Source: Planctomycetota bacterium
Lineage (GTDB): Bacteria > Planctomycetota > UBA8742 > UBA2392
Reading direction: 5' to 3'
Assembly (NCBI GenBank): GCA_020425515.1
Contig: JAGQRI010000183.1
Location: 1 to 37,667, forward strand
Length of the DNA stretch: 37,667 nt
Shown: positions 1-37,667 of the stretch, one piece after another
How the letters are laid out: each line of letters begins with the position of its first letter
Position numbering within the stretch: the first letter of the stretch is position 1
Made by a program: the position numbers and the translations under genes
Notes under the pieces: generated by a model
Databases searched by the model: none
Told to the model about the DNA's origin: nothing
Seen by the model: the letters and a program-made list of their open reading frames with translations, nothing else

Positions 1-136
1 TCAGCGTGCTGCCGCCTTCAAAGAACGCGCTTACGCCGGTGTCGCCGACACGCTGCATCGACGCCATGGAATCCAGCACGAGAAACCCGGAGTCCTCGGT
101 CTCGGTGCTGATGCCGGTTGTCGCGTTCTCGTCCAT
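1..136 (-). CDS. Unknown protein, N-terminal 45 residues only (cut by window edge)
   Basis: A reading frame opens at an ATG at 136 and runs off the left edge. A good Shine-Dalgarno sequence (GTGAGGTC) lies just before the ATG. The visible protein starts MDENATTGIST and is acidic and polar for about 17 residues, then reads FLVLDSMASMQRVGDTG. No signal peptide or membrane segment is seen. It lies 153 bp downstream of the cytochrome b gene on the same strand, so it could belong to the same transcript. I do not recognise the family from this fragment. Confidence 0.55.
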   Translation of the reverse strand, partial: MDENATTGISTETEDSGFLVLDSMASMQRVGDTGVSAFFEGGSTL

Positions 137-289
137 GACCTCACTACTGGCTGGTCCCCTGAGCGCGCCGATTCTAACGCCGCGGTCTGTTTAACCCACG
201 AGACGGAACTCCGTTGTGACGAAAGCTCGCGCCGCAACGCTGCATTGTAGTACGGATTTGCGCCGTGTAATTGCCAAGCGAAGCAAGCG

Positions 290-2155
290 CTAGTCTTCGC
301 CGGCCAGCATGCTGCGGAACGTCCACTCGATGGGTTCATCAAGGTCATCGGCGCCGCTATGGCAGGTTTCGCAGGCTTTGCCCACCGCGGCCGCCTTCTT
401 GCCGACGTCGGCGGGGTCCTTGGCCTTCGCCAGTTCGACCGCCGTCAGGTGCAGGTTTTCGACCCATTTCTTCCACTTGGCCTCGTCGTAAAAGCTGCCG
501 GCGTTCTTCTCGTAGTAGTCCTCCACCAGCCCGGTCAGGCTGATCAGGTCCACGAGCGCCTGTTCGCGCGTGCGGTGTTCCTGTTCCGGGTCGCGATTGT
601 CGGTCAGCGCACCGGCCTCGATCAGGATGTCCTTGATGCGGTATTTCATCTGGTCCATCAGCTTGGTGGTGCTGAGGCGCTTCGGAATCTCGGTGGGCTT
701 CAGAGTCGCCAGTTCATCCTGTTTGAAGAAGAACTCGGACTTCGGCTCGGGGTCTTTCTTCACCGCAGGCACACCGAACACGGGCGGCGGGTCGATGCGG
801 ACTTCCTCTTTGTCGTGTTGCTTGTGGCAGCCCTCGCAGGCTTTGCGGAGCTCCTGGCGGGCCGCCTGCTGTGATTCGGCGTCCGGCGCCCGCAGCAGTT
901 TGCGCGCGGCCGCGGCGCCCTCGTGGGCAAACTTGTCCCAATCGGCCTTCTGGGCGTCCTCGATTTTCTCCGGGTAGTTGCCGACCAGGCTCTCGTGCAG
1001 CAGGGCGATGTCGCGCGCCGGGTTGTGGGCGTCCTCGGGCAAAGGCTCGGCCGAGTTACGCAGCTCCGCGTTGCGCTCGCCCATGGCCGTCATGATGTCC
1101 TCGGGCGAGTAATTGCGGAACCAGCCCTCGTGGTCGGACATGTCCTGGATCAGCGGAACGGCGGCGAAAATCAGGAACATCGCCACGCTCGCGATCAACC
1201 CGATCTGGATCGGCTTGCGCAGGCGTGCGGGCTGGTCGGCGGCTTTCTCGATGAACGGCAAAGCGACTACCGCGGCCGCGCCCAGCAGGGGCGGCAGGAA
1301 CAGGAACAGTATGTGCAGCGCGCCAGGTGGGACGATTTTCAGAATCGCGTACAGCGGCAGCGCGAACCACTCCGGGCGGGCCTCCGGGTACGGCACGCTC
1401 AGGTTGCCCTGCAGCCCCAGCGGCGCGGCCACCAGTACGGAAACCACTGTGACGATCGCCGCCACCGCGCCCGCCACACCGAAGTGCGGTGTGAGCGAGT
1501 TCTCGGTTTCGCCGTCCTTCCACAGCCAGCGCAGCAGGATCACAGTCAACGCGGGAAACACCAGCGCATGCAGCCCGAAGATGCGCGCGAGGGTTGCGCT
1601 GCCGATGCTGTCGCCCCCCTGAACGTGATGGCGCAGCAGCTCACCCAAAACGGGCAACTCGGCCAGGTAGCTGAGACGAATCGCCGTGCCGTGCAGCGCG
1701 TTCTGGTCGGCGGGCAGTGTCTGGCCAGTCAGGCTGAAACCCAGCACCAGCGCCAGCAGCAAGGCCGCCCGCCACCAGCGCCACTGGCCGGGACGCCGAA
1801 ACAGCCCCTTCCACGCCAGGTAGCCCAGGTAGGCGGCGCTCAGGACGATCAGCAGGTTGGATGCATGCCAGTGAATCGCCCGGATCACCGCGCCCAATGC
1901 CCCCGACTGAAACCAGGCCGTCGAGGCGTTGGCGTCTTCCATGCTGGGCACATAAACCACGGCCATGGCAACGCCGGTGCCGGCCAGCAGCGCCAGGCAG
2001 GTCAGGATTGTGGTGACGGCGAACCCGGCGATGGCGTCCTGCTCGATTGCCGGTTTGCGCACGATCTGGGATGTGCCGCGCCGCTCAAGCTCGAGCTTGA
2101 CCTCGGCCAGCAGCTCGTCGTGGATCTGCGTCGAAGATTCCGAGACGCCGCTCAT
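290..2155 (-). CDS. Cytochrome b of a Rieske/cytb complex, fused to a di-heme c-type tail; heme bH ligands absent
   Basis: This 621-residue membrane protein is the quinol-oxidising subunit of a bc-type complex. Residues 40-215 align without gaps to the four-helix core of cytochrome b6 (IRAIH at 91-95, then LTGQTLPADQ at 142-151). The Qo motif PEWF is at 261-264, followed by further helices to about 335. The soluble tail holds two c-heme sites, CEGCH (440-444) and CETCH (595-599), each at the end of a helical segment as in class II c cytochromes. His95 and His196 match the ligands of the p-side heme. The partners expected for the n-side heme are replaced: Tyr at 109 (His95+14) and Trp210/Leu211 (His196+14/+15). 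The start codon overlaps the Rieske stop by 4 bp (ATGA), so the two are translationally coupled. Family identity is secure; the missing-heme reading is an inference from alignment by eye. Confidence 0.93.
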   Translation of the reverse strand: MSGVSESSTQIHDELLAEVKLELERRGTSQIVRKPAIEQDAIAGFAVTTILTCLALLAGTGVAMAVVYVPSMEDANASTAWFQSGALGAVIRAIHWHASNLLIVLSAAYLGYLAWKGLFRRPGQWRWWRAALLLALVLGFSLTGQTLPADQNALHGTAIRLSYLAELPVLGELLRHHVQGGDSIGSATLARIFGLHALVFPALTVILLRWLWKDGETENSLTPHFGVAGAVAAIVTVVSVLVAAPLGLQGNLSVPYPEARPEWFALPLYAILKIVPPGALHILFLFLPPLLGAAAVVALPFIEKAADQPARLRKPIQIGLIASVAMFLIFAAVPLIQDMSDHEGWFRNYSPEDIMTAMGERNAELRNSAEPLPEDAHNPARDIALLHESLVGNYPEKIEDAQKADWDKFAHEGAAAARKLLRAPDAESQQAARQELRKACEGCHKQHDKEEVRIDPPPVFGVPAVKKDPEPKSEFFFKQDELATLKPTEIPKRLSTTKLMDQMKYRIKDILIEAGALTDNRDPEQEHRTREQALVDLISLTGLVEDYYEKNAGSFYDEAKWKKWVENLHLTAVELAKAKDPADVGKKAAAVGKACETCHSGADDLDEPIEWTFRSMLAGED

Positions 2156-2700
2156 GAGCTACCCCGCGGCGTTCGCTCTTCGGAGCCGACCATGAACTCC
2201 TGCCAGTCCACGAACAGCCACGGCTGTCCGCTGTAGTCGGCGATGCTCACGGCCAGGGGGTCCATGTCGCGCGGCGCCGGGCCCTTGGTGACCTTGCCGC
2301 TGACCTCGAACTGCGCGCCGTGGCACGGGCAGGCGAACTTGTCGTCCTTCACTTCGATCGTGCAGCCGGCATGCGGGCAGATCGAGCTCAGTGCAGTAAA
2401 AGAAGAAGCGTCCTCGGAATCGGCCGTGCGGACCACATAAACCAACTGGGTGCGTTTGCGCACGCGCCAGGCGTCGCGCACTGAAAGTGTCAGCTCAACC
2501 GCGAGAGGCTTGTCTTTCTCCAGCGCGCCCAGCTTGATCATGGGAACCAGCGGGCGAGAGCCTTCCGCTACGCTTTCGCCGGGTGTCGGCGGCAGGAACA
2601 CTGAGGCGCTGCCCACGCCGGCCGCGATAACACCGATGCCGCCGATCACGGCAATGCGCAGGAAGTTGCGGCGGTCTTCGGATTCCGGCCCGGAGGTCAT
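2152..2700 (-). CDS. Rieske [2Fe-2S] protein
   Basis: This 182-residue protein is the iron-sulfur subunit that takes electrons from quinol at the Qo site and passes them to cytochrome c. Both cluster motifs are present: CPHAGC (Cys108, His110, with Cys113 for the disulfide) and CPCHG (Cys124, His127, with Cys126 for the disulfide). The N-terminus has a twin-arginine motif (DRRNFLR) before a hydrophobic anchor, as expected for a Tat-exported, membrane-anchored Rieske protein. The canonical CTHLGC is changed to CPHAGC. I chose the ATG at 2700. A TTG at 2709 would add three residues, but neither start has a clear Shine-Dalgarno sequence because a 7-bp repeat array lies immediately upstream. It is the first gene of the Rieske-cytb pair. 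Confidence 0.95.
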   Translation of the reverse strand: MTSGPESEDRRNFLRIAVIGGIGVIAAGVGSASVFLPPTPGESVAEGSRPLVPMIKLGALEKDKPLAVELTLSVRDAWRVRKRTQLVYVVRTADSEDASSFTALSSICPHAGCTIEVKDDKFACPCHGAQFEVSGKVTKGPAPRDMDPLAVSIADYSGQPWLFVDWQEFMVGSEERTPRGSS

Positions 2701-2707
2701 GGTCAGC

Positions 2708-2735
2708 AATGATCAATGATCCATGTCCATTGTTC
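2708..2735. repeat. Heptamer repeat array 1 (AATGATC type)
   Basis: Four 7-bp units in register: AATGATC, AATGATC, CATGTCC, ATTGTTC. The array begins 7 bp upstream of the Rieske ATG and fills the space where a ribosome binding site would be. It is one of four such arrays in this window, each with a different consensus. Confidence 0.7.
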
Positions 2736-2746
2736 AACAGACCAGA

Positions 2747-3232
2747 TCAGGCGCGCACGCCTTTGCCCCAGCAGGCGGCGCAGATGCCGTAAATCTTCTG
2801 GCTGTGGTGGGTTGGGTGGAAGCCGTTTCCCTTGGCGACCTTGTCCTGCAGCTTTTCCATTTCTTCGTTGAAGAACTCGAGAATCTTGCCGCAGTTGGTG
2901 CAGATCAGGTGATCGTGGTGCGGGCGCCCCTCGGACAGCTCGTACACCTTGTAGCTGTCGCCGAACTGGTGTTCTTCCAGAATCTCGGCCTCGACCAGCA
3001 CCGAAAGCGCGCGGTAGACTGTGGCTTTGCTGACCCGCGGGCGCTCATTGCGGAACTGGTCGACCAGGTCGTCGGCCGTAAAGTGCGTTTTGTCCATCTC
3101 GAGGATTTTCTCAAGGATCTTGCGGCGCTGCGTGGTCAGCTTGAGTGACTTCCTTTGCAGAAAGCTCTCAAACTTGCCCAACAGCCCGTCGATGTCGATG
3201 GACGGCGCTTTTCGTGTCGATGAGCGCGCCAT
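2747..3232 (-). CDS. Fur-family metal-dependent transcriptional regulator
   Basis: This 161-residue protein has the Fur/PerR/Zur layout. A winged helix (about 28-90, with LTTQRRKIL and SKATVYRALSVL) is followed by the metal-binding dimerisation part. The latter shows the HHDHLIC segment (105-111) and two CxxC pairs, CTNC (111-114) and CAAC (151-154), the structural zinc site of many family members. It is expected to bind DNA as a dimer and repress iron, zinc or peroxide-response genes; the sequence alone does not say which metal. It lies 20 bp downstream of rbfA and about 46 bp upstream of the Rieske gene on the same strand. A 20-residue basic/Ser-rich extension precedes the usual start. Confidence 0.93.
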   Translation of the reverse strand: MARSSTRKAPSIDIDGLLGKFESFLQRKSLKLTTQRRKILEKILEMDKTHFTADDLVDQFRNERPRVSKATVYRALSVLVEAEILEEHQFGDSYKVYELSEGRPHHDHLICTNCGKILEFFNEEMEKLQDKVAKGNGFHPTHHSQKIYGICAACWGKGVRA

Positions 3233-3252
3233 TCGGTTTCCCGGCCCGTGGT

Positions 3253-3648
3253 TTATTCGTCGTCAGCGGCCGGCGCGTTGCCCTCGCGCCCCTTGGCGTC
3301 GGCCTCCAGCGCCTCATCTATGAGCTTAGACACCTCGACGCCCTTTGCAATCGAGTCATCGAAGATGAATTCGAGATGCGGCGTGGTGCGGATGTCGAGC
3401 CCCTGGGCCACGCGCTTCTGGATGAAGCCGCGGGCGCCCTCAATGAAGCGGGCCGCGGTGCGCTGGTCGGAGTCGCTGCCCATTACGGACCAGTAAACCC
3501 GCGCATGGGAAAGGTCTTTACTGACCTTGACCTGTGTGATGGATATAAGACCCTTCATACGGGGGTCTTTGAGTTCGCTCAGAAACAGTGAAGCAATATC
3601 TTGCCTCAAACGGCTCTGAATTCGTTGAATACGACGAGGATCAGCCAT
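3253..3648 (-). CDS. rbfA: Ribosome-binding factor A
   Basis: This 131-residue protein matches RbfA, which binds the 30S subunit and helps mature the 5' end of 16S rRNA, especially in the cold. Diagnostic stretches are the N-terminal RRIQRIQSRLRQDIA, the DPRMKGLISIT strand with VKVSKDLSHARVYWSV, and the C-terminal LDIRTTPHLEFIFDDS. I chose the ATG at 3648, preceded by GGTAGGGG; a longer in-frame start at 3702 has no such site and adds residues foreign to the family. The C-terminus ends in an acidic/Ala tail. It is normally found beside infB, nusA or truB, which are absent here. It is divergent from the opp operon, with about 100 bp between starts. Confidence 0.95.
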   Translation of the reverse strand: MADPRRIQRIQSRLRQDIASLFLSELKDPRMKGLISITQVKVSKDLSHARVYWSVMGSDSDQRTAARFIEGARGFIQKRVAQGLDIRTTPHLEFIFDDSIAKGVEVSKLIDEALEADAKGREGNAPAADDE

Positions 3649-3749
3649 AAAACCCCTACCATGAATGGGCGCAGTACCTGCGTCCGCAGTAACTGCGATC
3701 ACGGGACCAGCAAACCAAACCCCCGTACATTCGCCAGAGGTGGTGTCCC

Positions 3750-6311
3750 ATGTGGATCAAGCGCTCGTTAGTACTTCTCCCGATCCTGGTGCTTGTCTTC
3801 CTTATCCAGTCGATCTTCTGGGTACCTAGCACCAGCGCTGTTTCGGACAACGAAAGTCGCCTGGACCGCCTGATGCTGTACATGGGCGCGAACCCGGAAG
3901 ACATGGACTCGTGGACATCGACAAAGACTTCAGACTCCACGATTAGTGACTACCTGTACGAAGGCCTGATCAAGATCAACAAAGACTACGAGATGCAGCC
4001 GGGGCTGGCGGACTCAGTGCTCGTCAAACACCAGATCGACGCGCGAGTCCCGGACGATATGACGGTGGAACAGTTCAAGTCCGAACTTGCCGGGATGTTC
4101 GGCGGCAAGCTGAAAGACGTAAAAGTACTCAAGGAAGCTGAGCCCACAGCGCGGTTCGATATCACCACGGGCGAAATGCTCGCAAAAGATGCCCAACCGG
4201 CGGAGGGACAACTGGTCCTCCCGATCCATCAGTCGGCCAAGGTACGTGTTTTGCTGGTGCCTGAACCCAAGCAGAACGAAATCACTTCCGCCATCGAACC
4301 GGATTTCGAGGAACTGCTGGAAAAGCGACTCGGGCGCAAACCATGGGGTTCGATGGATGCGAAGCTCCTGCTGGAACGCGCTAAAGCACTTGTCCCGGAG
4401 GATCGTGTAAAGGAACTCACCGACGAAGTATTGAGCAAGAACATCGAAGAAGCACTGGTCCACGTCGACGTCTCGACCACGAGCCACGCTCCGATTCTGG
4501 AGTTCCACATGCGTAAAGGCGTCTACTGGACGGATGGACCGTTTTTCGACGACAAGGCACATGTCTGGAAGGGAACCTGTAACGGCGAGCCCTGTGGATG
4601 GGTCACAGCCGACAGCGAGCAGGACGCTCTCGCAAAACTCAGGGCCAAAGGCCTTGTCGAGAATCCGGATCAGGCCGAATACACTGCCAGCACCTACGCC
4701 GAGACCTTCGGCAGCGAAGAAGGCGGCTATTGGTGGGGAAAAGGCCCGGAACTGACCTCGCGCGACGTCAAGCTGACCTTCGAATACCTCAAGGACCCGC
4801 GTTTCAACAGCCCGCGGCGTTCCAGCTACCTCAGCATTGAAGAAGTACGCACCTACGACGACGACCCTTACAAGCTGGATGTCGTATACGGCGAATTGTA
4901 CTCACCCGCGTTGGGCGACCTGGCCGGCGACATCCTGCCTTACCACGTCTGGAACACGATGGCCTGGAAGGAAGAAGCCATCCGTCGCGGCAAAGGCCCC
5001 GAGGACGTCGGCCAGACCCATGCGGTTTACGACCCGATGCTGCAACTGCCTTCACGCGAACGTGAGTTCGGCCGTCGGCCGTCCACCCTTGGTTACATGG
5101 TAATTGAACCACTGAACGGCGACACGCTGCCGTTGTGGGAAAACGGCAAGCGCTGCCGCCTGCGTCGCAACGAGTTCTACTGGGACCGCAAGCCGGAATA
5201 CCAGTTCATTGACTACTACATCTTCGACCCCAATCTCGGGCGCGAAACGGCCGAGGTCGTGTTCAACACCGGCGGTCTCGACATCTACAGTCCGCGCGAC
5301 TTTCAGGTGAAGCGCTATGAGGAACAGACGGAAAAGTACACCGTCATCAAACGCCAGCCGAACCAGTACGAGTACCTGGGTTTCAATTGCAGCAAACCGC
5401 AACTTGCCGATAAACGCGTACGCATGGCGCTCTCCATGGCCATCGACGTTGAGCAAATTCTGAAATACGTCGTTTACGATCAAGGAACGCGCATCAACGG
5501 GCCGGGCTACCCCGTGCTTCCGTGGTACGACCAGGACTTCATGATCGAACATACCTGGCTTACCGACACCAAGGACGCCGACGGAAACGTCGTCCACCGC
5601 AAGGGGAAGACTGAGAAGATCAAGTACCTGCCTTACGACCCTGACGAAGCGAAGGCCATCCTGCTCCAGGCCGGCTATGAGGACGTAAACGGCAAGCTGG
5701 TCAAGGATGGCAAGCCCCTGCGCCTGGAGTTCATCAACTCAACGGGCGGCGGCGCACGCAAGAACACCGCGCTGCTGGCCAAGGACAACTGGCAGAAACT
5801 CGGAGTGGATGTCGACTACCGCGAGTACGAGTGGAACGTCTTCATCCAGCAGTACATCATGGCGCTCAAATTCGACGTCTGCATGCTGGGCTGGAGCGGA
5901 GGCATCGATTTCGACATGCGCCAACTGTGGAAGTCGGACCAGTGGCCCACGGCCGGCGGGCTCAACCTCGCGGCGTATTCCAACCCCGAAGCCGACAAGT
6001 TGATGGAAGAGATCATTAAGGTGTACGACTACGACACACAGGTGAAAATGAGCCACAAGATTTTCGACCTGATCGCCCAGGATTTCCCCTACGTCTTCCT
6101 GTATTCGCCGCTTTCCACCACTGTGATGGACAACCGCATCATCTGGCGCAAGAAAGTTGGCGTCGGCCCTGACGGCGAGCCTCTGCTAGAAGACCGACCG
6201 GTAAACAACGACTACGTCAAGAACGCCCGTGCCAACCTGAAGTACTTCCTCGGCCAACTGAAGCGCGTGGAAGAAGCACCCGAGTGGAAGCCCGAGGATT
6301 ACAAGAGGTAA
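3750..6311 (+). CDS. Peptide-type ABC transporter substrate-binding protein (SBP family 5), enlarged
   Basis: This 853-residue protein is an extracytoplasmic solute receptor of the OppA/DppA class, feeding peptides or similar solutes to the two permeases encoded downstream. It has an uncleaved-looking N-terminal hydrophobic segment (about 6-27), then the family core: YLYEGLIKI, FHMRKGVYWTDG, LTSRDVKLTFEYLKDPRF, GYMVIEP and later RVRMALSMAIDVEQI. Usual family length is about 500-600. The excess lies in an insert of about 130-150 residues before FHMRKGVYW and another of about 75 residues (Trp/Gly-rich) after WTDG. A Shine-Dalgarno GAGGTGG precedes the ATG. The downstream permease gene starts 3 bp after the stop, so these form an operon. 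Base composition is somewhat lower in GC than the flanking genes. Confidence 0.92.
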   Translation: MWIKRSLVLLPILVLVFLIQSIFWVPSTSAVSDNESRLDRLMLYMGANPEDMDSWTSTKTSDSTISDYLYEGLIKINKDYEMQPGLADSVLVKHQIDARVPDDMTVEQFKSELAGMFGGKLKDVKVLKEAEPTARFDITTGEMLAKDAQPAEGQLVLPIHQSAKVRVLLVPEPKQNEITSAIEPDFEELLEKRLGRKPWGSMDAKLLLERAKALVPEDRVKELTDEVLSKNIEEALVHVDVSTTSHAPILEFHMRKGVYWTDGPFFDDKAHVWKGTCNGEPCGWVTADSEQDALAKLRAKGLVENPDQAEYTASTYAETFGSEEGGYWWGKGPELTSRDVKLTFEYLKDPRFNSPRRSSYLSIEEVRTYDDDPYKLDVVYGELYSPALGDLAGDILPYHVWNTMAWKEEAIRRGKGPEDVGQTHAVYDPMLQLPSREREFGRRPSTLGYMVIEPLNGDTLPLWENGKRCRLRRNEFYWDRKPEYQFIDYYIFDPNLGRETAEVVFNTGGLDIYSPRDFQVKRYEEQTEKYTVIKRQPNQYEYLGFNCSKPQLADKRVRMALSMAIDVEQILKYVVYDQGTRINGPGYPVLPWYDQDFMIEHTWLTDTKDADGNVVHRKGKTEKIKYLPYDPDEAKAILLQAGYEDVNGKLVKDGKPLRLEFINSTGGGARKNTALLAKDNWQKLGVDVDYREYEWNVFIQQYIMALKFDVCMLGWSGGIDFDMRQLWKSDQWPTAGGLNLAAYSNPEADKLMEEIIKVYDYDTQVKMSHKIFDLIAQDFPYVFLYSPLSTTVMDNRIIWRKKVGVGPDGEPLLEDRPVNNDYVKNARANLKYFLGQLKRVEEAPEWKPEDYKR

Positions 6312-6314
6312 AGG

Positions 6315-7310
6315 ATGCTCACGTACATAGTGCGACGCCTGTTTCAGATGGCGCTGACGTTGTTTATCGTCAGCGTAATCAGCTTCCTGATTGTCGCGCT
6401 CGCGCCGGGCGATCCGCTGGCGTCGCAGCTTGACCCGAAGAAGAAAGACGCCGACCTCGAGCGCCGCCGCGACGAAATCGGCTACGACGACCCGGTCGTC
6501 AAGAAGTACCTCGATTTCTACGGCAAGTTCTTCCAGGATCTCGGCGCCGTCATCTACGCCGACGACGGCTATGCGTGGAAGCTCAACAGCGAAACGGCGA
6601 AAGAGCCCGTGCTGCCCACCATGTGGCGCAAAGCCGGCGTGACCCTGCCTCTCGTCCTCGTAACCACGTTGGTTGTGTGGTGCCTGTCGTTCCCGGTTGG
6701 CATCTATTCGGCACTAAGACGAAACACGTTCAAGGACCGCGCCATCACCGTGATCAGCTACACGCTGATTGCGTTCCCGGGTTTCTGGATAGCCCTGTTG
6801 ATCATCGGGTTCATAACGAAGACCCTCGGGATACCGATAGTCTCACCCGAGACTATCGGTGTGGAGCTTGAAGGCCCGCGCGAGTTTTTCGACCGAACTT
6901 GGCACGTGGCGATTCCCGCAATTGTTGCGTCGCTCACCGGTGTCGCCGTGCTCACCCGCTACGTAAAAGGTCAGATGCTTGAGGTTATGGATCAGGACTA
7001 TATCCGTACCGCCAAGGCCAAGGGGCTGGATGCTGACACGGTCTACTACAAGCACGCCTTGCGGCCTGCGTCGTTGCCTTTCGTGACGATGTTGGCAGGC
7101 CTCCTGCCGAGCCTTTTCGGTGGCTCGGTGGTTTTTGAAGCTATCTATGCCTGGCCTGGCCTCGGCCGCTGGTTCCTGGAAGCGGTCTTCACACGGGACA
7201 TCTACATCGTCATGACGAACCTGTTTGTCGGCTCCGCGTTGACCCTGATCGGCATCCTGATCTCGGACCTCATGCTTAGTGTCGTGGACCCTCGCGTCCG
7301 CCTGTCGTAG
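6315..7310 (+). CDS. ABC transporter permease, OppB/DppB type
   Basis: This 331-residue inner-membrane protein is the first permease of a peptide-type importer. It starts with the family signature MLTYIVRRLFQMALTLF, followed by SFLIVALAPGDPL. The cytoplasmic EAA loop reads DYIRTAKAKGLDADTVYYKHALRPA, the site that docks the ATPase. Six transmembrane segments can be traced. An extracytoplasmic segment of about 65 charged residues after GDPL is within the range of the family. It starts 3 bp after the binding-protein stop and is followed 9 bp later by the second permease. No ATPase (OppD/OppF) is encoded nearby. Confidence 0.95.
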   Translation: MLTYIVRRLFQMALTLFIVSVISFLIVALAPGDPLASQLDPKKKDADLERRRDEIGYDDPVVKKYLDFYGKFFQDLGAVIYADDGYAWKLNSETAKEPVLPTMWRKAGVTLPLVLVTTLVVWCLSFPVGIYSALRRNTFKDRAITVISYTLIAFPGFWIALLIIGFITKTLGIPIVSPETIGVELEGPREFFDRTWHVAIPAIVASLTGVAVLTRYVKGQMLEVMDQDYIRTAKAKGLDADTVYYKHALRPASLPFVTMLAGLLPSLFGGSVVFEAIYAWPGLGRWFLEAVFTRDIYIVMTNLFVGSALTLIGILISDLMLSVVDPRVRLS

Positions 7311-7319
7311 GAATTCGGA

Positions 7320-9779
7320 ATGCCGCAACAACGCAAGCCCAGCTCACCGCTCAAGGACGCGCTCCGGATTTTTGCACGCAACAAACCGGCGCTGGTTGCG
7401 TTCTTCATGCTCGCCTTGCTGGCGGCTTCAGCCGCCACGGGCGCCGTCTGGACCGGCAAGCGCGCCGACGCCGCCGAGCGCGTCCGCATGGAGGAAGCAA
7501 AACTCGTCGGCGACAACTACAAGACCGAAGCGGTGGAAGGGGCCGTGCTTGACCCCGTTTCGCCCGAGCTCAAAGACACATTCCTGCCACCACTTTCGAA
7601 CAGTAACGCCCACCCGGACGAGAAATTCTACTGGCTGGGTACCGATCACCTCGGACGCGATGTGCTGGCTAGACTGTGGGCGGGTAGCACCATCAGCCTG
7701 ATCATAGGCTTTCTCGCGGTCGGCATTTCCATCGTGCTCGGCATCAGCCTTGGCGGTATCGCGGGCTACTTCGGACGCTCGCGTGTAGGCCTGATCGTGC
7801 TGGCCACCCTGTTGCTGCTGCTTGTGTGGGGCATTCTGCTGGCGGCAGGTCTGCCATTACCGGCCTGGATATGCTTCGGCCTGGGCATGGCTCTGCTGAT
7901 GGCGCAACTGGGTATCTCCGCCGTCGGCGCGCGCTGGAAGTCGGTTGCGTTTTTTGTCGTGGTCGTCGCCCTGTTCGCCTCGTTCAGCCTTTACAACCAT
8001 CATGTGGAAACCGCCACTCCGGAGGGACAGGTCTACGCGGAAGCAGCCAGGACACATCGCAAGTCCTATGACGAACTGCTGGCGATCCGGGACTACGGCC
8101 GCGAAGTCAAAGGCTGGGAAGAATCCGCGCCGGACAACCTCAAGAATCTGAACGCCGGCAAGGATATGCCCGAATGGCTTTATGCCGGCCAACTCAGAGT
8201 CGAAATCGGCACCCGGCAACTCGATCTGCAGGTCGCCCGTCTGGATGGGGCGAAGTACGATGCCGGGAACCAGCAGAACCTGCGCCTCGCCCGCGACCAG
8301 CAAGATCGCGCCGAACATCTGGAAGGATTCATCGATGCCTACGCCGACCGCAACAAGGAGGCGGCCGAGAACGAACAAGAGGCAATGGCCGAACGCGACC
8401 GGCTCTTCAAGGAAGATCGCCGCGATGAAGGTCGCGCCATGGCCGAGCGCGCGTCCGAATTCGCAATCCGCAAGAACACTTTCGACCCCGAGGCGCTGAA
8501 AGCCCGCATCGCCAAAACCCGCGCCATCGGGCAGGCGAACGAAGCCTATTACAGGAAGGTAATCGACGCGGCCGCTGATCCGCTCCAGACCCGCGCGGAG
8601 GCTATTGAAAACGCCGACAAGGCACTCCAGAAAATCTTGGAAAGCGGTGCGACGAACGATGAGTCGTTGCGTGCACGGCAGTTTGAAGTCGAAGATATTC
8701 TCCGAACCTGGGCGCAGGCATCGGCGGAATTCGATCTTGCCGACGCCAACCTGCGCATTCAGGCACTCAACGCGTCTATTGAAGATCGCAAGGCGGACGC
8801 AGCTGAAGGCGACGCCGGCCTGGCCGAACTCAACAAGCAGCTTGCTGCGGCCAAAGGCGCAAAGACCAAGGCCGAAAAGGCCGTCGCCGACGCGAAGGAA
8901 AGCCTTGAGGGACTGAAGAAAGCAAAGGAAGAATCCGACGCGGATGTGGCCGGAAAGCTGCTGGCTCCCTGGAGTGTGCAGGGCAGCAGCGGCTTGGTCG
9001 ATCGCCGCGGCAAGCTCCGCAAGGCCTATGTCATCCGTTACGAGACCGCCATGCGTTACGGGCTCACGGCACTGCACGTAGCGGAAGAATTGAACGGAAG
9101 CTACCGCTACTCGTTCTATCGCTTCAGCAGCCACTTCCTGACAACAACGATGCTGTATCTGCTGCTGGTCGTTGCAGCACTGACAATCATGGCGGCGTCC
9201 CAGGCCGTCGTGACCGACAAGCTGAAAGGTCTGCGGTTGGCCTATCTGCCGACAATTTCCGTCGACGACCTCGTTATGCGGTTCACCGAAATCATGCTGA
9301 CCGTTCCGGTGATCTTTCTGATCCTTGCGATCCTCGCGATCTTCGAAAAAGACGTATACATCACCATGGGTGTCATCGGCCTGACAAGCTGGATGGGCAC
9401 GACACGTTTCGTGCGCGCGGAGATTCTGTCCCTGCGTGAGCAGGACTTCGTTCAGTCCGCCCAGGCGCTCGGACTTTCCGACTTCCGTATCATCTGGCGA
9501 CACCTGGTTCCGAACGCGATCAGTCCTGTGCTCGTTAGCGCGACACTTGGCGTCGCGGGCGCGGTACTTGCCGAATCGACCTTGAGCTTCCTTGGCATCG
9601 GCGCCAAAGCCGACCAGACAACCTGGGGCCTGATCTTGAGCGAGGGTCGCGAGTACATCTTTGACGCGCCTTGGCTGACGTGGATCCCGGGTATTGCGAT
9701 CCTGATTACCGTACTGTCCTTCAACCTGCTGGGTGAGGGGCTTCGCGAGGCGTTCAATCCCAAGCTGCGCGGAAGGTAG
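7320..9779 (+). CDS. ABC transporter permease, OppC/DppC type, with ~495-residue internal insertion
   Basis: At 819 residues this is more than twice the usual OppC length (about 300). The normal N-terminal part is present: a first TM at about 24-44, the GTDHLGRDVLARLWAG motif at 107-122, then TM helices to GGIAGYFGR (145-153). The family then normally continues directly with the VDxxLMR helix, which here begins at 648 (VDDLVMRFTEIMLTVP). The rest is normal, with EAA loop DFVQSAQALGLSDFRIIWRH and LSFLGIGAK. The insertion (about 154-647) contains extra hydrophobic segments near 155-175, 180-200 and 207-225. A long charged, Ala/Glu/Lys-rich, probably coiled-coil region runs from 228 to 600, followed by one more TM near 605-627. 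There is no frameshift. Function of the insertion is unknown; it could be a periplasmic spacer for the enlarged binding protein. Confidence 0.92.
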   Translation: MPQQRKPSSPLKDALRIFARNKPALVAFFMLALLAASAATGAVWTGKRADAAERVRMEEAKLVGDNYKTEAVEGAVLDPVSPELKDTFLPPLSNSNAHPDEKFYWLGTDHLGRDVLARLWAGSTISLIIGFLAVGISIVLGISLGGIAGYFGRSRVGLIVLATLLLLLVWGILLAAGLPLPAWICFGLGMALLMAQLGISAVGARWKSVAFFVVVVALFASFSLYNHHVETATPEGQVYAEAARTHRKSYDELLAIRDYGREVKGWEESAPDNLKNLNAGKDMPEWLYAGQLRVEIGTRQLDLQVARLDGAKYDAGNQQNLRLARDQQDRAEHLEGFIDAYADRNKEAAENEQEAMAERDRLFKEDRRDEGRAMAERASEFAIRKNTFDPEALKARIAKTRAIGQANEAYYRKVIDAAADPLQTRAEAIENADKALQKILESGATNDESLRARQFEVEDILRTWAQASAEFDLADANLRIQALNASIEDRKADAAEGDAGLAELNKQLAAAKGAKTKAEKAVADAKESLEGLKKAKEESDADVAGKLLAPWSVQGSSGLVDRRGKLRKAYVIRYETAMRYGLTALHVAEELNGSYRYSFYRFSSHFLTTTMLYLLLVVAALTIMAASQAVVTDKLKGLRLAYLPTISVDDLVMRFTEIMLTVPVIFLILAILAIFEKDVYITMGVIGLTSWMGTTRFVRAEILSLREQDFVQSAQALGLSDFRIIWRHLVPNAISPVLVSATLGVAGAVLAESTLSFLGIGAKADQTTWGLILSEGREYIFDAPWLTWIPGIAILITVLSFNLLGEGLREAFNPKLRGR

Positions 9780-9783
9780 ATTT

Positions 9784-9849
9784 TCGTGTATCGTGTACCG
9801 TGGTTCGCCCATTCGCGCGGGCCACGGGCCTCGACCCACGGACCACGAC
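9784..9849. repeat. Heptamer repeat array 2 (TCGTGTA and CCACGGA types)
   Basis: Two runs of 7-bp units lie in the 71 bp between oppC and the response regulator. At 9784-9804: TCGTGTA, TCGTGTA, CCGTGGT. At 9822-9849: CCACGGG, CCTCGAC, CCACGGA, CCACGAC. The second run ends one base before the ATG at 9851. No canonical Shine-Dalgarno sequence is present. Confidence 0.7.
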
Positions 9850-9850
9850 T

Positions 9851-11212
9851 ATGAAAATCCTGCTTGCTGACGACGAACGTGGCATCCGCCTGACCCTTTC
9901 CGAAGACCTGGAAGAGGCCGGGCACGAGGTCGTCGCGGTCGAAGACGGCGAGCTCGCGATGAAAGAGCTCGGCAAGCAGCACTTCGACTGCATGATCAGC
10001 GACGTGGTCATGCCCAAGGTCGACGGCATGTCGCTGCTGCGCTTCGCGCACGAGAAGGTGCCGGACATCATAAGCATCATGATCACCGGCAACGCGACGG
10101 TCGAGCGCGCCCTCGAGGCCATGCGCCTCGGCGCCAAGGACTTCGTCGAGAAACCCTTCAACAACGAAAAGATCGTCCTGCTGGTCAACGGCTACGGTGA
10201 AAGCCAGCAGACCGGACGCAACTACAAGCAGCTCGTTGAAGAGGTCAGCAGCGAGTTCAAAGTCGACCAGATGGTGGGCAACAGCCCCCAGATGAAGAAG
10301 CTGTACCAGGACATCAAGACCGTCGCCGAATCCGATTTCAGCGTGCTGATCCAGGGCGAAAACGGCACCGGCAAAGAGGTCATCGCCACCGTGCTGCACC
10401 AGCACAGCGCCCGCTGCAAGGGCCCGCTGATCAAGGTCGGCTGCCACATCGCCAACGTGAACCTGCTCGAGGACGAGCTGTTCGGCCACGAACCGGGCGC
10501 CTTCACCGGCGCAAGCTCACGGCGTATCGGGCGTTTCGAGCAGGCCGACGGCGGTACGATTTACCTGGACGACATCGACGACATGCCGATCGACACCCAG
10601 GCCAAGCTGTTGCGTGTGCTGCAGGAACGCGAGATCGAGCGCCTCGGCGGCGACAAGCCGCTGAAGGTCAACATCCGCGTGATCGCCAGCACCAAGGTGG
10701 ACCTGAACGAGAAGGTCAAAGAAGGCACCTTCCGCCAGGACCTTTACCACCGCATCAACGTCATCGACCTGAACGTCCCGCCCCTGCGCGAGCGCGAAGG
10801 CGACATCTCGATCCTCGTCGAGCATTTCGTGAAGCGCTACGCGCCGGACGTCGAACTGACCATCGAGCCCGAAGCGATGTCGGCCCTCGTCGCCTACCCG
10901 TGGCCGGGCAACGTCCGCGAGCTGCAACACAGCGTCCAGCGCGCGATTGCATTCGGCAAAGCCGGCGGCGTGCTGAAGAAGGAACACTTCCTGCGCGACT
11001 ACAGCGCCGAGTTGCCGCAGGGTACGGAGTCGTCCACACCCGGCGACGACCGCCGCACGCTCAAGGACGTCGTGGCCGCCGCCGAGAAAGCCCACATCAA
11101 GAACGTGCTCAGTCTGACTGGCGGTAAGATCGAAGAAGCCGCGCAGATCCTCGGCATCAGCCGCAAGAACCTCTGGGAAAAACGCAAACAGTACGGCCTG
11201 CTCGACGACTAG
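9851..11212 (+). CDS. Sigma-54-dependent response regulator (NtrC family)
   Basis: This 453-residue activator has three domains. The receiver (1-115) has acidic pocket Asp7/Asp8, phosphoacceptor Asp51 in SDVVMPKVDG and Lys101 in VEKPF. The AAA+ sigma-54 domain (about 140-370) has Walker A GENGTGKE (169-176), the sigma-54 contact loop GAFTGA (216-221) and R-finger region FRQDLYHRINV. The C-terminal Fis-type helix-turn-helix (about 420-450) reads EEAAQILGISRKNLWEK. Walker B reads GGTIYLDDID where most relatives have LDEI, so the catalytic Glu appears as Asp. I use the ATG at 9851 because MKILLADDE is the normal receiver start; the in-frame extension upstream is encoded by repeats. No histidine kinase is encoded in the window. 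ccmB follows 18 bp later. Confidence 0.95.
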   Translation: MKILLADDERGIRLTLSEDLEEAGHEVVAVEDGELAMKELGKQHFDCMISDVVMPKVDGMSLLRFAHEKVPDIISIMITGNATVERALEAMRLGAKDFVEKPFNNEKIVLLVNGYGESQQTGRNYKQLVEEVSSEFKVDQMVGNSPQMKKLYQDIKTVAESDFSVLIQGENGTGKEVIATVLHQHSARCKGPLIKVGCHIANVNLLEDELFGHEPGAFTGASSRRIGRFEQADGGTIYLDDIDDMPIDTQAKLLRVLQEREIERLGGDKPLKVNIRVIASTKVDLNEKVKEGTFRQDLYHRINVIDLNVPPLREREGDISILVEHFVKRYAPDVELTIEPEAMSALVAYPWPGNVRELQHSVQRAIAFGKAGGVLKKEHFLRDYSAELPQGTESSTPGDDRRTLKDVVAAAEKAHIKNVLSLTGGKIEEAAQILGISRKNLWEKRKQYGLLDD

Positions 11213-11230
11213 CGGGGTTACACGCACTCC

Positions 11231-11932
11231 ATGGCCGAGTCCGCCACTACACCTTCGTTTGTTCGCGCCGTCGGCGTGCTGTTTGCACGCGAGATTCGCG
11301 TTGAGTTGCGCACCAAGTCACTGCTCACGAGCATGGGGTTGTTTGCCCTGCTGTGCATCGTGATCGTCGGGCTGGGCGTGCGCGGTATCAGCAGCAACGA
11401 AACCTACCACCGCTTCGTGCTGGCCATGCTGTGGGTATGCACGATGTTCGCGGCCGTGGTCGGGCTTAACCGCAGCGCCACGGCCGACCGACGCAAAGAT
11501 TTCTTCCAGGCGCTGATGCTGCTGCCGCACGACCCGGCGCTGGTCTACTTCGTACGCCTGGTCTCGACGCTCGTGTTCCTGCTGCTTACGCAAGCGATCA
11601 TGATTGTCGTCAGCGTCCCGCTGCTGAAGCTCGACTTCTTCGACCAGCCGCTGATGCTGCTCGTCGTGCCGCTTGCGGATCTTGGCGTCCTCGCGCCCGG
11701 CGTGCTGCTTTCGACCGGCACAAGCCGCGTGCGCGGCGGTGAGGCGCTGCTAACGATCGCGCTGCTGCCGGTCGCCGTGCCGGTATTCCTGGGGGCGACA
11801 GGCGTCACGGACGCGCTGCAGGCAGGCCTTGGCGCGCAGTCGGCCGCGCCGTTCCTGTTGCTGCTGGGTATCTGCTGCGCTATGTTCACAGGCCTCGGGC
11901 TGCTGCTGTACGGGCGCCTGAACGAAGGGTAG
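11231..11932 (+). CDS. ccmB: Heme exporter CcmB-like permease
   Basis: This 233-residue membrane protein has the length and layout of CcmB, the permease of the CcmAB transporter that supports loading of heme onto CcmE during cytochrome c maturation. It opens with FVRAVGVLFAREIRVELRTK, the typical cytoplasmic N-terminus, and then has six hydrophobic segments. The segment VGLNRSATADRRKDFFQALMLLPHDPALVYF matches the conserved loop region of CcmB. It is followed by ccmC after 44 bp, a normal order, which supports the call. The ATPase CcmA is not encoded here. The stop codon TAG forms the edge of a palindromic repeat. Confidence 0.85.
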   Translation: MAESATTPSFVRAVGVLFAREIRVELRTKSLLTSMGLFALLCIVIVGLGVRGISSNETYHRFVLAMLWVCTMFAAVVGLNRSATADRRKDFFQALMLLPHDPALVYFVRLVSTLVFLLLTQAIMIVVSVPLLKLDFFDQPLMLLVVPLADLGVLAPGVLLSTGTSRVRGGEALLTIALLPVAVPVFLGATGVTDALQAGLGAQSAAPFLLLLGICCAMFTGLGLLLYGRLNEG

Positions 11933-11971
11933 GGGCGGCCCGGCGGGCCGCCACTTAGGGCGGCCCCTACG
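11930..11971. repeat. REP-like palindrome (TAGGGGCGGCCC family) between ccmB and ccmC
   Basis: The sequence begins TAGGGGCGGCC and ends GGGCGGCCCCTA, an inverted repeat with one internal mismatch. A further GGCCCGGCGGGCC palindrome lies inside. The first three bases are the ccmB stop codon. It fills nearly the whole 44-bp ccmB-ccmC gap. Confidence 0.7.
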
Positions 11972-11976
11972 ACGAC

Positions 11977-12723
11977 ATGAAGACGAACGAAAAATCCTCG
12001 AAGGCCTGGCTTGTCACGGTCGTGCTGGCCGCGCTGGGCCTGATCGGCGCCGAGGTGGTGCTGTACCTGAGCTACTACTACACGCCTGTACAGATCACGC
12101 CCGGCACGCTATGGGTCGTCACGCCGGACGGCGGCGCGCCCATCAACCTGTACGAGTCCTACCGCATCTTCTTCATCCACTTGCCGAGCGCCTACACCAC
12201 GGCGCTGTGCTGCACCGTCTGCCTTGTCGGCGGCGTGATGTGGCTGCTGACGCGAAAAGAAAAGTGGGAAGCGCTGACCACGGCAGCCGCGGAAACCGGG
12301 CTGTTCGTTGGCGCTATCGTGCTGCTGACGGGAACGCTCTGGGCCGACTACGCATGGGGCAGCGGGCGCATCGGCAGCGGCTGGAACTGGGAACCGCGCC
12401 TGACGACCATGCTGATCCTGTGGCTGGCGTTTGCCGCACTGCTTGTGCTGCGCAAATCGATGGACACGCCACGCCAGCGCAGCGTGATGACCGCCGTGTA
12501 CGGCATCCTGCTGGGGCCAATGTACCCACTGGTCAGCAAAGCTGTGGAACTCGGGCGTACCAGCCACCCGCGCAGCTTCAGCGACCTGCTGAGCGCGCCG
12601 GAGATTGCGACTACGAAGTATCTCGCGAGTATTGCCGTAACGATTGCGCTGGCGTCCCTCGTGGCGCTGCGCTACCAGATGAACCGACTCAACCAGCAGA
12701 TCGAGCAGGAGCGTGCAGCGTGA
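11977..12723 (+). CDS. ccmC: Cytochrome c maturation protein CcmC-like (heme-handling)
   Basis: This 248-residue protein belongs to the CcmC/CcmF/CcsA heme-handling family, which presents heme to CcmE on the outer face of the inner membrane. It has six hydrophobic segments, the IFFIHLPSAY motif (His68) before TM2 and a second conserved His at 197 (RTSHPRS). These match the two axial-ligand histidines of E. coli CcmC. The tryptophan-rich WWD-type loop is present but diverged: GTLWADYAWGSGRIG and GWNWEPRLT (119-143) rather than WGTWWVWDARLT. A ccmD-like gene starts at a GTG overlapping the stop. An older relative such as CcsA is less likely given the ccmB neighbour and the length. Confidence 0.85.
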   Translation: MKTNEKSSKAWLVTVVLAALGLIGAEVVLYLSYYYTPVQITPGTLWVVTPDGGAPINLYESYRIFFIHLPSAYTTALCCTVCLVGGVMWLLTRKEKWEALTTAAAETGLFVGAIVLLTGTLWADYAWGSGRIGSGWNWEPRLTTMLILWLAFAALLVLRKSMDTPRQRSVMTAVYGILLGPMYPLVSKAVELGRTSHPRSFSDLLSAPEIATTKYLASIAVTIALASLVALRYQMNRLNQQIEQERAA

Positions 12724-13118
12724 ATCAGAGGCCAGAGGTCAGAGGTCGGAGGTCAGGGGCTGCGCGCGTGCTGCTGGTCGTGTTGCTGATGTTGCTTGCT
12801 TCGCCGGTGTTCGCCGACAGCAAGGATGAAAACCTGAAGCCGCTGGACGGCAACAAGACGGAAAAAACGGAAACTCCGCCGACTTCGAAGCCGGCAGACA
12901 CCGCCACGGACGCCGACCTTGAGGCGAAGTACCGCGCCGAGCTGGAAAAGCGCCTCACCCAGGAACGCGAAAGCTACGAGGGCTCGCTGCGCAGCTTGTG
13001 GCTCTCGAACTCGGCCGTGTGGGCGGCGCTGCTCGGGTTCATCATCTTCCAGGCCATCGGCATCCGCAAACGCACGGCCGAGCTCGCCCGCCTGAAAGCC
13101 CGGCGGGAAGAGGGGTAG
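12720..13118 (+). CDS. CcmD-like small membrane protein with signal peptide
   Basis: This 132-residue frame starts at a GTG overlapping the ccmC stop (GTGA). The first 11 codons are encoded by 7-bp repeats (NQRPEVRGRRSG). A strong signal peptide follows (VLLVVLLMLLASPVFADS), then a Lys/Thr/Pro-rich acidic linker, a predicted coiled helix, one TM near the C-terminus (SAVWAALLGFIIFQAIGI) and a basic tail (RKRTAELARLKARREEG). The C-terminal TM plus basic tail resembles CcmD, which tethers CcmC and CcmE. The position directly after ccmC supports this, but the signal peptide and linker are unusual. The true start could lie further in, for example just before the signal peptide. Function is inferred mainly from position. 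Confidence 0.65.
   Translation: MNQRPEVRGRRSGAARVLLVVLLMLLASPVFADSKDENLKPLDGNKTEKTETPPTSKPADTATDADLEAKYRAELEKRLTQERESYEGSLRSLWLSNSAVWAALLGFIIFQAIGIRKRTAELARLKARREEG
12726..12760. repeat. Heptamer repeat array 3 (CAGAGGT type), inside start of ccmD-like gene
   Basis: Five 7-bp units in register: CAGAGGC, CAGAGGT, CAGAGGT, CGGAGGT, CAGGGGC. The array lies 6 bp after the ccmC/ccmD overlap and is translated in the frame chosen for the ccmD-like gene. The AGAGG core is itself Shine-Dalgarno-like, so the array could serve an internal start just downstream. Confidence 0.75.
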
Positions 13119-13119
13119 T

Positions 13120-13180
13120 CAATTGCGAATTCAGGCTGCTGGCCTGATTCGAGATTCGTAATTCCCGATTCGAAATTGTC
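13120..13180. repeat. Heptamer repeat array 4 (GATTCGA type)
   Basis: Clear units in register at 13146-13180: GATTCGA, GATTCGT, AATTCCC, GATTCGA, AATTGTC. Weaker units CAATTGC and GAATTCA lie at 13120-13133. It fills the gap between the ccmD-like stop and the DUF58 ATG at 13183, leaving no Shine-Dalgarno sequence. Confidence 0.7.
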
Positions 13181-13182
13181 CG

Positions 13183-14043
13183 ATGCCGCTGTTCGACGAA
13201 ACCACGCTGACCCGCCTGCGCCGATTGCGCCTCGCGGCCGGGCGTGTCCAGCGCGGCGGCGCACGGGGCGAGCGACTCAGCCGGCAGTTCGGCGCGGGGC
13301 AGGAATTCGGCGCGCACCGCCCGTACGCCCAGGGCGACGACCTGCGGCGCGTGGACTGGAACGTCTACGGGCGCCTCGGTCAGTTGTTCCTGAAGCTGTT
13401 CGAGCAGCCGGGGCAATTGCGCGTGCTGCTGGTTGCCGACGACGCGCCCACTATGAACTTCGGCGAGCACGACAAGTGGCTGGCCGCCCGGCGTGCACTC
13501 GGCGCGGTCGGGCTGATCGCGCTCGAAGGCAGCGAGAAGGTTCTGCTGTCGCGCCTCGGCCAGCCCAAGCCGGTGAACTTCGACGGCACGGGCGAATCAC
13601 GCCTGCTGCAACTGCTGGAGGAAATGCCCCTGCGCGATGGGCCAGCAGCATCGGCGCCCCTGCACTCGCTGTTTGAGCGACGCGGGCGCGACTCCGTGCT
13701 GGTGCTCGTCAGCGACTTCCAGGACGCCGAGCCGCTGCTGAAACTGCTGCGCGATGCCCGGCGCAGCGGCGTACGCGCGATCGCCATCAGCATCGCCGCC
13801 GAGGAAGAGTTGAACCCCACCCTGGAAGGCTTCACCCGCCTGCAGGCCGTCAGCGGCGGTGAGACCCGCATGCGCGTCGACGAGCGCGTGCTGCAGGCCT
13901 ACCGCGAAGAAGTGAAGCTGTACCGCGAAGGCATCACCCGCGCCGTGCACGCCGCCGGCGCGGCCTTCATTGAGCTGGACTCCGCGGACCCCATCGAGCC
14001 CCTGATCGTCGACCTGATGCGCGCCGGTGTATTGGGTGCATAG
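13183..14043 (+). CDS. DUF58 domain protein (MoxR/BatA-associated)
   Basis: This 286-residue soluble protein is a DUF58 member. The signature is the segment FGAHRPYAQGDDLRRVDWNVYGRLGQLFLKLFEQ (about 46-79), followed by a von Willebrand A-like fold (LRVLLVADDAPTM, then VLVLVSDFQDAEPLL). The metal-site Ser/Thr residues are degenerate (ADDAPTM). DUF58 proteins are usually encoded with a MoxR AAA+ ATPase and BatA-like membrane proteins, and act in cell-envelope or stress functions that are poorly defined. A BatA-like gene follows 49 bp later; no MoxR gene is in the window. The ATG is preceded by a repeat array instead of a ribosome binding site. Confidence 0.88.
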   Translation: MPLFDETTLTRLRRLRLAAGRVQRGGARGERLSRQFGAGQEFGAHRPYAQGDDLRRVDWNVYGRLGQLFLKLFEQPGQLRVLLVADDAPTMNFGEHDKWLAARRALGAVGLIALEGSEKVLLSRLGQPKPVNFDGTGESRLLQLLEEMPLRDGPAASAPLHSLFERRGRDSVLVLVSDFQDAEPLLKLLRDARRSGVRAIAISIAAEEELNPTLEGFTRLQAVSGGETRMRVDERVLQAYREEVKLYREGITRAVHAAGAAFIELDSADPIEPLIVDLMRAGVLGA

Positions 14044-14048
14044 CGTTG

Positions 14049-14070
14049 CCCCTTCGCTAACGCTTCGGGC
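14049..14070. repeat. Short repeat-like sequence between DUF58 and BatA-like genes
   Basis: CCCTTCGCTAACGCTTCGGG is nearly symmetric around TTCGCTAACGCTTCG and fills the middle of the 49-bp gap. It resembles a dispersed repeat, but only one copy is clear in this window. A weaker related sequence (GCCGAAGCCTTAGCGTAGG) lies at 22593-22611, inside the ferredoxin gene. Confidence 0.35.
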
Positions 14071-14092
14071 TCCAATGCGCTATGCTTCGTGA

Positions 14093-15931
14093 ATGCTCGA
14101 GTTCGCCCGTGAGCAATGGTTGTGGCTGTTTGCGCTGGTTGGCGTGTTCTACGTCGCGTGGTGGTTCGCACGGCGTTACCGCAAACAGCGCGTGACCTAC
14201 GGGCAAATCTGGGAGCGCGTGGCGAAGAAGGTTCTGCCGCCCGGCTGGAAACGCATCGTGCGCACGGCATTGACGCTGTTCATCTCCGGCGTGCTGCTCA
14301 GTTCGGTCGTGTTGTACGCGGCCGGTCTGCAACGCCCCAAGGGCGAACAGCCCGCGCCGCTGGTCGTGTTCCTGCTGGTCGACAACGGCCCCGGCATGCG
14401 CGCCGTCCAAGACAACAAAACCTTGGCCGCGCTCGCGCAGGAACGCGCGCAGCAGATCGTGAATAAACTCGACGAGCACGACCGCGCGGCGTTGGTCTGG
14501 AAACAGAACGGGCGCGCGGTCGTCGGCGCATGGCTCAAGCATGGCGACCAATTGGGAGACGCACCCGCAACCGACTGGGCGCCCGGTACGGCGCAAGCGA
14601 ACCTGGCAGGCATCCCACTGCCGCCGGACATACCTGCAAACCCGCCGCCACAACGGCTCGCGATCATGCTGTCCGAACGCGACTTCAAACCGGACGTCGG
14701 CGTGCCCGTACGGACCGAGCGCTTCGGACCGCGCGCTCCCAACGACGGGTTCTGGTCCGCACGCTACCTCCCGCCCGCCGAAGGCGACGGCACCGCGGGC
14801 ACGGTCGAGTTCAAGACCCTTCGAAACGGCAAAGTCGAGGCGCGTGAACTGACGACGGGCAAAGCGCTTGAAGTAAGCGACGGGCGGGTCGTTCTGCCGA
14901 TCCAGGCGGAGCCTCTTGAGGTTCGCCTGTCATTGACCAACCCCGACGTACTGATGCAGGACAACACGCTGATGCTGCGCCTGCACCCGAGGCGACTGGC
15001 CACGGTGACCCTCTGTCACCCCGCCGACGAGGATCCCAACCCGTTCCTTGTGCGCACTCTGGAAATGCTGCTGCCAGGACGCACGGTCGAGACCCGCGCC
15101 GTCGCGCCCGGCGAGCCTGTGAAGGCCGACTTGCTGGTTTGCGACCGCGTGCTGCCGGAAGTTTCCGACGCGCGCTTCCTGTTGTGCTTCGGCGTGTTGC
15201 CGCCCGCTTTCGGTGCGACCGGCGCCCCGGTTGACGCCCGCCCCAACCTGCAACTTCGCGTGGAGCCGCCGAAAGACCTCGGCTTTGAAGTGCCCGAGCT
15301 GACCCTGATCAACGGGCGCGACGCCATCCCCCTCGAGCCCGGTCACAAACTTGCGCCGCTGGCCAAGCTGCTGAGCGGCGAGACGCTGGTCGGTGTCCGA
15401 CGCGGACAACCCGAGTTGCTGTACTCCGGTTTCCTGCCGCACCGCAGCACGTTGTTGCAGGACTCGTCGGGGCTGCTGCTTTTGTTGCGCTGGCTGAGCG
15501 CCATCCAGGCCGACGAGCGTGTGCTGTTTCCGCCGTTCGTTGATGCGGACGCCGAAACCGAATTCCAACTGGACCAGCAGGGTGAACTCCAGATCGAAGT
15601 CGCCAGGGGAAATCACTGGCTGCCCAGTTTCGGACCCAAGTCGTACCGGCTGACCACGGGCGCAGATGGTCGCGGGCGGTTGGGCCCGTTCGCGATTCCG
15701 GGCGAGCACGCAGTTCTGCGTAGCGGCAGCGAGGTCGCGAGATTCACGGCGTTGCGCAAACTGCCGGGCACGATCGGCATTGATAACCAGTCGAGGGTGG
15801 ACCTCGACGAACTGTTCAGCCACCAAGTCGAGCCGGACTGGCGCGACTACCTGCCGGGCGCACTGCTCTGGATCGCACTGGGCACGCTGCTGCTCGAATG
15901 GCTGCTGTGGCTGCTGGGGATTACGGAATAG
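14093..15931 (+). CDS. BatA/VWA-like membrane protein
   Basis: This 612-residue protein has an N-terminal TM (about 8-25) followed by a basic loop and a second TM (about 60-82). This matches the BatA N-terminal domain that precedes VWA domains in aerotolerance-type operons. A VWA-like segment follows (PLVVFLLVDNGPGMRAV), in which the metal motif DxSxS is degraded to DNGPG. The middle is a large soluble region, and the C-terminus ends with one more TM (LPGALLWIALGTLLLEWLLWLLG). Pairing with the DUF58 gene directly upstream is the normal arrangement for the group. No enzymatic function is suggested. The stop codon TAG is part of a palindromic repeat. Confidence 0.75.
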   Translation: MLEFAREQWLWLFALVGVFYVAWWFARRYRKQRVTYGQIWERVAKKVLPPGWKRIVRTALTLFISGVLLSSVVLYAAGLQRPKGEQPAPLVVFLLVDNGPGMRAVQDNKTLAALAQERAQQIVNKLDEHDRAALVWKQNGRAVVGAWLKHGDQLGDAPATDWAPGTAQANLAGIPLPPDIPANPPPQRLAIMLSERDFKPDVGVPVRTERFGPRAPNDGFWSARYLPPAEGDGTAGTVEFKTLRNGKVEARELTTGKALEVSDGRVVLPIQAEPLEVRLSLTNPDVLMQDNTLMLRLHPRRLATVTLCHPADEDPNPFLVRTLEMLLPGRTVETRAVAPGEPVKADLLVCDRVLPEVSDARFLLCFGVLPPAFGATGAPVDARPNLQLRVEPPKDLGFEVPELTLINGRDAIPLEPGHKLAPLAKLLSGETLVGVRRGQPELLYSGFLPHRSTLLQDSSGLLLLLRWLSAIQADERVLFPPFVDADAETEFQLDQQGELQIEVARGNHWLPSFGPKSYRLTTGADGRGRLGPFAIPGEHAVLRSGSEVARFTALRKLPGTIGIDNQSRVDLDELFSHQVEPDWRDYLPGALLWIALGTLLLEWLLWLLGITE

Positions 15932-16092
15932 GGACTGTCCCCGAAGTTGGGGACTGTCCCTGTCTTCAATCTCCCGTCACAGTGCGGACGAAGTTCGAAT
16001 GCCGGCAGCTTTCCGGCATGCCCGTTCTGCCTCCGCCACCTTTCCCTAAATCTGCTACGGGGACAGTCCCCAACCGCGGGGACAGTCCCCTG
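15929..16092. repeat. Paired REP-like palindromes (GGGGACTGTCCCC family)
   Basis: Two copies of GGGACTGTCCC lie at 15931-15942 and 15949-15960. Two inverted copies (GGGGACAGTCCCC) lie at 16059-16071 and 16078-16090. The left and right blocks, each about 32 bp including the GTTGGGG spacer, are inverted repeats of each other about 97 bp apart. The inner segment contains a small GCCGG/CCGGC hairpin. The first bases coincide with the stop codon of the BatA-like gene. No transposase is present. Confidence 0.8.
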
Positions 16093-16099
16093 AATGCAC

Positions 16100-16125
16100 C
16101 GAGGCCGGGATTTCTCCCGGCCTCG
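16100..16125. terminator. Hairpin between convergent genes, possible bidirectional terminator
   Basis: A perfect 11-bp stem (CGAGGCCGGGA / TCCCGGCCTCG) with a TTTC loop lies between the BatA-like gene and the convergent crp-like gene. There is no T-run on either side, so termination is inferred from position and stem strength only. Confidence 0.5.
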
Positions 16126-16148
16126 ATGCGTGAGCAAGTGGTTGTGGT

Positions 16149-16838
16149 CTAGCTTTCGGCCATCTGGCGCAGGCGCTTGCGCGACAGGATGGTCACGCGC
16201 TTGCCGCTCGCACGAAGAATGCCGTCCTTTTCCATGCGGCTGAAACCGCGCGAGACGACTTCCCGTACCGTCCCGATCTGCGCCGCGATTTCACTCTGTG
16301 TGTAGGGCAGCACGACCAGTACTTCGTTTTCGCCGGCCTCGGGGTGGTTCTCGTCGATCCAGGCGTCGAGCCACTTGGCAAGGCGGTTGTGGGCGTCCTT
16401 GAGGCTGAGCTGGTCAACCAGATCGAGCATGTCGCTGTAACGCTTCGACTGCTCCTTGAGAATCGCGACGGCGAGTTGCGGCTCGCGGTGCATGAGCTCG
16501 CGGATCGCGGGCAGATCGATTTCCGCGATCTCGGTCACGGACCGCGCCAGACAGTTCACCGGCACCGACTTGTACGGGTCGGTCAGCGAAGTCAGCCCGA
16601 ACACGTCGTGCGGTCGGGCGTAGCCGAACACCTGTTCCTTGCCGGCCTTGTTGACCCGGAAGAACTTGAGTTGCCCGGAAAGCACCACGCAGAAGGCCTT
16701 GGGCGGCTGCCCGGCGTTCAGGTAGACCTCGCCTTCTTCAAGGCGTTTGATGGTTGCGCGGCCTTCGAGTTCGCTGAGCGTCTCTTCGGAAAGGCCTCGT
16801 AGTAAGGGGATGTCTCGTAGCATCTCAGTGGCGTGCAT
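16149..16838 (-). CDS. Crp/Fnr-family transcriptional regulator
   Basis: This 229-residue regulator has an N-terminal cyclic-nucleotide-type beta-barrel (about 15-125, IPLLRGLSEETL, VLSGQLKFFRVNKAGKE, VFGLTSL). A dimerisation helix follows (about 125-160), then a C-terminal winged helix (about 165-225) whose recognition motif is QSEIAAQIGTVREVVSRGFSRMEKDGI. No cysteine cluster of the Fnr type is visible. The usual cAMP-binding RxxTV motif of Crp is not obvious either, so the signal is unknown. It lies about 80 bp downstream of ybaB on the same strand. Confidence 0.93.
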   Translation of the reverse strand: MHATEMLRDIPLLRGLSEETLSELEGRATIKRLEEGEVYLNAGQPPKAFCVVLSGQLKFFRVNKAGKEQVFGYARPHDVFGLTSLTDPYKSVPVNCLARSVTEIAEIDLPAIRELMHREPQLAVAILKEQSKRYSDMLDLVDQLSLKDAHNRLAKWLDAWIDENHPEAGENEVLVVLPYTQSEIAAQIGTVREVVSRGFSRMEKDGILRASGKRVTILSRKRLRQMAES

Positions 16839-16918
16839 CTATGGTTTCCTTTCAACTCGGGGGACAACCCTCGCCCATCATGGAACGAACATGGCCCGCA
16901 GCTCCTTCCCGGATCGCA

Positions 16919-17239
16919 TCACATCATCCCCGGGAAGTTCATGCCGCCGGTGACCTTTGCCATTTCCGCCTGGCGAAGCTCTTCGGCTTTCTTCAGGCCG
17001 CTGTTGACGGCGGCCACCACCAGGTCTTCGAGGAGCGACATGTCGTCTTCATCGACGGCGTCTTCGCTGATTTCGATCTTTACGAGTTCTTGAGCGCCCG
17101 AGCAGATCACTTTGACCAGGCCGTCGCCGGCCGATCCTTCAACGTAGCGCTCCTTGAGCTCTTCCTGGATCTTGCCCATGTCGCGCTGCATGCGCTGGGC
17201 CTGTTTCATGAGCTCGCTGAAGTTGCCTAAGCCTGACAT
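16919..17239 (-). CDS. ybaB: YbaB/EbfC nucleoid-associated protein
   Basis: This 106-residue protein matches YbaB/EbfC, a small DNA-binding dimer. It shows the typical N-terminal FSELMKQAQRMQRDMGKIQEEL helix, the YVEGSAGDGLVKVICSG strands and a C-terminal Met/Gly-rich tail. The ATG at 17239 has a strong GGAGGAAGT upstream. It lies 81 bp downstream of dnaX on the same strand, the usual dnaX-ybaB order. recR, which often comes next, is replaced here by the crp-like gene. A good sigma-70-type promoter in the dnaX-ybaB gap suggests it is also transcribed on its own. Confidence 0.95.
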   Translation of the reverse strand: MSGLGNFSELMKQAQRMQRDMGKIQEELKERYVEGSAGDGLVKVICSGAQELVKIEISEDAVDEDDMSLLEDLVVAAVNSGLKKAEELRQAEMAKVTGGMNFPGMM

Positions 17240-17263
17240 ACTTCCTCCATCGAAGTGCCAAAA

Positions 17264-17292
17264 TATATAAATGACTGGTTAGCTATACGCAA
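17264..17292 (-). promoter_or_regulatory. Putative sigma-70 promoter for ybaB
   Basis: On the minus strand, TTGCGT (17292-17287) and TATATA (17269-17264) are separated by 17 bp, inside an AT-rich island that stands out from the GC-rich surroundings. It lies 25 bp upstream of the ybaB ATG, before a strong Shine-Dalgarno sequence. Confidence 0.5.
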
Positions 17293-17320
17293 GTCTATCT
17301 TGTGACATTGGCAAATTGAC

Positions 17321-18643
17321 CTAACTCACGCCAAATTGGCGCTTTAGGGCGTCCAACGCCGACTTCTCACGCTCGCTGAGCGCGCGATTCTGTTTGTCAC
17401 TCGCCGGGGCATTCTGTGCGGGATTTGGTTCCTGATGCGATATCTCCGCATTCGCGGACTGTGATTCGTTTCTCGTTTTTGATACCGGAGCGTCCGCCGC
17501 CTCGTCCAGCCGTGAAAGCAACACCTCCAGCGACTCCAGCCGCCCCACCATCGAAAGCTTCACCAGCGTCGTCTCGACCAGCACACGAGGGAAGGCCGCC
17601 CGCCGAACGCGCTGCCGGCAGTCCGTCAGCAGCTCCGCGAGATAGACCAAGCCATGTATACCGTACGCTTTCGCGGCCTCCTTCAGCGCGGGAAGCTCGC
17701 TTGCCGGGACGTCGATGCCGCGGTCATCGCCGCCGCCGGCCGCGACCAGCAGCAGCGTGCGCGCCAGCCCGACCAGCGACGCCAGCACCTCGGCGACGTC
17801 CTTGCCACTGTCGAACACTTCCTCGGCAAACAGCACGCCGGCGCGCGCATCGCCCTTCGCCAGCGCCTGCAGCAGGTCCAGCAGCTTGCCGCGGCTGACC
17901 AGCCCGAACACCCGCTCGGCTTCTTCGAGCCCCGGCCTCTCGCCACTGAAAGCGACCAACTGGTCCAGGCGCCCCAGCGCGTCACGCATGCCGCCCTCGG
18001 CCATCTCGGCCACGGCGCGCAGGACGCCGTCACCCGGCTTCAGCTTCTCGTTCTTGCAGATGCCCTCCAGCCACTCGACGATCTCGCCCAGCGTGACGCG
18101 CCGGAAGTCGTAGCGCTGGCAGCGCGACAGGATGGTTTCCGGAATCTTCTCCGGATTCGTCGTCGCCAGGATGAATTTCACATGCGGCGGCGGCTCCTCG
18201 ATCGTTTTCAGCAGCGCGTTGAAGGCGCTGGTCGAAAGCATGTGAACTTCGTCGATGATGAAGATGCGATAGCGCCCGCGCGCCGGGCGGGTATCCACGC
18301 TTTCGAGGCGCTCGCGAACGTCGTCGACGCGGCTGTTGGAAGCTGCGTCCATCTCGACGACGTCGAGGTCTTCGCTGCGGGCAATGTCACGGCAACTGGC
18401 GCATTTTCCGCACGGTTCAAAACCGTCCGGCTTTCGTTCACTGCAGTTCAACGCACAGGCCAGGATGCGCGCGGTGCTGGTCTTGCCCGTACCACGCGAG
18501 CCGGTGAACAGGAACGCCTGCGCCACGCGGTTCGTTGTGATCGCGTTGCTGAGCGCCTTGACGACATGCGGCTGGCCCACCATGTCCGCGAATTTCGCGG
18601 GGCGGTACTTGCGGGTGAGGACGGTGTAGCCGGGTTCAGCCAT
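17321..18643 (-). CDS. dnaX: DNA polymerase III clamp-loader subunit gamma/tau
   Basis: This 440-residue protein is the ATPase of the replicative clamp loader. It opens YTVLTRKYRPAKFADMVGQ, then Walker A GSRGTGKT (48-55), the zinc-binding Cys set (Cys67, 78, 81, 84), Walker B DEVH (131-134) and sensor 1 LATTNPEKIPETILSRCQ. The collar domain follows to about 375, and then a short Ser/Asn/Gln-rich tail. The length is that of a gamma form; the tau domains that bind DnaB and polymerase alpha in E. coli are not present. I see no A-AAA-AAG slippage site near the end, so the short form is encoded directly. ybaB follows downstream. Confidence 0.96.
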   Translation of the reverse strand: MAEPGYTVLTRKYRPAKFADMVGQPHVVKALSNAITTNRVAQAFLFTGSRGTGKTSTARILACALNCSERKPDGFEPCGKCASCRDIARSEDLDVVEMDAASNSRVDDVRERLESVDTRPARGRYRIFIIDEVHMLSTSAFNALLKTIEEPPPHVKFILATTNPEKIPETILSRCQRYDFRRVTLGEIVEWLEGICKNEKLKPGDGVLRAVAEMAEGGMRDALGRLDQLVAFSGERPGLEEAERVFGLVSRGKLLDLLQALAKGDARAGVLFAEEVFDSGKDVAEVLASLVGLARTLLLVAAGGGDDRGIDVPASELPALKEAAKAYGIHGLVYLAELLTDCRQRVRRAAFPRVLVETTLVKLSMVGRLESLEVLLSRLDEAADAPVSKTRNESQSANAEISHQEPNPAQNAPASDKQNRALSEREKSALDALKRQFGVS

Positions 18644-18711
18644 GGGCGCATTGGACCTGTCGCTGCATCAGCGGTCAACGCTGGTACGAATGAAGAGGGA
18701 CAAATCGGATT

Positions 18712-19272
18712 CTAGCTTCCCGGCTCGATCGCGGCCTGCTGATCAGAACGGCGGGGGTCAAGCGGCACCTTGTACATGCCGGCGTAGAAAACGTAGGCCC
18801 AGTTCGCGAAGAAGGCCATCAGCACGACCAGCCAGAACACCCGGCGCTGCTTCTTCGTCACTACCAGCACAATACGGCGCTTGAACGGGACCACGATGAA
18901 CAGGTAGCTGATCATCGACCAGATGAACAGCGCGAAAATCACCAGCGCCAGCGGGTTGTACTTGATCGCCAGCAGGACCCGCCCCGTGACCAGCGCCGTC
19001 ACCGCCCGCGTCCCGCCGCACAACGGGCAGGCCCCGCCCATGTAGCGCAGTGGGCTTTTCAGGTCGGGCAGCCAGTCCACCATGTAGGAAAGCGGTATGT
19101 AGATCGCGGCGCCCAGCAGGATGGTCAGCGAGTACGCTTCCCACGGCGAAGGCACGCGCTTCTGGAGTTTCGCCACTTTGAACCGGATGCCGTCGCGCTT
19201 TTCAGGCGCTGCCTGCGGCGACTCACGCCCGGCGGACGCTGTCGGGGCTTCGATTGTGGCGGCCGTGCTCAT
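18712..19272 (-). CDS. DUF2752 membrane protein
   Basis: This 186-residue protein has four hydrophobic segments. The DUF2752 hallmark is the segment CPLCGGTRAVTALVTGRVLLAIKYNPLAL, with its CPxCGxTRA motif and NPL. The function of DUF2752 is not known. The N-terminal 45 residues are polar, Ala/Thr-rich and probably cytoplasmic. I use the ATG at 19272; the longer frame begins at 19404 but its extra residues look non-coding. It is divergent from the ECF sigma gene and lies 68 bp downstream of no other minus-strand gene, so it is probably transcribed alone or reads on into dnaX. Confidence 0.85.
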   Translation of the reverse strand: MSTAATIEAPTASAGRESPQAAPEKRDGIRFKVAKLQKRVPSPWEAYSLTILLGAAIYIPLSYMVDWLPDLKSPLRYMGGACPLCGGTRAVTALVTGRVLLAIKYNPLALVIFALFIWSMISYLFIVVPFKRRIVLVVTKKQRRVFWLVVLMAFFANWAYVFYAGMYKVPLDPRRSDQQAAIEPGS

Positions 19273-19453
19273 GACCGCCAAGTTACCATCCGGGTCGACG
19301 TCATGAAACGGAAGGCATGGGTGGTGGCGTGGCTGTTTCGGCATCCGGGCTTGCTTGCTACAAGGGCCGGACGGCAGGAAAAGTCGATTTTGCACGACCT
19401 GCACTAATAATTCGCGTGAGAGTTTTCGATCGCCGAATCACTAAGGACGGCGC

Positions 19454-20005
19454 ATGTCCGACGGATCGCAAGAAGAAACCTCAGCGCTTGTGGTAAGCGC
19501 GCGATCCGGCGACAAGGACGCCTTTACGGCCCTCGTAAATCGCTATCAGGAAGGCATTTACGCCTACATCCTGGGGCGATGCCGGGACCCCGAGAAGGCC
19601 CAGGAAGTGGTACAGGACGCGTTCATCACCGCCTACACCACCTTGGACAAGCTCGAAAAGGCAGCAAGTTTCCGCAGTTGGGTGATCGGAATCGCCCTCA
19701 ACCTGCTGCGGCGGCGAAAAAAGGAAATTGCCAACCTCGACCTGCTCGAAGGCGCAACCGAGAACCGGCAGGCCGGTCTGGAACAACTGGCCAACGTCGA
19801 GACGCTGGAAGCCGTTCGATCAGCAATTGAGGAGTTGCCCGAGAACTACCGCACGGCCCTGCAATTGCACTACTTCGACAAGCAGCGCGGGCGGGTAATC
19901 GGGAAGGAACTGGGGGTAAGCGAAGGCGCGGTGCACATGATCCTGCTGCGCGCCCGCAAAGCCCTGGCGGAAAAACTGAAAGCTTTTGCCCCCGGCGATG
20001 ACTAG
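19454..20005 (+). CDS. ECF-type RNA polymerase sigma factor
   Basis: This 183-residue protein has sigma region 2 (about 20-85, FTALVNRYQEGIYAYILGRCRDPEKAQEVVQDAFITAYTTLDKL, FRSWVIGIALNLLRRRKK). A linker leads to region 4 (about 120-172, IEELPENYRTALQLHYFDKQRGRVIGKELGVSEGAVHMILLRARKAL). It directs RNA polymerase to a specific promoter set. The ATG is preceded by AAGGA at good spacing. A gene for a membrane protein with an anti-sigma-like N-terminus starts 26 bp after the stop, so the two very likely form a sigma/anti-sigma pair. Confidence 0.95.
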   Translation: MSDGSQEETSALVVSARSGDKDAFTALVNRYQEGIYAYILGRCRDPEKAQEVVQDAFITAYTTLDKLEKAASFRSWVIGIALNLLRRRKKEIANLDLLEGATENRQAGLEQLANVETLEAVRSAIEELPENYRTALQLHYFDKQRGRVIGKELGVSEGAVHMILLRARKALAEKLKAFAPGDD

Positions 20006-20031
20006 GGGCAGGAAGTACCGAAGGCAGAACC

Positions 20032-21342
20032 ATGTCAGACCGTGAACATCTCGAATTGCTCGCCTCGCGCCACCTGGACGGCGACCTGTCGCCCCGTGAA
20101 GAGGCCGAGTTGCAGGCGGCGCTCGACGGCGACGCTTCCCTGCGCGACCTCCACCTCGAACTCGAGCGCGTTCACAACAGCATGAACCTGCTGTCCGAAT
20201 CGCGCCTGCCGTCTGACTTCACCAACCGCATCCTTAGCGGGCTCGAAAAGGCTGAGCCTGCCGGCGCGCCTGTATTGCGCCTGCCGACCGGTGGCTACAA
20301 GCACTGGGCAGCCGCGGCGGCCATCCTGATGGTGCTCGGGCTGCTGATCGCCTCGGCCGCGTTCAACAGCGGCGGCAAGCCCCAGGACGCCTCGACGCTG
20401 GCCTTCGAGAAGCCTTCCGGGCTGGCCGGCGGCTCGGTCGGGTCCGGGAAAACCTACACTGGCCCGACGACGCACGTGGTCGCCTTCAGTGAAGGCGAAC
20501 TGGAAGTGTCGTCCGGCGACGCAAAGCAGCGCGGCAAGCAACTCGACGGCGACTTCCCGCTGCCCGCGGTGATCTCCGCCCCCTCCGACACGCACGCGGT
20601 AGTCTCGGTCAACGGCGGCACGGTCGTACTGGCGCCGGGCGCGAAAGCGCGCCTGCTGGACGCCGACGCCGACGGCACCCCCGACTTCGAGCCGATCGAC
20701 GGCGACCTGTACTTCGAAAACAGCGGCAACGGCATGCGCTCGACTGTCGACGGCGTCAATCTCGACGTCGACGGCGGGCTGACCCTGCGCCATACCGCAA
20801 ACGGCTACCTGGCTGAGCCCAGCCACGGCGGCGCGCTTGCCGGCGACCAGCAGTTCGCCTTCCGCCAGTGCGCGCTGATCAACAAGGGCGGCGTGCAGAT
20901 CCAGCCCTGCGAAGACGTCCTGCTTGACGACTGGGCGATTCGCGGGCGGGTTGATGCCATCCGCGAACAGATGAAGCGCCTGCTCGGCGACAAGTACGAC
21001 CGAGTTCCGGAACAGTTCTGGAAGCACTGGGACAAGTTCCTGCGCGGCGTGATGTCGCAGCCGTGGCAGAGCGCAACCGTCGCCTACAGCATCAAGTTCC
21101 TGCTGAAGTACGACTTCGTCGAACAACTGACCGACGCCGAGTGCGACGTGTTCAGCACCATCGCCGATATCCTGTCCGAGGGCACGACCGAGAAGGACAT
21201 CCCGGTGCAGGTGCTGGAGATGTTCCGCAGCGCGGAAGAGCGCTTCGACCAGAACCCCGACGAGCTGGCCGACTTCAAGCAGATGATGCGCCGTTACTTC
21301 GAGCGCATGTCCGAACTCGAACGCAAGCGCCACGGCGGCTAG
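20032..21342 (+). CDS. Probable membrane anti-sigma factor with FecR-like outer domain
   Basis: This 436-residue protein has a cytoplasmic N-terminus (1-90) with LASRHLDGDLSPREEAELQAAL, typical of anti-sigma domains. The usual zinc HxxxCxxC set is absent: a His is present but no Cys. One TM lies at about 92-111. The outer part has FecR-like beta-rich sequence (VVAFSEGELEVSSGDAKQ, VVSVNGGTVVLAPGAKARLLDADADG, LYFENSGNGM). A final helical region of about 130 residues (from about 305) ends in a basic tail and is unlike known anti-sigma proteins. It probably holds the upstream ECF sigma factor at the membrane and senses an envelope or surface signal. A strong terminator follows 24 bp after the stop. 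Confidence 0.75.
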   Translation: MSDREHLELLASRHLDGDLSPREEAELQAALDGDASLRDLHLELERVHNSMNLLSESRLPSDFTNRILSGLEKAEPAGAPVLRLPTGGYKHWAAAAAILMVLGLLIASAAFNSGGKPQDASTLAFEKPSGLAGGSVGSGKTYTGPTTHVVAFSEGELEVSSGDAKQRGKQLDGDFPLPAVISAPSDTHAVVSVNGGTVVLAPGAKARLLDADADGTPDFEPIDGDLYFENSGNGMRSTVDGVNLDVDGGLTLRHTANGYLAEPSHGGALAGDQQFAFRQCALINKGGVQIQPCEDVLLDDWAIRGRVDAIREQMKRLLGDKYDRVPEQFWKHWDKFLRGVMSQPWQSATVAYSIKFLLKYDFVEQLTDAECDVFSTIADILSEGTTEKDIPVQVLEMFRSAEERFDQNPDELADFKQMMRRYFERMSELERKRHGG

Positions 21343-21365
21343 AGAGCTTTCTCCCACAGCAGACG

Positions 21366-21394
21366 ACCGGCGCCGCAAGGCGCCGGTTGCCTTT
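21366..21394. terminator. Rho-independent-type terminator for the sigma/anti-sigma operon
   Basis: A perfect 9-bp stem (ACCGGCGCC / GGCGCCGGT) with a GCAA tetraloop is followed on the plus strand by TGCCTTT. It lies between the plus-strand sigma operon and the convergent methyltransferase gene, whose stop codon is at 21393-21395, and may serve both. Confidence 0.7.
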
Positions 21395-22106
21395 AAGCGT
21401 GCGCCCGTGCCACCCAGCCGAAGTCCGGGTGGTCGATTACGATGTCGCGGCAGCCCGCCTTCTCAAGCTCGGTGCGCATTTCGTCCGGCGCGTAGCAGCG
21501 CAGCTTGAAGGTCTCGTCCTCGGTCTGAACTACCGTGCCGGACTGCTTCAGTTCGTAGACGTTGTGGTAGGTCTCAAGCTGGCTGGCAAAGTCGTACTCG
21601 ACGCGCGACACCAGCCGGATCTGCGTGCCGCCCTGCGTTACCGTCTTCACCGCCTCGCCCGGCCAGTTGATTTCCGGGTGCGGCAGCTCGAACTCGATCA
21701 GCACCGGCGCCCCAGAACTGAGCTGGCTGCGCAGGTGAGTCAGTGCGGCCTGCGCGGCGGCGGGTTCAAAGATCAACCCGAACGAACCCGAGGGGATGAA
21801 CGCCGCGGCATACCCGCCCGGCGTGTCCAACTCCTGCATCGATTGCTCGAACAGTTGCGGTTGGTAGCCGAGTTCGCCGGCCGCCGCAAGCTTGTCGCGG
21901 CAGCGCTGCAACATCGGCGTGGATGGGTCCGCGCCGTCGACCTCGAACCCGCGCTTGAGCATCGCCACCAGGAAGCGACCCGAGCCGCACATAGGCTCGA
22001 AAACTCGCCCGCGACCCTTGAGCGCCTCGCAATACCACTCCAGCGCGAGCGCCGGCGCGTAGGGTTTGTCGAGGTCATAGAACTGTGCGCAGATCTCGCC
22101 GTACAT
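21393..22106 (-). CDS. Class I SAM-dependent methyltransferase
   Basis: This 237-residue soluble protein has a class I methyltransferase fold. It starts YGEICAQFYDLDKPYAP, followed by motif I (VFEPMCGSGRFLVAMLKRGFEVDGADPS). An acidic residue sits at the end of strand 2, and strand 4 reads AAFIPSGSFGLIFEP. Substrate is not evident; this looks like the small-molecule (UbiE/COQ5-like) branch. I chose the ATG at 22106. The open frame continues upstream to 22247, but that part is encoded by a palindromic repeat and is not protein-like. Confidence 0.85.
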   Translation of the reverse strand: MYGEICAQFYDLDKPYAPALALEWYCEALKGRGRVFEPMCGSGRFLVAMLKRGFEVDGADPSTPMLQRCRDKLAAAGELGYQPQLFEQSMQELDTPGGYAAAFIPSGSFGLIFEPAAAQAALTHLRSQLSSGAPVLIEFELPHPEINWPGEAVKTVTQGGTQIRLVSRVEYDFASQLETYHNVYELKQSGTVVQTEDETFKLRCYAPDEMRTELEKAGCRDIVIDHPDFGWVARAHA

Positions 22107-22173
22107 GCCCACATTCTGCGATGCGCGCGGCCATTGGGAACCCCGTACAATACTCAGACCCGCAAACCGCGGA

Positions 22174-22306
22174 ATCCAAGCCCAGCCTGCGAGGGCTGGG
22201 GTCGGACAGGAAACCGGCGCCATCACACGGAACAACACCCCAGCCATCCTGAACAGCCAATTGCCCGTTCAGGTACGTTCGCTCCGCGAACGGACTGGGC
22301 TTCGAT
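22174..22306. repeat. Palindromic repeat family A, copy 1 (interrupted)
   Basis: The left arm (22174-22202) holds the AGCCCAGCC/GGCTGGG hairpin. The right arm starts CACCCCAGCC (22236-22245), is broken by about 46 bp of other sequence that holds two nested hairpins (CCTGAAC/GTTCAGG and GTTCGC/GCGAAC), and resumes as GACTGGGCTTCGAT, ending at 22306. It directly abuts the ferredoxin stop codon. Confidence 0.7.
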
Positions 22307-22621
22307 TCAAGACACCCGCGGGTTCAGTTTGATGGCCTTCTCCGGGCAGGCCGGGACGCACAGCCCGCAGGCGTGGCAGAGTTCGGGATCAACGAACGCC
22401 TGTTTGTAACCGTGCCCCCAGGCCTTGAGACGTCCGATCAGCGACAGCCCCGCGCGCTCGGAGGGCTCCAGTTTCCGGATCGAGAACACGCCGTAAGGGC
22501 AGACGCGAACGCAATCCTCCTTGCCCTCGCAGCGGTTGCGATCAATCACCGGCGCCACAACCCCGGTTTCCTTACAAGCGGAGTTCCCGTCCGCCGAAGC
22601 CTTAGCGTAGGTGGAAGCCAT
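22307..22621 (-). CDS. Two-cluster 4Fe-4S ferredoxin
   Basis: This 104-residue protein is a small electron carrier with two [4Fe-4S] motifs. The first is CEGKEDCVRVCP, with wider spacing than the classical CxxCxxC, as in some 7Fe/8Fe-type ferredoxins. The second is the canonical CHACGLCVPACP. Each supplies the fourth Cys of the other cluster. About 35 residues separate them (ERAGLSLIGRLKAWGHGYKQ), longer than in clostridial ferredoxins. I use the ATG at 22621, which has GGAGGGG just upstream. The first 20 residues (STYAKASADGNSACKETG) are compositionally odd and may be encoded by repeat-derived sequence. A palindromic repeat starts right after the TGA stop. Confidence 0.88.
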   Translation of the reverse strand: MASTYAKASADGNSACKETGVVAPVIDRNRCEGKEDCVRVCPYGVFSIRKLEPSERAGLSLIGRLKAWGHGYKQAFVDPELCHACGLCVPACPEKAIKLNPRVS

Positions 22622-22668
22622 AACCCCTCCGCCAGTGATTCCAAACCCCCGCGCCACGATTGCAACCC

Positions 22669-22788
22669 GTCAGCCCGCCACGCAAGTGGCGGGCCTTCGT
22701 GCAGGGACGCACGCCACGCAAGGAAAGAGACCCAAGCGAAGGGCAAAGGCAAGCCCACGAAGGCCCGGCATTCGCATGCCGGGCTGAC
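22669..22788. repeat. Inverted pair of 33-bp hairpins with compensating stem changes
   Basis: The left unit (22669-22701) and the right unit (22756-22788, inverted) share the ends GTCAGCCCG and CGGGCCTTCGTG. Their inner stems differ in a paired way: CCAC/GTGG in one and GCAT/ATGC in the other. About 54 bp separates them. No coding frame is convincing here. This and the flanking family A copies fill the stretch between the ferredoxin and the next gene. Confidence 0.75.
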
Positions 22789-22803
22789 AAACGGCAGCAA
22801 CAA

Positions 22804-22890
22804 ATCGAAGCCCAGCCTGCGAGGGCTGGGGTCATGAGTCGGCACCGCTTCCCTACAAAGCACCCCAGCCCTCGCGGGCTGGGCTTCGAT
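22804..22890. repeat. Palindromic repeat family A, copy 2 (intact)
   Basis: Two 29-bp arms (22804-22832 and 22862-22890) are inverted repeats with 28 of 29 positions matching. Each arm also forms its own AGCCC/GGGCT-type hairpin. The 29-bp spacer (CATGAGTCGGCACCGC and so on) resembles that of copy 3. The right arm abuts the stop codon of the unknown gene at 22891. Confidence 0.8.
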
Positions 22891-23280
22891 TCATGACTCC
22901 CGCCGCTTCCAAGCCTTGCGGCGCTGGTAGCGCTCGCGCCGCCATGCGTTGCGGTCCCAATACTCGTACCCGCCGAAGCCGTACGCGCATGCGATCTCGT
23001 ACCAGCCCACGGCGTGCCAGTCGTCGATCGGGATAAAATAGTCGTGCCGGGCATGCCCGCCGGCCGTCACGTCCGGGTATCCCGGCGGGAGTGTGGGATC
23101 GCGCGTGCAGAGCGGTTCGCCACAGTCGTGCATCTCGCAACCCAGAAACGACCATGAGCCCGGGTCGTTAAGCGCGTAGTAGCAGGCCCACCCCGGGCAA
23201 CGCCCCGCAAACACAGCCCGGGCAGCCCGCAAAAGCCGAATACGTAAAGCCGAATTGAGTTGGTGCAATAGGATCGGCAT
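22891..23280 (-). CDS. Unknown small Cys/Trp/Tyr-rich protein
   Basis: This 129-residue frame lies between repeat copies 2 and 3. I do not recognise it. The N-terminus is basic and hydrophobic (LLHQLNSALRIRLLRAARAVFAG). The middle holds six Cys, with CEMHDCGEPLC the most suggestive of a metal site or disulfides. The C-terminus is aromatic and strongly basic (WYEIACAYGFGGYEYWDRNAW then RRERYQRRKAWKRR). The amino acid make-up of residues 40-129 looks like real protein; the first 30 residues are less convincing, and there is no clear ribosome binding site at the ATG (23280), so the true start may be internal. Confidence 0.5.
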   Translation of the reverse strand: MPILLHQLNSALRIRLLRAARAVFAGRCPGWACYYALNDPGSWSFLGCEMHDCGEPLCTRDPTLPPGYPDVTAGGHARHDYFIPIDDWHAVGWYEIACAYGFGGYEYWDRNAWRRERYQRRKAWKRRES

Positions 23281-23338
23281 CAACGGATGCCGCGGTTGGT
23301 TGAGGCAAGCAGTTTAGCAACCCGGGCAGCAACAACCA

Positions 23339-23425
23339 ATCCAAGCCCAGTCCGCGAGGACTGGGGTCAAAAGTCGGCGCCGCCTCCCGGCAAAGCACCC
23401 CAGCCCTTGCAGGCTGGGCTTGGAT
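23339..23425. repeat. Palindromic repeat family A, copy 3
   Basis: Arms at 23339-23367 and 23397-23425 (29 bp each) are inverted repeats with a few mismatches (TCC/GGA in the left stem, GCC/GGC in the right). The spacer AGTCGGCGCCGC and CAAAGC matches copy 2, and both copies are preceded by GGCAGCAACAA. Confidence 0.8.
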
Positions 23426-23444
23426 AGACGCCCGTGGCGCTACG

Positions 23445-24104
23445 CTACAAATCGAGCTTTTCGAAGTTGTACATGGTGCGGTAGGCCTGGCCGCCGTTGG
23501 CGAAGTCGTCGAAGGCCTGTTTCAACCGCAGCGTGACGTCGCTGAAGCCCTGCCAGTGGTTGTCGAGCCCGCCCTCCTGCCACTCGATCACGTAGCCGTC
23601 TTCATCCGGGGCCATCTGGATGTAGTCGCCGCTCTTTCGGCTCAGGATGGCGAACTCGAACTCGCCGTCGAGCACCTTGTCCAGGGCGCTGTGCAGCACT
23701 TCGGAGCGCGGGTTCAAGGCCGGGTAGCCCATGCCGCAGTCCAGTTTCAGATAGGGGGCCTGCCTGAGGTAGGCGCCGGTGTTCTTGGTGAAACCCTGCG
23801 GGTTGTAGATGGCGAGCCCGTGGTCGATGGCGAGGTCTTCGATCAGCTCGGGCAATTCCGGGACCGAACTCCAGACCATCAGCAGGCCGACGCCCTCGGG
23901 CGCGTAAACCGGCTCCATGCTCCAGGGGTGGTCATCGCCCAGCTCAAGCGGGACTTCAGCATGCAGCGCCGTGAGGAAGCGTTCCAAACGCGGCGAAACA
24001 GAGTCGCGGCGCGAGGCCGCCTCATAGACCCGCGCAAGGATCGGCTCAACCTCAGCCCGCGACATAGCCCGATCCAGGTCCAGCAAAGTAAGGTCGTAAC
24101 TCAT
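23445..24104 (-). CDS. Unknown soluble acidic protein (SYDL start)
   Basis: This 219-residue protein starts MSYDLTLLDLDRAMSRAEVEPIL. It has no signal peptide or TM and is acidic overall, with mixed alpha/beta features (LPELIEDLAIDHGLAIYNPQGF, YIQMAPDEDGYVIEWQEGGLDNHWQGF). The SYDL opening recurs in small uncharacterised proteins of the immunity/SUKH-like type, but I cannot assign a family. The open frame extends to 24215; I chose the ATG at 24104 because upstream codons are encoded by CTTTCTACCTCC repeats. A DUF1877 gene lies upstream on the same strand, beyond a broken plus-strand gene. Confidence 0.7.
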   Translation of the reverse strand: MSYDLTLLDLDRAMSRAEVEPILARVYEAASRRDSVSPRLERFLTALHAEVPLELGDDHPWSMEPVYAPEGVGLLMVWSSVPELPELIEDLAIDHGLAIYNPQGFTKNTGAYLRQAPYLKLDCGMGYPALNPRSEVLHSALDKVLDGEFEFAILSRKSGDYIQMAPDEDGYVIEWQEGGLDNHWQGFSDVTLRLKQAFDDFANGGQAYRTMYNFEKLDL

Positions 24105-24138
24105 CCCAAACCCACCAAAAGGCCTAGAAACACGGCAC

Positions 24139-24201
24139 CTAAAAGTAGCCTGACCCCTTTCTACCTCCCCCTTTCTACCTCCCTGACCCCTTTCTACCTC
24201 C
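24139..24201. repeat. Tandem CCCTTTCTACCTCC repeats
   Basis: Three copies of CCCTTTCTACCTCC lie at about 24155-24201. The first and third are preceded by CTGA, giving CTGACCCCTTTCTACCTCC. The left flank (CTAAAAGTAGCCTGACCCCTTT) resembles widespread intergenic repeats that carry an AAAGGGGTCAGG core. The block separates the SYDL gene from the broken gene at 24208. Confidence 0.55.
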
Positions 24202-24207
24202 GAGGAT

Positions 24208-24482
24208 TTGATCAACGAGCAGTGCTACTCAATCCCGTTCGCAACCCAGTTCGGAGGAATACTGACTTCCGTTCACTACACAGGACACCAAGCCAAGTGG
24301 AGTGACCGCATCAAGAATGCGTTCTTGAAATTAAAGAAGCCCTGGAACGATGCAACAGAAGAAGCGTGTAAGCTTGTTGTTGGCCAAGCAGTCTACGAGG
24401 CGCCTGAGAATGCTCTAAAAAAGACGGTGAACTCCTCTTTGATGCGTTAGCCGAGGCGTTGATAGCAGAATTGAAGCCTTAG
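24208..24482 (+). pseudogene. Broken or frameshifted unknown gene with A-AAA-AAG site
   Basis: A frame from a TTG at 24208 to 24450 reads as plausible protein (YSIPFATQFGGILTS, WSDRIKNAFLKLKKPWND, EEACKLVVGQAVYEAPENALKK) and then changes character (TVNSSLMR stop). A -1 shift at the run A-AAA-AAG (24417-24423) continues it as DGELLFDALAEALIAELKP with a stop at 24480-24482. This is either a programmed slippage site, a one-base indel or a sequencing error. The 5' end is probably missing, since repeats lie directly upstream and no ATG is present. GC content is clearly lower than the neighbourhood, suggesting recent arrival. I do not recognise the family. Nothing further is seen in 24483-24570. 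Confidence 0.5.
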
Positions 24483-24570
24483 CTACTGGTGAAGCGCGGT
24501 GTGAGTTCTGGGACGTGAAAAGTCAGGCTGCTTTGATGCTGCAACCTAGGGTTGGCGCAATGCTTTCCAC

Positions 24571-25074
24571 CTACTGCTCTGCCGTGAAAACTACGTACCG
24601 GCCGGCCTTGGCAGCGGTCTGGAAGAACTGCTTTGCGTTCTGGAACCAGTGCCAGGTGTACTCGAAGTCTTCGTCGTTCTTTTCCACCCAGTAGTCGTCG
24701 GCCATGTAGTCGTAGCGGCTGCGTAGCTCAGCCTCGTCGATGTCCTTCAGGGCTTCGGCCACGGCCTGCACCTGCTGCGGGTCGATCAGAGTTACGATGT
24801 ACTCGTCACCGTCGTACATGCGGCGACCGCCGAGGATGGCCCATTTCAGCGGCTCCTCGCCACCGTCCCAGGTCATTCGCCCATTGGTCAGGCAGCGGTG
24901 GATGGCGTCCCAGGCCTTGTCCGTCTCGGCCAGGAGGCCTGCTTCCTTGGCCTCTTCCCAGGTTTCTTCTTCGATATCCTCGATGATTGCCATGACCGCT
25001 TCATCGTCCGTTGCGGCGATGAGGGCGTGGGCCTGTTCTTCGGTGATGGCGAAATGAACGCCTAGGCAGCCCAT
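24571..25074 (-). CDS. DUF1877 (YfbM-like) protein
   Basis: This 167-residue acidic protein matches the DUF1877/YfbM family. It starts MGCLGVHFAITEEQAHALI, then ETDKAWDAIHRCLTNGRM, a segment with WAILGGRRMY and a C-terminal YYxxAAxAGRYVVFTAEQ-like end (FFQTAAKAGRYVVFTAE). The molecular function of the family is unknown. The ATG at 25074 has AAGGAAA upstream; a 12-residue longer frame is possible but unlikely. It lies 66 bp downstream of the E1 gene on the same strand, with two palindromic hairpins between them. Confidence 0.88.
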   Translation of the reverse strand: MGCLGVHFAITEEQAHALIAATDDEAVMAIIEDIEEETWEEAKEAGLLAETDKAWDAIHRCLTNGRMTWDGGEEPLKWAILGGRRMYDGDEYIVTLIDPQQVQAVAEALKDIDEAELRSRYDYMADDYWVEKNDEDFEYTWHWFQNAKQFFQTAAKAGRYVVFTAEQ

Positions 25075-25093
25075 GGTTGTTTCCTTCGGTGCC

Positions 25094-25140
25094 GCGGGCG
25101 AGTCGCCCACGGCCGGTGCAGGCGAGACGCCTGCGCTACG
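25094..25140. repeat. Tandem REP-like hairpins (GGCGAGACGCC family) after the E1 gene
   Basis: Two 17-bp hairpins: GCGGGCGAGTCGCCCAC (25094-25110) and GCAGGCGAGACGCCTGC (25118-25134). The second is followed by GCTACG and then directly by the E1 stop codon (25141-25143 on the minus strand). The E1 linker contains a hairpin of the same design at 26147-26163. Confidence 0.75.
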
Positions 25141-27183
25141 TTAGTACTGCACCAACTGCTCCACCGCCGCGATCACCTGATCCTTTTGGGGCAGGACGCC
25201 GTTTTCTAGAGGCTTGGCGTAGGGGCAGAAGCTGTCTTTGGCGGCTACCCTCTGCACGGGCGCGTCGAGTTGCTCGAAGGCTTCTTCCATGATTCTGGCT
25301 GAGATCTCGGCGCCGAAGCCCATGGTGATCGTGTCCTCGTGGACTACCAGGCAGCGGTTGGTCTTGGCGATGCTGTCGAATACGAGCTGCTGGTCCCACG
25401 GGAGAATCGTTCTCAAATCGATGATCTCTACCTCGATGCCTTTGCTCTCCAGGTCCTGGGCCGCGTTCTGGCTGATCATGACCGTGTTGCCCCATGTCAC
25501 CAGTGTGATGTCGCTGCCCTCGCGCACGATGCGCCCCTTGCCGAACGGCAGCACGTAGTCCTTGTCCGGCTCGGGGCTCTTGCAGCGCTCCTGCCGGTAA
25601 AGGTTCTTGCACTCCATGAACAGCACCGGGTCGTTGCCGCGGATCGCGGCCTTCAACAACCCCTTGGCGTCGGCCGCGTTGCTGGGCATCGCGATGCGCA
25701 GCCCCGGGCGCGTGGCGAAAATGCCGTCGATGCACTGGCTGTGGTACATCGCGCCCTGGATGTAGCCGCCCACGGGCACGCGGATCACCATCGGCGAGGC
25801 CCAGTTGCCGCCGCTGCGGTAGCGCGTGGTCGCGACTTCGTTGATCACCTGCATCATGGCCGGGAAGATGTAGTCGCCGAACTGGATTTCGCAGACGGCC
25901 TTGCGGCCCTCTTTATAGCTGTAGCCGAGGCTGGTGCCGATGATGGTGGCTTCGGCGAGCGGGCTATTAAACACGCGCTCGGTGCCGAACTTGGTGCTGA
26001 GCCCCTTGGTGGCGCCGAACACGCCGCCCTTGCCGTCCTGGACGTCCTGGCCCCAGCAGACGAGGTGCTGGTCGCGCTCGAATTCTTCGTGCAGCGCGTG
26101 GTTGATGGCCTCGATCATGGGGATTTTTTCCCCTTCTGATGCGGGTGCGGACGGGACGTCCGCGCTCCCATCCAGCAGGCTGTTTTCGCCTTCAAAGAAG
26201 ACGTTTTTCGGGGCGTCGGCCGGGTCCGGGTGCGGCTTGGCGTCGGCGCGGTCGGCAGCGTCGTCGATCTCGGCCTTGACCTGCTCCTCGAGCGCGACCA
26301 GTTCGTCGTCTTCGGCGAGCCCGTTTTCGATGATCCAGTCGCGGAGTTTCTTGTTGGGGTCCTTGGCCTGCTCCTCGGCGATTTGCTCGTCGGTCATGTA
26401 GAGCTTGCGGTTGTCCGAGCTGCTGTGGCCCCACAGGCGCACGACGTGGCTGACCACGATCGCCGGGCCCTTGCCGCTGCTGGCGTGCTTGTGGGCTTTC
26501 TTGAAGGCCTCGTAGCTGGCGAACAGGTCGAGCCCGTCGCAGGCGTACACGCCGAGGTTATTGTAGCCCTTGACCCATTGCTCGACGGGCTGGGCGCGCT
26601 CCTGGCTGGCGGGCGTCGAAATGCCGTAGCCGTTGTCTTCTACGTGAAAGAGGACCGGTGACTTGTGGATGGTCGCGAAGTTCAGCGCCTCGTGGAATTC
26701 GCCCTGGGCGCAGCCGGCGTCGCCGCCGCTGACGTAGCAGACCTCGTCGGTGCCGTCGAGCTTCGCCCCGTACGCGCGACCGGCCGCCTGCAGCCACTGG
26801 GTGCCGACGCAGCTCGACTTGCTGATAATGCGGTGCGCGGCGTGGCCGAAGTGGGCGGGCATCTGGCGCGAGTTGCTGGCGGGGTCGCCCTCGCGGGCCA
26901 TGAAGCCGGTGAAGATTTCCTCGGTGGTGACGCCGAGCCCGAGCACGAACGTCAGGTCGCGGTAGTGGCAGAGCGACCAGTCGTGGCCGGGGCGCATGAC
27001 CATGCTGCCGGCGACCAGCGCGGCCTCGTGGCCGGGGCCGGAGATCTGGAAGGTGCCGCCCTTGGACTGGCGCAGGATGATGGAGCATTTGTCCTCAACC
27101 ATGCGCGAGGTGATCATGGTTTTGTAGGCGTTGAGGATCTGTTCGTTGGTAAGTCCCTTGGTATCGACGGCGGTCTTCGACAT
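25141..27183 (-). CDS. 2-oxoacid dehydrogenase E1, alpha and beta subunits fused
   Basis: This 680-residue enzyme is a thiamine-diphosphate-dependent E1 that decarboxylates a 2-oxoacid and transfers the acyl group to lipoyl-E2. Residues 1-310 are the alpha part: QSKGGTFQISGPGHEA, HYRDLTFVLGLG and TPP/Mg motif GGDAGCAQGEFHEALNFA with VEDNGYGIST. Residues about 355-680 are the beta part: MIEAINHALHEEFERD, EATIIGTSLGYS, EIQFGDYIFPAMMQVINEVATTRYRSGG and DLRTILPWD. The two are usually separate proteins in this branch. Sequence suggests the branched-chain/pyruvate E1 alpha-beta type, but I cannot fix the substrate. The linker (about 325-352) includes GSADVPSAPAS, encoded by a palindromic repeat. 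E2 and E3 are not in the window. GGGAG lies before the ATG. Confidence 0.93.
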   Translation of the reverse strand: MSKTAVDTKGLTNEQILNAYKTMITSRMVEDKCSIILRQSKGGTFQISGPGHEAALVAGSMVMRPGHDWSLCHYRDLTFVLGLGVTTEEIFTGFMAREGDPASNSRQMPAHFGHAAHRIISKSSCVGTQWLQAAGRAYGAKLDGTDEVCYVSGGDAGCAQGEFHEALNFATIHKSPVLFHVEDNGYGISTPASQERAQPVEQWVKGYNNLGVYACDGLDLFASYEAFKKAHKHASSGKGPAIVVSHVVRLWGHSSSDNRKLYMTDEQIAEEQAKDPNKKLRDWIIENGLAEDDELVALEEQVKAEIDDAADRADAKPHPDPADAPKNVFFEGENSLLDGSADVPSAPASEGEKIPMIEAINHALHEEFERDQHLVCWGQDVQDGKGGVFGATKGLSTKFGTERVFNSPLAEATIIGTSLGYSYKEGRKAVCEIQFGDYIFPAMMQVINEVATTRYRSGGNWASPMVIRVPVGGYIQGAMYHSQCIDGIFATRPGLRIAMPSNAADAKGLLKAAIRGNDPVLFMECKNLYRQERCKSPEPDKDYVLPFGKGRIVREGSDITLVTWGNTVMISQNAAQDLESKGIEVEIIDLRTILPWDQQLVFDSIAKTNRCLVVHEDTITMGFGAEISARIMEEAFEQLDAPVQRVAAKDSFCPYAKPLENGVLPQKDQVIAAVEQLVQY
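26147..26163. repeat. REP-like hairpin inside the E1 linker
   Basis: GCGGACG-GGA-CGTCCGC is a 7-bp stem with a 3-nt loop, the same layout as the intergenic hairpin at 25118-25134, and is likewise followed by GCT. It is in frame and encodes part of GSADVPSAPAS, between the alpha and beta halves. Confidence 0.6.
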
Positions 27184-27382
27184 GGCTGCTCCCTGCGGTT
27201 GTTCGTGTGAGCCGGCGGGCGGCTGAGTGCTCTAGCCCGTCGATTGTGGCGGCGGGTCACGGCACGGTCAAGCAACGCGCCACACAAGTTACTGACACCG
27301 GCGGCCGCGTGAGAATTAACACTGGAACGTCCGCACCCGGGCCGGGAGAATACGCCTCCCCCCTGCCAGCCCGGAGCACACC

Positions 27383-29938
27383 ATGTGCAAGCGCCTGCCG
27401 TTCTACCGCAACCTGAATCCCAACCGCGCCCTGCTGATGTCGCTGCCGTTCGCGCTGGCGGGCGTCTGCGCGCAGGAGGCGCTCGCCGTCGACCACAACG
27501 TAAACGACCTGGCCTCGTTGCGCACGGCGCTCACGGCAGTGAACGCGTCGATGACGGACGACCGCATTCTGATCGCATCCGGCACGATCACGCTGGACGC
27601 GGGGCGCCTGAACGCGGGCACCGGCGACCTTGAGGTCACCAAGGCCAGCGGCAACCTGGAAATCATCGGCGCGGGGCAGACCAGCACGATCATCGACGCC
27701 AACAGTGAAGACCGCGCGTTCAACCTGTCACCCGGCTCGACGGTAACGGTCACGATCCGCGACCTGACGATCCAGAACGGGCTCGCCACGGACGACGGCG
27801 GCTCGGCCGGCACCGCGCACGGCGGCGGCATTCTGCAGTCGGACGGCGACCTGGTACTGGAAAACGTCACGTTCAGCAACAACACGGCGCAAGGGGCCGA
27901 TGGCGCCAACGGCGCGAACGGCACTTCTTCGTCGCCGACCGGCGGTGTTGGCGTCGACGGCAGTGATGCCAACGGCGGCGGGTTGTTTGCCAACGGCGGC
28001 AGTGTGCAGATCACCGGTTGCGACTTCAGCAACAACAATGCAATCGGGGGGACCGGCGGCGACGGCGGCGACGGCTATACCTCATCCAGCACGGGCGGCC
28101 CCGGCGGCAACGCTGGGGCCGGCGGCAGCGGGCATGGCGCTGGTGCCTGGTGTAGCGGGGGCGCCGTTACGATCAGCGGCAGCACATTCGCCGGCAACTC
28201 CGCTACGGGCGGCGCCGGCGGCGCTGGCGGGCGTGGCGGGTCGTCCAGCTTCGGCGCGTACGACGGCGGCAACGGCGGGGCCGGGGGCGAGAGCACGGGA
28301 GGCGGTGTTTACGCCAACCTGACGGCCTCGATGACAATCGACTCCTCAACGTTCAGCGCGAACTCGGTCGTCGGCGGCATTGGCGGAAACGGCGGCGGTG
28401 GCGGAAACGGCTTCAGCACATCGGGCGCAAATGGCGGAGTGGGCGGAAGCGGCGGCAGCGCCCTCGGTTCCGGAATCTGCTCCGAGCAAGGCACCCTGGA
28501 CATCAGCACCACTGACCTCGAAAACGGCGTCTGCACCGCTGGCGCCGGCGGCACCGGTGGCTACGGCGGTGACGCGTCCGATGGCGACGGCGGCGACTCC
28601 GGGGCGGGCGGAAACGGCGGCAACGCAGGAGGCGCGATTTGCTTCGTGAACGGCACGGTGTCGTTTTCGTCCGGCACGATCAGCGGCAATGCCGCCAACG
28701 CCGGGGCCGGCGGGAACGTTAGCGTCGGCGGCAGCGCGACATTCAGCGGCAGAGGCGGAGTCGGCGGTGATGGCGGGTACGGGGGGCAAGGCACCGGCGG
28801 CGGGATATTGTGCGGCGTCGGCTCGCTGACGGTTTCCGGCAGCACCATCGCCGCGAACACCCTCACAGGCGGCGCCGGCGGTAATGGCGGGCGGGCGGGC
28901 GACGGAACCGGCAGCATCGGCGGCAACGGCGGAAACGGCGCCCAGGGCGGGAACGTATACGGCGCGGGCATTTTCGGCGGCACGGCCAGCCTGACTGTCA
29001 CCGACTCCACCATCAGCGGCAACAGCGGCGCGGGCGGCAACGGCGGCGACGCCGGCAGTGGCGGCACGGGCCCATCCGGCGGCGGCGACGGCGGCGACGG
29101 CGGCGCAGGCGCGGGCGGCTCGGGAATCGGTATCTACTCGTTGGGCACCCTGGTACTGACCAGCGTGACCATCTCCGGCAACTCAGGCACGACGGGCGAC
29201 GGCGGCGACGGCGGCGACGGCGCGAACGGCGGCCCAAGCGGCGTGGGCGGCAACGGCGGCAACGCCAGTGAGATCACCGGCGGCGGGATCTACTCCGGCG
29301 GCGGCACGCTGACGCTTTCCAACTCGACCGTGGCTTTCAACTCCGCGGCCACCACCGGCACGCCCGGCAGCGCCGGCACCGGCAACACCTCGTCGACGAG
29401 TGCATTCGGCGGCGCGACCATCCCCAGCAGTGGCGGCGCCCTCTTCGTCAACAGCTCCACTGTCACCATCCAGAGCAGCATTCTCAGCGACAACACGGGT
29501 GACGCGGCCAACGATGTGGACGGCACAGTCGGCACAGTCAACGCCAGCCTTGTCGGCGACTCGACAGGGCTTACCGTCAGCAGCGGCACCGGCAACCTGC
29601 TCGACACCAACCCGATGCTCGGCAGCCTGGCCGATAACGGCGGGGCGACGTTCACCCACGCCATCGCAAGCACCAGCCCGGCGCGCAACGTCGGCATCAA
29701 CCCTTTGAGCCTGACCACCGACCAGCGCGGCTACTCGCGCGACGACGGCAACGGCGTGGACATCGGCGCCTTCGAGTATGGCGCGACCATACCCGTCGGC
29801 AGCAGCAGCGGCGGCGGGGGCGATGACGACAGCAACTGCAGCACCGGCGAAGGCAACGGATTCTGGATGCTCTTGCTCGGCCTCTTCTCGGCCGCGCTGG
29901 TGACCCTGCGCGGGAAACGCGAGACCTCAAGGGACTAG
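27383..29938 (+). CDS. Secreted glycine-rich beta-helix protein with C-terminal anchor
   Basis: This 851-residue protein has a signal peptide (ALLMSLPFALAGVCAQEALA, cleavage near 35/36). A right-handed parallel beta-helix follows (ITLDAGRL, LEIIGAGQTSTIIDANSEDRAF, LTIQNGLA), typical of POMP/pectate-lyase-like surface proteins. Repeats of the form GG-x-GG (NGG, AGG, GGDGG) fill residues 150-680, giving PE_PGRS-like composition between beta strands such as TISGNSG and STFSGNS. The choice-of-anchor end reads NPMLGSLADNGGATFTHAI and GYSRDDGNGVDIGAFEYG. The last 44 residues hold a Ser/Gly/Asp linker, one Cys (819), a TM (about 828-842) and a basic end (RGKRE), which resembles a C-terminal sorting signal. 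GGAG precedes the ATG. A TPR-like gene begins 2 bp after the stop. Confidence 0.85.
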   Translation: MCKRLPFYRNLNPNRALLMSLPFALAGVCAQEALAVDHNVNDLASLRTALTAVNASMTDDRILIASGTITLDAGRLNAGTGDLEVTKASGNLEIIGAGQTSTIIDANSEDRAFNLSPGSTVTVTIRDLTIQNGLATDDGGSAGTAHGGGILQSDGDLVLENVTFSNNTAQGADGANGANGTSSSPTGGVGVDGSDANGGGLFANGGSVQITGCDFSNNNAIGGTGGDGGDGYTSSSTGGPGGNAGAGGSGHGAGAWCSGGAVTISGSTFAGNSATGGAGGAGGRGGSSSFGAYDGGNGGAGGESTGGGVYANLTASMTIDSSTFSANSVVGGIGGNGGGGGNGFSTSGANGGVGGSGGSALGSGICSEQGTLDISTTDLENGVCTAGAGGTGGYGGDASDGDGGDSGAGGNGGNAGGAICFVNGTVSFSSGTISGNAANAGAGGNVSVGGSATFSGRGGVGGDGGYGGQGTGGGILCGVGSLTVSGSTIAANTLTGGAGGNGGRAGDGTGSIGGNGGNGAQGGNVYGAGIFGGTASLTVTDSTISGNSGAGGNGGDAGSGGTGPSGGGDGGDGGAGAGGSGIGIYSLGTLVLTSVTISGNSGTTGDGGDGGDGANGGPSGVGGNGGNASEITGGGIYSGGGTLTLSNSTVAFNSAATTGTPGSAGTGNTSSTSAFGGATIPSSGGALFVNSSTVTIQSSILSDNTGDAANDVDGTVGTVNASLVGDSTGLTVSSGTGNLLDTNPMLGSLADNGGATFTHAIASTSPARNVGINPLSLTTDQRGYSRDDGNGVDIGAFEYGATIPVGSSSGGGGDDDSNCSTGEGNGFWMLLLGLFSAALVTLRGKRETSRD

Positions 29939-29940
29939 TC

Positions 29941-30837
29941 ATGGACATCAAGGACTTGATCAACAACGGATGGGCGCGGCATGACAAGGAATCGGAAGCG
30001 CTGGCCAAGGACCTCGAAGCCAACGTCGCGCTCGCCGAGACGCCGGCCCACGTCGGCGCTTTCATGCAACTCGCGAACCACACCATCGGCGGCCATCTAA
30101 CGGACTGGCCCCGCGCCGCGGCATTGGCCGAGCGCGTAATGCAAGGGCGCGCCGACGCCCACGAGCTGGCGGCGCCCTACAGCAACCTCGCCGTCGCGCA
30201 GTACATGGCCGGCAAGCAGGCCGACGCGCTCGCCAACGAGTTGCACAGCGTGCGCCTGACCGACATGGAGCCGATCAGCATGATGGTGCGCACGCGCGTG
30301 CTGATCGCCGCGGCGCTGATCGAGGCCGGGCGGCTTGATGAAGCCGTGCCGATGTACGACGCGGCGCTGCAGACGGCACGCTCGCGCGACGAGAAGCTCG
30401 CCTGCGACCAGGCGCTCGCCATGACCAGCAACAACATCGCCAGCGAGTTGAGCGAGAAGGAAACACGCACAGAGGCCGAAGACGACCTGATGCTCAAGGC
30501 CGCGAAGGCCGCGCGCGACTTCTGGGTGAAGTGCGGGACCTGGGAGAACGAAGAGCGCGCCGATTACCTGTTGGCGATCGTGCACAACCGCTTGAACCAG
30601 CCGGACAAGGCGCTCGAGTTCGCGGCCCACGCGCTGGAGGTCATCAGCAAGCACGGCGAAGAGGTAGTGGACGAGGCCTTCATAAACCTCGCGATGGCGA
30701 AGTCATTCACACTGAAAGACGACCGCCCCGCCTACGACAAGGTAATGGCAAGAGCCCAGGAGCTGGCCGACGACTTCAACGATGAAGGCCTAAAGACCTG
30801 GTTCGCCGAAACCAAAGCCAAGGTCGAGTGGAAGTAG
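29941..30837 (+). CDS. TPR-like alpha-helical protein
   Basis: This 298-residue soluble protein consists of helical pairs resembling tetratricopeptide repeats: AAPYSNLAVAQYMAGKQADALANE, VLIAAALIEAGRLDEAVPMYDAALQTA, DYLLAIVHNRLNQPDKALEFAAHALEVI and EAFINLAMAKSFTLKDDRPAYDKVM. No signal peptide or TM is seen, so it is probably cytoplasmic and makes protein-protein contacts. Its ATG is 2 bp downstream of the beta-helix gene stop, so the two are co-transcribed. A role in handling or exporting the beta-helix protein is possible but not shown. Confidence 0.75.
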   Translation: MDIKDLINNGWARHDKESEALAKDLEANVALAETPAHVGAFMQLANHTIGGHLTDWPRAAALAERVMQGRADAHELAAPYSNLAVAQYMAGKQADALANELHSVRLTDMEPISMMVRTRVLIAAALIEAGRLDEAVPMYDAALQTARSRDEKLACDQALAMTSNNIASELSEKETRTEAEDDLMLKAAKAARDFWVKCGTWENEERADYLLAIVHNRLNQPDKALEFAAHALEVISKHGEEVVDEAFINLAMAKSFTLKDDRPAYDKVMARAQELADDFNDEGLKTWFAETKAKVEWK

Positions 30838-31016
30838 CTACTCGCGCCACATCTAAGGGAATGACCAGCTCGACAAGGCAGCATTCGGAGCCCTGTTCAA
30901 ACAAGCACCGCCCGCAATAAGTCCCGCATCGTCCGTGAGAGCAAGGGCGCGAAAAGCTAGTCGGACAGATATGTACTCGCCGGATCGTCCTGTCTAGCCA
31001 CGAAGTTCCCACTTTT

Positions 31017-31046
31017 TTGCGCTAGCATTTTCTATCATGCTACACT
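31017..31046 (+). promoter_or_regulatory. Putative promoter of the TIR-APAZ / short Argonaute operon
   Basis: TTGCGC (31017-31022) and TACACT (31041-31046) are spaced by 18 bp in a locally AT-rich stretch (ACTTTTTTGC upstream), 33 bp before the GTG start. A second possible -10 (TATCAT, 31033-31038) overlaps. The rest of the 240-bp gap back to the TPR-like gene (30838-31010) shows no gene or repeat. Confidence 0.45.
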
Positions 31047-31078
31047 GCTAGTGGCAATTTGAAGGCTGCGGAGACACA

Positions 31079-32413
31079 GTGCCACCTGAGTTAGACACCT
31101 TGTTCATCTGCCACGCGAACCCCGCTGACAACGAACCCACGTTGTGGCTGGCTTCCCGTTTAGGCTTGCTTGGATATCGAGTCTGGGCGGACGTCGCTAG
31201 TCTGGCAGGCGGAGAGTACACGTGGCGCACGATCGAAGATGTGTTGAGGCAGCGTGCATGCGTGTTCATATACCTCTTCAGCAGTGCATCAAAAGATAGT
31301 CCGGGCGTTCGCGACGAGATCGAGCTGGCAAAGACCCTCGAGAAGGAACGAGGATCGAACTTCATTCTGCCGGTCAGACTCGACCAGACTTCCTACGGGA
31401 GTCTCCCCGTCGGACTTACAGGAAAGAACGCCAAGTCGATGGCAAGCGATTGGGCCAAGGGTCTCGCCGATATCATCACGTTCTTGGAGAAGCGAGACGT
31501 TCCGAAAGAAGTTTCAGCAGAAACGATTGCCGAACGCACATGGATCTCCGCCGTCAGCAGCGAGTGTTCAGATGTCGTTGAAGAGCCTGCGACGCTATGG
31601 ACCAACTTCTTCCCGCTTGAAAGCAACCCCATCGTTCACGTCTACGAGCATGACAACTTCAAGGGGGATAAGTTCGGAGATCTACCCGGCGATTTTGTTT
31701 GGAGCAGACAATCGAACTATTTGGCGACCTTTGCATCGCCAAAATTCGTTGATCGAGAACTGAGTCGGTTCGCCCTCAAGCACCTTCTATCCGTGCCTCT
31801 CGGTGAACACCTACCCGAAGCAAGCGTCTTTCGCGCCCGGTCTTTAGCACGGGAACTCCTTCGAAAGACTTGGGCGCTGCACTGCACAAAAGTGGAAGCC
31901 CCGATTTACGAGTTTGTTTCACGGTCGGGGTTCAGGAAGAGCTATGCGGTGATGTTTACGCCTGAATTCGCCGGAATCAAAAAGATACGATCCAAGCTCG
32001 AGAGCATCGCACATAGTCGGTCCCTCAACGGGCAGAGTGGCAAGATCGGAGGCGCTACTCGGCGTTGGATCTATGGTGCCGAGCTTGAAGCCCATGTTTA
32101 TCCCCAGTTTGGCTTTTCGTTCTACCCGCGAGTCGGTGTCTACAAGGAAGGTTCAGACGCTGACGGCGACATCACCTTCCTAGATAATCAGCGCAACTCG
32201 GTCACGGCAGGCTGGTATAACCCCACTTGGCGAGACCGCATGCTTGTCGCTATGGAAGTCCTCTCTAACCACGCCTCGGTTCTTTCCCTTCAGACTGGGT
32301 GTGATCAAACCGTGGACGTTTGTGCTACTCCTCAGACGTACGGGGTCAACTTCGACTACCGCGTAAGCCACAGCGGCGCCATAAGTGCGCCAGGCTCGCA
32401 GGAGGAGGAGTAG
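31079..32413 (+). CDS. TIR-APAZ protein, effector of a SPARTA-type system
   Basis: This 444-residue protein has an N-terminal TIR domain (about 5-140): LDTLFICHANPADNE, WLASRLGLLGYRVWAD, then IYLFSSASKDSPGVRDEIELAK. Glu80 (or Glu82) is placed like the catalytic Glu of NAD-cleaving TIR domains. The remainder (about 180-444) fits an APAZ region, the part that pairs with short Argonautes and mimics their missing N-PAZ half. Length agrees with known TIR-APAZ subunits (about 450). The start is a GTG with GGAG upstream. The next gene, a short pAgo, starts at the very next base after the TAG stop. In characterised SPARTA systems the complex uses a guide RNA to sense invading DNA, then oligomerises and depletes NAD(P)+. 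Assignment of APAZ rests on context and length more than on motifs. GC is lower than in neighbouring genes. Confidence 0.88.
   Translation: MPPELDTLFICHANPADNEPTLWLASRLGLLGYRVWADVASLAGGEYTWRTIEDVLRQRACVFIYLFSSASKDSPGVRDEIELAKTLEKERGSNFILPVRLDQTSYGSLPVGLTGKNAKSMASDWAKGLADIITFLEKRDVPKEVSAETIAERTWISAVSSECSDVVEEPATLWTNFFPLESNPIVHVYEHDNFKGDKFGDLPGDFVWSRQSNYLATFASPKFVDRELSRFALKHLLSVPLGEHLPEASVFRARSLARELLRKTWALHCTKVEAPIYEFVSRSGFRKSYAVMFTPEFAGIKKIRSKLESIAHSRSLNGQSGKIGGATRRWIYGAELEAHVYPQFGFSFYPRVGVYKEGSDADGDITFLDNQRNSVTAGWYNPTWRDRMLVAMEVLSNHASVLSLQTGCDQTVDVCATPQTYGVNFDYRVSHSGAISAPGSQEEE
32401..32413 (+). promoter_or_regulatory. Ribosome binding site of the short Argonaute, inside the TIR-APAZ 3' end
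   Basis: GGAGGAGGAG (32401-32410) encodes the last Glu residues of TIR-APAZ and is followed by TAG and then GTG. The stop and start codons touch with no gap, so translation of the Argonaute should depend on ribosomes ending on TIR-APAZ, favouring equal amounts of both subunits. Confidence 0.7.
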
Positions 32414-33991
32414 GTGGAGTTTCCGAGAGTCGTGCTTCTCAACGAACCTGTCCTGGAATTCGGCCAAGGGCAAACGGCGGCCTTTGTCAGGGATGGGCTA
32501 ACGCTTTATGGCCCAGTGGACTCCGCCAAGGGCGGAAGCTCAATTTCGGTGGGGGCCGTCGGAACGAAAGAGGGTCTTGACGCACTCTCGACTTGGCTTG
32601 CACGTGTACAAACACCGGTCCCCGGAGATGGCAAGTCCAGACCTACCTTTCCGGGATTTGGTGCGACTTTCGGTACCAAGATCATCCCGGTTTCCGGCGC
32701 ATTCTTAGAGATTGATCCAACAACACTGAGGAACCTGCTAGGCAACACAGACAGGCATCAGCGTACATTCGCGGTGGTCGACACCTACATTAAGGCCATC
32801 GGTAAGTACTCGAAAGAAGAAGACGTGCAACCGGACCTATGGTTCATAGTTGTATCCAAGGAGATTGAGAATCACTGCCGTCCACTAGGGAGTTCACTAA
32901 GGGAAACACGACTTGATCCTGAGGTAAGGCTCTCCCCATCTCAAGCTAAACTCCTCCTAAGAGGAGCCGAAGACAAGAAGAAGTTCTTGTTTGACGCAAT
33001 GCAGAGAGACCACGCAGAGAAGTCCAAGCAGCGCAAGGAAATCGCCAAGACGTACACGTTCTCGCCGGACTTCCACGACCAACTCAAAGTGCGGATGCTC
33101 GGGATTGGAGTAACCCAAGTAGTCAGCCAAGAAACTCTGGCAATCGGTCCGGCATGGTCTCCAAGTGAAATCAACGTAGCCTCGGACCCCGAAGACGAGC
33201 ACATTTGGGAGAGAAATGACATTGCTTGGAGCCTTCTTACTACGACGTACTACAAAGCCTGTGGAAGGCCTTGGAAGCTTCATGGGATTCGAGAAGGGGT
33301 TTGCTACTTGGGATTGGTTTTCAAACAGGCCCCTCGCGAAGACAAGCCTGACTATGCTTGCTGCGCCGCTCAGCTTCACATCGATTCTGGAGATGGGATC
33401 GTCTTCCGTGGCGGACTCGGGCCGTGGCACACGGGCAACAATGAGTTTCACCTCTCTCGCAGAGCCGCAGAAGTCGTAGCTGAGAGGACGATAGGTCAAT
33501 ACAAACTGAAAGTCGGCAAACCGCCGGCCGAGTTGTTTGTCCACGGGAGAGCAGAGTTCAACGACGACGAGTGGTCGGGGTTTCAGACCAAGTGTGCTGA
33601 GGAAGGCACCAAAGTAACTGGTATTCGGATTCGGAAGGATCCCTCATTGAAGCTGTATTCAGAGCAGGCCTATCCGCCGTTGCGTGGAACGCTTGTCCAG
33701 ATCGACTCTCGGACAGCATTGCTTTGGACAGGCGGATTCGTACCTCGACTTGGCTATTCTCAAGGAATCGGTCAGCCGAATCCGTTGTCCCTGCGTGTCG
33801 TTCGAGGGGATGCTGACATCGAGCAAGTGGCGAAGGACGTGTTCGCACTTACCAAGGTCAACTACAATGCCTGCATCTTTGGTGACGGGCTTCCAGTCAC
33901 AATCCGGTTCGCCAACAAGATCGGATCGATTCTTACAGCTGCGCCAACACGGGATGATCACAAGTTGCTACCGTTTAGGTGGTACATCTAG
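32414..33991 (+). CDS. Short prokaryotic Argonaute (MID-PIWI), catalytically inactive
   Basis: This 525-residue protein is a short pAgo lacking N and PAZ domains, as in SPARTA (about 500 residues). The MID region (about 120-245) includes FHDQLKVRMLGIGVTQVVSQETL, which matches the guide 5'-phosphate pocket. PIWI follows: DIAWSLLTTTYYKACGRPWKLHG (269-291), CYLGLVFK (297-304), ELFVHGRAEFNDDEWSGF (373-390) and the C-terminal block PLSLRVV, FALTKVNYNAC, PVTIRFANKIGSIL. The catalytic DEDX positions appear lost: no Asp at GLV (GxD in active proteins), Gly/Ala after VH where active ones have an Asp, and Asn501 near the final position. It should guide-bind and sense targets but not cut. GTG start, immediately after the TIR-APAZ stop. 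It is convergent with the DODA gene. Confidence 0.9.
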   Translation: MEFPRVVLLNEPVLEFGQGQTAAFVRDGLTLYGPVDSAKGGSSISVGAVGTKEGLDALSTWLARVQTPVPGDGKSRPTFPGFGATFGTKIIPVSGAFLEIDPTTLRNLLGNTDRHQRTFAVVDTYIKAIGKYSKEEDVQPDLWFIVVSKEIENHCRPLGSSLRETRLDPEVRLSPSQAKLLLRGAEDKKKFLFDAMQRDHAEKSKQRKEIAKTYTFSPDFHDQLKVRMLGIGVTQVVSQETLAIGPAWSPSEINVASDPEDEHIWERNDIAWSLLTTTYYKACGRPWKLHGIREGVCYLGLVFKQAPREDKPDYACCAAQLHIDSGDGIVFRGGLGPWHTGNNEFHLSRRAAEVVAERTIGQYKLKVGKPPAELFVHGRAEFNDDEWSGFQTKCAEEGTKVTGIRIRKDPSLKLYSEQAYPPLRGTLVQIDSRTALLWTGGFVPRLGYSQGIGQPNPLSLRVVRGDADIEQVAKDVFALTKVNYNACIFGDGLPVTIRFANKIGSILTAAPTRDDHKLLPFRWYI

Positions 33992-34027
33992 GATATCGCC
34001 TGGCCAGCCGTAGCTCGTATCGCGAGG

Positions 34028-34828
34028 TCAACATCCAAACCCGAAGGCGGTGATGCGGGCTTTGGCGAAGGTGCCTGACCATGCTGTCTGGGCTTGGTCG
34101 GTTTCGGCGGCGCCGGATGTGGCCATCAGGGGTATCAGATGCTCGGCCCTTGGGTGGGCCTGGCGGGCGGCTGGGGCTTTTTGCCATTCCATTAATCGCT
34201 CGTTGCGCCGGCCAGGCTCGGCGTTGACGGTTTCCTGTAGCCACCGGTCGAACTGCTCGGAGGGCTCGCGCCCGCGCCCTGTCATTAGGGCCCTCAGGTC
34301 GTGGTAGCTCATGCCGCTGCCGATGATCAGCACGCCCTCGTCGCGCAGGGGCGCCAGCGCGCGCCCTAACTCAAAATGCTGCCGTGGGTCGAGGCCGCGG
34401 ATCAGGCTGAGCTGCACGGTGGGCACGTCGGCCTCGGGGAACGCCAGCTTGAGCGGGATAAACGTCCCGTGGTCGAAGCCGCGCCGGTCGTCCTCGGCGG
34501 TTTCGAAACCGGCTTCCTTTAACAGCCCGGCCACGCGGCGCGCGAGCTTGGGGTCGCCTGGGGCGGGCCACTGGATCTCGTAGGATTCCGGCGGGAAGCC
34601 GTAGTAGTCATAAAGCATCGGCGGGCGCGCGGCGGTCATCACGGTCGGCACGGGCGCTTCCCAGTGGGCCGAGATCACCAGCAACGCCTTCGGTTTCAGC
34701 CCGTCGGCGAACCCGCGCAGGTAGCCGGCGAGGTCGTCCACCTCGCGCTTGTCGAACATCGGCAGCTCGACGAAGGGCCAGGGCCCGCCGCCGTGGGGAA
34801 TGAAGAATACCGGCATTCGCCCAGCCAT
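34028..34828 (-). CDS. DODA-type extradiol ring-cleavage dioxygenase (LigB/YgiD family)
   Basis: This 266-residue enzyme belongs to the class III extradiol dioxygenases, which use a non-heme metal to open catechol-type rings (DOPA dioxygenase-like). Likely metal and catalytic histidines are visible: PHGGGPW near the N-terminus, SAHWEAP, GFDHGTFIPLKLAFP and, late, PRAEHLIPLM. The spacing is that of the YgiD branch. Natural substrate cannot be told. It lies 62 bp downstream of a TetR gene on the same strand and is probably co-transcribed with it. The AhpD/CMD-like gene on the other side of TetR suggests a common inducing compound. Confidence 0.92.
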   Translation of the reverse strand: MAGRMPVFFIPHGGGPWPFVELPMFDKREVDDLAGYLRGFADGLKPKALLVISAHWEAPVPTVMTAARPPMLYDYYGFPPESYEIQWPAPGDPKLARRVAGLLKEAGFETAEDDRRGFDHGTFIPLKLAFPEADVPTVQLSLIRGLDPRQHFELGRALAPLRDEGVLIIGSGMSYHDLRALMTGRGREPSEQFDRWLQETVNAEPGRRNERLMEWQKAPAARQAHPRAEHLIPLMATSGAAETDQAQTAWSGTFAKARITAFGFGC

Positions 34829-34890
34829 AACGCCTCCGCGTCCTTAACACCCGGATGCCCGGCGACAATCCAGAACGGCCAGACCCTCTT

Positions 34891-35451
34891 TTAGCGTGCG
34901 GCGTCGAGCAGTGCCTGTGCGATCGCTTTGGCGTCGCGGGCCGGAGCGGGTGTGCGGGTGGCTTCGGCGCGCAGCTTGGCGCCCTCGATCAGCAGCAGGA
35001 ACTGGCGCGCCCTGGCCTTGGACTGCTTCAGCTTTTCCTCTGTCGCGAGCTCGGTCAGCCAGTCGTGCATGGCGCCCATTACCGCATCCACGGTTTTTCG
35101 GACCTCGTGTTCGGGGTCGGGGTATTCGGTTACGGCGCGGATGAAGCTGCAGCCGTAGAAGTCAGGCGACCGGAACCACTTCTCGAGCGCGTCGAAAATG
35201 GCCAGCAGCTTCGAGCCCTTCGCGCGCTCGACGCTCTGCTTCAGCCAGGCCAGGTGCGACTCGCCGCGCCGCGCCAGGTAGGCCGCGACCAGCGCGTCCT
35301 TGCCCTTGAAGTGCCGGTAGAGCGTGGCCTTGGCGAAGCCGGATTTTTCCAGCATCAGCTCGACGCCGACGGCGCGGAAGCCGTGTTCGTTGAAGAGTTC
35401 TCCGGCGGTGTCGAGGAGCTGCCGGCGGATGCTGGGGTCCCTGGTTCGCAT
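34891..35451 (-). CDS. TetR-family transcriptional regulator
   Basis: This 186-residue repressor has an N-terminal TetR helix-turn-helix (about 5-55): IRRQLLDTAGELFNEHGFRAVGVELMLEKSGFAKATLYRHFKGKDALVAAYL. The helical C-terminal ligand domain contains a single Cys (YGCSFI, about residue 100). The YGCSF segment and general size fit the branch with a C-terminal domain like that of regulators of aromatic or nitroaromatic stress, though the ligand is unknown. It is divergent from the AhpD/CMD gene, with a perfect 8-bp-arm palindrome between them, and upstream of DODA. Likely it represses both itself and its neighbours. Confidence 0.93.
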   Translation of the reverse strand: MRTRDPSIRRQLLDTAGELFNEHGFRAVGVELMLEKSGFAKATLYRHFKGKDALVAAYLARRGESHLAWLKQSVERAKGSKLLAIFDALEKWFRSPDFYGCSFIRAVTEYPDPEHEVRKTVDAVMGAMHDWLTELATEEKLKQSKARARQFLLLIEGAKLRAEATRTPAPARDAKAIAQALLDAAR

Positions 35452-35528
35452 GGTTCTCTTTTAACACGGGAAACAAATTCAGAAATCCGGGAACAGGACG
35501 GCGCGGGGGGATGTTCTCGGGGTAAGCA

Positions 35529-35548
35529 TAGAAAGAATGGTCTTTCTA
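35529..35548. promoter_or_regulatory. Probable TetR operator (palindrome)
   Basis: TAGAAAGA-ATGG-TCTTTCTA is a perfect inverted repeat with 8-bp arms and a 4-bp centre. It lies 77 bp upstream of the tetR ATG and 34 bp upstream of the AhpD/CMD ATG, the position expected for an operator controlling both promoters. Its AT-rich content stands out from the GC-rich background. Confidence 0.7.
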
Positions 35549-35581
35549 CTTATGGACAACCCACTGAATTCGGAGATCGAC

Positions 35582-36136
35582 ATGCAGCGCATTCCCTCAG
35601 TCAGCCCGGAAACCGCACAGGGCAAACAGAAAGAACTGCTGGACGCCGTGAAAAAGAAAATGGGCGGCGTGCCCAACCTCGTGCGCGTTTTCGCCAACTC
35701 GCCCAGCGCGCTGGAGGGCTACCTCGGGTTGTCGGGCGCCCTGGGCGGCGGGAAGCTCGACGCCCGCCAGCGCGAGCGCATCGCCCTCACCGTCGCCGAG
35801 GCCAACTCCTGCGCCTACTGCGCCAGCGCACACACCGCCATCGGCAAGCTGGTCGGGCTGGACGAGACCGACATCGCCGAGGCCCGCCACGCCGACAACG
35901 GCAACCCGAAGGCCCGCACCGGGCTGCGCTTCGCCCGCAAGGTGCTCGAGACCAAAGGCCGGGTCAGCGACGCCGACCTCCAGGCCACGCGCCAGGCGGG
36001 CTACAGCGACGAGGAGATTCTCGAAATCGTCGGCAACGTCGTGCTGAACATCTACACCAACTACATCAACCACGTGGCGGACACCGAGATCGACTTCCCC
36101 AGCGTCAAGCCCGAACCCGCGAATGCCATCGCGTAG
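35582..36136 (+). CDS. AhpD/carboxymuconolactone decarboxylase-family protein
   Basis: This 184-residue helical protein belongs to the AhpD/CMD superfamily. It shows the family's redox motif NSCAYCASAHTAIGK (CxxC followed by H), as in AhpD-type peroxide-reducing proteins, preceded by RERIALTVAEA. The second half has a typical EILEIVGNVVLNIYTNYINHVADTEIDFP. Such proteins reduce peroxides or modify small oxidised compounds; here the CxxC points to redox activity rather than true lactone decarboxylation. The start ATG at 35582 has GGAG at correct spacing; the frame is open from 35537, but that part overlaps the operator. It is divergent from tetR. Confidence 0.92.
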   Translation: MQRIPSVSPETAQGKQKELLDAVKKKMGGVPNLVRVFANSPSALEGYLGLSGALGGGKLDARQRERIALTVAEANSCAYCASAHTAIGKLVGLDETDIAEARHADNGNPKARTGLRFARKVLETKGRVSDADLQATRQAGYSDEEILEIVGNVVLNIYTNYINHVADTEIDFPSVKPEPANAIA

Positions 36137-36145
36137 CGATCGGCT

Positions 36146-36171
36146 CCGGGGGCGGGAAAATCCGCCCCCGG
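36146..36171. terminator. Strong GC hairpin after the AhpD/CMD gene
   Basis: CCGGGGGCGG / CCGCCCCCGG is a perfect 10-bp stem with a GAAAAT loop, 10 bp after the stop. A second hairpin follows at 36183-36198 (GGCTGCG-AG-CGCAGCC). There is no T-run, so intrinsic termination is likely weak. The rest of the gap to 36305 holds no recognisable feature. Confidence 0.5.
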
Positions 36172-36305
36172 GCGCCGGGCCGGGCTGCGAGCGCAGCCGG
36201 GGCACGCTCAGCCACGGCGAAAGACTCGTGTGACCGTGGGCACTGCGAACTTGTCTGCCGCACGCCGTCTCCTTTAATAGGCCGGTTCCCTAAGTGGAGT
36301 GACCG

Positions 36306-36962
36306 ATGAGACGAGCTGTGCAGGCCGCGCTGGTCGGCTGCGTGCTGCTGCTTTGCCTGGGCGGTTGCGACGGCCACGGCGACGGCGAATGGAAGGCCTC
36401 GCCCCTCTCCAATGATCCGGCCCGCGGGAACTCGGAACCCGGCGGGAACTCAGTGGATGCCGCCTCCAAATTCCCGGACCTGGCCGCCAACGAGTCCGGC
36501 GGCGACGGCTCGGTAATCAAAATTGTTGACGCGGCCGGGCGAATCCAGAAAGGCAACCGGATCACGCTCGCATTCACGACCTTCCCCATCAGGGATGACG
36601 AGCAGCGCCAGTGGCTAACCGACGGCGGGGGCAGCGCCATGGCCAGCGGCTTTCGCATCATGGGGCACGGCGAAGTCTTCATTGAAATCGGCATCAAGCT
36701 GAAGAACGGCGCGACGGCCTTATCGAAAGCGAACGTCGAGAAGTGGTACTTCATGATGTTCAACTACACCGAGTTGCAATGGGGCGACGAATATGACGGC
36801 GGCGACGGCTTTGAGGTACTCGAAGGCGACCTCAAAAAGGGCGGCGTGGTGAAGGTCCGCCTGTCGAAGACGGGCAGCGCCAGCGGCAACTCAGAGGTCG
36901 AGCATCATTATTACTTCAAACTCGACCGCAGCGTGAAGCTCCACTACGCGCCGAAGGAGTAG
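36306..36962 (+). CDS. Unknown lipoprotein
   Basis: This 218-residue protein has a lipoprotein signal peptide: MRRAVQAALVGCVLLLCLGGC, with lipobox LGGC at about 18-21. A Ser/Gly/Asn-rich low-complexity linker follows (about 22-65). The folded part is beta-rich, with VIKIVDAAGRIQKGNRITLAF, GHGEVFIEIGIKLKNGA and EHHYYFKLDRSVKLHY. I do not recognise the domain; it may be an immunoglobulin-like or NEAT-like beta sandwich. It should be anchored in a membrane facing the periplasm. It stands 6 bp upstream of a small broken gene. Confidence 0.7.
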   Translation: MRRAVQAALVGCVLLLCLGGCDGHGDGEWKASPLSNDPARGNSEPGGNSVDAASKFPDLAANESGGDGSVIKIVDAAGRIQKGNRITLAFTTFPIRDDEQRQWLTDGGGSAMASGFRIMGHGEVFIEIGIKLKNGATALSKANVEKWYFMMFNYTELQWGDEYDGGDGFEVLEGDLKKGGVVKVRLSKTGSASGNSEVEHHYYFKLDRSVKLHYAPKE

Positions 36963-36968
36963 GGCATT

Positions 36969-37090
36969 ATGCGAACCCGACTGCTTGTGGCTGCGTGCGC
37001 GCTGTTAGTGTGCGCGCGCGCATCAACCAGCGCTCATGGAACGAGGAACACACCCTCAAAGAGCTGGTCAAGACGTACCTGATAAACTGA
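36969..37090 (+). pseudogene. Small broken gene: signal peptide joined out of frame to a protein tail
   Basis: An ATG at 36969 opens a signal-peptide-like stretch (MRTRLLVAACALLVCARA). In this frame it soon runs into low-quality sequence and stops at 37080-37082. In another frame, directly after the alternating run TGCGCGCGCGC (37011-37021), protein-like sequence appears (RINQRSWNEEHTLKELVKTYLIN) and ends at 37088-37090. Removing one CG from the run would join the two. It is probably the relic of a deleted or slipped gene. It is too short to name. Confidence 0.4.
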
Positions 37091-37172
37091 AAAGGACCGG
37101 GCAGCGTCAGGTTTTGTCGCAACCTCAGGCTGCAGTCAGGGTTTGATGGCTGATACCTGTGCGGAGATCGCT

Positions 37173-37667
37173 ATGAACCGTCGTTTGTTGCTCGCTGCAA
37201 GTCTTTGCGGCGCCGTGTTTTGTGGAGTACTCGCCGTCGCCTCTACGCCATCGCTGGCCCAGGAGGAACCAACCGAGGCCGCCAAGGACAAGGAAACCAC
37301 CACCGGCGCGCCCGAGCGCGAGGTCAGCAACCGCATCGACACCGAGATCAGGAAGGTCTGGGAACGCGACGGGGTCAAGCCGACCAAAGAGTCCGGCGAC
37401 CAGGAGTTCATCCGCCGCGTCTACCTCGACACCGTGGGGCTGCCGCCGACGGCCGAAGAAATCACCGCCTTCTGCAAGGACAAAGACAAGGAAAAGCGCC
37501 GCGCGCTGGTCGCGAAGCTGGTCGATGACGAACGCTTCGGGCGCCACATGGCCGACCTGTGGACAAACATCCTGCTCGGGCGTGGCGGGCGCGACTACGG
37601 CGGCAGCGGCAACCTGTTCTCGGTCTGGCTGTCCGAGCGCATCAACAAGGGCGACCACTTCAGCGAC
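37173..37667 (+). CDS. DUF1549 (PSCyt2) domain protein, N-terminal 165 residues (cut by window edge)
   Basis: The ATG at 37173 has GGAG 7 bp upstream. A signal peptide (RRLLLAASLCGAVFCGVLAVASTPSLAQ, cleavage at ALA-Q) is followed by a Glu/Lys/Thr-rich linker. DUF1549 starts at about residue 60, with IDTEIRKVWERDGVKPTKES, FIRRVYLDTVGLPPTAEEITAF and KRRALVAKLVDDERFGRHMADLWTNILLGR. DUF1549 is very common in Planctomycetota, usually followed by DUF1553 in a large secreted protein of unknown function. The frame is open at the window edge with no stop, so the rest lies outside. Confidence 0.9.
   Translation, partial: MNRRLLLAASLCGAVFCGVLAVASTPSLAQEEPTEAAKDKETTTGAPEREVSNRIDTEIRKVWERDGVKPTKESGDQEFIRRVYLDTVGLPPTAEEITAFCKDKDKEKRRALVAKLVDDERFGRHMADLWTNILLGRGGRDYGGSGNLFSVWLSERINKGDHFSD

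Follow-up and report, generated by a model that had tools for sequence, protein, structure and literature searches.

Organization of the locus

The window, that is the whole stretch of DNA analysed (37,667 nucleotides), is the entire contig C381 of a 4.1 Mb planctomycete MAG (genome G000). Near its left end two overlapping genes encode a Rieske protein and a cytochrome b fused to c-type heme domains. The features are listed below; bL and bH denote the p-side and the n-side b heme, f1 is the family of the window's genome, and residue numbers preceded by b6 refer to cytochrome b6.

290..2155, minus strand: fusion protein of 621 aa, cytochrome b (b6 part and subunit-IV part, residues ~41-341) plus two c-type heme domains
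1871..1873, minus strand: H95, bL ligand (b6 H86), retained
1568..1570, minus strand: H196, bL ligand (b6 H187), retained
1829..1831, minus strand: Y109 at the position of a bH ligand (b6 H100); Tyr invariant in f1
1523..1531, minus strand: R209-W210-L211 at the position of the second bH ligand (b6 H202); R209 invariant in f1, no His
2015..2017, minus strand: V47 in place of the bH-side glycine of helix A (b6 G37)
1766..1768, minus strand: A130 in place of the bH-side glycine of helix C (b6 G121)
1364..1375, minus strand: PEWF, Qo-site motif, retained
806..1123, minus strand: first cytochrome c-556-like four-helix domain, residues ~345-450, with invariant M355 and CXXCH at 440-444
341..673, minus strand: second cytochrome c-556-like four-helix domain, residues ~495-605, with invariant M500 and CXXCH at 595-599
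2152..2709, minus strand: Rieske [2Fe-2S] protein, start codon TTG or an ATG nine bases in; overlaps the cytochrome b gene by 4 nt
2308..2379, minus strand: Rieske cluster motifs CPHAGC ... CPCHGAQF, with Ala and Phe at the positions normally taken by Ser and Tyr
2747..3232, minus strand: Fur-family regulator, an upstream neighbour also in several relatives

Farther from the gene pair the window encodes an 819 aa ABC-transporter permease (7320-9779, plus strand) whose membrane parts are separated by a long helical and charged insert, several hundred residues in length. In most f1 loci the ABC transporter and the Rieske operon are divergently oriented.

The n-side heme site

Residues 50-208 matched cytochrome b6 (1vf5) in a phmmer search with E=9e-20, and there were no gaps between the first and the second bL ligand, in agreement with the gap-free alignment described in a first-pass annotation of this DNA. 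The AlphaFold2 model of the 621-aa protein (mean pLDDT 87) contained the expected helices and matched solved cytochromes b, the closest fits covering ~312-340 columns at 4-5 Å.

The bL ligands H95 and H196, which the same annotation had reported as kept, were invariant in all 13 aligned f1 members. The bH ligands were absent from all 13: there is Tyr at H95+14, Arg at helix D +13, and no His. In the window protein H95+14 is Y109, and H196+14/+15 is W210/L211. When read in the same register, the canonical planctomycete relatives (n=74) have His at +14 and His at +14 or +15, indicating that the helix alignment is not shifted in the window protein and that its bH ligands are missing as originally proposed. 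Misaligned or shifted helices, which would have refuted the proposal, were rejected on this ground; the AlphaFold2 model also backs the helix assignment, without providing distances. A sequencing or assembly error was rejected as well, for the same state was found in f1 sequences from other genomes.

The loss extends to the pocket. Space for the hemes is provided by four glycines of helices A and C, of which the bL pair (b6 G51 and G135) is kept and the bH pair (b6 G37 and G121) is lost. Across f1, G51, G135, H86, H187 and R83 (b6 numbering) were each retained in 13/13 members; position G37 is occupied by V, A or I (Gly in 0/13), position G121 by A or C (Gly in 1/13), and the conserved n-side R114 is lost (0/13). 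In the canonical reference set (n=74) G51, G121, G135, H86 and H187 were each present in 74/74, and G37 in 58 of the 61 rows with a residue aligned there. Since the bH-side residues are lost and their bL-side counterparts are invariant, the loss is confined to the n-side heme site. The motif PEW[FYW] was found in 13/13 f1 members, and the Rieske gene adjoins, so that the earlier description of an intact Qo motif and Rieske partner holds. That both ligands, the bH glycines and the n-side arginine disappeared together throughout f1 strongly supports, at the level of the alignment, the suggestion that the loss of bH was coordinated rather than the outcome of random change.

No second n-side His pair, the other finding that would have refuted the proposal, was detected by sequence among the f1 proteins: the only further invariant His in the cytochrome b part, H155, follows LPxDQ and is on the p-side. 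Heme c_n was considered as a substitute for bH and rejected. Ten f1 members have a residue aligned with b6 Cys35, and it is Leu or Met in each; without a Cys there is no sign of heme c_n. From these data we infer that the complex lacks an n-side heme.

Distribution and selection

Relatives were sought in 392 genomes of the phylum and in 20 genomes of the class. The survey covered only Planctomycetota, and the contig scan gave one locus. Full-length or partial relatives, ~40-77% identical, were found in 13 other genomes of f1, making 14 carriers with the window's genome; the 13 distinct sequences that were aligned all show the loss of bH. One f1 genome had no match at all, and another had a match to the tail only. 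A Rieske-cytochrome b gene pair is present at every f1 locus, and the Rieske gene has both Cys-His motifs.

For two close pairs dN/dS was 0.107 and 0.082 (~0.08-0.09 in the cytochrome b part). Only close pairs were considered, dS being too saturated in more distant ones. The residues of bL, the Qo site, the Rieske cluster and the c hemes are invariant across five genera, and there are no stop codons. The bH-less cytochrome b is thus under strong purifying selection.

A more distant relative, L018, was found in family f2 (genome G180), which belongs to the same taxonomic order. It has lost three of the four b-heme ligands (H95 is Arg) and also G51, and retains the Rieske protein, PEWF and two CXXCH motifs. 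Possibly, no regular b heme is left in this protein.

Rieske partner and c-type tail

In Rieske proteins a Ser and a Tyr are known to raise the potential. At these positions 14/14 of the Rieske proteins have Ala and Phe, from which a low Rieske potential is inferred. The effect of the Ser/Tyr residues on the potential is well established and has also been discussed for anammox Rieske proteins (PMC12954380).

The tail consists of two four-helix domains (AlphaFold2 helices 351-446 and 496-600), each with CXXCH in the last helix, at the end of the modelled bundle, and a Met (M355, M500) in the first. These Met residues are invariant in f1 and are candidates for the sixth ligand, although ligation itself has not been shown. 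In the PDB the tail matched cytochrome c-556 (1s05, E 6.9e-5); against Pfam PF01322 it scored 25.9 bits, slightly below the cut-off of 26.5. The tails of the canonical and f23 relatives that were scanned are of class I, unlike the f1 tail.

Recurrence of bH loss in Planctomycetota

A survey of planctomycete homologues had been suggested as a check in the first-pass annotation; beyond the 13 aligned f1 members, it revealed the same loss in other lineages. The set comprised 98 distinct planctomycete cytochromes b. The full complement of four ligands is present in 74 of them; both bH ligands are missing from 18 and one of the two from six. The bL ligands are retained in 23 of these 24 bH-defective proteins, the exception being L018. 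On a maximum likelihood tree computed without the bH ligand columns the ligand states require ~7 changes by parsimony (bootstrap 7-8 for the canonical label), and three of the seven are forced by the starred branches alone. The placement of L102, L109 and L129, which form long branches, is unsure. L124 is nested among canonical f28 proteins in a supported clade, and L027/L090 lie within a supported f23 clade that has canonical members. For these proteins loss from a canonical ancestor is therefore the natural direction. L090 shows the same pattern as f1, with Tyr at +14, Ala at both glycine positions and Gly at R114.

In six proteins (L022, L023, L097 and L101 of f18, L027 of f23 and L124 of f28) only the second bH ligand is missing, the first one and G121 being kept; bH is possibly five-coordinate in these. 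The b6-type proteins L102/L146 (G300) and L129/L147 (G072), which have no bH ligands, are encoded beside multiheme cytochromes with 9, 16 and (G300) 17 CXXCH. The Rieske-like protein adjoining L102 reads CTLADPC, and its first cluster His seems to be lost.

Other quinol oxidoreductases in the same genomes

An ActC homologue of Alternative Complex III (ACIII) was found in 14/14 f1/f2 genomes tested (E<1e-225). The f1 and f2 genomes also have heme-copper oxidases. In the window's genome there is an actABC-type ACIII cluster (L141). ActB/ActC-type subunits are not in the Rieske-cytochrome b operon; they are located elsewhere in the genome. Other bH-defective genomes have ACIII (G118, G164, G300, G372, G072) or several cytochrome b copies (G042, G132, G063, G130, and G212 via locus L128), so that every tested genome with a bH-defective copy has one or the other, and none among those tested relies solely on a bH-defective complex. 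ACIII is, however, also present in 18/30 canonical genomes, hence ACIII alone was not shown to be enriched with bH loss. An MqnA/MqnD-family pair was found in 9/9 genomes tested, which suggests menaquinone as the substrate.

The recurrent neighbours in f1 are the Fur regulator, the ABC transporter and kinase-TPR proteins. An n-side outlet encoded nearby was rejected on the basis of these neighbours, with the reservation that in the window the contig ends 289 bases past the cytochrome b gene. Another cytochrome b of the genome, encoded on contig C62 (L003, 2864-4603), has four ligands and a ferredoxin-like domain and adjoins heme-copper/NOR-like and SCO-like genes. It was rejected as a partner on account of its canonical ligands, ferredoxin-like tail and position beside the heme-copper/NOR-like gene. 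A canonical split b6/subunit-IV complex also occurs in some f1 genera (L060, L061, L063 and L066 in G151, G226, G068 and G265), in G226 and G068 near a heme-copper oxidase gene.

Proposed function

The site of bH is lost, yet the protein is under selection across the family; quinol is therefore probably oxidized without the energy-doubling Q-cycle. If bH is missing, transfer of an electron from bL to the n-side should be too slow to be useful. The Qo site, bL, the Rieske protein and the two c hemes are conserved, which suggests that quinol is oxidized and that both of its electrons exit on the p-side. We consider it probable that the complex is a non-Q-cycle menaquinol:cytochrome c oxidoreductase of this kind, with the reservation that the ligand loss is observed and the mechanism inferred. 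The absence of a Q-cycle is, in our judgement, a sound inference, for which there are no biochemical data.

Each monomer is predicted to contain one [2Fe-2S] cluster, one b heme (bL) and two c-556-like hemes. Menaquinol would be oxidized at Qo, and its first electron would reach the fused c hemes via the Rieske protein. The second would be held temporarily on bL and then leave via the re-oxidized Rieske protein, a return that is itself inferred. The net reaction would be MKH2 + 2 c(ox) -> MK + 2 H+(p) + 2 c(red), without n-side quinone reduction and without the gain of a Q-cycle. The inferred absence of a Q-cycle agrees with the engineered bH knock-out of Rhodobacter capsulatus, in which bL was reduced and the antimycin-sensitive phase was lost (PMC4330944); such knock-outs still assemble (PMC4330944, PMC4807273).

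Several points count against the non-Q-cycle reading. Neither spectra nor redox titrations nor activity measurements stand behind it. The turnover of engineered bH-less bc1 is poor, and a natural version would therefore need some unknown compensation. The invariant Tyr109 could in principle bind heme iron, but the lost glycines argue otherwise. A pure two-step Rieske route gives no obvious reason for the retention of bL; the f2 relative L018, which lost one bL ligand too, suggests that some of these complexes can do without bL. The second electron may go back by way of the Rieske protein, or bL may hand it on to a c heme.

The latter route is the core of an alternative in which one c-556 heme is fed by the Rieske protein and the other directly by bL; both branches would then end on the p-side, with the fused hemes as the two outlets. 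Such a p-side split is favoured by the two c-type domains with their invariant Met residues, by the fully conserved bL pocket and by a tail unlike the class I tails found in the scanned canonical relatives. We nevertheless regard it as unlikely: two CXXCH motifs occur also in relatives with all four b ligands, hence two tail hemes do not require the loss of bH, the bH-less f23 proteins retain class I tails, and no measured distance between bL and a heme c supports it. Much less credible is a signalling or safety device in which, as in antimycin-blocked bc1, one electron is passed and semiquinone or superoxide reports the redox state, perhaps to the product of the upstream Fur-family gene. An antimycin-like block is what the bH knock-outs would lead one to expect (PMC4330944) and the Fur-family gene lies directly upstream in the window and in several relatives, but it is not adjacent at every f1 locus, and superoxide production is no proven selected function.

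It is just as improbable that an n-side heme is still bound, high-spin or ligated by Tyr109, or that another n-side cofactor replaces bH. Tyr109 is invariant in f1, and L090, a separate case in f23, has Tyr there too; against this, both bH glycines have been replaced by bulkier residues, R114 is lost, and there is neither a further invariant n-side His nor a Cys at the position of b6 Cys35. The least plausible explanation, a decaying second copy without function, is already largely refuted. It could appeal to the ACIII present in every f1 genome tested, which may make the complex dispensable, and to the further loss in L018 (H95 to Arg), but it is contradicted by the low dN/dS, the invariant bL, Qo, Rieske and c-heme residues in five genera and the lack of stop codons.

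The two-heme transmembrane path is treated as essential to Rieske/cytochrome b enzymes. Extending the preferred reading, in which quinol is oxidized and both electrons exit on the p-side, one can tentatively suppose, though we would not yet favour it, that in nature the Q-cycle was given up repeatedly in the presence of another quinol:cytochrome c oxidoreductase, Qo and bL being kept and both electrons sent to the p-side, possibly from bL directly to a fused c heme. If true, this would be a new wiring of the Qo site. A natural, selected complex with bL and no bH site makes the long-debated role of Qo-site quinol oxidation and bL without a Q-cycle testable, as well as the handling of short-circuits and superoxide and the question of whether bifurcation can be lost with the enzyme still useful. 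The recurrence in Planctomycetota offers a ready comparison of close canonical and bH-less relatives (f23).

Comparison with known systems

With the cytochrome b6f and bc1 complexes the window protein shares the cytochrome b fold, the bL ligands and glycines, the PEW motif of Qo, the Rieske partner and p-side heme c. It differs in having neither bH ligands nor bH glycines, hence no expected path to the n-side quinone site, and in two class II c-556-like domains that replace cytochrome f or c1. The planctomycete fusions of cytochrome b with two class I cytochromes c come from the same phylum and have the same order, Rieske protein then cytochrome b with two CXXCH, but they keep all four b-heme ligands and their tails belong to PF00034/PF13442. 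The best NCBIfam match of the b6 part was the ExtP b-type cytochrome (NF040969, 98 bits); this is far under the family cut-off (290 bits), and the window locus has no metal-reduction operon.

No natural bH-less Rieske/cytochrome b complex was found in the openly available literature, which leaves subscription papers largely uncovered. The engineered bH knock-out of R. capsulatus bc1 (H212N; PMC4330944, PMC4807273) likewise has bL, lacks bH and has an intact Qo site and Rieske protein. It is, however, a laboratory mutant defective at the level of bH/Qi, whereas in the window protein the loss is natural, the pocket is gone too and the protein is under selection. ACIII, found in the same genomes, resembles the complex in the proposed net reaction, from quinol to p-side cytochrome c, but is built from unrelated subunits (ActA-F, with NrfD-type subunits and a pentaheme protein) and has no Rieske protein and no cytochrome b. 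For the Rieske/cytochrome b complexes of the anammox planctomycete Kuenenia an unusual routing of the low-potential electron has also been proposed (PMC12954380). There, n-side outlets are proposed to have been gained, in the form of NAD(P) oxidoreductase subunits and an extra b heme, whereas in the window protein the n-side path was lost.
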